Source of the DNA: Georgenia thermotolerans
GTDB lineage: Bacteria > Actinomycetota > Actinomycetes > Actinomycetales > Actinomycetaceae
Length of the DNA: 63,300 bases
Assembly (NCBI RefSeq): GCF_009193185.1
Contig: NZ_VUKF01000026.1
Location: 1 to 63,300 of the forward strand
Reading direction: 5' to 3'
This document shows positions 1 through 63,300 of the stretch, piece by piece. Within the stretch, counting starts at the first letter, position 1. Every line of letters starts with the position of its first letter. Under the pieces are notes generated by a model. The model did no database searches, was not told the origin of the DNA, and saw nothing but the letters and a program-made list of their open reading frames with translations. The translations under genes and the position numbers were made by a program.

Positions 1-22
1 GGCGGCGCGCACCGCCGCCCGC

Positions 23-805
23 GTGGAGCCCGGCGCCCGGCCGGTCGGTACCGGCAACGGCCTGGGCCGGGCGGTCACCGGCCTGTCCGCCCGCCTCGCC
101 GAGCGCGACGCGGCGGCGCGCCGCCTACGCCGCGTGCGCCTGGCCGTGGCGGCCGGCGTCGTCGTCCTGCTCGGCGCCGTCGCCTGGGCGCTGCTCGTCT
201 CCCCGCTGCTCGCCCTGCGCGCGGACCAGATCGACGTGCGCCTCACCGGCACCACGGTCGACGAGGCCGAGGTCCGCGACGTCCTCGCCCCGGCGGTGGG
301 CACGCCGCTGCTGCGGGTCGGTGCGGCCGGGCTGGCCGAGCGCCTGGGGCGGATCACGGAGGTCGAGCACGCCGAGGTCGTCCGCGCCTGGCCGCACGGC
401 CTGACCGTGCGGGTCACCGCGCGCGAGCCGGTGGCCGCCGCGCCGGCGCCCGAGGGCGGCTGGGCGCTCGTGGACGGCGACGGCGTGCGCGTCGGGTCGG
501 TCGGCGCGGTGCCCGAGGGGCTGCCCGAGGTGACCGTCCCGCTGGGCGACAGCGCCGAGACGGCCCCCGCCCTGCACGCCGTGCTCGGCGTGCTCGCCGC
601 GCTGCCCGGGGACCTCCTCGGGCAGGTGGCCCAGGCCGGGGCCACCGGCACCGCGCAGGTGACCCTCACCCTCGACGACGGCGCCACCGTGCGGTGGGGG
701 AGCGCGGAGGAGAACGAGCTCAAGGCCGAGGTGCTGCGCGTGCTGCGCCAGCAGCCGGCGGGCGTGTACGACGTGAGCGTGCCCCGCTCACCGACCACCG
801 AATGA
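23..805 (+). CDS. ftsQ: Cell division protein FtsQ (5' end may lie upstream of window)
   Basis: FtsQ is a bitopic membrane protein of the divisome that links early and late division proteins through its extracytoplasmic POTRA domain. The protein shows an Arg-rich cytoplasmic N-terminus, one membrane segment at about residues 40-66 (VVVLLGAVAWALLVSPLLAL), then a POTRA-like domain (about 70-140) and a beta-rich FtsQ domain ending near residue 250. It directly precedes ftsZ, as in most actinobacterial dcw clusters. The GTG at 23 is only the first start visible. The frame is open to the window edge, so the real start may be upstream. Identification is strong from topology and position; the start is uncertain. 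Confidence 0.88.
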   Translation: MEPGARPVGTGNGLGRAVTGLSARLAERDAAARRLRRVRLAVAAGVVVLLGAVAWALLVSPLLALRADQIDVRLTGTTVDEAEVRDVLAPAVGTPLLRVGAAGLAERLGRITEVEHAEVVRAWPHGLTVRVTAREPVAAAPAPEGGWALVDGDGVRVGSVGAVPEGLPEVTVPLGDSAETAPALHAVLGVLAALPGDLLGQVAQAGATGTAQVTLTLDDGATVRWGSAEENELKAEVLRVLRQQPAGVYDVSVPRSPTTE

Positions 806-926
806 CCGGGCGACCGGGCGCCGGGAGAGGCGCGCGCCACACGACGCGCGACACACCTGGCGCGGTGATTGCCCCGTCCCAGCCGGGCACCTAGCGTCCT
901 GGTTGGGCACCAAATGACATAAGTCT

Positions 927-951
927 AACCCTGAAGTAGAGGTTGAGGGTT
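927..951 (+). promoter_or_regulatory. Dyad in the ftsZ leader
   Basis: The 177-bp gap between ftsQ and ftsZ contains an imperfect hairpin: AACCCTGAA (927-935) pairs with TTGAGGGTT (943-951) with one G-G mismatch and a 7-nt loop. It ends about 18 nt before the ftsZ ribosome site (GAGAGGG, 970-976). A similar AACCCT..AGGGTT dyad before ftsZ is familiar in actinobacteria, which is recalled rather than checked here. A promoter is likely just upstream in the more AT-rich stretch 912-926, but no clear -35/-10 pair is visible. Confidence 0.4.
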
Positions 952-982
952 GGGCTCGGGAAAGACGACGAGAGGGACCGAC

Positions 983-2248
983 GTGGCGGCACCGCAGAAC
1001 TACCTGGCAGTGATCAAGGTGGTGGGCATCGGCGGTGGCGGCGTGAACGCCGTCAACCGGATGATCGAGGTCGGTCTGAAGGGCGTCGAGTTCATCGCCG
1101 TCAACACCGACGCCCAGGCCCTCCTGATGTCCGACGCCGACGTCAAGCTCGACGTCGGCCGCGAGCTCACCCGCGGGCTGGGCGCCGGGGCCGACCCCGA
1201 GGTCGGCAAGAAGGCCGCCGAGGACCACGCGGAGGAGATCGAGGAGGTCCTGCGCGGGGCCGACATGGTCTTCGTCACCGCCGGCGAGGGCGGCGGCACC
1301 GGCACCGGCGGCGCGCCGGTCGTGGCCCGCATCGCCCGCTCCCTCGGTGCCCTGACCATCGGCGTCGTCACCCGCCCGTTCACCTTCGAGGGCCGGCGGC
1401 GCGGCGTGCAGGCCGAGTCCGGCATCGAGGCGCTGCGCGCCGAGGTCGACACCCTCATCGTCATCCCGAACGACCGCCTGCTCTCCATCAGCGACCGCAG
1501 CGTGTCGGTGCTCGACGCCTTCAAGTCCGCCGACCAGGTGCTCCTCTCCGGTGTCCAGGGCATCACCGACCTGATCACCACCCCGGGCCTCATCAACCTC
1601 GACTTCGCCGACGTCAAGTCCGTCATGCAGGGCGCCGGCAGCGCGCTCATGGGCATCGGCTCCGCCCGCGGGGAGGACCGCGCGGTGCAGGCCTCCGAGC
1701 TGGCGATCTCCTCGCCGCTGCTCGAGGCGAGCATCGACGGCGCCCACGGCGTGCTGCTGTCCATCCAGGGCGGCTCCGACCTCGGCCTGTTCGAGATCCA
1801 CGAGGCGGCCCGGCTGGTGCAGGAGGCCGCCCACCCCGAGGCGAACATCATCTTCGGCGCCGTCATCGACGACGCCCTCGGCGACGAGGTGCGCGTCACC
1901 GTCATCGCGGCCGGCTTCGACGACGGCAGCGGCCCCTCCGGATCGACGGCCAAGCTCGGCGGCCGCGCCCCGGTCGCCCCGCCGCAGGTGCTCGCCCCCG
2001 CCACGGTCACGCCCAGCGCCCCCACCCCCGAGCCGGCCGAGCCCGCTCACCGCGCGGCCCCGGTGGCCGAGGAGCCGACGATCGTCGCGCCCTCGCCCGC
2101 CACCGCCGCGCCGGGGGAGCAGGTGCCCGCCTTCATCGGCGACGGCGAGTTCCAGCGCAGCCGTTCCTTCGAGGTGCCGCGGGTCTTCGACGAGGAGCCG
2201 GCCCGCCGGCGCGACGAGGACCTGGACATCCCCGACTTCCTCAAGTGA
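983..2248 (+). CDS. ftsZ: Cell division protein FtsZ
   Basis: Tubulin-like GTPase that polymerises into the Z-ring at midcell. The GTP-binding signature GGGTGTGG lies at residues 103-110, the same numbering as in E. coli, and the T7 synergy loop NLDFAD is at 205-210. A Pro/Ala-rich linker of about 100 residues leads to the C-terminal tail [10 protein letters not shown], the conserved peptide that binds SepF and other partners. I chose GTG 983 ([10 protein letters not shown]) because it follows GAGAGGG at 970-976 and gives the conserved actinobacterial N-terminus; an in-frame start at 950 has no such support. The total of 421 residues is normal. pgeF follows at once. Confidence 0.98.
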
Positions 2249-2265
2249 GCCCGGCGGAGGACCTC

Positions 2266-3030
2266 GTGCAGCTCCTCCCCGCCGACCTCGGTCCCGGCGC
2301 GCGCGGTGGTTTCACCGCGCGCGCCGGCGGCGTCTCCGGGGGACCGTTCGCCGGCGAGACCGGCGGCGGGCTCAACCTCGGGCTGCACGTGGGCGACGAC
2401 CCGGCCGCCGTGCTCGCCAACCGGGAGCGGGTGGCCGCCGCGCTCGGCGCGCCGGTGGGCTGGATGGACCAGGTGCACGGCGCCGTCGTCCGTGTCCTCG
2501 ACGGCGCCCCCGACCCGCGCACCGAGGGCGAGTGCGACGGGCTGGTCGCCCGCGCCGGGACCGCCGGCCCGGTCGCCGCCGGGGTGCTGGTCGCCGACTG
2601 CGTGCCGGTCCTGCTCGCCGCCGCCGACGGGTCCGCCGTGGCGGCCGTCCACGTCGGGCGGCAGGGGCTGGTGCGCGGGGTGCTGCCCGCCGCGCTCGAC
2701 CGACTCGCCGAGCTCGGCGTGCCGGCCGCGGCCCTGCACGCCGCCGTCGGGCCGAGCATCTGCGGGCGCTGCTACGAGGTGCCCGCCGCGCTGCGCGAGG
2801 ACGTGGCCGCCCAGGTCCCCGGCACGGCGACGACGACGGCGTGGGGCACCCCGGCCCTGGACCTGCCCGCCGGCGTGCTCGGCCAGCTGGCCGCCCGGGG
2901 CGTCACCCGGGTGCACCACCTCGCGGCGTGCACCCGCGAGGACGAGCGCTTCTACTCCTACCGCCGCGCCGGCGAGCGCGAGGCCGGCACCACCGGCCGC
3001 TTCGCCGGGGTGGTCCGCACCGCCGCCTGA
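2266..3030 (+). CDS. pgeF: Peptidoglycan editing factor PgeF (laccase-domain, YfiH/YlmD family)
   Basis: Cytoplasmic enzyme of the Cu-oxidase_4/YfiH family. Members purge wrongly built UDP-MurNAc intermediates and also show purine nucleoside or phenol oxidase activity in vitro. Family marks are GFTARAGGVS near the start, MDQVHG (metal-ligand His), VADCVPVLL (Cys ligand) and GPSICGRCYEV. The third His-containing motif, usually AVHAGWRG, reads AVHVGRQG here: the His is kept and the Trp is lost. The start at GTG 2266 has GGAGG at 2256-2260; a GTG at 2245 overlapping the ftsZ stop is the alternative. Position between ftsZ and sepF is standard for actinobacteria. Length is 254 residues. Confidence 0.9.
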   Translation: MQLLPADLGPGARGGFTARAGGVSGGPFAGETGGGLNLGLHVGDDPAAVLANRERVAAALGAPVGWMDQVHGAVVRVLDGAPDPRTEGECDGLVARAGTAGPVAAGVLVADCVPVLLAAADGSAVAAVHVGRQGLVRGVLPAALDRLAELGVPAAALHAAVGPSICGRCYEVPAALREDVAAQVPGTATTTAWGTPALDLPAGVLGQLAARGVTRVHHLAACTREDERFYSYRRAGEREAGTTGRFAGVVRTAA

Positions 3031-3035
3031 GGCCG

Positions 3036-3056
3036 GGCCCCGCCGGCGGCGGGGCC
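3036..3056 (+). terminator. Hairpin after pgeF
   Basis: A perfect 9-bp stem, GGCCCCGCC (3036-3044) with GGCGGGGCC (3048-3056) and a 3-nt loop, begins 6 nt after the pgeF stop. There is no T-tract, as is common for terminators in very GC-rich actinobacteria. It separates ftsZ-pgeF from sepF, which has a TAGCGT -10-like hexamer at 3120-3125. Confidence 0.5.
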
Positions 3057-3184
3057 GTCGCCGCGGCCCGGCGCCGCGACACGCCGTCCGGCGTGCGATG
3101 ACGGCCGGTGGCGCTGGTCTAGCGTCGGAACGAGCGGTACGGCGTGACCCGACGTCCTGCCGGGATGAGCGACGAGGAGCAGCG

Positions 3185-3673
3185 ATGGCCGGAACGATGC
3201 GCAAGATGATGGAGTACCTCTCCCTGGCCGAGCCGGAGGACGAGCTGTACGAGGACGGCCCCGAGGCCGAGGGCTACCGCGAGGAGGAGGACGTGCGGAC
3301 CGAGGTCACCGAGCGCGCCGAGCACCGCGCCGAGGTCACCCCCATCTCCCGCGCCGTGGCGCTGCACACCGAGGAGCCCGCCGCCGTGGAGGACCTGCGA
3401 CGCATCGTCACCGTCCACCCCGCCACCTACAATGAGGCGCGGGTGATCGGGGAGGCCTTCCGGGAGGGCACGCCGGTCATCATGAACCTCACCGGCATGA
3501 GCGAGAGCGAGGCCAAGCGGATGGTCGACTTCGCGGCGGGGCTGGTCTTCGGGCTGCACGGCGCGATCGAGCGGGTGACCAACCGGGTGTTCCTCCTCTC
3601 GCCGGCCACCGTCGAGGTTGAGTCCGACCGTGCCGACGAGCGGATCCCCGGCCGCTTCTTCAACCAGAGCTGA
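3185..3673 (+). CDS. sepF: Cell division protein SepF
   Basis: SepF is the FtsZ membrane anchor and bundler of Gram-positive bacteria. The N-terminus (MAGTMRKMMEYLSLAE) matches the membrane-binding amphipathic helix. An acidic linker (residues 15-45) follows, then the globular SepF domain from about residue 60, with PATYNEARVIGEAFREG, PVIMNLTGM and the FAAGLVFGLHGAIERV dimer helix. The protein has 162 residues. A GAGGAG ribosome site at 3174-3179 supports ATG 3185. It is followed after 5 nt by the YggT gene, so the two are probably co-transcribed. Confidence 0.96.
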   Translation: MAGTMRKMMEYLSLAEPEDELYEDGPEAEGYREEEDVRTEVTERAEHRAEVTPISRAVALHTEEPAAVEDLRRIVTVHPATYNEARVIGEAFREGTPVIMNLTGMSESEAKRMVDFAAGLVFGLHGAIERVTNRVFLLSPATVEVESDRADERIPGRFFNQS

Positions 3674-3678
3674 GTTGT

Positions 3679-3972
3679 GTGAGCATCTTCTTCGAGATTC
3701 TTGCTTTTCTGCTTCTGCTGTACATGCTCGTCCTCGTGGCGAGGCTGGTCTTCGACTGGATCCAGGTCTTCGCGCGCAGCTGGCGGCCCACCGGCGTCGT
3801 GCTCGTGATCGCCAACGTGATCTACTCGCTGACCGATCCGCCCCTGCGGTTCCTGCGGCGCCTCATCCCGCCGCTGCGCATCGGGCAGATCTCCATCGAC
3901 CTGGGCTTCCTCATCCTGTTCATCGCCGTGTCGTTCCTGAGGAACATCGCGGCGGTTCTCGCGGCGAGCTGA
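3679..3972 (+). CDS. YggT family membrane protein
   Basis: Small 97-residue protein with two hydrophobic stretches, at about residues 3-24 (FFEILAFLLLLYMLVLVARL) and 74-95 (LGFLILFIAVSFLRNIAAVL), separated by a loop containing DPPLRFLRRLIPP. This is the YggT (DUF167-neighbour) architecture. Members sit beside sepF and divIVA in most Gram-positives and are thought to act in division or envelope homeostasis, but the molecular function is not established. The start is GTG 3679, tightly coupled to sepF. Confidence 0.9.
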   Translation: MSIFFEILAFLLLLYMLVLVARLVFDWIQVFARSWRPTGVVLVIANVIYSLTDPPLRFLRRLIPPLRIGQISIDLGFLILFIAVSFLRNIAAVLAAS

Positions 3973-4077
3973 CTGATACTCTCAGCCGACACCCGCCGCC
4001 GATGGTCCGCTACGGTTTGCTCCGTGAGTGGGGACCAGGGCTCACGACCGAACGACACGACACCGAGGTGACGATCC

Positions 4078-4686
4078 ATGGCGCTGCTCACGGCAGACGA
4101 CGTCCTCAACAAGAAGTTCCAGCCCACGAAGTTCCGTGAGGGCTACGACCAGGACGAGGTCGACGACTTTCTCGACGAGGTGGTCAACACCCTGCGGGTG
4201 GTGAGCGGCGAGAACGAGGAGCTCAAGGCCAAGCTGGCCGCCGCCGAGCGTCGTGTCGCGGAGCTGAGCCGGGGCGAGGGCGCCGAGGCCCCCGCCCGCC
4301 CGGCCCCCCAGGCCCAGCCGGCACCCGCGCCGGCCCCGGCCCCGGCAGCGGCCCCCGCGCCGGCCGCGGCGGGTGCGTCCGAGCCCGAGTCCGCCACCGG
4401 GATGCTCGCCCTGGCCCAGCGCCTGCACGACGAGTACGTGCGCAACGGCAAGGAGGAGGGCGACCGCATCATCTCCGAGGCCCAGATCGAGGGGCAGCGG
4501 ATCATCAAGGAGGCCGAGGACCAGCACAACCGGACCCTCACCCAGCTCGAGCAGGAGCGTTCGCTCCTCGAGCGCAAGATCGACGAGCTGCGCACCTTCG
4601 AGCGCGACTACCGCACCCGCCTGAAGAGCTACCTCGAGTCGCTGCTGAGCAACGTCGAGGGCGGCGCCAAGGCCGAGGCGCTCTGA
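4078..4686 (+). CDS. divIVA: Polar growth protein DivIVA (Wag31)
   Basis: Coiled-coil scaffold that marks negatively curved membrane at cell poles and septa and directs apical wall growth in actinobacteria. The N-terminus (LTADDVLNKKFQPTKFREGY) is the conserved lipid-binding domain, followed by a first coiled coil to about residue 65. A Pro/Ala linker rich in PAPAP repeats (about 75-100) leads to a second coiled coil, about 110-195. The 202 residues are shorter than mycobacterial Wag31, mainly in the linker. The start at ATG 4078 follows GAGGTGA at 4064-4070. It ends the division cluster and has its own strong terminator. Confidence 0.96.
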   Translation: MALLTADDVLNKKFQPTKFREGYDQDEVDDFLDEVVNTLRVVSGENEELKAKLAAAERRVAELSRGEGAEAPARPAPQAQPAPAPAPAPAAAPAPAAAGASEPESATGMLALAQRLHDEYVRNGKEEGDRIISEAQIEGQRIIKEAEDQHNRTLTQLEQERSLLERKIDELRTFERDYRTRLKSYLESLLSNVEGGAKAEAL

Positions 4687-4702
4687 CGTCCCTCTGACGA
4701 CA

Positions 4703-4733
4703 GGCGGCGACGACCCGGCGGGTCGTCGCCGCC
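4703..4733 (+). terminator. Terminator hairpin after divIVA
   Basis: A perfect 14-bp stem, GGCGGCGACGACCC (4703-4716) pairing with 4720-4733 across a GGC loop, is followed by the modest T-containing tail GTCGTTCGT. It lies 17 nt after the divIVA stop and 25 nt before lspA. Confidence 0.75.
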
Positions 4734-4757
4734 GTCGTTCGTGGGACACTTCCCGGG

Positions 4758-5414
4758 ATGGAAAAGCAGCCTCAGACCCCCGCCGTGGCGCCCGCGCGCC
4801 GGCGGCGCCTCCTCGCCCTCCTCGTGGGGCTCGGCGTCGTCGTCTTCGCCGTCGACCAGGTCACCAAGTACCTCGCCGAGCAGCGCCTGGTGTCCGGCAC
4901 GCTCACGCCGTTGCTCGGGGACCTGCTGGGGCTGCAGCTGGTTTACAACCCCGGCGCCGCGTTCTCGCTCGCGACCGGGATGACGTGGATCTTCACCCTC
5001 GTCTCCGTCGTCGTCGTGGTGGTCGTGGTCCGCATCTCGCGGCGGCTGGGCTCCCTCGGGTGGGCCCTGGCCCTGGGCCTGCTGCTGGGCGGGTGCCTGG
5101 GCAACCTCTACGACCGCCTCTTCCGCGAGCCGGGCTTCGCCGTCGGGCACGTGGTGGACTTCATCAGCTACGCCGGGTACTTCGTCGGCAACGTCGCCGA
5201 CATCGCCATCGTCGGTGCGGCCGTCGCCGTCGCGCTGCTGGCGGTGCTGGGCCGGGAGGTGGACGGCACCCGGGCGCACGGCCGGGCCGCGGACGACGGC
5301 GCCGCGGACGGCGCCACCGCGGGCGACGCCCCGGGCGTCGACGACGCCGCGCCGGGTAAGGACCTTCCCTCCGCCACCGACACCGAGGCCCACGGGGGGA
5401 GCGCGCGTGCCTGA
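4758..5414 (+). CDS. lspA: Lipoprotein signal peptidase (signal peptidase II)
   Basis: Inner-membrane aspartic protease that cleaves prolipoprotein signal peptides after lipidation. Four hydrophobic segments are visible between about residues 20 and 165. The catalytic aspartates are in GNLYDR (Asp119) and NVADIAI (Asp148), with the conserved N-x-G motif in VYNPGAAFS. The protein is 218 residues, longer than usual because of a 50-residue Asp/Ala-rich hydrophilic tail (about 168-218) that is not part of the fold and may be disordered. The downstream pseudouridine synthase starts inside its last codons. The window encodes at least one likely substrate, the lipoprotein protease at 24981-25703. 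Confidence 0.95.
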
Positions 5415-6342
5415 GGTGCGGTCGCTGCCGGTGCCCGACGGGCTGGGGGGGGAGCGGGTCGACGCCGCCCTGGCGCGCCTGCTCGGGCTCTCGCGCACCC
5501 GGGCTGCCGAGCTGGCCGCGGCCGGGCACGTCACCCTCGACGGGCGCCAGCTCGGCAAGTCCGACCGGCTGGTGGCCGACGCGTGGCTCGAGGTCACCCT
5601 GCCCGACGTCGCCGCGCCGGCCGCCGCCGCGCCGCAGCCGGTGCCGGGGATGGGCATCGTCTACGAGGACGACGACGTCGTCGTCGTCGACAAGCCGGTG
5701 GGGGTGGCCGCCCACCCCAGCCCGGGCTGGGACGGGCCCACCGTGGTCGGGGCGCTGGCCGCCGCCGGCCACCGCATCTCCACCTCCGGGGCGGCCGAGC
5801 GTCAGGGCGTGGTGCACCGCCTCGACGTGGGCACCTCCGGGCTGATGGTCGTGGCCAAGTCCGAGCGGGCCTACACCGTGCTCAAGCGGGCGTTCAAGGA
5901 GCGCACGGTGGACAAGGTCTACCACGCGCTCGTGCAGGGCCATCCCGACCCCTCCACCGGCACCATCGACGCGCCCATCGGGCGCCACCCCACCCACGAC
6001 TACAAGATGGCCGTCGTCGCCGGCGGCAAGGACTCGGTCACCCACTACGAGACCCTCGAGGCGATGCCCGGCGCGTCGCTGCTCGAGGTGCACCTGGAGA
6101 CCGGGCGCACCCACCAGATCCGGGTGCACATGGCCGCGGTGCGCCACCCCTGCCTGGGCGACGTCACCTACGGCGCCGACCCGCGCCTGGCCGAGCGGCT
6201 CGGGCTCGCCCGCCAGTGGCTGCACGCGGTCCGGCTGGGCTTCGAGCACCCCGCCACCGGGCGGTGGCTGGAGGTGACCAGCCCCTACCCCGAGGACCTG
6301 GAGCGGGCGCTGGAGACGATGCGGGAAGGGAGCTACCGGTGA
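5407..6342 (+). CDS. RluA/RluD family 23S rRNA pseudouridine synthase
   Basis: Converts uridines to pseudouridine in structured RNA. The order is an N-terminal S4 RNA-binding domain (about residues 10-65, [20 protein letters not shown]), then the catalytic core with the RluA signature [12 protein letters not shown], whose Asp140 is the nucleophile. [12 protein letters not shown] follows. Translation is probably coupled to lspA: GTG 5407 overlaps the lspA end by 8 nt. The lspA-rluD pairing is typical of actinobacteria and Firmicutes. Target positions cannot be read from the sequence, so I leave the symbol open although rluD is the likely orthologue. Confidence 0.93.
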
Positions 6343-6914
6343 GCGCGGACCGACCGATGGTGGACGATGCCGCCCTGCTCCGCGACGCCCCGGCGCTGGA
6401 CGACGCCGCGGTGCTCGACGACGGCGCCGCGAGCGGGGTCGCCGTCGTGCGCGTGACCACCCGCGCCCAGCTCGAGCAGGCCTGGCGGGTGCGGACGGAG
6501 GTCTTCGTCGAGGAGCAGGGCGTGCCCGTCGAGGAGGAGATCGACGCCCTCGACACCGCCGCGTCGACGACCCACGTGCTCGCCCTGGACACCGCCGGCA
6601 CGGTCCTCGGCACCGGCCGGCTGCTCAGCGACCCCGCCCATCCCGGCGAGGTGCACCTGGGCCGCCTGGCCGTGCGGGCCGCCGCCCGCGGCCGGGGCGT
6701 CGGGGCGCGCCTCGTCGTCGCCATCGAGGCCCTGGCCCTCGCCGGGCACGCGGTCCCCGACGACGCCGGCGCGCTCGCCGTGACCGTCGAGCTCTCCGCG
6801 CAGGAGCACGCCCTGGGCTTCTACCGCCGGCTGGGCTACGAGGTGCTGCCCGGCGAGCGCTACCTCGACGCCGGCATCTGGCACCGGGACATGGCCCACC
6901 GCGTCACCGGCTGA
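6339..6914 (+). CDS. GNAT family N-acetyltransferase
   Basis: Predicted acetyl-CoA-dependent acyltransferase of 191 residues. The GNAT core starts near residue 35 with the [21 protein letters not shown] motif split over the second strand, typical of the YjcF/ElaA-like branch. The acetyl-CoA pyrophosphate loop is [10 protein letters not shown], preceded by [11 protein letters not shown], and the C-terminal YRRLGYE motif is present. The first 35 residues are an Asp/Ala-rich low-complexity leader. GTG 6339 overlaps the preceding stop by 4 nt, so it is the last gene of the lspA operon. The substrate is unknown. Confidence 0.85.
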
Positions 6915-7012
6915 CCGTCCGCCGGGCGGCGCGCCCGGGGCGCCCGACCCGCTGTGGCGCGCCCCTCCCCGGACACGCCAGCGGGTCGCCCGGGCATGTC
7001 ACCGGGGCCACC

Positions 7013-7018
7013 TAGACT
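7013..7018 (+). promoter_or_regulatory. -10 element of dnaE (leaderless start)
   Basis: TAGACT at 7013-7018 lies 7 nt before the ATG of dnaE at 7026, and no Shine-Dalgarno sequence fits between. This spacing places the transcription start at or next to the ATG, so the mRNA is probably leaderless. No convincing -35 is visible. Confidence 0.55.
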
Positions 7019-7025
7019 GGCCCGC

Positions 7026-10000
7026 ATGGCATCCGGAGGATCAGCAGACTTCGTCCACCTCCACGTGCACACCGAGTACTCGATGCTCGACGGTGCCGCC
7101 AAGCTGGACCCGCTGTTCGCCGAGGTCAACCGGCTCGGGCAGAAGGCCATCGCCATGACCGACCACGGCTACATGTTCGGTGCCTACGACTTCTGGTCCA
7201 AGGCCACCAGCGCCGGCATCAAGCCCATCGTCGGGGTCGAGGCCTACCTCACCCCCGGCACCGCCCGGGCGGACAAGACCCGGGTGCGCTGGGGCGACGA
7301 GTCCCAGGCCGACGACGACGTCTCGGCCCGCGGCTCCTACACCCACATGACGCTGCTCGCCCGCACCACCGAGGGGATGCACAACCTCTTCCGCATGGCC
7401 TCCCTCGCCTCGCTCGACGGGCAGATGGGCAAGGCCCCGCGCATGGACCGCGAGCTGCTCACCACCTACGGCAAGGGCCTGATCGCCACCACCGGGTGCC
7501 CCTCGGGGGAGGTGCAGACCCGCATCCGGCTGGGCCAGTACGAGGAGGCCCGCCGCGCCGCCGGGGAGTTCCAGGACATCTTCGGCAAGGAGAACTTCTA
7601 CATCGAGCTCATGCAGCACGGGCTGGACATCGAGTCCCGGGTGATCCCGGACCTGCTGCGCCTGTCCCAGGACATCGGCGCCCCGCTGCTGGCCACCAAC
7701 GACTCCCACTACGTCAAGGCCGAGGACCACAGCACCCACGACGCCCTGCTGTGCATCAACTCCGGCTCGGTGCTCGCCGACCCCAACCGGTTCAAGTTCA
7801 CCGGCGACACCTACTACGTGCGCTCCGCGGCGGAGATGCGCGAGGTGTGGCGCGACCACCCCGACGCGTGCGACAACACCCTCCTCGTGGCCGAGCAGTG
7901 CGACGTGCAGTTCCGCACCACGCGGGACGGCGCGAACTACATGCCGGTCTTCGAGGTCCCGCCGGGGGAGGACGAGCACTCCTGGTTCGTCAAGGAGGTC
8001 GAGCGGGGCCTGCACTACCGCTTCCCGGACGGCATCCCCGACGACGTGCGCAAGCAGGCCGAGTACGAGGTCGGGATCATCACCCAGATGGGCTTCCCGG
8101 GGTACTTCCTCGTCGTCGCCGACTACATCAAGTGGGCCAAGTCGCGCGGCATCCGCGTGGGGCCGGGCCGTGGCTCCGGCGCCGGGTCGATGGTCGCCTA
8201 CGCCATGCGCATCACCGACCTCAACCCGCTCGCCCACGGGCTGATCTTCGAGCGCTTCCTCAACCCCGACCGCGTGTCCATGCCCGACTTCGACGTCGAC
8301 TTCGACGAGCGCCGGCGCGGGGAGGTCATCGACTACGTCACCAAGAAGTACGGCGACGACCGGGTCGCCCAGGTGGTCACCTACGGCACCATCAAGGCCA
8401 AGCAGGCCCTGAAGGACTCCTCCCGCGTGCTGGGCTACCCCTACGCGATGGGGGAGAAGCTGACCAAGGCGATGCCGCCGTCGGTCATGGGCAAGGACAT
8501 CACCCTGTCCGGGATCTTCGACCCCAGCGACAAGCGCTACGCCGAGGCCGAGGAGTTCCGGCAGGTCTACAACGCCGACCCCGAGGCCCAGAAGATCGTC
8601 GCGACCGCGCAGGGCCTGGAGGGCATCAAGCGGCAGTGGGGCGTGCACGCCTGCGCCGTCATCATGTCCTCGCACCCGCTGATCGACATCATCCCGATCA
8701 TGCGCCGCCCCCAGGACGGCGCCATCATCACGCAGTTCGACTACCCGACCTGCGAGGGCCTGGGCCTGCTGAAGATGGACTTCCTGGGCCTGCGCAACCT
8801 CACCGTGCTCGGCGACGCCCTGGAGAACATCGCCTTCAACGGCAAGGAGGCGCCGGACCTCGAGCGCCTGGGCCTGGACGACCGCAAGACGTACGAGCTG
8901 CTCTCCCGCGGGGAGACCCTCGGGGTGTTCCAGCTCGATGGCGGCGGCATGCGCACCCTGCTGCGGCTCATGCGCCCGGACAACTTCGAGGACATCTCCG
9001 CCGTCGGCGCCCTGTACCGGCCCGGCCCGATGGGCGCGAACTCGCACACGAACTACGCGCTGCGCAAGAACGGCCAGCAGAAGATCGAGCCGATCCACCC
9101 CGAGCTCGAGGAGCCGCTCAAGGACATCCTGGGCACGACCTACGGCCTGATCGTCTACCAGGAGCAGGTCATGGCCATCGCGCAGAAGGTCGCCGGGTTC
9201 ACGCTCGGCCAGGCCGACCTGCTGCGCCGCGCCATGGGCAAGAAGAAGAAGTCGGAGCTGGACAAGCAGTTCGCCGGCTTCGAGGCGGGCATGCTCGAGC
9301 GCGGGTACTCCAAGGCGGCCGTCAAGACGCTCTGGGACATCCTGCTGCCCTTCTCCGACTACGCCTTCAACAAGGCGCACTCGGCCGCCTACGGCGTGGT
9401 GTCGTACTGGACCGCCTACCTCAAGGCCAACTTCCCGGTCGAGTACATGGCCGCCCTGCTCACCTCCACGCAGGACAACAAGGACAAGCTCGGGATGTAC
9501 CTGGCGGAGTGCCGCCACATGGGCATCACCGTCCTCCCGCCCGACGTCAACACCTCTGCGGCGAACTTCACCCCGGTGGGCGACGAGATCCGCTTCGGCC
9601 TGGCCGGCATCCGCAACGTCGGCGCCAACGTCGTGCAGGCGATCATCGAGGCCCGCGAGGAGAAGGGCGCCTACGCCTCCTTCAACGACTTCCTCGACAA
9701 GGTGCCGGTGGTGGTGTGCAACAAGCGCACCATCGAGTCCCTCATCAAGGCCGGCGCGTTCGACACCCTCGGGCACACCCGCCGGGCGCTGGTGGCGCGG
9801 CACGAGGAGGCGGTCGACGCCGTCGTCGACGTCAAGCGCAACGAGGCCGTGGGTCAGTTCGACCTCTTCGCGGCCCTCGGCGGCGACGACGGCGCCCCCG
9901 GGGCGGGCTTCAGCGTGGAGATCCCTGACCTGCCCGAGTGGGACAAGAAGCAGAAGCTCACCTTCGAGCGGCAGATGCTGGGGCTGTACGTCTCCGACCA

Positions 10001-10577
10001 CCCTCTCGCCGGGCTCGAGCACGTCCTGCAGCGGGCGGCCGACACCCAGGTGGCGTCCCTGCTCGAGGACGAGGCGCGGCCGGACGGGTCGAGCGTGAAC
10101 ATCGCCGGCCTGGTCACCTCGCTGCAGCGCAAGATGACCAAGAACGGCAACCCGTGGGCGATCGCCACGGTCGAGGACATGTCCGGCTCGATCGAGGTGC
10201 TGTTCTTCCCGCAGACCTTCGCGACCGTCTCCACCGCCCTGGCGGAGGACACGATCGTCACCGTGCGCGGGCGGCTCAACCGCCGCGACGACATCCCGAC
10301 GATCTACGCCCAGGAGATGACCCTGCCGGACGTCTCCGACGCCGAGGACGGGCCGGTGAGCCTGACCCTGGCGGCCAACCGGTGCACCGGACCGGTGGTC
10401 GAGCAGCTGCGCGGGATCCTCAGCAACCACCCCGGGCCGTCGGAGGTGCGCCTGCGCCTGACCAGCCCCGGCCGGGCGACGGTGATGAAGCTGGCGGACA
10501 GCCTGCGCGTCGCGCCCAGCTCGGCGCTGTTCGGCGACCTCAAGGCGCTGCTGGGCCCCAGCTGTCTCGTGCACTGA
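7026..10577 (+). CDS. dnaE: DNA polymerase III subunit alpha
   Basis: Replicative polymerase catalytic subunit, 1183 residues, as expected for DnaE1 of actinobacteria. The N-terminal PHP domain begins with FVHLHVHTEYSMLDG, whose His cluster binds metal for proofreading. The polymerase palm carries GRGSGAGSMVAYA and the catalytic aspartates in PDFDVDF at residues 420-426. The beta-binding and helix-hairpin-helix regions follow, and an OB-fold lies at about 1010-1090 (VNIAGLVTSLQRKMTKNG). The ATG at 7026 gives the conserved MASGGSADFVHLH start; an in-frame ATG at 6954 would add 24 unconserved residues. The gene end overlaps the convergent EamA gene by 38 nt. Confidence 0.98.
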   Translation: MASGGSADFVHLHVHTEYSMLDGAAKLDPLFAEVNRLGQKAIAMTDHGYMFGAYDFWSKATSAGIKPIVGVEAYLTPGTARADKTRVRWGDESQADDDVSARGSYTHMTLLARTTEGMHNLFRMASLASLDGQMGKAPRMDRELLTTYGKGLIATTGCPSGEVQTRIRLGQYEEARRAAGEFQDIFGKENFYIELMQHGLDIESRVIPDLLRLSQDIGAPLLATNDSHYVKAEDHSTHDALLCINSGSVLADPNRFKFTGDTYYVRSAAEMREVWRDHPDACDNTLLVAEQCDVQFRTTRDGANYMPVFEVPPGEDEHSWFVKEVERGLHYRFPDGIPDDVRKQAEYEVGIITQMGFPGYFLVVADYIKWAKSRGIRVGPGRGSGAGSMVAYAMRITDLNPLAHGLIFERFLNPDRVSMPDFDVDFDERRRGEVIDYVTKKYGDDRVAQVVTYGTIKAKQALKDSSRVLGYPYAMGEKLTKAMPPSVMGKDITLSGIFDPSDKRYAEAEEFRQVYNADPEAQKIVATAQGLEGIKRQWGVHACAVIMSSHPLIDIIPIMRRPQDGAIITQFDYPTCEGLGLLKMDFLGLRNLTVLGDALENIAFNGKEAPDLERLGLDDRKTYELLSRGETLGVFQLDGGGMRTLLRLMRPDNFEDISAVGALYRPGPMGANSHTNYALRKNGQQKIEPIHPELEEPLKDILGTTYGLIVYQEQVMAIAQKVAGFTLGQADLLRRAMGKKKKSELDKQFAGFEAGMLERGYSKAAVKTLWDILLPFSDYAFNKAHSAAYGVVSYWTAYLKANFPVEYMAALLTSTQDNKDKLGMYLAECRHMGITVLPPDVNTSAANFTPVGDEIRFGLAGIRNVGANVVQAIIEAREEKGAYASFNDFLDKVPVVVCNKRTIESLIKAGAFDTLGHTRRALVARHEEAVDAVVDVKRNEAVGQFDLFAALGGDDGAPGAGFSVEIPDLPEWDKKQKLTFERQMLGLYVSDHPLAGLEHVLQRAADTQVASLLEDEARPDGSSVNIAGLVTSLQRKMTKNGNPWAIATVEDMSGSIEVLFFPQTFATVSTALAEDTIVTVRGRLNRRDDIPTIYAQEMTLPDVSDAEDGPVSLTLAANRCTGPVVEQLRGILSNHPGPSEVRLRLTSPGRATVMKLADSLRVAPSSALFGDLKALLGPSCLVH

Positions 10578-11514
10578 GGCGGGGCGCGCGCGGCGGCGCG
10601 GTGAGCACCACCAGGCCGGCGAGCAGGAGGGCCACGCCCGCCCAGCCCAAGGCCGGGAGCCGTTCGTGCAGGACGAGAACGGCCAGGGCGGCGGCGACGG
10701 CGGGCTCGAGCAGGGACAGGGCGGTGGCGGTGCTGGCGGGGACGGCGCCCAGGCCGCGGCCGAAGAGCACGTACCCGAGGAACATGGGCACGACGGCGAG
10801 GTAGGCGACGGCGGCGAGGTGCTGCCAGGAGGCGACGATCGGGCCGCCGGTGAGCAGCAGGACCGGCAGCAGCAGCACGCCGCCGAGGCCGAAGACCGCG
10901 CCCATGACCGGCCGGGAGGGCAGCCCGCGGCGCATCATCCGCGCGGCGCCCCAGGAGTACAGCGCGTAGGTCACGCCGGCCACCAGGGCCAGCGCGACGC
11001 CCAGCACCGGGTGGCCGGCGACGCCGGTCGCAGGACCTGCGCCGGGCGCCGGACCGGCGGTGGGCGCCGCCCCCGCGCCGGCGGCGCGCGCCACGGCCAG
11101 CGCCAGCACGCCGAGCACGCCGGCCGCGGCGGCCAGGGCCCACCGGCGCGAGAGCGGCCGGCGGTCCACGACGCGCTCGATCACCGCGGCCGCCACCGGG
11201 GCCGACCCGATGGAGACCACCGTGCCCACCGCGACCCCGGCCAGGCGCATCGAGGTGTAGAAGGCCAGCGGGTACACCGCCACCGCGGCGGCGGAGACCG
11301 CCAGCGTGCGCCACTGCGCGGCCAGGCCGGCGCCGTGGGCGCGCACGCCGCGGTGCGCGGCCGCCGCCTGCAGCAGCCCGCCCACGCCCATCGCCGCCGC
11401 CCCCACCGCGAGCGGGCCGACGGCGGGGGCGAGCGCCGCCGCGGTGCCCGTCGTGCCCCACAGCAGGGCCGCGGCCAGCACGCACAGGCTGCCGGCGGTG
11501 GGCCCGGGCCTCAC
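10540..11514 (-). CDS. EamA/DMT family transporter
   Basis: Inner-membrane drug/metabolite transporter of the RhaT/EamA type with about ten hydrophobic helices in two EamA repeats. The first repeat opens with LCVLAAALLWGTTGTAAALAP and the second with GVALALVAGVTYALYSWGAA. Such proteins usually export amino acids or small metabolites; no substrate can be assigned. The start at GTG 11514 is chosen because it begins the first helix and lies 62 nt beyond the MFS stop, but there is no clear ribosome site. The 3' end overlaps dnaE convergently. The MFS gene upstream on the same strand may be co-transcribed. Confidence 0.83.
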   Translation of the reverse strand: MRPGPTAGSLCVLAAALLWGTTGTAAALAPAVGPLAVGAAAMGVGGLLQAAAAHRGVRAHGAGLAAQWRTLAVSAAAVAVYPLAFYTSMRLAGVAVGTVVSIGSAPVAAAVIERVVDRRPLSRRWALAAAAGVLGVLALAVARAAGAGAAPTAGPAPGAGPATGVAGHPVLGVALALVAGVTYALYSWGAARMMRRGLPSRPVMGAVFGLGGVLLLPVLLLTGGPIVASWQHLAAVAYLAVVPMFLGYVLFGRGLGAVPASTATALSLLEPAVAAALAVLVLHERLPALGWAGVALLLAGLVVLTAPPRAPRLSARDSWGPAAP

Positions 11515-11575
11515 GGCGCGGCCCGGCCGGCGGTGCGGGTGGGCGGCAGGCTCACGGCCTCGACGGTAGCGGCCC

Positions 11576-12868
11576 TCAGTGCGCGGCGAGCGCGGCCGGC
11601 CGGGCGTCGGCCTCGTAAGTGACGCCGAAGCGCCGCCAGATCGCCGTGAGCAGCAGCGCCGCGACGACGGCGCACCCGCCGAAGAGCAGGAAGTTCGACC
11701 CGACCCCCAGGCCCGCGGCGAGCAGCAGCCCACCCACCTGCGGGGCGGCCACCGCCCCGATCCGCCCGACCCCGAGGGCGAAGCCCAGGGCGGTGCCGCG
11801 CACGTGCTGCGGGTAGTAGGTGGCGACCGCGGCGATGATCAGCGCCTGGGTGCCGTGCGTGCCCACGCCGGCGAGGACGAGGATGACGTACACCGCCGCC
11901 ACCGGCGGCTGGGTGAGCAGGGCGAGCAGCGCCAGCCCGGCGAGGCCGGCGGCGACGATGCTCGTCGGCACGGTGCCGAACCGGTCGCCCGCCCAGGCGG
12001 TGACCACCGAGCCGGCCACGGCGCCGAGGTTGAGGGCGAGCGCGAACGTCAGCGCCGAGCCCAGGTCGTACCCGGCGATCTCCATGAGGTTCGGCAGCCA
12101 GGTGCCCAGCCCGTACCAGGCCATCAGCGTGACGACGGTGGTCAGCGTGAACAGGGTCGTCACGAGGAGGAACGGGGCGCGCAGCAGGGTCCCGAAGCCG
12201 GTGCGGGAGGCGCCCAGCGGGCGGGCGGCGCCGGTGCGCGGGCCGTCGCCGGGCAGCACCCGCCAGGCGAGCGGCACCAGCACCACGAGCGCGACCAGCG
12301 CGAACGCGAACATCGGTCGCCAGCCCCAGGCGGGGATGACCGGGATCCCGAGGAGCGCGGCGATCGAGCCGCCGATCGGGACGCCGGACATCATCAGCGT
12401 CGCAACGCCGGCGCGCCAGCGTTGGGGCACCAGGTCGGCCGCCAGGGCGTTGGCGCTGGGCACCAGCCCGCCCAGCCCCAGCCCGGCGAGGAAGCGGAAG
12501 ACGGCGAAGGGCACCGGCCCGGGGGCCAGCGCGCACAGCGTGGTGAAGATCGAGAGCACGACGGCGGAGCCGATGATGGTCCGCTTGCGGCCCAGGGCGT
12601 CGGACAGGCGCCCCGCGCCGAGCGCGCCGAGCATCATGCCGAGGAAGGCGACCGAGCCGACCGTGCCCGCCTGGGCGCTGTCGAGGGACCACTCCTCCCG
12701 CAGCCGGGCCTGCACGGTGCCGTAGACGATGAGGTCGTAGCCGTCGAAGACGACGAACAGCCACGCCGTGATCACCGCGGCCAGGGCGGCACGGCGGCTG
12801 CGCGGCGGGGGCGCCGCCGAGCTCGAGAGGGTCCTTGTGGTGGTGGGTGCGGTCGGCGCCGTCGCCAT
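11576..12868 (-). CDS. MFS transporter, aromatic acid:H+ symporter (AAHS)-like
   Basis: Twelve-helix major facilitator of 430 residues. Helix 1 contains VVFDGYDLIVYG, the D-G-Y-D motif typical of the PcaK/BenK aromatic acid symporters. The loop 2-3 MFS motif reads GRLSDALGRKRT and the loop 8-9 equivalent AGDRFGT. A hydrophilic Ala/Thr/Pro N-terminus (about 25 residues) precedes the first helix. AGGAGA lies about 5 nt before ATG 12868 on the minus strand. A benzoate- or protocatechuate-like substrate is an inference from the motif; no aromatic catabolism genes are nearby. Confidence 0.82.
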   Translation of the reverse strand: MATAPTAPTTTRTLSSSAAPPPRSRRAALAAVITAWLFVVFDGYDLIVYGTVQARLREEWSLDSAQAGTVGSVAFLGMMLGALGAGRLSDALGRKRTIIGSAVVLSIFTTLCALAPGPVPFAVFRFLAGLGLGGLVPSANALAADLVPQRWRAGVATLMMSGVPIGGSIAALLGIPVIPAWGWRPMFAFALVALVVLVPLAWRVLPGDGPRTGAARPLGASRTGFGTLLRAPFLLVTTLFTLTTVVTLMAWYGLGTWLPNLMEIAGYDLGSALTFALALNLGAVAGSVVTAWAGDRFGTVPTSIVAAGLAGLALLALLTQPPVAAVYVILVLAGVGTHGTQALIIAAVATYYPQHVRGTALGFALGVGRIGAVAAPQVGGLLLAAGLGVGSNFLLFGGCAVVAALLLTAIWRRFGVTYEADARPAALAAH

Positions 12869-13021
12869 GAAATCTCCTGTCGGTCCATCGAGGCGGTCGG
12901 AGTGGCCGCCGTCACACGAGGTGGGACCTTAGGCACGGGCTTCTGGCAGATGCAACGAGTAGGGCCGACGATTCTGGTGGTCGAAAAGGAGGGTGTTGGC
13001 TGATTATGCGGGTCCCTCGGG

Positions 13022-13252
13022 CTACCCGACCCGGGCCGCCGCGGTGCCGGTCGGCAGGGCCACCTCCACGAGCATCCCGGGCGCCAGCTGCCGGCCCCGA
13101 CGGGTCTCGACCTCGCCGTCGACGCTGACCTCGCCGTCGGCGATGAGCTCGCGCGCCTGGGCGCCGGACTCGGCCAGGTTCGCCAGCTTGAGGAACTGGC
13201 CCAGCCGGATGGTGCCCTGCGTGGGGATGGTGGGGACGTCGTCAGCGCTCAT
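13022..13252 (-). CDS. S4-domain RNA-binding protein
   Basis: A 76-residue protein that is almost entirely one S4 domain (about residues 14-70): [20 protein letters not shown], then [18 protein letters not shown]. Stand-alone S4 proteins of the YaaA/RlbA type bind structured RNA, often rRNA. It faces hisD across a 75-bp divergent promoter region. The ATG at 13252 is the only start giving a compact domain. The stop is 153 bp from the MFS start, and that interval contains no gene that I can see. Confidence 0.85.
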
Positions 13253-13314
13253 GCGGGCGATCCTGCCAGGCCGCCGTGGGCGGAGGTCCCACCGGCGGCG
13301 CCCCGGGCGCCAAC

Positions 13315-13320
13315 TAGGAT
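13315..13320 (+). promoter_or_regulatory. -10 element of hisD (leaderless start)
   Basis: TAGGAT at 13315-13320 sits 7 nt before the hisD ATG (13328), and no ribosome site is present. The geometry matches dnaE and hisC and predicts leaderless hisD mRNA. Confidence 0.55.
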
Positions 13321-13327
13321 CGACCTC

Positions 13328-14671
13328 ATGCTCCAGCGCATCGATCTTCGTGGCCAGACCCTGACCTCCGCCGAGCTCGCCGGCGTGCTGCCGCGCGCCG
13401 CGCTCGACGTCGAGGCGGCGATGGCCCAGATCCGTCCGGTCATCGACGACGTCCGGGCCCGCGGTGCGGCCGCCCTGCGCGACCTCGGTGAGCGGTTCGA
13501 CGGCGTGCGCCCCGAGCACCTGCGGGTGCCGGCCGCCGCGATCACCCAGGCGCTCGAGCGGCTCGACCCGGCGGTGCGCGCGGCCCTGGAGATCTCCATC
13601 GCGCACAACCGCGCCGGCCACGAGGCACAGCTGCCGCGCGAGACGACCACGCCGATCGTCGACGGCGGCGTGGTGCGCCAGCGCTGGGTGCCGGTGCGCC
13701 GGGTGGGCCTGTACGTGCCCGGCGGCCTCGCCGTCTACCCCTCCAGCGTCGTGATGAACGCCGTGCCCGCCCAGGTCGCCGGCGTGGAGGAGCTGGCGAT
13801 CGCCAGCCCCCCGCAGAAGGAGTTCGGCGGCCTGCCGCACCCGGTGATCCTCGCCGCCTGCGCGCTGCTGGGGGTCGAGGAGGTCTACGCCGTCGGCGGC
13901 GCCCAGGCCGTCGCCATGTTCGCCTACGGCGCCCGCGCCGAGACCGACGCCGACCGGGCCGCCGCCGGGCTGGACGGCGACCAGCTGTGCGCCCCGGTGG
14001 ACGTCGTCACCGGCCCGGGCAACGTCTACGTCGCGGCGGCCAAGCGGGCCGTGCGCGGCGTGGTCGGCATCGACGCCGAGGCCGGTACCACCGAGATCGC
14101 GGTGCTCGCCGACGCGACCGCGGACCCGCGGTTCGTCGCCGTCGACCTCATCTCCCAGGCCGAGCACGACCCGGCGGCCGCGTCGGTGCTCATCACCGAC
14201 TCCGTCGAGCTCGCCGACGCCGTCGACGCCGAGATCGAGCGGCGGGTGCCGGCCACCAAGCACGCCGAGCGGGTGCGCACCGCGCTGTCCGGCCCCCAGT
14301 CCGGCACCGTGCTGGTCACGGACCTCGACCACGCCGTGGCCGCGGCGGACGCCTACGGCGCCGAGCACCTCGAGGTGCAGACGGAGAACGCCGCGGCGGT
14401 GGCCGACCGAATCCGCAACGCCGGGGCGATCTTCGTCGGCCCGTACACCCCGGTGCCGCTGGGCGACTACCTCGCCGGGTCCAACCACGTGCTGCCCACC
14501 GGCGGCACCGCGCGCTTCGCCAGCGGCCTCAACGTCACCGCGTACATCAAGTCCGTGCAGGTCATCGAGTACGGCGAGACCGCGCTCAAGGAGCTGGCGG
14601 CGCCGCTGACCGCGCTGGCCACCTCCGAGGACCTGCCCGCGCACGGCGAGGCGGTCAACGCGCGGTTCTGA
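13328..14671 (+). CDS. hisD: Histidinol dehydrogenase
   Basis: Catalyses the last two steps of histidine synthesis, histidinol to histidine, with two NAD+ and Zn2+. At 447 residues it has the usual length. Visible marks are [20 protein letters not shown], the [15 protein letters not shown]-binding segment, the zinc ligands in SQAEHD, and [10 protein letters not shown] carrying the catalytic Glu-His pair. It is normally followed directly by hisC, but here hisC is 5.4 kb downstream behind unrelated minus-strand genes. A hairpin closes the transcript. Confidence 0.98.
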
Positions 14672-14679
14672 TCCGCCGT

Positions 14680-14702
14680 GGTGCCGCGCGAGACGCGGCA
14701 CC
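14680..14702 (+). terminator. Hairpin between hisD and the next gene
   Basis: A perfect 9-bp stem, GGTGCCGCG (14680-14688) with CGCGGCACC (14694-14702) and a CGAGA loop. It starts 9 nt after the hisD stop and ends directly before the ATG at 14703. It probably terminates hisD. If it forms in a read-through mRNA it would hide the next start. Confidence 0.55.
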
Positions 14703-15161
14703 ATGGGCGGCGTGCCTCGCATCCGCCGGTGGCTGGCCCGCGCGCCGATCCCGCTCCTGCGCGCCGGGCTCGGCCCGCTGCTGCCCGCCTTCGTGCTCGT
14801 CGAGCACCTCGGGCGGCGCACCGGGCGGCGGCGCTACGTGGTGCTCGAGGTCGTGCTGCGCGAGCCCGGCGCGGTGGTGGTGGCGGCCGGGTACGGCCCG
14901 ACGTCGCAGTGGTACCGCAACCTCGCCGCCGACCCCCGGGTGCGGTTGTGGTGGCGCCGCGCCGTCGGGGTCCGGGGGCGTGCCGAGCTGCTCGGCGCCG
15001 CCGAGGGGGCCCGGGTGCTCGAGCGCTACCGGCGCCTGCACCCCTGGCGCGCGCGGCTCCTCGCGCGCGCCCTCGGGATCGCCGACCTCGACCGACCCGG
15101 CACCCTCGAGCAGATCGCCGGACGCGTGCCGCTCGTCCGGCTGCGCTCGCCGCGGCTGTGA
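14703..15161 (+). CDS. Nitroreductase family deazaflavin-dependent oxidoreductase (DDN-like)
   Basis: A 152-residue split-barrel flavin-type protein related to mycobacterial Ddn, which uses coenzyme F420. The family pattern is visible: EHLGRRTGRRRYVVLEV, then VAAGYGPTSQWYRNLAADPR, with the conserved W-Y/R-N-L motif. Such enzymes reduce quinones or other electrophiles. Whether this one uses F420, FMN or heme cannot be told from the sequence. Neither ATG 14703 nor the in-frame GTG 14712 has a clear ribosome site. It is convergent with recQ, with 3 nt between the stops. Confidence 0.8.
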   Translation: MGGVPRIRRWLARAPIPLLRAGLGPLLPAFVLVEHLGRRTGRRRYVVLEVVLREPGAVVVAAGYGPTSQWYRNLAADPRVRLWWRRAVGVRGRAELLGAAEGARVLERYRRLHPWRARLLARALGIADLDRPGTLEQIAGRVPLVRLRSPRL

Positions 15162-15164
15162 CCC

Positions 15165-17455
<2,291 letters not shown>

Positions 17456-17459
<4 letters not shown>

Positions 17460-19168
17460 GAATCGTCCCCTCCGTCGGCGTCCACGCTCTCACAGTCCAC
17501 GCGTCCGCCGTCGCCGGGGTGTGGGCGGCCCGGGTCCCGGTCGCCGGGCCTGAGATCCGGGTCGGCGAGACACGGGTCGGCGGCCTCCCCGTCGGGCGCG
17601 TCGAGCACAGAGTCGACGGCATGGGCGGCGGCGAGCTCCTCGGCGAGCGCCCAGCTCTCGAGCAGCACCGTGGTGGCGTAGGCGGTGTCCAGCGGCTCTC
17701 CGGACCACTCCGGGGTGAGGGTCGTGGCGTCGACGGCGACGGCGGGGTGCCAGTCGTCGAGCCGCCCTGTCAACGCCGGCGCCGCCTGGACGACCGCGCC
17801 GCGCCGGTCGCGCACCGTCAGCGATCCGTCGGGATCGAGGGTGAGCGAGTACCGGCCCTCGTGGAGGAGCCGGTGGTGCGTGCCGCACAGGAGCACCATG
17901 TTGGTGAGCACCGTCAGGCCGCCGTCGGCCCAGTGCAGGACGTGGTGGGCCTGCAGGAAGTGCCGGCGCTTGCAGCCGGGGTAGCGGCAGCCGCGGTCCC
18001 TGCCCCACAGGGCCCGGACCAGGGCCGCGGTGGGTCTGCGCACCTTCGCGCCCACCTCGAGCGTGCGGCCCGAGACCCCCACGCCGTCGTCGTGGACCTC
18101 GACGACGATCCCCGCGTCACACGCGAGCCGCCGGGCGGTCTCGGGATGCAGGGGCGGGCCGTCGTCGAGGCGAGGCGTCGCGGGTAGGGCGTCGGCGGCG
18201 AGGGCTTGTGGCGGCGGGGCCGCGGCGCGCTCGGTCGGGGCCGGCGGGCGGGCGTCGGGTGCGGACGCGGCAGTTCGGGGGAGGTTGTCGTCGGCGGCGG
18301 GGACCGGCGGGGCGCCGGCCGGAGCGCCGGGCGAGCGCAGGTCGGCGAGCGTGACGTGCACGACGGTCTCCGGGGAGCGGCTGGTGCGCGGCCGGTCGTC
18401 ACCCACGTCCCGTGTCTCGGCGCACAGCTCGACCAGCGCGTCGGCGAGCGACCGGCTATCGGTGAGGGTCGGGTCGGGCTGCTCGTCCTCCTCCCTCCCG
18501 GGGGCGTCCGCCTCGGGCGGCGCCGTGCCGGCGAGCTCGGCCACGGCTCGGTCTCGGCGCGCCTCGAGCGCCTGGACGATGAGCGCGCCGTCCTCCGGGG
18601 AGAAGCGCCCGGACAGGAGCAGCGAGCCGTCCTCGGCCCACCGCCAGGACAGGCGCCGGCTCGCGTGACGGTCGAGGACGTCCTGGAGGCTCTGCGCCGT
18701 GCGCAGGCCGCGCACGAGGCGTTCGAGGTGGTGGGCGGGGGCGTGCAGGGCGATGTCGACCAGGTCGGCCTCGGTCCGCGGCGTGGCCACGCGGGTGATG
18801 GCCCGGACCTTGGAGTAGGAGAGCCGGCCCTGCGCGAAGGCGCCGACGGTGACCGGCAGGGCGCGCAGCGCGCGGGCGACGCGCACGTGCTCCCGGGCGG
18901 CCGCGGGCCCCATCCCGCAGCGCCAGCCCAGCCAGTGCGCCGCGGAGAGGATGCCGTAGTCGCCCCAGGCCTCGCGCGCGTCGAACTCGCCGAGCAGGAC
19001 GAGGAAGCGGCAGGTCGCGGCGGCGATGTGCGCCGCCAGGGTGGTCAGCTCGTCGATGAGCGCCTCGTCGGAGTCCGGGACGGGACCGCCCGGCGGCGCT
19101 GGTGGCCGCGACGCCGGAAGCCCGGGGGAGAGCACCGTCGCGGGCCGGTCCCCTGTCGCCAGCAGCAT
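17456..19168 (-). CDS. DUF222/13E12-family HNH endonuclease
   Basis: Protein of 570 residues with an N-terminal DUF222 helical domain (about 35-200: LIDELTTLAAHIAAATCRFL). A long Pro/Ala-rich, probably disordered linker follows (about 215-355), then an HNH nuclease domain at about 405-455 containing CRYPGCKRRHFLQAHHVLHW and TNMVLLCGTHHRLLH, with Cys pairs for zinc and the catalytic HH. This family is abundant in actinobacteria and its biological role is not established. ATG 19168 lies 5 nt from GGAGGT (19179-19174), which I prefer over the GTG at 19171. A near-consensus LexA box lies directly upstream, implying induction by DNA damage with recQ. Confidence 0.9.
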
Positions 19169-19183
19169 CACGCACCTCCGTCG

Positions 19184-19199
19184 TCGAAACTGTGTTCGA
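19184..19199 (-). promoter_or_regulatory. SOS (LexA) box before the DUF222-HNH/recQ operon
   Basis: TCGAAACTGTGTTCGA on the plus strand matches the actinobacterial LexA operator TCGAAC-N4-GTTCGA in 11 of 12 defined positions. It ends 4 nt upstream of the ribosome site of the HNH gene, where LexA binding would cover the promoter or transcription start. The 13E12/DUF222 family of Mycobacterium tuberculosis includes LexA-regulated members, which agrees with this reading. Confidence 0.72.
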
Positions 19200-19264
19200 C
19201 ACTACGGGTGGGGTGTGACATCGCTGTCGGGGCCGGAGGAGGGGTGTGGACAGTGCACCGGCGG

Positions 19265-19313
19265 CGTTTCCGCGGAAACGTCGGCGGCCCGTCGGTCACT
19301 CGGCGGCCCGCCG

Positions 19314-19335
<22 letters not shown>
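19265..19335. repeat. Copy 1 of a direct repeat with 16-bp palindrome (downstream of TMEM175 gene)
   Basis: Begins with the perfect palindrome CGTTTCCGCGGAAACG (19265-19280). The remaining roughly 55 bp align with copy 2 at 20000-20072 in the same orientation, sharing GTC-G-CACTCGGC, CCCGCCGTC and CCCCGCGC segments. It overlaps the last codons and stop of the TMEM175-like gene (stop at 19314). It could be an operator, a terminator or a small repetitive element. Confidence 0.6.
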
Positions 19336-19913
<578 letters not shown>

Positions 19914-19999
19914 GAGTCGACGCTAGGCGACGCCGGGCGGGACGACCCGGCGACGGCGAGGGATGCCTGGCCCGTCGGGCGGTGAGGCGAGCTCCGGCA

Positions 20000-20072
20000 C
20001 GTTTCCGTGGAAACGCTCCGGCGTGCGGGCCGCCGTCCGGCACTCGGCCACCCGCCGTCGCCCCCGCGCGCG
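20000..20072. repeat. Copy 2 of the direct repeat with palindrome (between TMEM175 gene and hisC)
   Basis: Begins with CGTTTCCGTGGAAACG (20000-20015), which differs from the copy 1 palindrome at one base, then aligns with copy 1 over about 55 bp with small gaps. It lies upstream of both the TMEM175 gene (start 19913, minus) and hisC (start 20090, plus), where it could act on either promoter. Copies are about 735 bp apart. Confidence 0.6.
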
Positions 20073-20077
20073 GCACC

Positions 20078-20083
20078 TAGACT
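20078..20083 (+). promoter_or_regulatory. -10 element of hisC (leaderless start)
   Basis: TAGACT at 20078-20083 is followed after 6 nt by the GTG start at 20090. No Shine-Dalgarno sequence is present. The same hexamer and geometry occur before dnaE. Confidence 0.55.
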
Positions 20084-20089
20084 CGTGGG

Positions 20090-21241
20090 GTGACCACCCC
20101 CTCCACCGAGGCGACCGAGAACGTGCGGCTGCCGCTGCGCCCGGAGCTCGAGGGCCTCGAGCCCTACGGTGCGCCGCAGCTGGACGTGCCGGTGCGGCTG
20201 AACGTCAACGAGAACCCCTACCCGCCGTCCGAGGCGGTCGTGGCGGACATCGCCGCCGCCGTCGTCGAGGCGGCCCACGGCCTCAACCGCTACCCGGACC
20301 GCGACTTCGGCACGCTGCGCGCCGAGCTCGCCGAGTACCTGCGGGTGGAGTCCGGCGTCGCGCTCGGCCCGGACCAGATCTGGGCCGCGAACGGCTCCAA
20401 CGAGGTCATGCAGCACCTGCTGCAGGCCTTCGGCGGCACCGGGCGCGCGGTCCTGTCCTTCGCCCCCACGTACTCGATGTACCCCGAGTACGCCCGCGAC
20501 ACCCTCACCGCGTGGATCGCCGGCCGGCGCGAGGAGGACTTCAGCCTCGACCCCGGCTACGCCGTCGCCCAGATCGCCGCCCACCGCCCCGCGGTCATCC
20601 TCCTCGCCAGCCCGAACAACCCCACCGGCACCGCCCTGCCGCTGAGCACCATCGAGGCCATCTGCGAGGCGGCGGCGACCACCGGCCCCGCCGGTGCCGA
20701 CGGCGGCCCCACCGCCTCGGTCGTCGTCGTCGACGAGGCGTACGGCGAGTTCCGCCGCGAGGGCACCCCCACGGCCTTGGACCTGCTCGACCGCTTCCCG
20801 CACCTGGCGGTCTCCCGGACCATGTCCAAGGCCTTCGGCATGGCCGGGCTGCGCCTGGGGTACCTGGCCGCCACGCCGGCGCTGGTGGACAAGCTGCGCG
20901 TCGTCCGGCTGCCCTACCACCTCTCCGCCGTCACCCAGGCCGCGGCCCTGGCGGCGCTGCGCCACCGCGGCGAGCTCATGGGCCAGGTGGCCTCGCTGCG
21001 CGCCGAGCGCGACGAGCTCGTGACCTGGCTGCGGGGGCACGGGACGCAGGTGGCGGACTCGGACGCGAACTTCGTGCTCTTCGGAGTTTTCGAGGATCGC
21101 CACGCGGTGTGGAATGGTCTGCTGGAGCGCGGCGTCCTCATCCGTGAGGTGGGGCCCGCGGGCTGGCTGCGCGTCTCGGTCGGGACGCCGCAGGAGACGG
21201 CCGCCTTCAAGGCGGCCCTGGAGGAGGTGCTGGGCTGGTGA
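20090..21241 (+). CDS. hisC: Histidinol-phosphate aminotransferase
   Basis: PLP-dependent class I/II aminotransferase that converts imidazole acetol-phosphate to histidinol phosphate. Motifs are [11 protein letters not shown] at the N-terminus, [28 protein letters not shown], and the PLP Lys247 in [19 protein letters not shown]-terminal Arg (GWLRVSVGT) binds the phosphate. The protein is 383 residues. It starts the second his operon of the window; hisB begins inside its stop codon (GTGA overlap). A leaderless start is predicted. Confidence 0.97.
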
Positions 21242-21855
21242 CGCAGCAGCTGGTGGGAACGCGCACGGCGCGGATCACGCGGACGACGTCGGAGTCCGAC
21301 GTCGTCGTCGAGCTGAACCTCGACGGCACCGGACGGACCGACATCTCCACGTCGGTGCCCTTCTACGACCACATGCTCACCGCCCTGGGCAAGCACTCCC
21401 TCATCGACCTGACGGTGCACGCCACCGGGGACACCCACATCGACGCGCACCACACCGTCGAGGACGTGGCGATCTGCCTGGGCGAGGCGCTGCGCGAGGC
21501 GCTGGGGGACAAGAAGGGCATCTCCCGCTTCGGCGACGCCATGGTGCCGCTGGACGAGGCCCTGGCGCTCGCGGTCGTCGACGTCTCCGGGCGCCCCTAC
21601 CTCGTCCACTCCGGCGAGCCGGCGGGGCAGGAGTACCACCTCATCGGCGGGCACTTCACCGGGTCGCTGACCCGGCACGTGTTCGAGTCCATCGCGCACC
21701 ACGCCGCCATCTGCCTGCACGTGAAGGTGCTGGCCGGGCGCGACCCGCACCACATCGTCGAGGCGCAGTTCAAGGCCCTGGCCCGGGCGCTGCGCGCCGC
21801 CGTCGCGCTCGACCCGCGCGTGGAGGGTGTGCCCTCGACCAAGGGGGCCCTGTGA
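21238..21855 (+). CDS. hisB: Imidazoleglycerol-phosphate dehydratase
   Basis: Monofunctional HisB of 205 residues without the fused histidinol-phosphatase domain of enterobacteria. It dehydrates imidazole glycerol phosphate using two Mn2+ bound by conserved His/Glu clusters, visible as [28 protein letters not shown] and [17 protein letters not shown] 21238 overlaps the hisC stop by 4 nt, and its own stop overlaps the next GTG by 4 nt. This gives strict translational coupling through the operon. Confidence 0.97.
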
Positions 21856-22667
21856 GCCCCGCCGGCGGGCGATCCGACGACGGCGACCGGCGGCCCGACG
21901 ACGGCGAGCGTCCCGATTCCGGCGACCGCCCCGGCGACGCCACGCCGTCGGTGCCCGGCGACATCCCGGACCGCGGCACCCCGGGCGACGCGCCGCTGAC
22001 CGAGGCCGACGTCGAGCGCATGCTCGCCGCGCTGGGCGCGGCGGCCGAGGTGCCCGAGCCCGGCGGCACGCAGCCCGGCGGCACCGAGCCCGGCACGACC
22101 GAACCGGGCGGCGCACCGGCGGCGGCACCCGCCGCCGACCAGCGCCCGGGCGCCATCGCGCTCGTGCTCACCCCGGTCGCCTCGGCGCCGGCGCTGGCCG
22201 GGCTGTGCGCCATGAGCGGCATCGACGTCGACGTCGTCCCCTCCACCTCCGGGGCGGTCGCCGTGCTCGAGGTCGCCCCGAAGCCGGTCACGGACGAGTG
22301 GGACATCAGCGAGCTCGTCGGCCACGGCGGCGGGCCCAGCCTGCCGCCGGAGGCGGAGGAGCTGGCCACCACCTTGTCCCGGCTGGCCCGGGCCGGCGTC
22401 GTGCTCCTCACCGCCGAGCTGGCCACGGACGTGGGCATCGAGTCCGGCCTGTCCGGGCAGATCCACGCCCGCCAGTACACCGGCGGGGACCCCGAGGGCG
22501 ACGTGCCCGCCGGGCTGGTGCTCGCCAACGCCGACCAGGTGGTCGAGGACCTCCTGCTCGGCCGGGTCCGCCCCCAGGACGTCAAGGGCCACCAGCGCTC
22601 GGGCACGCTGCCCCGCTGGAAGGCCGCCCGCATGTTCGCCCGCGGTCTGCGACGGAGAAAGCCATGA
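21852..22667 (+). CDS. Unknown protein encoded between hisB and hisH
   Basis: I do not recognise a characterised family. The first 100 residues are low complexity, rich in Gly, Asp, Pro and Thr, with short repeats such as [13 protein letters not shown]. The folded part (about 105-271) has alternating hydrophobic strands and helices: [48 protein letters not shown]. The end is strongly basic ([18 protein letters not shown]). There is no signal peptide. It overlaps both neighbours (GTGA and ATGA), so it is made together with the histidine enzymes. Similar unnamed genes occur at this place in related actinobacteria, as far as I recall. Confidence 0.75.
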
Positions 22668-23302
22668 GCAAGGTCGTGGTCCTCGACTACGGGTCGGGGA
22701 ACGTCAGGTCCGCCGTGCGCGCGCTCGAGCGCATCGGCGCCGACGTCGAGCTGACCGCCGACCCCGCCGCCGTCGCCGCCGCGGACGGGCTGGTGGTGCC
22801 CGGCGTCGGCGCCTTCGCCGCCGTCATGGAGCAGCTGCGCGCCGTCGGCGGGGACCGGATGATCGAGCGGCGCCTGGCCGGCGGCCGGCCGGTGCTGGGC
22901 ATCTGCGTGGGCCTGCAGGTGATGTTCACCAAGGGCACCGAGCACGGCATCACCACCGCCGGGCTGGACCAGTGGCCCGGCGAGGTCGAGCGGCTGCGCG
23001 CCGACGTCGTCCCGCACATGGGCTGGTCGACCGTGGAGGCGCCCGAGGACACCGTGCTGTTCCGGGGCGTGGAGGACGAACGGTTCTACTTCGTGCACTC
23101 CTACGGCGTCCAGACCGACCCGGCCGCGGCGCTGCGCGGGGACACCCCGCTGCGCGAGCCGCTGGTCACCTGGGCCGAGCACGGCTCCCGGTTCGTCGCC
23201 GCCGTGGAGAACGGCGCGCTGTCGGCCACCCAGTTCCACCCCGAGAAGTCCGGCGACGCCGGCGCCCAGCTGCTGCGCAACTGGGTCTCCACGCTCGGCT
23301 GA
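22664..23302 (+). CDS. hisH: Imidazole glycerol phosphate synthase, glutaminase subunit
   Basis: Class I glutamine amidotransferase subunit that passes ammonia to HisF. The nucleophile is Cys81 in LGICVGLQV, and the His-Glu pair is in TQFHPEKSG near the C-terminus. The N-terminal [13 protein letters not shown] is diagnostic. The protein is 212 residues. ATG 22664 overlaps the previous stop by 4 nt. The partner hisF is not in the window. A short gap of 49 bp with a small CCGCCG/CGGCGG hairpin precedes priA. Confidence 0.96.
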
Positions 23303-23351
23303 CCGCCGAACCCCACGGCGGACCGCCCGAAGAGAAGAGGTACGAACCCGC

Positions 23352-24086
23352 ATGAGCACACCGCGCCTGGAGCTGCTGCCCGCCGTCGACGTCGTGAACG
23401 GCCAGGCCGTCCGGCTCTTCCAGGGCGAGGCCGGCTCGGAGACCTCCTACGGCGACCCGGCCGAGGCGGCCCGCGCCTGGGTGGAGGAGGGCGCGGAGTG
23501 GATCCACCTCGTCGACCTCGACGCCGCCTTCGGGCGCGGCAGCAACCACGACCTGCTCGCCCGCATCGTCGGGGAGCTGGACGTCAAGGTCGAGCTCTCC
23601 GGCGGCATCCGCGACGACGAGTCCCTCGAGCGGGCCCTCGGCTCCGGCGCGCGGCGCGTCAACCTCGGCACCGCCGCCCTGGAGAACCCCGAGTGGACCT
23701 CGAAGGTCATCCGCGAGCACGGCGACCGCGTCGCCGTCGGGCTCGACGTGCGCGGCACCACGCTGGCCGCCCGCGGCTGGACCCGCGAGGGCGGGGACCT
23801 GTGGGAGGTGCTGGCGCGCCTGGAGGCGGACGGCTGCTCGCGCTACGTCGTCACCGACGTGACCAAGGACGGCACCCTGCGCGGCCCCAACGTCGAGCTG
23901 CTCCGCGAGGTGTGCGCGCGCACGGAGGCCCCGGTGGTCGCCTCCGGCGGCATCGCCAACCTCCACGACATCGAGGCGCTGCGCGAGCTGACCGACCTCG
24001 GCGTCGAGGGCGCCATCGTCGGCAAGGCGCTCTACACCGGCGCCTTCACCCTGGCCGAGGCGCTCGACGTCGCGGGCCGGCCGTGA
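23352..24086 (+). CDS. priA: PriA: bifunctional HisA/TrpF isomerase
   Basis: A (beta/alpha)8 barrel that isomerises ProFAR to PRFAR in histidine synthesis and, in actinobacteria without trpF, also phosphoribosylanthranilate in tryptophan synthesis. The catalytic aspartates are Asp13 in [15 protein letters not shown] and the Asp of the [13 protein letters not shown] loop; the phosphate-binding GGI and ASGGIA loops are clear. The dual role is known for actinobacterial PriA and is inferred here from the lineage and motif. The protein is 244 residues. GAAGAGAAGAGG precedes ATG 23352. The next gene overlaps its stop. Confidence 0.94.
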
Positions 24087-24967
24087 GCCAGGACGACCCC
24101 CTGGTGCCCCGCCCCGACGGCGGGCTCGTCCAGCCCGGCGGGCGCGAGCCGCTGCGGATCGCCGAGGGGCTCACCCACGACGACCTCGCCGGTCCGGCCG
24201 ACTCCGCCGGGCAGCCCTGGGCCGGGCGGGCGCTCAAGCCCAACCCCTTCTCCGGCGACGACGGCCAGGTCCAGCCGGCCATGGCCGCCGCGCTGGCGCT
24301 GGCCGACGACGGCGAGCGGCTGCGCGCCGTCGTCGAGGCGCTGCGCACCGGTCGCGTGCTGGTGCCGGTGGTCGCCCACGAGCATCCCGGCACCACCGAG
24401 GACGGTGCGGTCCGCAGCCACGACGCCGACAAGTTCCGCACCGGGGACCGGGCGGCGGACGCCATGGCCTCCGCGGCGATGGTCTCCGTGCGTACCCCGG
24501 ACGGGCGCGCGGCCCTGCCGATCTTCTCCAGCGTCGCGGCGCTGCTCGCCTGGGACGCCACCGCCCGGCCGGTGCCGGTCGAGGCCACCCGCGCGGCGCT
24601 GTCGGCGGTGGGGGAGACCGACTCGCTCATGGTGCTCGACCCCGCCGGCGAGGTGACCGTGCTGGTGCCCCGCCCGGCGGTGTGGGCGCTGGCGCAGCAG
24701 AAGCCCTGGACGCCGTCCTGGGCGGACCCCGAGCTGCCGCAGCTGGTCACCACCGCCCTGGCCGGGATCGCCGGGCTGGTCGGGGTGCGCCTGGAGCGCG
24801 GCGAGCGGGCCGAGCTGCGGGTGGTCCTCGCCGTGCGCCCCGGGCTGTCCGCCGAGCAGCTGCGCGACGCCGTCGGCCGGGCCAGCCAGGCCCTGGGGGA
24901 GCAGCCGCAGGTGCGCGAGCGGGTGGACTCCCTCGAGCTCTACCCGGTGGCCGTCGAGGCCGGCTGA
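24083..24967 (+). CDS. SseB-family protein
   Basis: A 294-residue cytoplasmic protein with an SseB N-terminal domain at about 65-190: [17 protein letters not shown], then [14 protein letters not shown] and [15 protein letters not shown] second alpha/beta region at about 200-290 contains [18 protein letters not shown] and an ELYPV end. In enterobacteria SseB binds rhodanese-like proteins, but in actinobacteria the role is unknown. The gene regularly follows priA. GTG 24083 overlaps the priA stop by 4 nt, so it is the last gene of the his operon. It is convergent with the lipoprotein protease, with 13 nt between stops. Confidence 0.85.
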
Positions 24968-24980
24968 GCCGAGGCCGTCC

Positions 24981-25703
24981 TCACCGGCACGACGTCAGCG
25001 GCTCGAACGCCGAGGTGTCCGCCAGCAGCGTCTGGAGCAGGCTGAGCGGGACGAGGTAGCTCTGCCCCCGGTCGTCGCCGGCGTAGACGACGCCGACCAC
25101 CCGGCCGTCGGCGTCCAGCGCGGCGCTGCCCGAGCTGCCGCCGACCACCGCCGCGCTCGTGACGATCACCTCGTCCATCCCGGTGCCCAGCGGGTCCGCC
25201 ACGGTGCCGAGCACCTCCCCGGCCGACGTCGTCAGCGCCCCGCCGCTGGGGTAGCCCACCACCGTCACCGGCGTGCCGACGGCCGGGTCGCCCTCGGCGA
25301 GGCCGGGCACCTGGGGCAGCGGCTCGGCGGTGCGCACCAGGGCGAGGTCGGCCACCGGCGTGGAGCTGACGGTGACGACGTCGACGTCGCGCCCGTCGTA
25401 GGTGGACACCTGCAGCTCGGCCGAGTCGGCGACGACGTGCCGGTTGGTCACCACCGTGTGCTCGTCCAGGGCGAAGCCGGAGCCGACCGAGAGGGATCCG
25501 CAGCCGACGTTGCGCACCCGCACCGCCATCCGCTCGGCCGCGGCGACGCCGTCGGGGGTCAGCGAGCCCGACGCGGCCACCTGCGGGGCGGGCGCCTCGG
25601 GGACGTAGTCGGGCAGGGGCCCGGGCATCGGGGGCAGGGCCCCGCAGCCGGCCAGCGACATGGCGGCGACGGCGGCGAGCCCGAGCGCGGCGCGCCGGCT
25701 CAC
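24981..25703 (-). CDS. Lipoprotein trypsin-like serine protease
   Basis: Exported protease of 240 residues with a lipobox: the N-terminus VSRRAALGLAAVAAMSLAGC places the lipidated Cys at residue 20, cut by LspA. The S1-type catalytic triad is visible as His in VTNRHVV, Asp in VADLALV and Ser in GGSSGSAA, with a Cys pair (NVGCGSLS ... SCR end). It resembles HtrA-type peptidases without a PDZ domain. GTG 25703 overlaps the stop of the membrane coiled-coil gene by 4 nt, so the pair is probably functionally linked, for example in envelope quality control. The target is unknown. Confidence 0.88.
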   Translation of the reverse strand: MSRRAALGLAAVAAMSLAGCGALPPMPGPLPDYVPEAPAPQVAASGSLTPDGVAAAERMAVRVRNVGCGSLSVGSGFALDEHTVVTNRHVVADSAELQVSTYDGRDVDVVTVSSTPVADLALVRTAEPLPQVPGLAEGDPAVGTPVTVVGYPSGGALTTSAGEVLGTVADPLGTGMDEVIVTSAAVVGGSSGSAALDADGRVVGVVYAGDDRGQSYLVPLSLLQTLLADTSAFEPLTSCR

Positions 25704-26314
25704 CGGTCCAGCTCGCGCTGCAGGTCGGCGTTGGCGGTCTCGGCCTGGTCGCACAGGCTGGTGACGTCGCCCTCGAAGCCGGCCAGGGACGCCGGGTCGT
25801 ACCGCTCCTGGTCCTTGAGGTAGCCGATGAGCTGCTCCTGGCCGCGCACGCACTCCTGCAGGGCGGAGGCCACCGCCCCGGCCGCCTCGGACACCCGCGC
25901 CTGGTACGCGGCGAGCTGGCGCTGGGCCTCCCGGTCGTCGCCGGTCTGGGCCTTCTCGTCGGCGAGCTCGACCAGGCGGTCCTGGGCGGTCTGCAGCTGG
26001 GTCTGGACGGTGCCGAGCTCGCTGGTGCGCTGGTCGAGGTCGGCCTGGGTCTGCGCCAGCTGGCGGCCGAGGTCGGCGGCGGTGGCGTCGAGCTCGTCGG
26101 CCCGCGCCGACCACGCCCGGGCGAGGACGGCGAGGTAGGCTCCCGCCGCGAGCGTGACCACGAGGACGACGGCGAGCAGCACCGTGGGCCACCGGCGCCG
26201 CGGACGGGCCGGGGCCGCGGGGGCCGGTACCGCGGGGGCCGGCTCCGCAGGGGCCAGCAGTGTGGTCGGGCTCTCGCCGGTGGGCGCCCCGCTCCCGTCG
26301 TCGTCAGGCTGCAT
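25700..26314 (-). CDS. Membrane-anchored coiled-coil protein of unknown function
   Basis: A 204-residue protein with a Pro/Ala-rich cytoplasmic N-terminus, a single membrane segment at about residues 45-66 (WPTVLLAVVLVVTLAAGAYL), and an extracytoplasmic coiled coil at about 70-150 with heptads such as ADLGRQLAQTQADLDQRTSE. Two Cys residues (LQECVRG and TSLCDQ) could form a disulfide. I chose ATG 26314 (MQPDDDGSG); an ORF start further upstream at 26383 runs into the infC leader. Its stop overlaps the protease start, suggesting that it recruits or regulates the protease. Confidence 0.72.
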   Translation of the reverse strand: MQPDDDGSGAPTGESPTTLLAPAEPAPAVPAPAAPARPRRRWPTVLLAVVLVVTLAAGAYLAVLARAWSARADELDATAADLGRQLAQTQADLDQRTSELGTVQTQLQTAQDRLVELADEKAQTGDDREAQRQLAAYQARVSEAAGAVASALQECVRGQEQLIGYLKDQERYDPASLAGFEGDVTSLCDQAETANADLQRELDR

Positions 26315-26445
26315 GCGTGGTAGTGTTCCAGATCGACCAACCGGGGTCGGCCGCGCCATGCGCGGGTCGGCCCGGGTGTGCAAGTGGAGATTCTCCCACC
26401 TAGGTCTCGACCGTCCGAAAGGCGGGCAGAGGCCGGGTCAGGTCA

Positions 26446-26468
26446 GCGAGGGGACTTGGACCCCTCGC
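26446..26468 (+). promoter_or_regulatory. First hairpin of the infC leader
   Basis: GCGAGGGG (26446-26453) pairs perfectly with CCCCTCGC (26461-26468) across a 7-nt loop, ACTTGGA. It precedes the terminator-like hairpin in the 272-bp leader between the divergent coiled-coil gene and infC, and may form part of an attenuation switch. Confidence 0.45.
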
Positions 26469-26504
26469 GCGCAGGCACCCCCTGGGGCGTCCGGCGCCGA
26501 CCTC

Positions 26505-26540
26505 GAGGCCTCCGCGTGCACCGCACGGCGGAGGCCTTCT
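26505..26540 (+). promoter_or_regulatory. Putative attenuator (terminator-like hairpin) in the infC leader
   Basis: GGCCTCCG (26507-26514) pairs with CGGAGGCC (26529-26536). The stem continues through C-G and a GTGC/GCAC segment with a single bulged G and a 3-nt ACC loop, giving 13 bp. It is followed by TTCTTCG, unusually T-rich for this genome. Lying 50 nt before infC, it looks like a rho-independent attenuator controlling infC-rpmI-rplT. Autoregulation by L20 is known for this operon in other phyla, but here it is inference. Confidence 0.5.
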
Positions 26541-26586
26541 TCGTCCCTGCGGGTCGAGGGCACGAACGAGGCAGAAGGAGCACAGC

Positions 26587-27243
26587 ATCAGCGAGCCCCG
26601 CATCAACGATCGGATCCGCGTTCCCGAGGTGCGTCTCGTCGGCCCCGCCGGCGAGCAGGTCGGCGTGGTCCGGGTCGAGGACGCCCTGCGCCTGGCGCAG
26701 GAGGCCGACCTCGACCTGGTCGAGGTCGCGCCCGACGCGCACCCGCCGGTCGCGAAGCTCATGGACTACGGCAAGTTCAAGTACGAGTCGGCCATGAAGG
26801 CACGCGACGCCCGCCGCAACCAGGCGAACACGGTTCTCAAGGAGATCCGCTTCCGCCTGAAGATCGACCCGCACGACTACGAGACCAAGAAGGGCCACGT
26901 CGTGCGGTTCCTCAAGGGCGGCGACAAGGTCAAGGTCATGATCATGTTCCGGGGCCGCGAGCAGTCCCGCCCCGAGATGGGCATGCGGCTGCTGCAGCGC
27001 CTGGCGGACGACGTCGCCGAGCTCGGCTCGGTGGAGTCGGCCCCGCGCCTCGACGGCCGCAACATGACCATGGTCATCGGCCCGCACAAGAAGAAGGCCG
27101 AGGCCAAGCACGAGCAGCGCCGCAAGCGCGAGGCCGAGCGCGCGGAGAAGAAGGGCACGGCCCCGGCCGACGCAGCCCCCGCCGAGGCGGCTCCGGCCGA
27201 CGCGGCCGGCGGCGCGGCGCCGGCCGAGCCCACCGCCTCCTAG
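26587..27243 (+). CDS. infC: Translation initiation factor IF-3 (ATC start)
   Basis: Binds the 30S subunit, prevents premature 50S joining and checks the initiator tRNA and start codon. The 218 residues comprise the N-domain ([19 protein letters not shown]), a Lys-rich linker ([20 protein letters not shown]), the C-domain ending in [15 protein letters not shown], and an Ala/Pro-rich tail typical of actinobacteria. I place the start at the ATC codon 26587: AAGGAG (26575-26580) lies 6 nt upstream, and only this start restores the conserved [13 protein letters not shown] segment. The next in-frame GTG (26629) would delete it. Rare start codons on infC are known from E. coli (AUU), where IF-3 thereby controls itself. 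Confidence 0.93.
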
Positions 27244-27331
27244 CGCACCGCATACCTGCAAGACGCCCCGGCGCCCGCCGGCCCGGGGCAGGACAGATCT
27301 GTGCCGCCGGCGCAGCAACCGAGGGACGAAC

Positions 27332-27526
27332 ATGCCGAAGATGAAGACGCACTCCGGTGCGAAGAAGCGCTTCCGGACGACCGGCAGCGGCAAGCTGATG
27401 CGCGAGCAGGCCAACAAGCGCCACCTGCTCGAGCACAAGTCGAGCCGGCGGACCCGCCGCCTGTCGCAGGACCAGGTCGTCGCCCCGGCCGACACCAAGA
27501 AGATCAAGAAGCTGCTCGGCAAGTAA
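27332..27526 (+). CDS. rpmI: 50S ribosomal protein L35
   Basis: A 64-residue basic protein of the large subunit. It begins [15 protein letters not shown] and ends KKIKKLLGK, both diagnostic for L35. GAGGGACGA precedes ATG 27332. It follows infC after 88 nt, which contain a GCCCCGG/CCGGGGC hairpin (27265-27289), and precedes rplT in the universal infC-rpmI-rplT order. Confidence 0.98.
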
Positions 27527-27556
27527 CGCCGCCCCCACACCTAGAAGGAGACTGAC

Positions 27557-27937
27557 GTGGCACGCGTCAAGCGGGCGGTCAACGCCCAGAAGAAGCGCCG
27601 CACGACCCTCGAGCGCGCCAGCGGCTACCGCGGCCAGCGCTCGCGCCTGTACCGCAAGGCGAAGGAGCAGGTCACCCACTCGATGACCTACTCCTACCGC
27701 GACCGCCGGGCCCGCAAGGGCGACTTCCGTCGCCTGTGGATCCAGCGCATCAACGCCGCGGTGCGCGCGGAGGGCATGACCTACAACCGCTTCATCCAGG
27801 GGCTGCACGCCGCGGGTGTCGAGGTGGACCGCCGCATGCTCGCCGAGCTGGCCGTGTCCGACAGCGCCGCGTTCGCCGCGCTCGTCGCCACCGCCCGCGA
27901 GGCGCTGCCCGCGGACGTCAACGCCCCGGCCGCCTGA
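27557..27937 (+). CDS. rplT: 50S ribosomal protein L20
   Basis: A 126-residue large-subunit assembly protein. It begins [20 protein letters not shown], with the long basic N-terminal extension that penetrates 23S rRNA and the signature [15 protein letters not shown]. The start is GTG 27557 with AGAAGGAG at 27543-27550. L20 represses its own operon in E. coli and Bacillus, and the leader hairpins upstream of infC could be the target here. Confidence 0.98.
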
Positions 27938-27972
27938 GCCGACCCCACGTCCGCCCTCGCGGCGGAACGCCC

Positions 27973-28914
27973 ATGACCGAGCGCCTGGACGCCCAGCTGA
28001 CCAACCCCCGCGCCGAGCGGGTGCGACGGGCCGCCGGGCTGTCCAGGCGCTCGGCGCGTCGGCGGCACGGGCAGTTCCTCGTCGAGGGCCCCCAGGGCGT
28101 GCGCGAGGCCGTCGTCCACGCCGCGCGCCAGGTGCGCGACGTCTACCTCACCGCGGCCGCGGCCGAGCGGTACCCCGAGATCGTCGCCGCCGCCCGCGCC
28201 GCCCGGCTGCACCTGCACACCGCCACCGCCGACGTCCTGGCCGCGATGAGCGAGGACGCCCAGGGCGTCCTGGCCGTCCTCGAGGCCGCCGGCGCCACCA
28301 CTTCCGCCACCCTCGCGGACCTCGCCGCCGCCGACGGCGCCGGGCCCCGTCTCGTCGCCGTCCTGACCGGGGTGGCCGACCCCGGCAACGCCGGCACCGT
28401 CATCCGCGCCGCCGACGCCGCCGGCGCCGACGCCGTCGTCCTCACCGCGGGCAGCGTGGAGGCCCTCAACCCCAAGGTCGTGCGCTCCACCGCCGGGTCG
28501 CTGTTCCACCTGCCCGTGGTCACCGGTGCCTCGCTGGACGCCACCCTCGCCGAGCTGCGCGAGCGCGGCGCCGCCGCCGGCGCGCCCCCCACCGTCCTCG
28601 CCGCCGACGCCGCGGGGGAGTGGGACCTCGACGAGCTGCAGGACCGCGCCCACTCCGCCGCCATCGGCGCCCTCACCACCTGGGACGACGCCCTGCCCGC
28701 CACGGACCTGCTCGCCCCGGACCTGGCCGCCCCGTCCGTGTGGGTGTTCGGCAACGAGGCCCACGGCCTCGCCCCGGCCGAGCGGGACGCCTGCGACGCC
28801 GTCGTGCGCGTGCCCATCCACGGCCAGGCCGAGTCGCTCAACCTCGCCACCGCCGCGACCCTGTGCCTGTACGCCTCGGCCCGCGCCCAGCGCCGCGGGG
28901 ACGGGCGTGGCTGA
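27973..28914 (+). CDS. TrmH/SpoU-family RNA 2'-O-methyltransferase
   Basis: SAM-dependent SPOUT enzyme of 313 residues that methylates ribose in rRNA or tRNA. The N-terminal RNA-binding domain (about 1-100) contains RRAAGLSRRSARRRHGQFLV. The three SPOUT motifs are GVADPGNAGTVIRAADAAGA, VFGNEAHGL and VPIHGQAESLNLATAATLCL, which form the trefoil knot. The gene commonly follows rplT in actinobacteria, where it is annotated as TrmH family or TsnR-like. The exact nucleotide target is not readable. ATG 27973 lies 35 nt after the rplT stop. Confidence 0.92.
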   Translation: MTERLDAQLTNPRAERVRRAAGLSRRSARRRHGQFLVEGPQGVREAVVHAARQVRDVYLTAAAAERYPEIVAAARAARLHLHTATADVLAAMSEDAQGVLAVLEAAGATTSATLADLAAADGAGPRLVAVLTGVADPGNAGTVIRAADAAGADAVVLTAGSVEALNPKVVRSTAGSLFHLPVVTGASLDATLAELRERGAAAGAPPTVLAADAAGEWDLDELQDRAHSAAIGALTTWDDALPATDLLAPDLAAPSVWVFGNEAHGLAPAERDACDAVVRVPIHGQAESLNLATAATLCLYASARAQRRGDGRG

Positions 28915-29596
28915 GCCGGTCGTGCTCGAGGCCGCCCCGCACGACCTCGCGGCACTGCGCGCGCGCCTCGACGCGGTGCGCGAGCGCGGGGGGCTGGCCC
29001 GCGGGGGCCGGGCGCTGGTCGGCCTCGTCGGCGCCCCGGGCGCGGGGAAGTCCACCGTCGCCGACCTGCTCGCCGCCGCCCTGCGCGCGGGCGGCACGGG
29101 CTGCGCCGTCGTCGGGATGGACGGCTTCCACCTCGCCCAGGCGGAGCTCGAGCGTCTCGGCCGCGCCCAGCGCAAGGGCGCGCCGGACACCTTCGACGCC
29201 GAGGGGTACGTGGCGCTGGTGCGCCGCATCCGGGTGCAGCGGCCCGACTCGGCGACGGTGTACGCCCCGTTGTTCGACCGGCACCTGGAGAACGCCATCG
29301 GCAGCGCCGTGCCCGTCGCCGCCACCACCCCGGTGGTGCTCACCGAGGGCAACTACCTCCTGCTCGACGAGGAGCCGTGGCGCCGGCTGCGGGAGCTGCT
29401 CGACGAGACCTGGTACGTCGAGGCCGACGACGGCGACCGGCGCGCGCGCCTGCTCGCCCGCCACGTCGCCCACGGCCGCAGCCCCGAGGACGCCCGGGCG
29501 TTCGCCGAGGGCTCGGACGAGCGCAACGCCCGGCTCATCGCCACCACCCGCGAGCGCGCCGACGTCGTCGTGCGCTGGCACACCGGCGTCAGCTGA
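28907..29596 (+). CDS. Nucleoside/nucleotide kinase family protein (uridine kinase/PanK-like P-loop)
   Basis: A 229-residue P-loop kinase. Walker A is GLVGAPGAGKST at about residues 38-49, the substrate strand is VVGMDGFHLAQAEL, and DTFDAEGYVALVRRIR and LTEGNYLLLDEEPW match the phosphoribulokinase/uridine kinase superfamily. In this branch substrates include nucleosides, pantothenate and sugars such as fructose, so I do not assign one. GTG 28907 overlaps the methyltransferase end by 8 nt. Its own 3' end overlaps the convergent PfkB-type kinase by 8 nt. Confidence 0.83.
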   Translation: MAEPVVLEAAPHDLAALRARLDAVRERGGLARGGRALVGLVGAPGAGKSTVADLLAAALRAGGTGCAVVGMDGFHLAQAELERLGRAQRKGAPDTFDAEGYVALVRRIRVQRPDSATVYAPLFDRHLENAIGSAVPVAATTPVVLTEGNYLLLDEEPWRRLRELLDETWYVEADDGDRRARLLARHVAHGRSPEDARAFAEGSDERNARLIATTRERADVVVRWHTGVS

Positions 29597-30470
29597 CCGC
29601 CCAGCCCAGCGCGCCGGCGAAGCGCACCGAGCGGCTCGCCACCCGGGTGCCCCGCGCGAGCGCGTTGCGCCACGACGCCCCGGCGGCCAGGTGGAACGCG
29701 ACCGCCCCGTGCAGGACGTCCCCCGCGCCGAGGGTGTCGACGACCTCCCCGGGCGGCACCGCCGGCACCTCCAGGGCGTAGCGGCGGCCCTTCTCCAGCA
29801 CCGCCACCGGCCCCGCCCCGTGGGTCTGGGCGACCATGACCGGCCCGAGCGCGGCCACCGCCGCCGGCACGCCGGTCGTGCCCGCCGGCGCGCCGGCCCC
29901 GCCGGCCACCGGCGCGGGCACGGCGAGGTCCGCCGAGACCACGGCGAGGTCGACGTGGCCCAGCAGCTCCTCCAGCCCCGGCTTCCACGAGCCGCCGTCG
30001 AGCAGGACGGCGACGCCGCGCGCGCGGGCCTCGCGGGCCAGCGCCACCTGGGCGGGCAGGAGGTGGCCGTCGACGAGCAGCGCGCCCGCGCCGTCCAGCA
30101 CCGCCGGCGGGGGCGGTGAGGTGGGGCGCCCGACGGCGTTGGTCGAGACCACCGCCCGCTCGCCGGTGCCGGCGGTGACCAGCACGGTCGACAGCGCCGG
30201 CCCCGCCGCGTCGGCGGCGACGTCGACCACGCGCACGCCGGCGGCGGCGAGCTGGGCGCGCACGAGGTCGGCGACCGGTCCTGGGCCGAGCGCCGTGACG
30301 AGGATGACGTCCGCGCCGAGGGCGGCGGCGGTGCGGGCGGCGTTCGCCGCGGGGCCGCCCACCTCGACCGCGAGGGAGCGCGCGACCAGCTTCTCGTCCG
30401 CGGCGGGCAGGCGGTCGACGACCTGGGTGACGTCCAGGGTGGTCAACCCGCAGCACACGACTCCGGCCAT
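29589..30470 (-). CDS. PfkB-family carbohydrate kinase
   Basis: Ribokinase-fold sugar or nucleoside kinase of 293 residues. The N-terminal PfkB motif is VGGPAANAARTAAALGAD, and the C-terminal signature is VVDTLGAGDVLHGAVAFHLA, with the catalytic Asp in GAGD. It begins MAGVVCCGLTTLDVTQVVDR. Substrates in this family include ribose, fructose, 2-keto-3-deoxygluconate and nucleosides; nothing in the context decides. It is the only gene of its strand here and converges on the P-loop kinase gene. Confidence 0.88.
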   Translation of the reverse strand: MAGVVCCGLTTLDVTQVVDRLPAADEKLVARSLAVEVGGPAANAARTAAALGADVILVTALGPGPVADLVRAQLAAAGVRVVDVAADAAGPALSTVLVTAGTGERAVVSTNAVGRPTSPPPPAVLDGAGALLVDGHLLPAQVALAREARARGVAVLLDGGSWKPGLEELLGHVDLAVVSADLAVPAPVAGGAGAPAGTTGVPAAVAALGPVMVAQTHGAGPVAVLEKGRRYALEVPAVPPGEVVDTLGAGDVLHGAVAFHLAAGASWRNALARGTRVASRSVRFAGALGWAVS

Positions 30471-30497
30471 GGGCCGATCGTGGCACGGGCGCGGCGG

Positions 30498-30941
30498 TCA
30501 GGTCGCCGGGCGGCCCTGCTGGACGTACTTGAACAGCTCGTCGCGCTCGTCCTGCAGCTCGTCGAGCCGCTGCTTGACGACGTCACCGATGCTCACGATG
30601 CCGGCCAGGCGCCCCTCGGCCACCACCGGCAGGTGCCGCACCCGCCGGTCGGTCATCGTCCGGGCGAGGGACTCGAGGTCGTCCTCCAGGCCGCAGGTGA
30701 CCACGTCGGCGCTCATGATGTCCCGGACGCGGACCTCGCCCGGCGCCGTCCCGCCGGCGTGCAGGCGCGCGACGATGTCGCGCTCGCTGACGATCCCGTC
30801 CACCCGGGCGCCGTCGTCGGACACCACGACGGCGCCGATGCGCTGGGTCACCAGCAGCTCGATGACCTCGGAGACGGTGGCGTCGCCGGGGATGGTCGTC
30901 ACGGTCGCGCCCTTGCGACGGAGAACGTCTGAGATGCGCAT
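30498..30941 (-). CDS. CBS-pair domain protein
   Basis: A 147-residue protein made of two CBS domains, at about 1-65 (MRISDVLRRKGATVTTIPGD) and 72-135 (RVRDIMSADVVTCGLEDDLE, then VVAEGRLAGIVSIGDVVKQR). Such stand-alone CBS pairs bind adenine nucleotides (AMP, ATP, SAM) and modulate partner proteins. No partner is recognisable here. It is divergent from the small gene at 31020, with a 78-bp promoter region between them. Confidence 0.9.
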   Translation of the reverse strand: MRISDVLRRKGATVTTIPGDATVSEVIELLVTQRIGAVVVSDDGARVDGIVSERDIVARLHAGGTAPGEVRVRDIMSADVVTCGLEDDLESLARTMTDRRVRHLPVVAEGRLAGIVSIGDVVKQRLDELQDERDELFKYVQQGRPAT

Positions 30942-31019
30942 GCCGAACTGTACCGCCGAAGGTGAGGTACGTCACTACCAGCCGTTGACGGCGGCCGATC
31001 CGGGGAGGATCATCCGGCC

Positions 31020-31265
31020 ATGCGCGTCGTCCCGCTCGCGTCGCACTCCCGGTGGATCGCGGATCCACGGGGCGGCGGCCGCGGGGTGCGCGTGAGCACC
31101 CACGACGACGCCGGGATGGTCGTGCTCAGCGTGTGGCGCGCGGACGAGTGCGTCGCCACCGTGCGGCTGCGGGCGGACGAGGCCGGCGAGCTCGTCGCCG
31201 CCCTCGCCGGGGCCCTGGCCCACCTCGCCGACGTCGCCGACCCCGCCCAGCCCCGGGTCTCCTGA
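31020..31265 (+). CDS. Small protein of unknown function upstream of thpR
   Basis: An 81-residue acidic protein that I cannot assign. It has a beta-rich N-terminal half (RVSTHDDAGMVVLSVWRADE, then CVATVRLRAD) and an Ala/Leu-rich helix, EAGELVAALAGALAHLADV. No signal peptide or membrane segment is present. GGGGAGG at 31000-31006 is rather far from ATG 31020. It is separated from thpR by 24 nt and may be co-transcribed with it. Confidence 0.68.
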   Translation: MRVVPLASHSRWIADPRGGGRGVRVSTHDDAGMVVLSVWRADECVATVRLRADEAGELVAALAGALAHLADVADPAQPRVS

Positions 31266-31289
31266 GCGGCGCGGTGCCACGATGAGGCG

Positions 31290-31910
31290 ATGAGGCTCTT
31301 CGTCGCGCTCGCCCTGCCGGACGACGTCCAGCGTCACCTGGACCTCGCCACCGGCGCGCTCCTCGGCGAGGACGAGCGCGCCGGCCCGCACCCGCTGCGC
31401 TGGGTGCCGATCGAGCAGCGGCACATCACCCTGGCCTTCTACGGCGAGGTGCCCGAGGGGGCGGTGCCCGCCCTGCGCGGCGAGCTCGCCCAGGCGCTGG
31501 CCGGGTTCGCCCCGCTGCGGCTGCAGCTGCGCGGCGCCGGTGTCTTCTCCCGGCGCACCCTGTGGATCGGGGTGCAGCAGCAGCGCGCGGACGGCGCGGC
31601 CCAGCCCGGTCCCAGCCGGGGCGAGGCGGACGGGCTGGTCACGCTCATGTCCGCGTGCGAGGACGTCGGGGAGCGCTTCGCCCGCGTCGAGCGGCGCGAC
31701 CGGCACCGCGCCCACGTGACCCTGGCCCGGCTCAGCGCGCGCCGTCCGGAGGCCGACGAGCTGGCGGGCCGGGCGCACGCGCTCTCGGTGTACGCGGGCC
31801 CGCCGTGGACGGCCACCGACGTCGACCTCGTCTCCTCCCGGCCGGGCGCCGGGCGCAGCGGCGGCCCGCTGTACGAGGTGGTCGACCGCTTCCGCCTCGG
31901 CGGCGGGTGA
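31290..31910 (+). CDS. thpR: RNA 2',3'-cyclic phosphodiesterase (2'-5' RNA ligase family)
   Basis: 2H phosphoesterase of 206 residues that opens 2',3'-cyclic phosphate ends on RNA. The two catalytic HxT motifs are RHITLAFYGEV (about residue 47) and HRAHVTLARL (about 138), each on a central strand. The N-terminus MRLFVALALPDDVQRHL is typical. The name rests on motif pattern and length. A CACGAT hexamer 8 nt before the ATG could be a -10 of a leaderless transcript. Confidence 0.9.
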   Translation: MRLFVALALPDDVQRHLDLATGALLGEDERAGPHPLRWVPIEQRHITLAFYGEVPEGAVPALRGELAQALAGFAPLRLQLRGAGVFSRRTLWIGVQQQRADGAAQPGPSRGEADGLVTLMSACEDVGERFARVERRDRHRAHVTLARLSARRPEADELAGRAHALSVYAGPPWTATDVDLVSSRPGAGRSGGPLYEVVDRFRLGGG

Positions 31911-32021
31911 CGGGCTCTTCCGCGCCCAACCGGGGTTGCCCTACGCTGGCGCGCCCGGGCCCGCCGCGGCCCGCGCCGCCGGGCCGGCCGACGCCCCGGC
32001 GCCCCGACGCGAGGAGAGGTC

Positions 32022-32546
32022 ATGTCTGGACGCGTGGTGCACTTCGAGATCCCGTTCGACGACGCCGGGCGCGCCCGGCGCTTCTACCGGGAGGCGTTCG
32101 GCTGGCAGATCCAGGACCTGCCCGAGCTCAGCTACCACATGGTCTCCACCGGTCCCGTGCCGGAGGGTGGCGGGATGCCCACCGAGCCGGGCTACATCGG
32201 CGGCGGCATGATGCAGCGCCAGGGCGAGATCACCTCGCCCGTGGTCACCGTCGACGTCGAGGACATCGACGCCGCCCTCGAGACGATCGCGGCGCTGGGC
32301 GGCCAGACCGTCCTCGGCCGGCAGCCGGTGGGCGACATGGGCTTCGCCGCCTACTTCCGCGACCCCGAGGGCAACATCGTCGGGCTGTGGCAGACCGCCC
32401 AGGCGGGGGCGGCCGGGGGGGCGACCGAGGGCGCGGCCGGCACGACGGAGGGCGGGCAGCGGCTGACGCCGGCAGAGGAGCTCGACGCCGCCCAGGGCGG
32501 CGGGCAGCAGGAGGGCGGCCCGACCACGAGCGAGCCGACCGGGTGA
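32022..32546 (+). CDS. VOC-family (glyoxalase/bleomycin resistance fold) protein
   Basis: A 174-residue protein with one VOC module pair at about 5-125: VVHFEIPFDDAGRARRFYRE at the start and MGFAAYFRDPEGNIVGLWQT at the end, giving the usual His/Glu metal ligands. The rest (about 128-174) is a Gly/Gln/Thr-rich tail. Family members include glyoxalases, dioxygenases and resistance proteins, and no substrate is evident. GAGGAGAGG at 32010-32018 supports ATG 32022. Confidence 0.85.
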   Translation: MSGRVVHFEIPFDDAGRARRFYREAFGWQIQDLPELSYHMVSTGPVPEGGGMPTEPGYIGGGMMQRQGEITSPVVTVDVEDIDAALETIAALGGQTVLGRQPVGDMGFAAYFRDPEGNIVGLWQTAQAGAAGGATEGAAGTTEGGQRLTPAEELDAAQGGGQQEGGPTTSEPTG

Positions 32547-32610
32547 ACGGGTGAGCCGACCGGCTGCACCGGGAGGCGACCGGCCGGGAGCGGTGTGAGA
32601 CGATGACGGC

Positions 32611-33841
<1,231 letters not shown>

Positions 33842-33842
33842 C

Positions 33843-36476
33843 ATGCCGTACGTCCCGCTGACCTGGCTCGCCGAGCACACCGCGGTGCCCGCCGGCACCA
33901 CCGCCGCCGACCTCGCCGCCGCCCTCGTCCGGGTCGGCCTGGAGGAGGAGCGCATCGTCCCGCCGCAGGTGACCGGCCCGCTCGTCGTCGGCCGCGTGCT
34001 CACCGTGGCCAAGGAGGAGCAGAAGAACGGCAAGACGATCAACTACTGCCGGGTCGACGTCGGGGCGCACAACGACGCCCCCGGCACCGCGCGTGAGGAG
34101 GGAGCGCCCGAGGTCCCTGCCTCTCGCGGCATCATCTGCGGCGCGCACAACTTCGCCGAGGGCGACCACGTCGTCGTCGCCCTGCCCGGCGCCGTCCTGC
34201 CCGGGCCGTTCCCCATCGCCTCGCGCAAGACCTACGGGCACATCTCCGACGGCATGATCTGCTCGGCCCGCGAGCTCGGCATCGGCGAGGACCACTCCGG
34301 GATCATCGTCCTCGAGCGGATGCTCGGCGCCGACGCCGTCCCCGCGCCCGGCACCGACGCCCTCGGCCTGCTCGGCCTGGGCACCGAGGTCCTCGAGATC
34401 AACGTCACCCCCGACCGGGGCTACTGCTTCGCCATGCGCGGCGTGGCCCGGGAGTACTCCCACGCCACCGGCGCCGCGTTCACCGACCCCGGCCTGCCCG
34501 AGAACCTCCCGGGCGGGGCGGTGCCGGCGCCGACGCCGGACGGCTTCCCCGTCGAGGTCGACGACGCCGCGCCGATCAACCGCGTGCCCGGCTGCGACCG
34601 GTTCGTCACCCGCGTCGTGCGCGGCATCGACCCGGCCGCCCCGTCCCCGGAGTGGATGCAGGAGCGGCTCGTCCAGGCCGGCATGCGGCCGATCTCCCTG
34701 GCCGTGGACGTGACGAACTACGTCATGCTCGACCTCGGCCAGCCGCTGCACGCCTACGACCTGGCCCAGGTCGCCGGCCCCATCGTGGTGCGCCGCGCCA
34801 CCGCCGGGGAGCGGCTGACCACCCTCGACGACGTCGAGCGCCGGCTCGACCCCGAGGACCTCCTCATCACCGACTCCCCGGACGGCGCCCGCGGCGCCCG
34901 CGTGCTCGGCCTCGCCGGCGTCATGGGCGGGGCGGACACCGAGGTCTCGGCCACCACCACCGACGTCCTCATCGAGGCCGCCCACTTCGACCCCGTCTCC
35001 GTCGCGCGCACCGCCCGGCGCCACAAGCTGCCCACCGAGGCCGCCAAGCGCTTCGAGCGCGGGGTGGACACCGCCTTGCAGGCCGTGGCCGCCCAGCGGG
35101 TGGTCGACCTGCTCGTCGCGCACGGCGGCGGCACGGCCGACCCGGCCGTGTCCGACCTGGACACCACCACGGCGCCCGCCCCGATCGTCTTCGACCCGGC
35201 CGAGGCCACCCGCCTGGTCGGCGTGGCCTACCCCCGCGAGCAGGTCCTGGACCTGCTGCGCCAGATCGGCTGCGCCGTCGCCCCGGCCGCCGACCCGGCC
35301 ACCACCGCCGACGACGACGGCGCCGACGACGCCACCGGCGCGGTCGCCGTCACCCCGCCGACCTGGCGCCCCGACCTCGTCGGGCCCGCCCACCTGGTCG
35401 AGGAGGTGGCCCGCCTGGCCGGGTACGACGAGATCCCCTCGATCCTGCCCACCGCGCCGGCCGGGCACGGCCTGACCACCGCCCAGCGCCAGCGCCGGGA
35501 CGTGGCCCGCGCGCTCGCCGAGCACGGGCTGACCCAGGTGCTGTCCTACCCGTTCATCGGCGACGTCCACGACAAGATGGGCCTGGCCGCCGAGGACCCC
35601 CGCCGGCGCGCGCTGCGCCTGGTCAACCCGCTGGCCGACGACGCCCCCGCCATGCGCACCTCCCTGCTCGACACCCTGCTGGACACCGCCCGGCGCAACG
35701 TCAGCCGCGGCGCCGCCGAGCTGGGCGTCTTCGAGATCGGCCTGGTCACCCGCCCCGACGGGCTGGTGGCCGGGGAGGCGCCGGGCGTGGACCGGCGCCC
35801 GACGGACGACGAGCTCGCCGCCCTGCGCGCGGCCGTCCCGGCCCAGCCGCGCCACGTCGCCGGCGTGCTGGCCGGGCCGCGGGTGCCCGACGGGGTGTGG
35901 GGCCCGGGCCGGCCGGCCGACTGGGCCGACGCCGTCGAGGCCGCCCGGGTGGTCGCCCGCACGGTCGGGGTGGACCTGACCGTGCGCGCCGGCACCCAGG
36001 AGCCGTGGCACCCCGGGCGCTGCGCCGAGCTGGTGCTGCCCGGCGGGCGGGTGATCGGCCACGCCGGCGAGCTGCACCCCAAGGCGTGCGAGGCGCTCGA
36101 GCTGCCCGCGCGCACGGTCGCCTTCGAGGTCGACCTCGACGCCGTGCTCGCGGCCAGCCCCCAGGAGCCGCTGCAGGTCGCGCCCGTCTCGACCTTCCCG
36201 CTGGCCAAGGAGGACGTGGCCCTGGTGGTCGACGCCGCCGTGCCCGCCGCGGACGTGCTCGCCGCCGTGCGCGAGGGCGCCGGGGAGCTGGCCGAGGAGG
36301 TCCGCCTGTTCGACGTGTTCACCGGCGAGCAGCTGGGCGCGGGCAAGAAGTCCCTGGCCTTCGCGCTGCGCCTGCGCGCCGCCGACCACACGCTCACCGC
36401 GGAGGAGACCGCCGCCGTGCGCACCCGGATCGTCAAGGTCGCCGGCAAGCGGGTCGGCGCCGTCCTGCGCAGCTGA
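33843..36476 (+). CDS. pheT: Phenylalanyl-tRNA synthetase beta subunit
   Basis: Structural and editing subunit, 877 residues, somewhat longer than the usual 800-850 because of acidic insertions (for example after residue 475, DDDGADDATG). Order: a tRNA-binding EMAP/OB domain (about 40-160, containing GVICGAHN-like RGIICGAHNFAEGD), the B3/4 editing domain (about 210-400) and B5 (about 410-510). The catalytic-like module follows, and the anticodon-binding FDX-ACB domain is at the C-terminus (VSTFPLAKEDVALVVDAAVP). The SDR gene begins inside its stop codon. Confidence 0.97.
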   Translation: MPYVPLTWLAEHTAVPAGTTAADLAAALVRVGLEEERIVPPQVTGPLVVGRVLTVAKEEQKNGKTINYCRVDVGAHNDAPGTAREEGAPEVPASRGIICGAHNFAEGDHVVVALPGAVLPGPFPIASRKTYGHISDGMICSARELGIGEDHSGIIVLERMLGADAVPAPGTDALGLLGLGTEVLEINVTPDRGYCFAMRGVAREYSHATGAAFTDPGLPENLPGGAVPAPTPDGFPVEVDDAAPINRVPGCDRFVTRVVRGIDPAAPSPEWMQERLVQAGMRPISLAVDVTNYVMLDLGQPLHAYDLAQVAGPIVVRRATAGERLTTLDDVERRLDPEDLLITDSPDGARGARVLGLAGVMGGADTEVSATTTDVLIEAAHFDPVSVARTARRHKLPTEAAKRFERGVDTALQAVAAQRVVDLLVAHGGGTADPAVSDLDTTTAPAPIVFDPAEATRLVGVAYPREQVLDLLRQIGCAVAPAADPATTADDDGADDATGAVAVTPPTWRPDLVGPAHLVEEVARLAGYDEIPSILPTAPAGHGLTTAQRQRRDVARALAEHGLTQVLSYPFIGDVHDKMGLAAEDPRRRALRLVNPLADDAPAMRTSLLDTLLDTARRNVSRGAAELGVFEIGLVTRPDGLVAGEAPGVDRRPTDDELAALRAAVPAQPRHVAGVLAGPRVPDGVWGPGRPADWADAVEAARVVARTVGVDLTVRAGTQEPWHPGRCAELVLPGGRVIGHAGELHPKACEALELPARTVAFEVDLDAVLAASPQEPLQVAPVSTFPLAKEDVALVVDAAVPAADVLAAVREGAGELAEEVRLFDVFTGEQLGAGKKSLAFALRLRAADHTLTAEETAAVRTRIVKVAGKRVGAVLRS

Positions 36477-37321
36477 TGTCCACGCCGGTGACGGGCGGGC
36501 GGCAGGGGCCTGTCGACCCCGTCGTCCCGCCCGCCCGCACCGCGCTGGTCACCGGCGCCTCCCGCGGGATCGGGCGGGCGCTGGCCGTCGGCCTGGCGAG
36601 GGCCGGGCTGGACGTGGCGGTGCTGGCCCGGGACGCGGAGCGGCTGGCCGCGACCGCGGCCGAGATCCGCGCCCTGGGCCGGCGGGCGGTGGCGGTGGCC
36701 GCGGACGTCACCGACCCCGCCGCGGTCACCTCGGCGGTCGAGACCGCCGAGGCCGACCTGGGCTCGATCGACCTGCTGGTCAACAACGCCGGGCGCATCG
36801 ACACCGAGGTGCCGCTGTGGGAGGCCGACGTCGAGGAGTGGTGGTCGGTCGTGGAGACGAACGTGCGCGGGCCCTTCCTGCTGGCCCGCGCCGTCGTGCC
36901 CGGCATGCTCGCCCGCGGCGGCGGGCGGGTCATCGACCTCAGCTCGGGGGCCGGCACGCGCGACAACGCCGACGCGACTGCCTACAACGTCGCCAAGACC
37001 GCCCTGTTCCGCATCGGCGGCAGCCTGCACGAGGCCGGCCACGCCCGCGGGCTGCGCACCTTCGAGCTGGCCCCCGGCGTCGTCGTCACCGACATGACCC
37101 GCTCGATGCGCGCCCACGCCGGGCGCACCGAGTGGACGGACGTGGCCGACGTCGTCGAGCTCGCCGTCGTCATCGCCCGCGGCGGGCTGGACGACCTGTC
37201 CGGCCGGTACCTTCGCGCCGGGACCGACACCCCGGCGTCGCTGCGTTTCCGGGCCTCCCTCGGCGAGCTCGGCGACGCCCGGCGGCTGCGGGTGACCGAC
37301 TGGCCGGACGCGAGGACATAG
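36476..37321 (+). CDS. SDR-family NAD(P)-dependent oxidoreductase
   Basis: Classical short-chain dehydrogenase of 281 residues with a Rossmann fold. TGASRGIG (about 22-29) binds the cofactor, LLVNNAG follows, and the catalytic Ser-Tyr-Lys are in IDLSSGAGTRDNADATAYNV-AK. A 15-residue Pro/Gly-rich leader precedes the first strand. ATG 36476 shares one base with the pheT stop, so it is translated from the pheST mRNA although the function is probably unrelated. The substrate is unknown. Confidence 0.86.
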   Translation: MSTPVTGGRQGPVDPVVPPARTALVTGASRGIGRALAVGLARAGLDVAVLARDAERLAATAAEIRALGRRAVAVAADVTDPAAVTSAVETAEADLGSIDLLVNNAGRIDTEVPLWEADVEEWWSVVETNVRGPFLLARAVVPGMLARGGGRVIDLSSGAGTRDNADATAYNVAKTALFRIGGSLHEAGHARGLRTFELAPGVVVTDMTRSMRAHAGRTEWTDVADVVELAVVIARGGLDDLSGRYLRAGTDTPASLRFRASLGELGDARRLRVTDWPDART

Positions 37322-37361
37322 GTCCCCCTTTCTCCCGGGGGCGAGGCCGCACAGTGGAGGG

Positions 37362-37889
37362 GTGAGAGTCCTCGTCGTCGTCGCGTCCAAGCACCGCGCC
37401 ACCGCCGAGATCGGCGACGCCATCGTCTCCGAGTTGCGCGCCGCGGGGCTGCAGGCCCGCCGCGTCAGCCCGGCGGAGGTGCGCACCTTCGCCGGCGTGG
37501 ACGCGGTCGTGCTCGGCTCGGCCGTGTACATGACGCAGTGGATGGAGCCGATGCGCGCCCTCGTGGCCCGCCACGCCGACGTCCTGCGCAGGCTGCCGGT
37601 GTGGGTCTTCTCCTCGGGCCTGGCCGGGGTCGCCGCCGGGGGAGAGGTGCCCGACCCGGCGCGCGCGTCGGCGCTGGTGCGCGGCATCGAGCCGTCCGGC
37701 TACGCCACCTTCAAGGGCCGGCTGGACCCCGGGGCGCTGGGGCTGCGGGAGCGGTCGGTGACCCGGTTGGGCAGCGCCGCCGAGGGCGACTACCGCGAGT
37801 GGGACAAGATCCGGGCCTGGGCCCGGGAGGTCGCGGCCGCGCTGCTCGCCCACGCCCCGACCGCGGAGCGCCCGCTCCTCCTGCGCTGA
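37362..37889 (+). CDS. Flavodoxin-domain protein (HemG-like)
   Basis: A 175-residue FMN-binding flavodoxin. The first strand and phosphate loop read VLVVVASKHRATAEIGDAIV, a form seen in the protoporphyrinogen oxidase HemG and related menaquinone-linked flavodoxins, and VDAVVLGSAVYMTQWMEPMR follows. The role is unknown: heme synthesis genes are not nearby. GTG 37362 lies after GGAGG with only one base between, and a CACAGT hexamer 6 nt upstream also fits a leaderless start. It is convergent with the quinone oxidoreductase across a repeat cluster. Confidence 0.8.
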   Translation: MRVLVVVASKHRATAEIGDAIVSELRAAGLQARRVSPAEVRTFAGVDAVVLGSAVYMTQWMEPMRALVARHADVLRRLPVWVFSSGLAGVAAGGEVPDPARASALVRGIEPSGYATFKGRLDPGALGLRERSVTRLGSAAEGDYREWDKIRAWAREVAAALLAHAPTAERPLLLR

Positions 37890-37895
37890 CCCCCA

Positions 37896-41413
<3,518 letters not shown>

Positions 41414-41417
<4 letters not shown>

Positions 41418-42364
41418 GCGAGCAGACCAACACCCTGGGCCAGGTCCCCTCCGAGGACCTCGACACCGAGCGGGACCTCTTCGCCTTCCAGAAGGCCGAG
41501 GTCCTCATCCAGGCGCTGCCCTGGCTGCGGCGCTTCTCCGGCGCCCGCGTCGTGGTCAAGTACGGCGGCAACGCCATGGTCGACGACCGGCTTAAGCGGG
41601 CCTTCGCCCAGGACGTGCTGTTCCTGCACCAGGTGGGCCTGCAGCCGGTCATCGTCCACGGCGGCGGCCCGCAGATCAACCAGCTGCTCGACCGCCTCGG
41701 GCTCGTCTCGGAGTTCCGCGGCGGGCTGCGGGTGACCACCCCCGAGGTCATGGACGTCGTGCGCATGGTGCTCACCGGCCGGGTCCAGCGCGAGCTCGTC
41801 AGCCTGCTCAACGCCGAGGACGCCCACGCCGTGGGCCTGTCCGGCGAGGACGGCCAGCTGCTGGTCGCCGAGCGGCGCCCCGCCCTCGTGGACGGCGAGC
41901 CGGTCGACGTCGGCCTCGTCGGCGACGTCGTCGCCGTCGACCCCCAGGCGGTCGAGGACCTGCTCGCCGCCGGCCGGATCCCGGTGGTCTCCACCGTCGC
42001 GGTCGACGCCGGCGAGCCCGGCCAGGTGCTCAACGTCAACGCCGACACCGCCGCCGCGGCGCTGGCGGTGGCCCTGGGCGCGACCAAGCTCGTGGTGCTC
42101 ACCGACGTCGAGGGCCTCTACGCCGCCTGGCCGGACCGGGCCTCGCTGATCAGCCAGCTGCGCGCCGGCGAGCTCGAGGCCCTGCTGCCCGCGCTGCAGT
42201 CGGGGATGGTGCCGAAGATGGAGGCATGCCTGCGCGCGGTGCGCGGCGGCGTGCCGCAGGCGCACGTCATCGACGGGCGTCAGGAGCACTCGATGCTGCT
42301 GGAGATCTTCACCGATGCCGGGGTGGGCACGCTCGTCCTCCCGGACGAGGAGGGACAGGCATGA
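41414..42364 (+). CDS. argB: Acetylglutamate kinase
   Basis: Phosphorylates N-acetylglutamate, usually the arginine-inhibited step in cyclic-pathway organisms. The protein is 316 residues. The nucleotide site KYGGNAM and the glycine loop [11 protein letters not shown] are clear, as are [17 protein letters not shown] and the [14 protein letters not shown] segment. The N-terminal extension (about 1-35) matches the mobile helix that forms the hexameric, arginine-sensitive form of the kinase; sensitivity itself is inferred. ATG 41414 overlaps the argJ stop by 4 nt. Confidence 0.97.
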
Positions 42365-43617
42365 CCGAACCGACGACGACGACCCCCGCCGCGGCCACGA
42401 CCGGGCCGGGCTGGGCGCAGCGCTACGGCGCCGCGCTGATGAACACCTTCGGCGCCCCCCAGCGGGTGCTCGTGCGCGGCGAGGGCGCCTACGTGTGGGA
42501 CGCCGACGGGCGGCGCTACCTCGACCTGCTCGGCGGCATCGCCGTCAACGCCCTGGGCCACGCCCACCCGGCCTACGTCGCGGCGGTGACCGAGCAGCTG
42601 GGCACCCTGGGGCACGTGTCGAACTTCTTCGCCACCCCGGCCCAGGTCGGCCTGGCCGAGAAGCTCCTGGCGCTGGTCACCCCCGGCGGCGCGCCCGCCG
42701 GCTCGCGGGTGTTCCTCGCCAACTCCGGCACCGAGGCCAACGAGGCCGCGCTCAAGATGGCCCGCCGCCACGGCGGGGCCGCCCGCCCGCGGATCCTGGC
42801 CCTGGAGGGCGCCTTCCACGGCCGGACCATGGGCGCGCTGGCCCTGACCCACAAGGCCGCCTACCGCGAGCCGTTCGAGCCGCTGCCCGGCGGGGTGGAG
42901 TTCGTGCCCTTCGGCGACCTCGCCGCCCTGGAGGCGGCCATGGGCGACGACGTCGCGGCCCTGTTCCTCGAGCCGATCCAGGGCGAGGCCGGCGTGCGGC
43001 CGCTGCCCCCGGGCTACCTCGCCCGGGCCCGCGCGCTCACCAGCGCCGCCGGCGCCCTGCTCGTCCTCGACGAGGTCCAGTCCGGGATGGGCCGCACCGG
43101 GACCTGGATGGCGCACCACCTGCCGCACGTCGGCGGCGGGGTGGTGCCCGACGTCGTCACCCTCGCCAAGGGCCTGGGCGGCGGGTTCCCCATCGGCGCC
43201 ACCGTGGCCCTGGGCGAGCACGCCGCGACCCTGCTCGGTCCGGGCCAGCACGGCACCACCTTCGGCGGCAACCCGGTGGCCGCGGCCGCGGCGCTCGCCG
43301 TCATCGGCGCCATCGAGGACGAGGGGCTGCTCGCGCACGTGGCCGAGCTGGGCACCTGGCTGCGCGAGAAGGTCGCCGGCCTCGGCCACGCCCGCCTCGC
43401 CGGGGTGCGCGGGGAGGGGCTCCTCATCGCGATCGAGCTCACCGAGCCGGTCGCCCCGCGAGTCGCCGCGGCGCTGCTCGACGCCGGGTTCATCGTCAAC
43501 CCGGTGCGCGAGGACGCGGTGCGCCTGGCCCCGCCGCTGGTCCTCACGACGGCGCAGGCGCAGTCCTTCCTCGACGCCCTGCCCGCCGCCCTCGACGTCG
43601 CCGGGGCCCGGCCGTGA
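42361..43617 (+). CDS. argD: Acetylornithine aminotransferase
   Basis: Class III PLP aminotransferase, 418 residues, converting N-acetylglutamate semialdehyde to N-acetylornithine. Motifs are [47 protein letters not shown] and the PLP Lys270 in [17 protein letters not shown] 42361 overlaps the argB stop by 4 nt. In most actinobacteria argF follows; here argR follows instead, with a 4-nt overlap. Confidence 0.97.
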
Positions 43618-44177
43618 GCGCGGGCCTGGAGGAGCCGACCAGCCGGATGCCGGCCACGAAGGCGGCCCGGCACGCCGTCATCGCCGAGATCCTCGAGCGC
43701 ACCCCGGTGCGCTCGCAGTCCGAGCTGCGCGAGGCGCTGGCCGCGCGGGGCATCCAGGCCACCCAGGCCACCCTCTCGCGCGACCTGGACGAGCTGCGCG
43801 CGCTGAAGGTCCGCGGCCTCGACGGCGAGCAGGTCTACGCCCTGCCCCTCGAGGGGGGCACCGCCCAGCCCGTCAGCGAGCAGGAGCAGATCGCGGCGCG
43901 GCTGCAGCGCTGGTGCGCCGAGGTGCTCGTCACCGCGGACACCGCCGCGAACCAGGTGGTGCTGCGCACCCCGCCCGGCGCCGCCCAGCTGCTGGCCTCC
44001 GCCATCGACCACTCCGTCCTGCCCGGCGTGCTCGGCTGCATCGCCGGGGACGACACCGTCCTCGTCATCACCCGCGACGCCGCGGCCGCCCAGGCCCTGA
44101 CCACCCGCCTGCTCGCCCTCGCCGGGCGCGGGCGGCCCCAGCCTCCAGGCGCGGGCGCCACGCCCGCCGCCCTCTGA
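43614..44177 (+). CDS. argR: Arginine repressor ArgR
   Basis: Hexameric DNA-binding regulator of arginine metabolism, 187 residues. The N-terminal winged helix (about 15-80) contains RHAVIAEILERTPVRSQSEL and ATQATLSRDLDELRALKVRG, where SRD is the recognition region. The C-terminal arginine-binding domain has LRTPPGAAQLLASAIDH and GCIAGDDTVLVITRD. A 20-residue Pro/Gly-rich tail is extra. GTG 43614 overlaps the argD stop. It probably represses its own operon at the ARG box before argC. Confidence 0.96.
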   Translation: MSAGLEEPTSRMPATKAARHAVIAEILERTPVRSQSELREALAARGIQATQATLSRDLDELRALKVRGLDGEQVYALPLEGGTAQPVSEQEQIAARLQRWCAEVLVTADTAANQVVLRTPPGAAQLLASAIDHSVLPGVLGCIAGDDTVLVITRDAAAAQALTTRLLALAGRGRPQPPGAGATPAAL

Positions 44178-44180
44178 AAC

Positions 44181-44205
44181 TCCCGCGGGCACCAGCCGCG
44201 CGGGA
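44181..44205 (+). promoter_or_regulatory. Hairpin between argR and argG
   Basis: TCCCGCG (44181-44187) pairs with CGCGGGA (44199-44205) across 11 nt in the 51-bp gap. It may reduce read-through or protect the argG start. The AGGAGAA ribosome site (44216-44222) lies outside it. Confidence 0.3.
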
Positions 44206-44228
44206 CCGAACCACCAGGAGAAGACCCC

Positions 44229-45509
44229 ATGACCGCCACCCAGACCCAGCCCGAGTCCACCACCGTGCCGAAGAAGGACCGCGTCGTCCTGGCCTACTCC
44301 GGCGGCCTGGACACCTCCGTCGCCATCGGCTGGATCGGCGAGCGCACCGGCGCGGAGGTCATCGCCGTGGCCGTCGACGTCGGCCAGGGCGGGGAGGACC
44401 TCGAGGTGGTCCGCCAGCGGGCGCTGGACTGCGGCGCGGTCGAGGCCTACGTGGCCGACGCCCGCGACGAGTTCGCCGAGGAGTACTGCATGCCGGCGCT
44501 GCGGGCCAACGCCCTGTACATGGACGCCTACCCGCTGGTCTCGGCGCTCTCCCGCCCGGTCATCGTCAAGCACCTGGTGCGCGCCGCCCGCCAGTTCGGC
44601 GCCACCACCGTGGCCCACGGCTGCACCGGCAAGGGCAACGACCAGGTCCGCTTCGAGGTCGGCATCACCTCCCTCGCGCCCGACGTGCGCTGCATCGCCC
44701 CGGTGCGCGACCTCGCCCTGACCCGCGACGTCGCCATCGAGTACGCCAACACCCACGCGCTGCCGATCGAGACGACCAAGCACAACCCCTTCTCCATCGA
44801 CCAGAACGTCTGGGGCCGGGCCATCGAGACCGGCTTCCTCGAGGACATCTGGAACGCCCCGACCAAGGACGTCTTCAGCTACACGGACGACCCCACCTAC
44901 TCGCCGGCGCCCGACGAGGTCGTCATCTCCTTCCGGGAGGGGATCCCGGTGGCCATCGACGGCCACACGGTCACCCCGCTGCAGGCCATCCAGGAGCTCA
45001 ACCGCCGCGCCGGGGCCCAGGGCATCGGCCGCATCGACATCGTCGAGGACCGCCTGGTGGGCATCAAGTCCCGCGAGGTCTACGAGGCCCCGGGCGCCAT
45101 GGCGCTCATCGCCGCCCACAAGGAGCTCGAGAACGTCACCCTCGAGCGCGAGCAGGCCCGGTTCAAGCGCGGCGTCGGCCAGCGCTGGACCGAGCTGGTC
45201 TACGACGGCCAGTGGTTCTCGCCGCTGAAGAAGTCCCTCGACGCCTTCATCGACGACACCCAGCGCTACGTCTCGGGCGACATCCGCCTGGTGCTGCACG
45301 GCGGGCGGGCCACCGTCACCGGCCGGCGCAGCGAGCAGAGCCTGTACGACTTCAACCTGGCCACCTACGACACCGGCGACGCCTACGACCAGTCCCAGTC
45401 CAAGGGCTTCATCGAGATCTTCGGGATGACCTCGAAGCTCGCCGCCGCCCGCGACGTCAAGTTCGGCCACGGCGTCGACTTCGGCACCGGCGACCTCTCC
45501 GCCGAGTAG
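44229..45509 (+). CDS. argG: Argininosuccinate synthase
   Basis: ATP-dependent ligation of citrulline and aspartate. The N-type ATP pyrophosphatase loop [18 protein letters not shown] is near residue 20, and [16 protein letters not shown] and [20 protein letters not shown] follow. At 426 residues with a C-terminal [20 protein letters not shown], it resembles the longer argininosuccinate synthase subtype (about 440 residues) rather than the roughly 400-residue one. AGGAGAA precedes ATG 44229. It is the last gene of this arg transcript; argH is 8 kb away. Confidence 0.97.
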
Positions 45510-45521
45510 GCGCCCCGGCAC

Positions 45522-45553
45522 GGCCCCGCCCCGCGCGCCGCGGGGGCGGGGCC
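45522..45553. terminator. Bidirectional terminator between argG and trmO
   Basis: GGCCCCGCCCCGCG (45522-45535) pairs with 45539-45553 through 14 bp with one bulged G and a short loop. It lies between two convergent genes (stops at 45509 and 45604), so it can end both transcripts. Confidence 0.75.
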
Positions 45554-45603
45554 GTCGTCGTCCCGGCGCCGGGACGACGACGGCGTCCCCCGGCGTGGAG
45601 GCG

Positions 45604-46068
45604 TCAGCCCCAGTAGCCGGCCATGAGCTCGGTGGCCCAGCTTGGCTGGCGCACCGGGCCGCGCGGGCCGAACTCGGCCATCCACGGCTTGATGTCGAGC
45701 ACCGGGGTGCCGTCGACGGCGTCCAGCCCCCGCACCCGCAGCGTCAGGCCGTCCACGCCCTCCAGCGCGCAGACGGTCACCCCCAGCCGGTTGGGCCGGT
45801 TCTTGCCGCGCTGGGCGAAGATGCCCACCTCCGGCCAGGCGGGGTTGCCGCGGGGGCGGCGGGCACCGCGCTCGACCCTCCCGGCCGGGACCCGGTCGAA
45901 GAGGAAGACCACCTCGAGGTGGCTGAAGGCCTCGATCTGCGCCAGCGCGTCCGGGCCGAACTGCGCGGCGTCGAGCTCGATGGCGGCCTCGACGGCGTCC
46001 CAGTCGTCGTCGAGGACCTCGGCGCGCGCCGAGCGGACCCGCCCGACCGGCGTGAGCTCGATGGTCAC
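45604..46068 (-). CDS. TsaA/TrmO-type tRNA N6-methyltransferase-like protein
   Basis: A 154-residue protein of the TsaA (UPF0066) family. The E. coli member TrmO uses SAM to methylate t6A in tRNA. The fold signatures are [50 protein letters not shown] and [11 protein letters not shown]. In this truncated, stand-alone form the activity is inferred from the family. GTG 46068 overlaps the stop of the carbamoyltransferase by 4 nt, so it is read from the same mRNA. Confidence 0.85.
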
Positions 46069-47096
46069 GGTCGCGGCCCGGCCAGCGTCGCCACGAGCAC
46101 CGCCTTGATGGTGTGCATCCGGTTCTCCGCCTGGTCGAAGACGATCGAGGCGGGCGACTCGAACACCTCGTCGGTGACCTCGAGGGCGTCCAGGCCGGTG
46201 CGGGCGTAGATCTCCCGGCCGAGCGTGGTGCCGAGGTCGTGGAAGGCGGGCAGGCAGTGCATGAACTTCACGTCCGGGTTGCCCGTGGCCGCCAGGAGCC
46301 CGGCGTTGACCTGGTAGTCGCGCAGCAGGGCGATGCGCTCGTCCCAGGCCTCCTTCTTCTCGCCCATCGACACCCACACGTCGGTGTAGACGAAGTCCAC
46401 GCCCCGCACGCCCGCGGCGACGTCGTCGGTGACCGTCAGCCGGGCGCCCGTGCGACCGGCCACCTCGCGGGCCTGGGCGACCACGCCGGCCTCGGGCTGG
46501 AGCCCCTCCGGGGCGACCAGGCGCACGTCCATGCCGAGCATCGCCCCGGCGACCAGCAGCGAGTGGGCGGTGTTGTTCCGGGCGTCGCCGACGTAGGCGA
46601 AGGCGATCTCCTCGTCGGCCCTGGGCCGGCCGTCGACGGCGGCGTGCTCGCGCATGGTGAGCTGGTCGGCGAGCATCTGGGTGGGGTGCCACTCGTCGGT
46701 CAGGCCGTTGAACACCGGCACGCCGGCGTACGCGGCGAGGGTCTCGACGTCGGCCTGGCGGGCGCCGCGGTACTCGATGCCGTCGAAGAAGCGCCCCAGC
46801 ACCCGGGCGGTGTCCTTGAAGGACTCCTTGTGCCCGATCTGGGAGCCGGCCGGGTCGAGGTAGGTCACGTGGGCGCCCTGGTCGTGGGCGGCGACCTCGA
46901 ACGCGGTGCGGGTGCGGGTGGAGGTCTTCTCGAAGATCAGGGCGATGTTGCGGCCGGCGAGGCGGCGCTCCTCCCGGCCGGCCTTCTTGGCGGCCTTGAG
47001 GTCGGCGGCGAGGTCGAGCAGCGCGCGCCACTCCTCGGGGGTGAAGTCCAGCTCCTTGAGGAAGCTCCGTCCGCGCAGGTCGCTGGTCACGCTCAC
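46065..47096 (-). CDS. Ornithine carbamoyltransferase, long ArcB/ArgF type
   Basis: Carbamoyl phosphate plus ornithine to citrulline, or the reverse in arginine catabolism. Carbamoyl phosphate is bound by [13 protein letters not shown] (STRTR 59-63) and [15 protein letters not shown]; ornithine is bound by [13 protein letters not shown] and [10 protein letters not shown]. With 343 residues and an N-terminal [20 protein letters not shown] it belongs to the longer group that holds catabolic ArcB and E. coli ArgF, not the roughly 310-residue actinobacterial ArgF. It sits directly after arcA, pointing to the deiminase pathway. But the arg operon has no argF, so it may be the only copy and also serve biosynthesis. 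GTG 47096 follows AGGAG. Confidence 0.92.
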
Positions 47097-47116
47097 TACC
47101 CCTGTTCTCCTCGGTG

Positions 47117-48397
47117 TCAGATGCCCTCCCGGATGGTAGGGCAGCTCATGCAGTGCGGGCCGCCGCGTCCGCGGCCGAGCTCCCCGCCCGGCACGACGAC
47201 GACCTCGATGCCCATGTCCCGCAGGTAGGCGTTGGCGGTGGGGTTGCGGTCGTAGGTCACGACGAGGCCGGGGGACAGGGCGAGGGCGTTGCACCCGTCG
47301 CCCCACTGCTCACGGGCGGCGGCGTGGGCGTCCTGCTCCGGGGCGAGGATGCGCAGGCCGGTGACGCCCATCGCCTCGGCGATCGCCGCGTGCATGTGCT
47401 CGGCCTCGTGGTGGACCACCCGCAGCCCGTCCGGGCCGGGGGTGAGGGTGGAGGAGGGCAGCATGCCCAGCCCGGCGTACTTGAGGAAGGAGCGCTCGTC
47501 GACCATGGTCATGACGGTGTCCAGGTGCATGAAGGCGCGCGCCTTGGGCATGGTCACCGCCACGACGCGGTCGGCGGCCCCGGCGGCGAAGAGCCGGGTG
47601 GCGAGGTGCTCGACGCCCTGCGGGGTGGTGCGCTCGCTGATCCCGACGAGGACGGCGCCGCCGCCGAGCACGAGCACGTCCCCGCCCTCGACCGTGGCGC
47701 GGGCGTCGGCCAGCGGCGCGGACCAGCGGTGGTGCGTGCTGCCGGCGAAGCGCGGGTGCCAGCGGTAGATCGCCTCGTAGTGGACGGACTCGCGCACCCG
47801 GGCGGGCATGCGCATGGGGTGGACCGCGACGGCGTCGTAGACCCAGGAGGAGGTGTCCCGGGTGAACAGGTGGTTGGGCAGCGGCGGCAGGACGAGCGCG
47901 TCGAGCGCGAGGTCGTGGAGCACGAGCGAGCGGGGCGCGGCGATGCGGTCGAGCATCTCGCGCTTGGTCAGCCCGCCCAGGAGCACCTCGGTGAGCTCGG
48001 CGTCGTCCATCGCCTGGGCCATCTCCCGCAGCGCGGGCGCGGCGCTGGGCCCGTAGAGGCGCCCGCCGAAGGTGTGGTCGACGACGTAGGCGCGCGCCTC
48101 GGGCACGGCCAGGGTCTCGCGCAGCAGGTCGGAGAGGTGCAGCACCTCCGCGCCCACCCCGGCCAGCGCCGCGGTGAACTCGTCGTGCTCCTCCTGGGCG
48201 CGCGGCACCCACAGCAGGTCGTCGAAGAGCAGCTCGTCCTTGTTCTGCGGGGTCAGCCGCAGCAGCTCGCGTCCCGGCCGGTGGACGATCACCTGGCGCA
48301 GCCGCCCGACCTCCGAGGCGACCTCGAGGACCGGCGCGGCGGACGGGGCGGGGGCCTCGGCGGCGGCCGGCTCCGGTGCGGGCGTCTCCCTCAGCAT
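47117..48397 (-). CDS. arcA: Arginine deiminase
   Basis: Hydrolyses arginine to citrulline and ammonia. The protein is 426 residues with the guanidino-modifying fold: [18 protein letters not shown] at the N-terminus, [42 protein letters not shown] and the nucleophile Cys416 in [10 protein letters not shown]. An Ala/Pro-rich 20-residue leader precedes the fold. It is followed after 20 nt by the carbamoyltransferase gene, which forms the first two steps of arginine catabolism. Carbamate kinase (arcC) and the antiporter arcD are not in the window. Confidence 0.95.
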
Positions 48398-48536
48398 GTC
48401 TCCTCGCTCGGGTGGGCGGCGGTGCTCGTGGCACACCGTCTCACGGCGCACCCGCGCGGGAAAGACGAACTACGCCGCCACCGGCGGCGAGGCGAGCGCA
48501 CGCCCGCGGGCCGCGGCGCACGCGCTCGCAGCGCGC

Positions 48537-48571
48537 GACGGCCGGCGGCGCCCCCCACGCCGCCGGCCGTC
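48537..48571 (-). terminator. Terminator hairpin after the multicopper oxidase gene
   Basis: A perfect 14-bp stem (48537-48550 with 48558-48571, GACGGCCGGCGGCG and its complement) with a 7-nt loop lies 28 nt beyond the multicopper oxidase stop. There is no T-tract. The rest of the 201-bp gap to arcA holds no gene that I can see. Confidence 0.65.
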
Positions 48572-48598
48572 TCGCCCCGCCGGATCGGGCTCAGCCGC

Positions 48599-51500
48599 TC
48601 ACGGGGCCCCGGGCACCGCCACGGGGGCGGACCAGGCGGAGGCCCCGAGCGCGTTGGTGGCCCGGACCCGCACGTACCACTGCTGCCGGGCCACGGTGCC
48701 CGTCGTGAACGTCGTGGCGTTGGCCGGTGCGGTGCCGGTCCCGGCGACCGTCGCGAACGTGGCCGAGGCGCTCCACTGGATCGTCTGGTCGGTCTCGTTG
48801 TCGGCCCTGTCGGTCCAGGTGACCGTCATCCGCTCGTTGTTGCCCTGCCGGGCGGCCGTGCCCTTGACGTCGGTGGGCGCGGCCGGCGGCCCGGCCGTGA
48901 CGGTGAGCCGGGCGGGGGCCGAGGCCCCGGCGACGTTCACCGCCGTGACCCGGTAGACGTACGTGGCGCCCAGGGAGGGCGAGGTGTCCGCGTACGTCAC
49001 CGTGCCCGTGCCGGAGCGTGCGGGCACCGAGGCGAGCTGGGTGAAGGTGGTGCCGCCGTCGGCGGAGCGCTCGACCACGAACCCGGACTCGTTGGAGGCG
49101 TTGTCCCGCCACGTCAGGCTCACCCGCGGCCCGGCCTGGAGCGTGGCGGCCAGGCTCGACGGCGCGGCCGGGGTGTTGACCCCGACGGGCTCGGACGTCG
49201 AGGAGGCCGTGAGGGACGGGAAGGCCTCCCCGTAGCCGACGGTGTTCTGCGCGACGACCCGGTACCGGTAGGGCGTCGTCGGGTTCGCCGTCGGGTCGGT
49301 GAAGCTGCGCGTGCCGTGGACGTTCGGCCGGTCGAGCGGTGAGTCGGACGTGCCCACGTCCGCCCAGGTCTTGCCGTCGGCCGAGCGCTGGACGAGGAAG
49401 GCCGTCTCGGTGACCGACCGGTCGTTCCAGGTCAGCTTGATCCGGGCGTTCCTCCCGGTGCCGGTCACGGACCAGGCGAGCCCGTCCGACGCCGCCGGCG
49501 GCAGCGCCAGCGAGACCGGGCGCATCATGTCCATCTCCTCGTGGCTGAGGATGTGGCAGTGGAGGACGTACTCCCAGCCGAAGTTCACCAGCCGGTTGGT
49601 GATCGCGGTGGTGGGGTTGCCCTGCGGGTCGATGTTGTTGAACCCGGTGGTCGCGCCGAGCTGCATCATCGGGCTGAGCGGTCGCACCGCGTTGGGCACC
49701 TCGAAGGGCACCTTGGGGATGACGGGCCGCAGGGCGACGATGGTGTCCTCCAGCGGGCTCATCCGGACGGTGTCCTTCCACCCCAGCTCGCTGGGCTCGG
49801 TGGGGATGACGATGTTGTCCCACGTGACCCGGTTGAGGACCTGGACGTCGTAGAGGTGGAAGTGGATCGGGTGCGTGTCCACCCCGTTGTGGGTGAACCG
49901 CCAGATCTGCGTCCCGTCCGGGGAGGAGCCCATCGGCGCGACCTTGACGTCGCCGGAGGGGCGCCCGTCGGCGTCGAGCGCGACCCCGGCCCGCGGCAGC
50001 TGGGTGCCGTCGATGAGCTCGGTGGCCGGGTTGACGTACGGGTAGAGCGTGACGTTCTGCGCCCCGGGGGTGGGCGGTTGCGCCTCCAGGCCCATGGTCG
50101 CCTGCATGCGCCCGAACTCGTCGAAGGTCGTCGAGTTCATCTCGTCGTGCAGGGCCTTCGGCTCGAGCCTGAGGGTGGTCTTGGTGCCCGGCGCCCGCAG
50201 GGTGTTGAACCCGAAGCTCGTGGTGTCGCTGACGCGCACGAGCCCGTCGCAGCTGGTGCTCGTGGTCTTGGGCGAGTTGCAGTTCGACGCCGCCGGGAAG
50301 TTGGTGCCGTAGGCGGAGTCGTAGGCGTCCTGGCCGACGATGACGGGGTTCTGGCCGGACTCGAAGACCCCGGTGCCGCCGGAGTTGTGCCGGAAGGCGT
50401 TGCGGAGCCTGGTCAGGTCGAACGGGGCGGCCGGGGGCTCGTCGGCGATCGTCACCTGCATCACGGTGCGGGTGTTGGGCCCGTAGCCGGCCAGGATCTT
50501 CGGGGCGCCGACGGGGCTGAGGTCCGGGGCGCCGGTGTAGTAGTCGTAGGACGGCACGCGCGCCGGGAAGGCGGCGGGGGCGTCGTTGTACAGGATGAGG
50601 GTCTTGCCGGCGAACTTCGAGAAGTCGACGACGGCGTCCGCCCGCTCGGCCGGGGCCAGCAGCAGCGAGTGCTTGTCGACGTTCCCGACGTCGAACCGGG
50701 TCGGGTCGGTGATCCAGGTGGTGGGCTGCTGGCCGTCGACGACGGCCGGCGCGGGCAGGAAGCCGCCCTCGGAGGCGATCTGGACCCAGTCGGGGCCGGC
50801 GGCGTTGTCGTTCGCCCCCACCGGGGTGGGGGAGACGGTCGGGTCGGTCTGGGCGGCGGCGAGCTCGGCGGGCTTGAGCGCGACCTCCGTCGTCCCGTCG
50901 CCCTGGGTGGGGTCGGCGACGTACCACTGGAAGTTGAAGAAGCGGTCGTTGGCGGCGTTGAGCAGGCGCAGCCGGTAGGCCTTGGGCTGCAGCGTCACCT
51001 TCGGGTAGGCCACGCCGTTGACGACGGGGGTGTCGTTGAACTGCTCCATGCCGGCCGAGACGTTGGGCGTGCCGGGGATCTGCTCGGGCTCGCAGAACGG
51101 GTCGGTCTGGTACTGCCAGGTGTCGGGGTCGTCCAGGCGGCAGGCGGGGTCGAAGGAGGGGTTGGGGATCGGGCCGTACTTTGTGTCGGCGGCCGGCGGC
51201 CAGAACCACGGCCCGTACATCCACCGGCCGTAGGCGCTCATGCCGGAGGGGTCACCGGGGTTCTGCGCGGGCATGTAGACGTGGTGGTACCACAGGTCCC
51301 CCTCGCCGCCCCAGCGGGCCTTGTCCCAGGTGGGGTCCTGGCCGTAGCCGGTGACGGCGCCGCCGGCGTCCGTGGTGTCGTAGAGCTGGCGGTCGGACGG
51401 CACGAACGTCTTGTCCTGGACCACGAGCGGCAGGGTGGCCTCCGGGCCGGGGATGACGCCGTCCTTGACCAGCCGCTTCTCGGTGTCGTCGGTGATGGTG

Positions 51501-53311
51501 TAGCCGGCGGCCTCGCCGGCGTAGACGTTGAGGCGCGTGATGCCCCACGAGTGGTCGTGGTAGAACATCAGCCGCGCGCTCTGCTGGTTGGTGTAGAAGA
51601 ACGTCGAGCAGCCGTCGTCGGCCGGCTCGCACACCGCCGCCTTGGTGGCGGGGTCGATCATGTCGGGCACGTTCTGCACGCTCACGCCCTGGGGCCACGA
51701 GGTGCTCTCGTTGGCCGGGGTGATCCACTGGTGCGGCGTGCCGTCGCTGATCCAGGGCGTGATCCCGCCGTGCAGGTGGAGGGTCGCGCGGTTGTCCGGG
51801 AAGCAGGAGTCGCTCTTGGGTGACTGGCTGCACATGGGGTTGCGCACCTCGTCGGTGACTGAGGAGCCGTCGACCGGCTCCGGCATCGCCATGGTCGTCG
51901 GCGCCATGCCCGAGCCCATCATGGAGCTGTCGGTGGGCAGGAAGAGGTCGCCGGCGGCGCCGGTGGGCAGGAGGTTGCGGAAGACGACGCGCACCGGCTT
52001 GTCCTTGGTGGCGCCGATGAACGGGCCGAGGTACTGCGGTGGCGTGACGGCGAGGACGGGCGTGCCGTCCGCGTTGGTCACCGGCGCCTGGGTGCCGTCC
52101 GGCAGCGTGTTCGTCAGCGGGTAGTGCTGGCTGATCGCCGCGTTGTCCGGGGTCTCCAGCTGGACGTACCCGCGCACCAGGGTGCCGGCGTCGGGCAGGT
52201 CCGAGGAGAAGCGGGTGCGGTACTGGACCAGGCCGATGACGTACTCGTCGGACTTCACCCCGTCGTAGTCCTTCTCGGCGGGGACGGCGTTGGGGATGTA
52301 CCTGCTGCCGTCCGTCGGGCACGGGGCGGCGGCGTCGCCGGGCGTGCAGGTCAGGGGCAGGTCGTCGACGAACTTGCGCATGCCGGGGGTGAGGTAGCCG
52401 TCGCCCGGCGCGTCCACCGTGACGGCGGTGACGGCGCCGACGTCCGTGACGGCGGTGGCGCCCGCCCCGGTGCCGTCGCCCGTGATGGTGACCGCCGGGG
52501 CGGCGGTGTAGCCGCTGCCGAAGTCCTCGACGTTGACGGCGGTGAGCTGGAGGGTCGTGCGCACGGCGGCGAGGCTGCCGCCGTCGGCCAGGGTCACGGG
52601 GTCGAACTGGGTGCCGTTGCGGATGGCCACCGCCGGCGCCGTGGCGTAGCCGGAACCGGGGTTGTCCACGACGACCGTGGTGATGGTGCCGTTGGCGTCC
52701 ATGCCGTCCTCGGCGTCGCCGGCGGCCTTCATGGGCACGTGCCCCGTGGCCCGGGTTCCGGTCGGGTCGTCGGGCAGGTCGAAGTCGACGGTGGGCATGG
52801 TGTAGCCCTTGCCGCCGTCGGTGATGGTGACCGCCTCCACGCCGCCGCTGGCGACCGCCGTCGCGCCGGCGCCGCCCCCGCCGCTCAGCTCCACGCCGAA
52901 GGAGGTGTAGCCGCTGCCCGGGACGACGTCGGTGAAGCCGGTGACGACGCCGGAGGCCGTGACGGTGGCGGTGGCGCTCGCGGCCGTCCCCGTGCTGCCG
53001 TCGATGGTCACGGTCGTGGTGGCGGGGTCGTAGCCGTGGCCGGGGGAGGTGATCTCCACCGAGGCGATGCCCCCGCTCACCGGGTCCACCTGCGCGACGG
53101 CGGTCGCGCCGGCGCCTTCTCCGTCGATCGTCACCGCGGCGTTGTTGAGGGTGAGCGGGCTGTTCGCCCAGTTGGGCCAGGGCCCGAAGTAGTGCGGCAC
53201 GGTGGCCGGGTCCACGGCGGCGGCGGGCGCCGCGGCCGCGGGCAGCTGCCCCACCAGCAGCGGGAACAGCGCGAGGGCGGCCAGCGCCGCCGTCCTTCGT
53301 CGGGGGGTCAT
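48599..53311 (-). CDS. Secreted giant multicopper oxidase with N-terminal repeats and C-terminal fibronectin III domains
   Basis: A 1570-residue exported protein. A Sec-type signal (about 1-33, ALAALALFPLLVGQLPAAAA) is followed by five or six short repeats of the form GxGYxxxPxVxI (about 60-330; PGHGYDPATTTVTI, NPGSGYATAPAVAI, DFGSGYTAAPAVTI). The oxidase core follows, with four copper motifs: HLHG (512-515), HDH (585-587), HPIHFH (1147-1152) and HCHILSHEEMDMM (from 1251), the last giving the T1 Cys and an axial Met. Three fibronectin III domains fill about 1275-1570. The core is far longer than laccases and recalls the large manganese-oxidising type, but the substrate is unknown. GCAGGAG precedes ATG 53311. 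There is no sortase or membrane anchor. Confidence 0.88.
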   Translation of the reverse strand: MTPRRRTAALAALALFPLLVGQLPAAAAPAAAVDPATVPHYFGPWPNWANSPLTLNNAAVTIDGEGAGATAVAQVDPVSGGIASVEITSPGHGYDPATTTVTIDGSTGTAASATATVTASGVVTGFTDVVPGSGYTSFGVELSGGGGAGATAVASGGVEAVTITDGGKGYTMPTVDFDLPDDPTGTRATGHVPMKAAGDAEDGMDANGTITTVVVDNPGSGYATAPAVAIRNGTQFDPVTLADGGSLAAVRTTLQLTAVNVEDFGSGYTAAPAVTITGDGTGAGATAVTDVGAVTAVTVDAPGDGYLTPGMRKFVDDLPLTCTPGDAAAPCPTDGSRYIPNAVPAEKDYDGVKSDEYVIGLVQYRTRFSSDLPDAGTLVRGYVQLETPDNAAISQHYPLTNTLPDGTQAPVTNADGTPVLAVTPPQYLGPFIGATKDKPVRVVFRNLLPTGAAGDLFLPTDSSMMGSGMAPTTMAMPEPVDGSSVTDEVRNPMCSQSPKSDSCFPDNRATLHLHGGITPWISDGTPHQWITPANESTSWPQGVSVQNVPDMIDPATKAAVCEPADDGCSTFFYTNQQSARLMFYHDHSWGITRLNVYAGEAAGYTITDDTEKRLVKDGVIPGPEATLPLVVQDKTFVPSDRQLYDTTDAGGAVTGYGQDPTWDKARWGGEGDLWYHHVYMPAQNPGDPSGMSAYGRWMYGPWFWPPAADTKYGPIPNPSFDPACRLDDPDTWQYQTDPFCEPEQIPGTPNVSAGMEQFNDTPVVNGVAYPKVTLQPKAYRLRLLNAANDRFFNFQWYVADPTQGDGTTEVALKPAELAAAQTDPTVSPTPVGANDNAAGPDWVQIASEGGFLPAPAVVDGQQPTTWITDPTRFDVGNVDKHSLLLAPAERADAVVDFSKFAGKTLILYNDAPAAFPARVPSYDYYTGAPDLSPVGAPKILAGYGPNTRTVMQVTIADEPPAAPFDLTRLRNAFRHNSGGTGVFESGQNPVIVGQDAYDSAYGTNFPAASNCNSPKTTSTSCDGLVRVSDTTSFGFNTLRAPGTKTTLRLEPKALHDEMNSTTFDEFGRMQATMGLEAQPPTPGAQNVTLYPYVNPATELIDGTQLPRAGVALDADGRPSGDVKVAPMGSSPDGTQIWRFTHNGVDTHPIHFHLYDVQVLNRVTWDNIVIPTEPSELGWKDTVRMSPLEDTIVALRPVIPKVPFEVPNAVRPLSPMMQLGATTGFNNIDPQGNPTTAITNRLVNFGWEYVLHCHILSHEEMDMMRPVSLALPPAASDGLAWSVTGTGRNARIKLTWNDRSVTETAFLVQRSADGKTWADVGTSDSPLDRPNVHGTRSFTDPTANPTTPYRYRVVAQNTVGYGEAFPSLTASSTSEPVGVNTPAAPSSLAATLQAGPRVSLTWRDNASNESGFVVERSADGGTTFTQLASVPARSGTGTVTYADTSPSLGATYVYRVTAVNVAGASAPARLTVTAGPPAAPTDVKGTAARQGNNERMTVTWTDRADNETDQTIQWSASATFATVAGTGTAPANATTFTTGTVARQQWYVRVRATNALGASAWSAPVAVPGAP

Positions 53312-53426
53312 GCGAGTCTCCTGCCGTCGTCGTCGGGAAGCAGCAGGCAAGGCGGCGCAACGTCGTCGTCGTGCCCGGTGTGAGGGTCTCGAAACCGGAC
53401 GTGCGCGGCGGGCGGTCCGGGGGTTG

Positions 53427-55878
<2,452 letters not shown>

Positions 55879-56023
55879 CTCCGACCCGGGGCTGCGGCTC
55901 GGGCGTCGCGCCGCGGCGTGACCCGGCTCCCGTGGCCCGGATGCGGGGCTTCGCCGTCGGGCGCGGCACACTGGTAGGCGTGTCCGGGGACAGGTCCCGG
56001 GCGGAACGACGAGAGGCACAAGA

Positions 56024-57292
56024 GTGACTGACATCCTCGACGAGCTCCAGTGGCGCGGGCTGCTGGCACAGTCAACCGACATCGACGCGCTGCGGGCGAT
56101 GCTGGCCGAGGGTCCGGTCACCTTCTATTGCGGCTTCGACCCGACCGCGCCGAGCCTGCACCACGGCCACCTCGTCCAGCTCGTGCTCATGCGGCACCTG
56201 CAGCTGGCCGGGCACCGGCCGATCGCGCTGGTCGGCGGGGCCACGGGCATGATCGGCGACCCCCGGATGTCCGGCGAGCGCGTCCTCAACGACAAGGACA
56301 CCGTTGCCGGGTGGACCGCCCGGCTGCGCGCCCAGATCGAGCGGTTCCTCGACTTCGGCGGGGAGAACGCCGCCCGCATGGTCAACAACCTCGACTGGAC
56401 CGGCGAGCTGACCGCGATTGACTTCCTCCGGGACATCGGCAAGTACTTCCGCCTCAGCACGATGCTGGCGAAGGACACCGTCGCCCGGCGGCTGGCGAGC
56501 GAGGAGGGCATCTCCTTCACCGAGTTCAGCTACCAGATCCTTCAGGGCCTGGACTTCCTCGAGCTGCACCGTCGCTACGGTTGCATGTTCCAGACCGGTG
56601 GCAACGACCAGTGGGGCAACCTCATCTCCGGCGTCGACCTCATCCGCAAGGCCGACGGCGACACGGTTCACGCCGCCACGACCCCGCTGATCACCAAGGC
56701 GGACGGGACCAAGTTCGGCAAGTCCGAGGGCGGGGCGATCTGGCTCGACGGCGAGATGTTCAGCCCGTACGCCTTCTACCAGTTCTGGCTCAACACCGAC
56801 GACGCGGACGTGGTCGGGTACCTCAAGGTCTTCACCTTCCGGAGCAGGGAGGAGATCGCCGAGCTCGAGCGGGCGGTGACCGAGCGGCCCCAGGCCCGCG
56901 AGGCGCAGCGGGCGCTGGCCGAGGACGTCACCACCCTCGTACACGGTGCGGAGGCCGCCGAGCGGGTGCGCCGCGCCTCCCAGGCGTTGTTCGGCCGTGA
57001 CGACCTCCGCGAGCTGGACGGCTCGACCCTGCGCGACGCGGTGGCCGAGCTGCCGCGCGGCGACGTGGCGGTGGGGGAGTCCACCATGGTCGACCTCTTG
57101 CTGTCCACGGGCCTGGAGAAGGGACGCTCCGCTGCGCGGCGCACCATCGCGAGCGGTGGGGCGTACCTGAACAACGAGAAGATCGAGGACGAGGACCGCG
57201 TGCTCACCGACGAGGACCTGCTCGACGGGGGCTACGCCCTGGTCCGCAAGGGGCGGCGCCACCTCGCCGTGGGTGTGACGGCTGGGAGCTGA
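56024..57292 (+). CDS. tyrS: Tyrosyl-tRNA synthetase
   Basis: Class I synthetase, 422 residues, TyrRS-F1 type. The HIGH-like motif HHGH is at residues 46-49 in PSLHHGHLVQL. Tyrosine is bound in SYQILQGLDFLEL, and the KMSKS-type loop is KFGKSEGG (about 231). The C-terminal S4 domain (about 355-415) contains GLEKGRSAARRTIASGGAYL. The start is GTG 56024, with GAGAGGCACAAGA upstream. No T-box leader is visible in the 145-bp gap. A UUCG-capped terminator follows. Confidence 0.98.
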   Translation: MTDILDELQWRGLLAQSTDIDALRAMLAEGPVTFYCGFDPTAPSLHHGHLVQLVLMRHLQLAGHRPIALVGGATGMIGDPRMSGERVLNDKDTVAGWTARLRAQIERFLDFGGENAARMVNNLDWTGELTAIDFLRDIGKYFRLSTMLAKDTVARRLASEEGISFTEFSYQILQGLDFLELHRRYGCMFQTGGNDQWGNLISGVDLIRKADGDTVHAATTPLITKADGTKFGKSEGGAIWLDGEMFSPYAFYQFWLNTDDADVVGYLKVFTFRSREEIAELERAVTERPQAREAQRALAEDVTTLVHGAEAAERVRRASQALFGRDDLRELDGSTLRDAVAELPRGDVAVGESTMVDLLLSTGLEKGRSAARRTIASGGAYLNNEKIEDEDRVLTDEDLLDGGYALVRKGRRHLAVGVTAGS

Positions 57293-57337
57293 GCATCGCG
57301 CGGGAGCGACGGACGCGCGACAGGCATCAGTTGATAT

Positions 57338-57367
57338 GGCGGGTCGGGACTTCGGTCCTGGCCCGCC
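57338..57367 (+). terminator. tyrS terminator with TTCG tetraloop
   Basis: A 13-bp stem, GGCGGGTCGGGAC (57338-57350) with 57355-57367, contains two G-U pairs and is closed by a TTCG tetraloop. It starts 46 nt after the tyrS stop. No T-tract follows. Confidence 0.65.
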
Positions 57368-57585
57368 ACCTGCCGTACCGGGGCGGGCTCGGACGTCCCT
57401 GGTGGGCCGCGATGACGCGCGGATCGACGCCGCCTGGCCGCGCAAGCCGCCGCGCCGCTCCATGCGTGTGCCGAGCGTCTCGCCGGCTTCGGCGACCGCC
57501 GAGGGAGCGAGTCGGGGTCTTCGCGGAGGCAAAACCGCTGGTCAGAGCGCTGTTCACGCGCCGGCCACCTTGGCGAAACCCGAAG
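57368..57585. other. Non-coding stretch between tyrS terminator and rRNA promoters
   Basis: The 826-bp gap from tyrS to 16S holds no gene that I can support. Reading frames here are short or unrelated to any family. This first part has no structure beyond local GC-rich hairpins and precedes the rRNA promoters. Confidence 0.6.
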
Positions 57586-57614
57586 TTGACGCCCCCAGCG
57601 GAGCCCCGTAATGT
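57586..57614 (+). promoter_or_regulatory. rRNA operon promoter P1
   Basis: TTGACG (57586-57591), a 17-bp spacer and TAATGT (57609-57614) form a near-consensus primary-sigma promoter, about 505 nt before 16S. Confidence 0.75.
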
Positions 57615-57789
57615 ACTTCCTGCTGCTCCGGACGGGAGGCACGGACGAGAGGCCGACAGGTACTCGAGGCCGGTCCCGCGGTAGCGGAACCTCCAACAAC
57701 AATTAGCTGGTGACTTCGTCATCGGCAAATCGTTGCGAGGGCCATGAGGATAACCGGTCAGAACAACCGCGAGATCACATCGTCGGGTT

Positions 57790-57818
57790 TTGACAGCCGG
57801 GAATCGCATGGTTAAGAT
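57790..57818 (+). promoter_or_regulatory. rRNA operon promoter P2
   Basis: A perfect -35 TTGACA (57790-57795), a 17-bp spacer and TAAGAT (57813-57818). This is the best promoter in the window, about 300 nt before 16S. AT-rich sequence upstream (57690-57745) may act as an UP element. Confidence 0.82.
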
Positions 57819-57876
57819 TGAGAGGTTGCCCTGGAGGGGTTGGGAACTGGGTTCCTGGCTGCTGATGGTGTGTGTC

Positions 57877-57886
57877 TGTTCTTTGA
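57877..57886 (+). promoter_or_regulatory. boxA antitermination element
   Basis: TGTTCTTTGA differs by one base from the boxA consensus TGCTCTTTGA. It lies between P2 and 16S, where NusB-S10 loading allows transcription of the untranslated operon. Confidence 0.7.
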
Positions 57887-57891
57887 GAACT

Positions 57892-57909
57892 CAACAGTGT
57901 GCCAAGTTT
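57892..57909 (+). other. 5' half of the 16S processing stem
   Basis: CAACAGTGTGCCAAGTT pairs with AACTTGTGCACGCTGTTG at 59756-59773 in the spacer, with one G-U pair and one bulge. The duplex closes the 16S precursor loop and is the expected RNase III substrate. Confidence 0.7.
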
Positions 57910-58120
57910 TTGATGCCATATGGATTCGTGGGCGTCGTCGTGCCGGTCGGTCTGGTTTGGTGTGGTGGTGTTCGCGGGTTTTGTTTTGTTTTGGTTACAC
58001 GTCTCCTGCCTGCCTCGTCGGGTGGGGGGTGTGATGCCATGGATTGGCCCCGCGTTCTCGTGGGGTTTGTCTTCGTATGGTTTGTCGCCGGTTCTTCGGG
58101 GCCGGTTTGGCAGATGGTTT

Positions 58121-63074
<4,954 letters not shown>

Positions 63075-63172
63075 ACAACAAAGTTGTCATTGCACTGCTT
63101 GCGTCCACTGTACGGTTCCCGAGATACGCCCCACAACCAACCACGGTTGGTTGGGCCGGATATCTCCATAGA
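63075..63172 (+). other. 23S-5S spacer
   Basis: Holds the 3' half of the 23S stem (63096-63118) and a 9-bp inverted repeat, CAACCAACC/GGTTGGTTG (63134-63153), with a 2-nt gap, probably a processing hairpin. Confidence 0.7.
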
Positions 63173-63291
63173 GTTACGGCGGTCATAGCGAGGGGGAAAC
63201 GCCCGGTCCCATTCCGAACCCGGAAGCTAAGCCCCTCAGCGCCGATGGTACTGCACGGGAGACCGTGTGGGAGAGTAGGACACCGCCGAAC
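63173..63291 (+). rRNA. rrf: 5S ribosomal RNA
   Basis: About 119 nt, starting GTTACGGCGGTCATAGCGAG and ending GGACACCGCCGAAC. Both ends pair in helix I. The CCATTCCGAACCCGGAAGCT loop B/C is diagnostic. The window ends 9 nt later, so the operon terminator is not seen. Confidence 0.95.
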
Positions 63292-63300
63292 ACCCATTCC

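What the first reader, a model, noticed from the sequence alone, without database searches (positions are those of the whole stretch)
17456..19199. DNA-damage-inducible DUF222-HNH / RecQ operon
A 16-bp site, TCGAAACTGTGTTCGA (19184-19199), matches the actinobacterial LexA operator TCGAAC-N4-GTTCGA with a single mismatch. It lies 4 nt before the ribosome site of the HNH gene, whose stop overlaps the recQ start by 4 nt. DUF222/13E12 nucleases are abundant in actinobacteria with no settled function, though some are LexA targets in Mycobacterium tuberculosis. Here the nuclease is translationally coupled to a RecQ helicase, which suggests a nuclease-helicase repair or anti-element pair.
Basis: partly seen in the sequence, partly recalled or inferred. 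Interest (0 to 1): 0.72.

Follow-up and report, generated by a model that had tools for sequence, protein, structure and literature searches.

The report
Doubly damage-inducible nuclease-helicase operon
In an actinobacterium, a gene for a DNA-cutting enzyme sits directly in front of a DNA-unwinding enzyme gene, and their shared promoter carries recognition sites for both of the cell's DNA-damage alarm systems; about half of the sampled relatives of this little-understood cutting enzyme carry at least one such site.

Summary
Confirmed: LexA-type box 19184-19199, DUF222-HNH gene, 4-nt overlap with a recQ-like gene. Interpretation partly right. (1) The helicase is RqlH (RecQ core, Cys4, ComF-like tail), not canonical RecQ. 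(2) A second damage signal was missed: a PafBC-type promoter, TGTCAC-N10-TAGTGT (19220-19199), whose last T is the box's first base. The same stack stands in all three genomes found with the HNH-rqlH pair and in G094, where the HNH gene is missing. (3) The pair is rare: 3 of 23 RqlH genomes in a 121-genome family sample, 0 of 80 named RqlH loci (6 of them with under 1.5 kb upstream). rqlH itself has a PafBC-like motif in 45 of 79 named loci; the HNH gene looks like a later arrival. (4) Damage control is a frequent trait of this nuclease family: here 11 of 11 DUF222 genes carry a PafBC site (9) or LexA box (4); elsewhere 48 of 101, against 0 of 30 parB controls, though some families have none. 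LexA control of such genes is published for M. tuberculosis; two searches found no report of PafBC control. What the pair does to DNA is inferred.

The parts
19199..19220 (-). PafBC-type promoter: TGTCAC (19220-19215), 10-base spacer, TAGTGT -10 hexamer (19204-19199)
   Evidence: Matches the TGTCAC-10N-TA-3N-T variant given in PMC8151990. One of two sites of the pattern TGTCR-N11-TANNNT in the window and of 48 in the genome, reversed control 12. Same register in G107, G002, G094.
19184..19199 (-). LexA (SOS) box TCGAACACAGTTTCGA, overlapping the -10 hexamer by one base; predicted transcription start lies inside it (inference)
   Evidence: equivalents in G107, G002, G094
19175..19179 (-). ribosome site GGAGG of the HNH gene
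   Evidence: Sequence
17456..19168 (-). DUF222-HNH nuclease gene, 570 aa from ATG 19168 (571 aa from GTG 19171)
   Evidence: PF02720 45.4 bits, cut-off 24.4; HNH PF01844 21.1 bits, just under its cut-off of 21.4; full C-x4-C..HH..N..C-x2-HH-x3-H motif
17482..17497 (-). GACTGTGAGAGCGTGG: sequence also found upstream of rqlH in G022 and G094, which have no HNH gene there; here it lies in the last codons of the HNH gene
17467..17473 (-). GGAGGGG, ribosome site of rqlH inside the HNH gene
   Evidence: Sequence
15165..17459 (-). rqlH: RecQ-like helicase, four cysteines of a zinc site, C-terminal ComF-like phosphoribosyltransferase domain, 764 aa; starts in the ATGA overlap with the HNH stop
   Evidence: (PsyrT model 1.7e-199)
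13328..14671 (+). hisD, neighbour on one side of rqlH
   Evidence: PF00815; synteny
20090..21241 (+). aminotransferase gene read as hisC, neighbour on the other side
   Evidence: PF00155; synteny

Best explanation
This is a two-gene, translationally coupled operon (DUF222-HNH nuclease, then RqlH helicase) driven by one stacked DNA-damage promoter. PafBC would activate RNA polymerase at TGTCAC-N10-TAGTGT; LexA would sit over the start point and hold the promoter shut until RecA triggers its self-cleavage. rqlH looks like an old PafBC-type damage gene, between hisD and hisC in this part of the actinobacteria; in a few Georgenia-like species a DUF222-HNH gene with its own damage promoter came to lie in front of it, so that both proteins now rise together under both alarms. 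Shown: sequences, architecture, recurrence of the promoter in four genomes and of the pair in three, enrichment of both motifs at DUF222 genes and of the PafBC motif at rqlH. Inferred: binding, induction, and the work of the pair, most likely that RqlH unwinds and the HNH nuclease cuts damaged or foreign DNA.
For: Stacked promoter with identical register (last T of the -10 is the first base of the box) in own, G107, G002 and G094. lexA, recA and pafB-pafC-tatA-tatC (PF19187 HTH_PafC 2.6e-36) are in the genome. The 48 genomic PafBC-type sites (reversed control 12) include one at recA; of the 30 made into loci I sent 10 downstream genes to Pfam, and 9 had hits: SbcD, exonuclease V gamma, O6-methylguanine methyltransferase, DNA polymerase III alpha, DinB type, topoisomerase, thymidylate kinase, RadA-like, SprT-like. 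Elsewhere: 32 of 101 DUF222 genes with a PafBC site against 2 on the opposite strand and 0 reversed; 25 of 101 with a box against 0 reversed; 48 of 101 either; parB control genes 0 of 30 for both. rqlH: PafBC motif with at most 1 mismatch in 45 of 79 named loci within -120..+20, opposite strand 2, reversed 0. The M. smegmatis RqlH protein (MSMEG_5935; identity of the gene) is 1.9-fold lower in a pafBC deletion (PMC5656591 table passage). Five putative HNH endonucleases of M. tuberculosis are induced RecA-dependently (PMC8151990 passage).
Against: No expression or binding data for this organism. The motif was first noticed in this genome's DUF222 promoters, so the own-genome count is partly after the fact; several of those promoters are duplicates (L188/L189 79 of 100, L192/L193 82 of 100 bases identical). 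Some families lack both motifs at DUF222 genes: f9 (0 of 22), f5 (0 of 5), f20 (0 of 5). In a wider rqlH window (-250..+20) the one-mismatch count is 48 of 78 against 4 opposite and 5 reversed, and hisC controls had 3 of 22 exact matches on the opposite strand, not looked into, so the loose motif has some background. In G094 no HNH gene lies between promoter and rqlH; loss is likelier than a state before gain, but this is not settled. The HNH-rqlH pair is known from three genomes only.
Confidence: 0.72

Rival explanations
1. No partnership: the DUF222-HNH gene is a damage-inducible, possibly selfish or accessory gene that landed in a variable slot between hisC and rqlH. It took over the promoter by position only, and the two proteins act apart.
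For: 11 DUF222 genes here, the other 10 elsewhere in the genome; pairing in only 3 of 23 genomes; the sequence before rqlH differs between relatives; G094 lacks the HNH gene; the HNH gene's end runs into sequence that relatives have before rqlH.
Against: The 4-nt overlap and stacked promoter are kept in all three paired genomes including the more distant G002 (HNH 54-57% identical), which chance neighbours need not keep.
Confidence: 0.4
2. Damage-triggered defence pair: RqlH acts like PsyrT/RqlH toxins and the HNH protein stands where many Gram-negatives have the DprA-like antitoxin RqlI/PsyrA, or acts as a second effector; phage-caused damage releases both.
For: Best PADLOC model is PsyrT, 1.7e-199; E. 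coli RqlH is genotoxic through its PRTase domain without RqlI (PMC4670107 passages); the PRPP-loop residues DDYTDSGWT are present.
Against: 99.6% of the Gram-positive strains in PMC4670107 have RqlH without RqlI (passage), so a solitary RqlH is normal; no DprA-like gene among the neighbours scanned; the HNH protein matches no PADLOC model at E 0.01; the locus sits between his genes, not in a known defence island.
Confidence: 0.12
3. PafBC promoter only: the LexA box is a chance or decayed site and the operon is not an SOS gene.
For: The box scores below all six training sites (19.0 against 21.3-25.3 bits); five other DUF222 promoters here have PafBC sites followed only by a half box.
Against: Box kept in the same register in four genomes with different central bases; the same GTTTCGA half occurs in boxes before a second DUF222 gene and a radical SAM gene here.
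Confidence: 0.1

Closest known systems
13E12/DUF222 HNH genes of the M. tuberculosis LexA regulon (PMC4181829 section 27 read; PMC5005354 and PMC8151990 passages)
   Same: Same protein family, LexA box at the promoter, RecA-dependent induction of HNH genes there; a role in a LexA-controlled repair system was already proposed
   Different: Here a PafBC-type promoter is stacked on the LexA box, and the gene heads an operon with rqlH; the partners proposed there were RuvABC and DnaE2/ImuAB
M. smegmatis RqlH (MSMEG_5935; PMC4670107 and PMC5656591 passages)
   Same: RecQ-like helicase with a PRTase domain; protein lower in a pafBC deletion
   Different: Here rqlH is second in an operon behind an HNH gene with a LexA box. 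The M. smegmatis locus itself was not looked at; none of 80 named RqlH loci had an HNH gene in front
RqlHI / PsyrTA toxin-antitoxin systems
   Same: Helicase-PRTase protein of the same family
   Different: No DprA-like antitoxin gene beside it; a nuclease gene precedes it
recA of this same genome, which has both signals
   Same: PafBC-type site and LexA box before one damage gene
   Different: At recA the two lie about 66 bases apart, box upstream; here they overlap by one base, box downstream

Membership tests
DUF222 (13E12) HNH nucleases | PF02720 match over cut-off | tested here: met
   45.4 bits against 24.4 in the genome search; hmmscan missed it at E 10, perhaps through its filters; orthologues G107 1.4e-15 and G002 6.3e-11
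DUF222 (13E12) HNH nucleases | C-terminal HNH site with zinc and catalytic residues | tested here: met
   Motif complete; C394, C399, H408, H409, C428, H432, H436 invariant in 16 sequences
RqlH | RecQ helicase core, Cys4, no HRDC, C-terminal PRTase/ComF domain (definition partly recalled) | tested here: met
   TIGR00614 223.6 bits (cut-off 219.8), TIGR00201 comF over 710-762, under its own cut-off; PF00156 over cut-off; Cys 479/499/502/505, though the RecQ zinc Pfam is only 12.1 bits; no HRDC hit up to E 10
Canonical RecQ | Equivalog TIGR01389 over cut-off, HRDC domain | tested here: not met
   241 bits against 640; no HRDC
[quoted passage not shown]
LexA regulon | LexA binding and induction by damage | not testable with these tools
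   Needs footprint or RNA data
PafBC regulon | TGTCRN-N10-TA-N3-T at promoter distance and pafB, pafC in the genome | tested here: met
PafBC regulon | PafBC-dependent induction | not testable with these tools
   Only the RqlH homologue of M. smegmatis has data that I saw
PsyrTA / RqlHI | Adjacent DprA-like antitoxin gene | tested here: not met
   Neighbours scanned are HNH, TMEM175, F420 reductase-like, hisD, hisC

The most novel reading that the evidence does not exclude
DUF222-HNH nucleases as a class are damage-response enzymes of many actinobacteria under two alarms, LexA and PafBC; here one has joined the PafBC-controlled helicase RqlH in a single switch that needs both PafBC activation and LexA release, making a dedicated nuclease-helicase machine for damaged or invading DNA.
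Probability: 0.3. Interest if true: 0.72.

Novelty: new variant of a known kind. Interest (0 to 1): 0.55.

Why it matters
DUF222/13E12 nucleases are numerous in actinobacteria (matches in 111 of 149 genomes of the order sample) and have no settled job. Finding that about half of those sampled carry a LexA or PafBC signal says when the cell wants them, and names conditions in which to assay them. A natural operon with RqlH, itself apparently a damage gene with a puzzling phosphoribosyltransferase domain, gives a candidate partner and a simple test.

Tried and rejected
Conserved HNH-RecQ pairing: rejected. Canonical RecQ: rejected. ParB-like DNA-binding fold for the DUF222 domain: the model of this protein (mean pLDDT 60) gave ParB/Noc as best PDB matches (best E 0.041), and a profile search listed Spo0J at E 2.3; but profile comparison was weak (P 0.037 and 0.0072; reversed controls 0.35 and 0.12) and a better model of another DUF222 protein (pLDDT 75) showed no ParB among the 50 rows listed. 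Kept as a lead only. Viral fold library: mostly HNH matches, none at E<=0.001. Plasmid, phage and PHROG searches: HNH and helicase relatives only, no record covering the operon. Consensus promoter/terminator scan of 15000-20200: none found. Three HNH relatives of the family without rqlH beside them (L044-L046) have neither motif within 600 bases of the match. Order and class searches with the HNH protein gave no answer, so adjacency outside the family rests on the 80 RqlH loci.

Full report
What was checked. The likelier start is ATG 19168, six bases after GGAGG and kept in the orthologue G107. A one-mismatch box in a 63-kb window is weak evidence by itself. Its weight comes from the genome: the same pattern stands before lexA, recA, an operon read as imuA'/imuB and a gene read as dnaE2, and a matrix made from those six sites alone gives this box 19.0 bits, against 21.3-25.3 for the sites themselves.

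What the proteins are. The HNH protein matches DUF222 (PF02720, 45.4 bits; missed by hmmscan) and keeps the whole HNH site. Its HNH domain is closest in the PDB to IscB and McrA by sequence profile (2e-6 and 2e-4). The helicase is an RqlH: RecQ core, four cysteines, ComF-like PRTase tail, no HRDC; PADLOC names it PsyrT. That this make-up defines RqlH is partly recalled and partly from PMC4670107 passages.

The missed signal. Directly before the box lies TGTCACACCCCACCCGTAGTGT (19220-19199), a PafBC-type promoter; TGTCAC-10N-TA-3N-T is one of three variants given for M. tuberculosis (PMC8151990 passage). The last T of the -10 hexamer is the first base of the LexA box. I first saw the motif when comparing this genome's DUF222 promoters, so the counts in other genomes and at other genes matter more than the own-genome count. 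The genome has 48 sites of the pattern TGTCR-N11-TANNNT against 12 for the reversed pattern. One stands before recA. Of the 30 sites made into loci I sent ten downstream genes to Pfam; nine had hits, read as sbcD, recC-like, ogt-like, dnaE, dinB, topA, tmk, radA-like and sprT-like, and one had none. That is what a PafBC regulon should look like. pafB, pafC, tatA and tatC lie together in contig C73.

DUF222 genes as a damage class. The own genome has 15 PF02720 matches in 11 genes. Nine have a PafBC site and four a LexA box upstream; every gene has at least one. Two pairs of these promoters are recent copies. For other genomes of the order, one search listed its best 150 places, 147 of them outside this genome; I used 103 of these 147, so the sample is of high-scoring members and not a random draw. 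Two were dropped as cut off by contig ends, leaving 101 genes in 16 families. PafBC site: 32 (opposite strand 2, reversed 0). LexA box: 25 (reversed 0). Either: 48. The same scan at 30 parB genes, 29 from other genomes of the order and one from this one, gave none (Fisher p 1.4e-7 for either). The trait is uneven: 11 of 12 in f7 and 6 of 8 in f4, but 0 of 22 in f9, 0 of 5 in f5 and 0 of 5 in f20. Three HNH relatives from the own family (L044-L046) have neither motif.

How the operon arose. In 19 of the 80 named RqlH loci both hisD and hisC lie on either side of rqlH (among them Georgenia, Promicromonospora, Demequina, Xylanimonas, Cellulomonas, Timonella, Flavimobilis, Actinomyces); five more have one of the two; the Streptomyces, Nocardioides and Amycolatopsis loci have neither within the flank. 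In 79 of the 80 named loci, those with enough upstream sequence, 45 have a PafBC motif with at most one mismatch within -120..+20, against 2 on the opposite strand and 0 reversed; exact matches 8, 0 and 0. In the wider span -250..+20 it is 48 of 78 against 4 and 5. In the family sample it is 13 of 21 against 3 and 0. Controls in -250..+20: hisD 3 of 21 and hisC 1 of 22 at one mismatch, none exact on the coding side, 3 of 22 exact on the opposite side of hisC (all). No named locus of 79 has a LexA box within 400 bases of rqlH. M. smegmatis MSMEG_5935, which PMC4670107 calls RqlH, is 1.9-fold lower as a protein without pafBC (PMC5656591 table passage). So rqlH looks like an old PafBC gene.

In the family sample of 121 genomes 23 have RqlH; only own, G107 (same genus) and G002 (another genus) have the HNH gene in front. 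A profile search of the frames in the fetched RqlH loci found no other DUF222 gene beside rqlH; the flank is about 1.5 kb for family loci and up to 5 kb for named ones, of which six have less than 1.5 kb upstream. The three paired genomes have the 4-nt overlap and the stacked promoter in the same register. G094 has the stacked promoter but no HNH gene; its box starts 180 bases before rqlH, as if the gene had been lost from between. The last codons of the HNH gene in own and G107 contain GACTGTGAGAGCGTGG, which G022 and G094 have upstream of rqlH without an HNH gene: the HNH frame runs through what looks like an older rqlH leader.

How it most likely works. In undamaged cells LexA covers the start point. 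Damage makes RecA filaments that free the box, and turns PafBC on, which recruits polymerase to a promoter without a usual -35 (no sigma-70 consensus promoter was found in 15000-20200). One transcript then yields both proteins by coupled translation. The stacking implies a switch that opens fully only when both alarms ring; this is inference. The work of the pair is also inference: a helicase of a family that unwinds 3'-5' (PMC4670107 passage) beside an HNH nuclease suits the opening and cutting of damaged, branched or foreign DNA.

What is known and what is not. LexA control of 13E12 genes is published for M. tuberculosis, with a proposed repair role (PMC4181829 section 27 read; PMC5005354 passages; PMC8151990 passages). 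Two searches for PafBC with HNH, 13E12 or DUF222 listed 5 and 2 papers; of those I opened PMC8151990 and PMC4181829 only. The one HNH passage of PMC8151990 speaks of RecA dependence. The LexA ChIP paper, the SOS-box paper and one SOS/PafBC comparison are not held and supplements could not be read, so PafBC control of some 13E12 gene may be in print there.

Verdict. By sequence a doubly damage-inducible operon of rare make-up, which opens onto a wider and testable rule about DUF222 nucleases. Strong on regulation by sequence, open on function.

Noticed in passing
G000:C25:74557-74572 (L001): LexA-type box TCGAACGCTCGTTCGA, no mismatch, just before a gene with ArdC-N and IrrE-type peptidase domains, perhaps an SOS-controlled mobile-element gene.
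   Followed up: no
G000:C28:138166-138181 (L002): LexA-type box before a radical SAM gene (PF04055); M. tuberculosis has a RecA-dependent 'DNA repair photolyase' that may be its counterpart.
   Followed up: no
G000:C40:22049-22064 (L005): Fully palindromic box TCGAACGCGCGTTCGA near a 338-aa frame without Pfam hit.
   Followed up: no
L187, L188, L189, L192, L193: Five DUF222 promoters with a PafBC site have a half box ATGTTCGA directly after the -10 hexamer: decayed LexA boxes or another element.
   Followed up: partly
G000:C54:38518 (L226): PafBC site before a 242-aa frame whose first residues resemble those of the DUF222 gene on C40 (L214); no Pfam hit: a possible twelfth, shortened copy.
   Followed up: no
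upstream of rqlH in L049, L051-L054, L074, L042, L050: The stretch before rqlH differs between relatives of the genus: TMEM175 plus HNH gene here and in G107, other sequence elsewhere, stacked promoter without HNH gene in G094.
   Followed up: partly
window 17459-19168, residues 34-165: The predicted DUF222 helical domain resembled ParB/Noc DNA-binding domains in one model but not in a second DUF222 model.
   Followed up: partly
DUF222 genes of family f9 (three contig lengths equal those of Demequina records): 0 of 22 carry either damage motif, although rqlH of six named Demequina loci has an exact PafBC motif: the nuclease family there left damage control or uses another signal.
   Followed up: no
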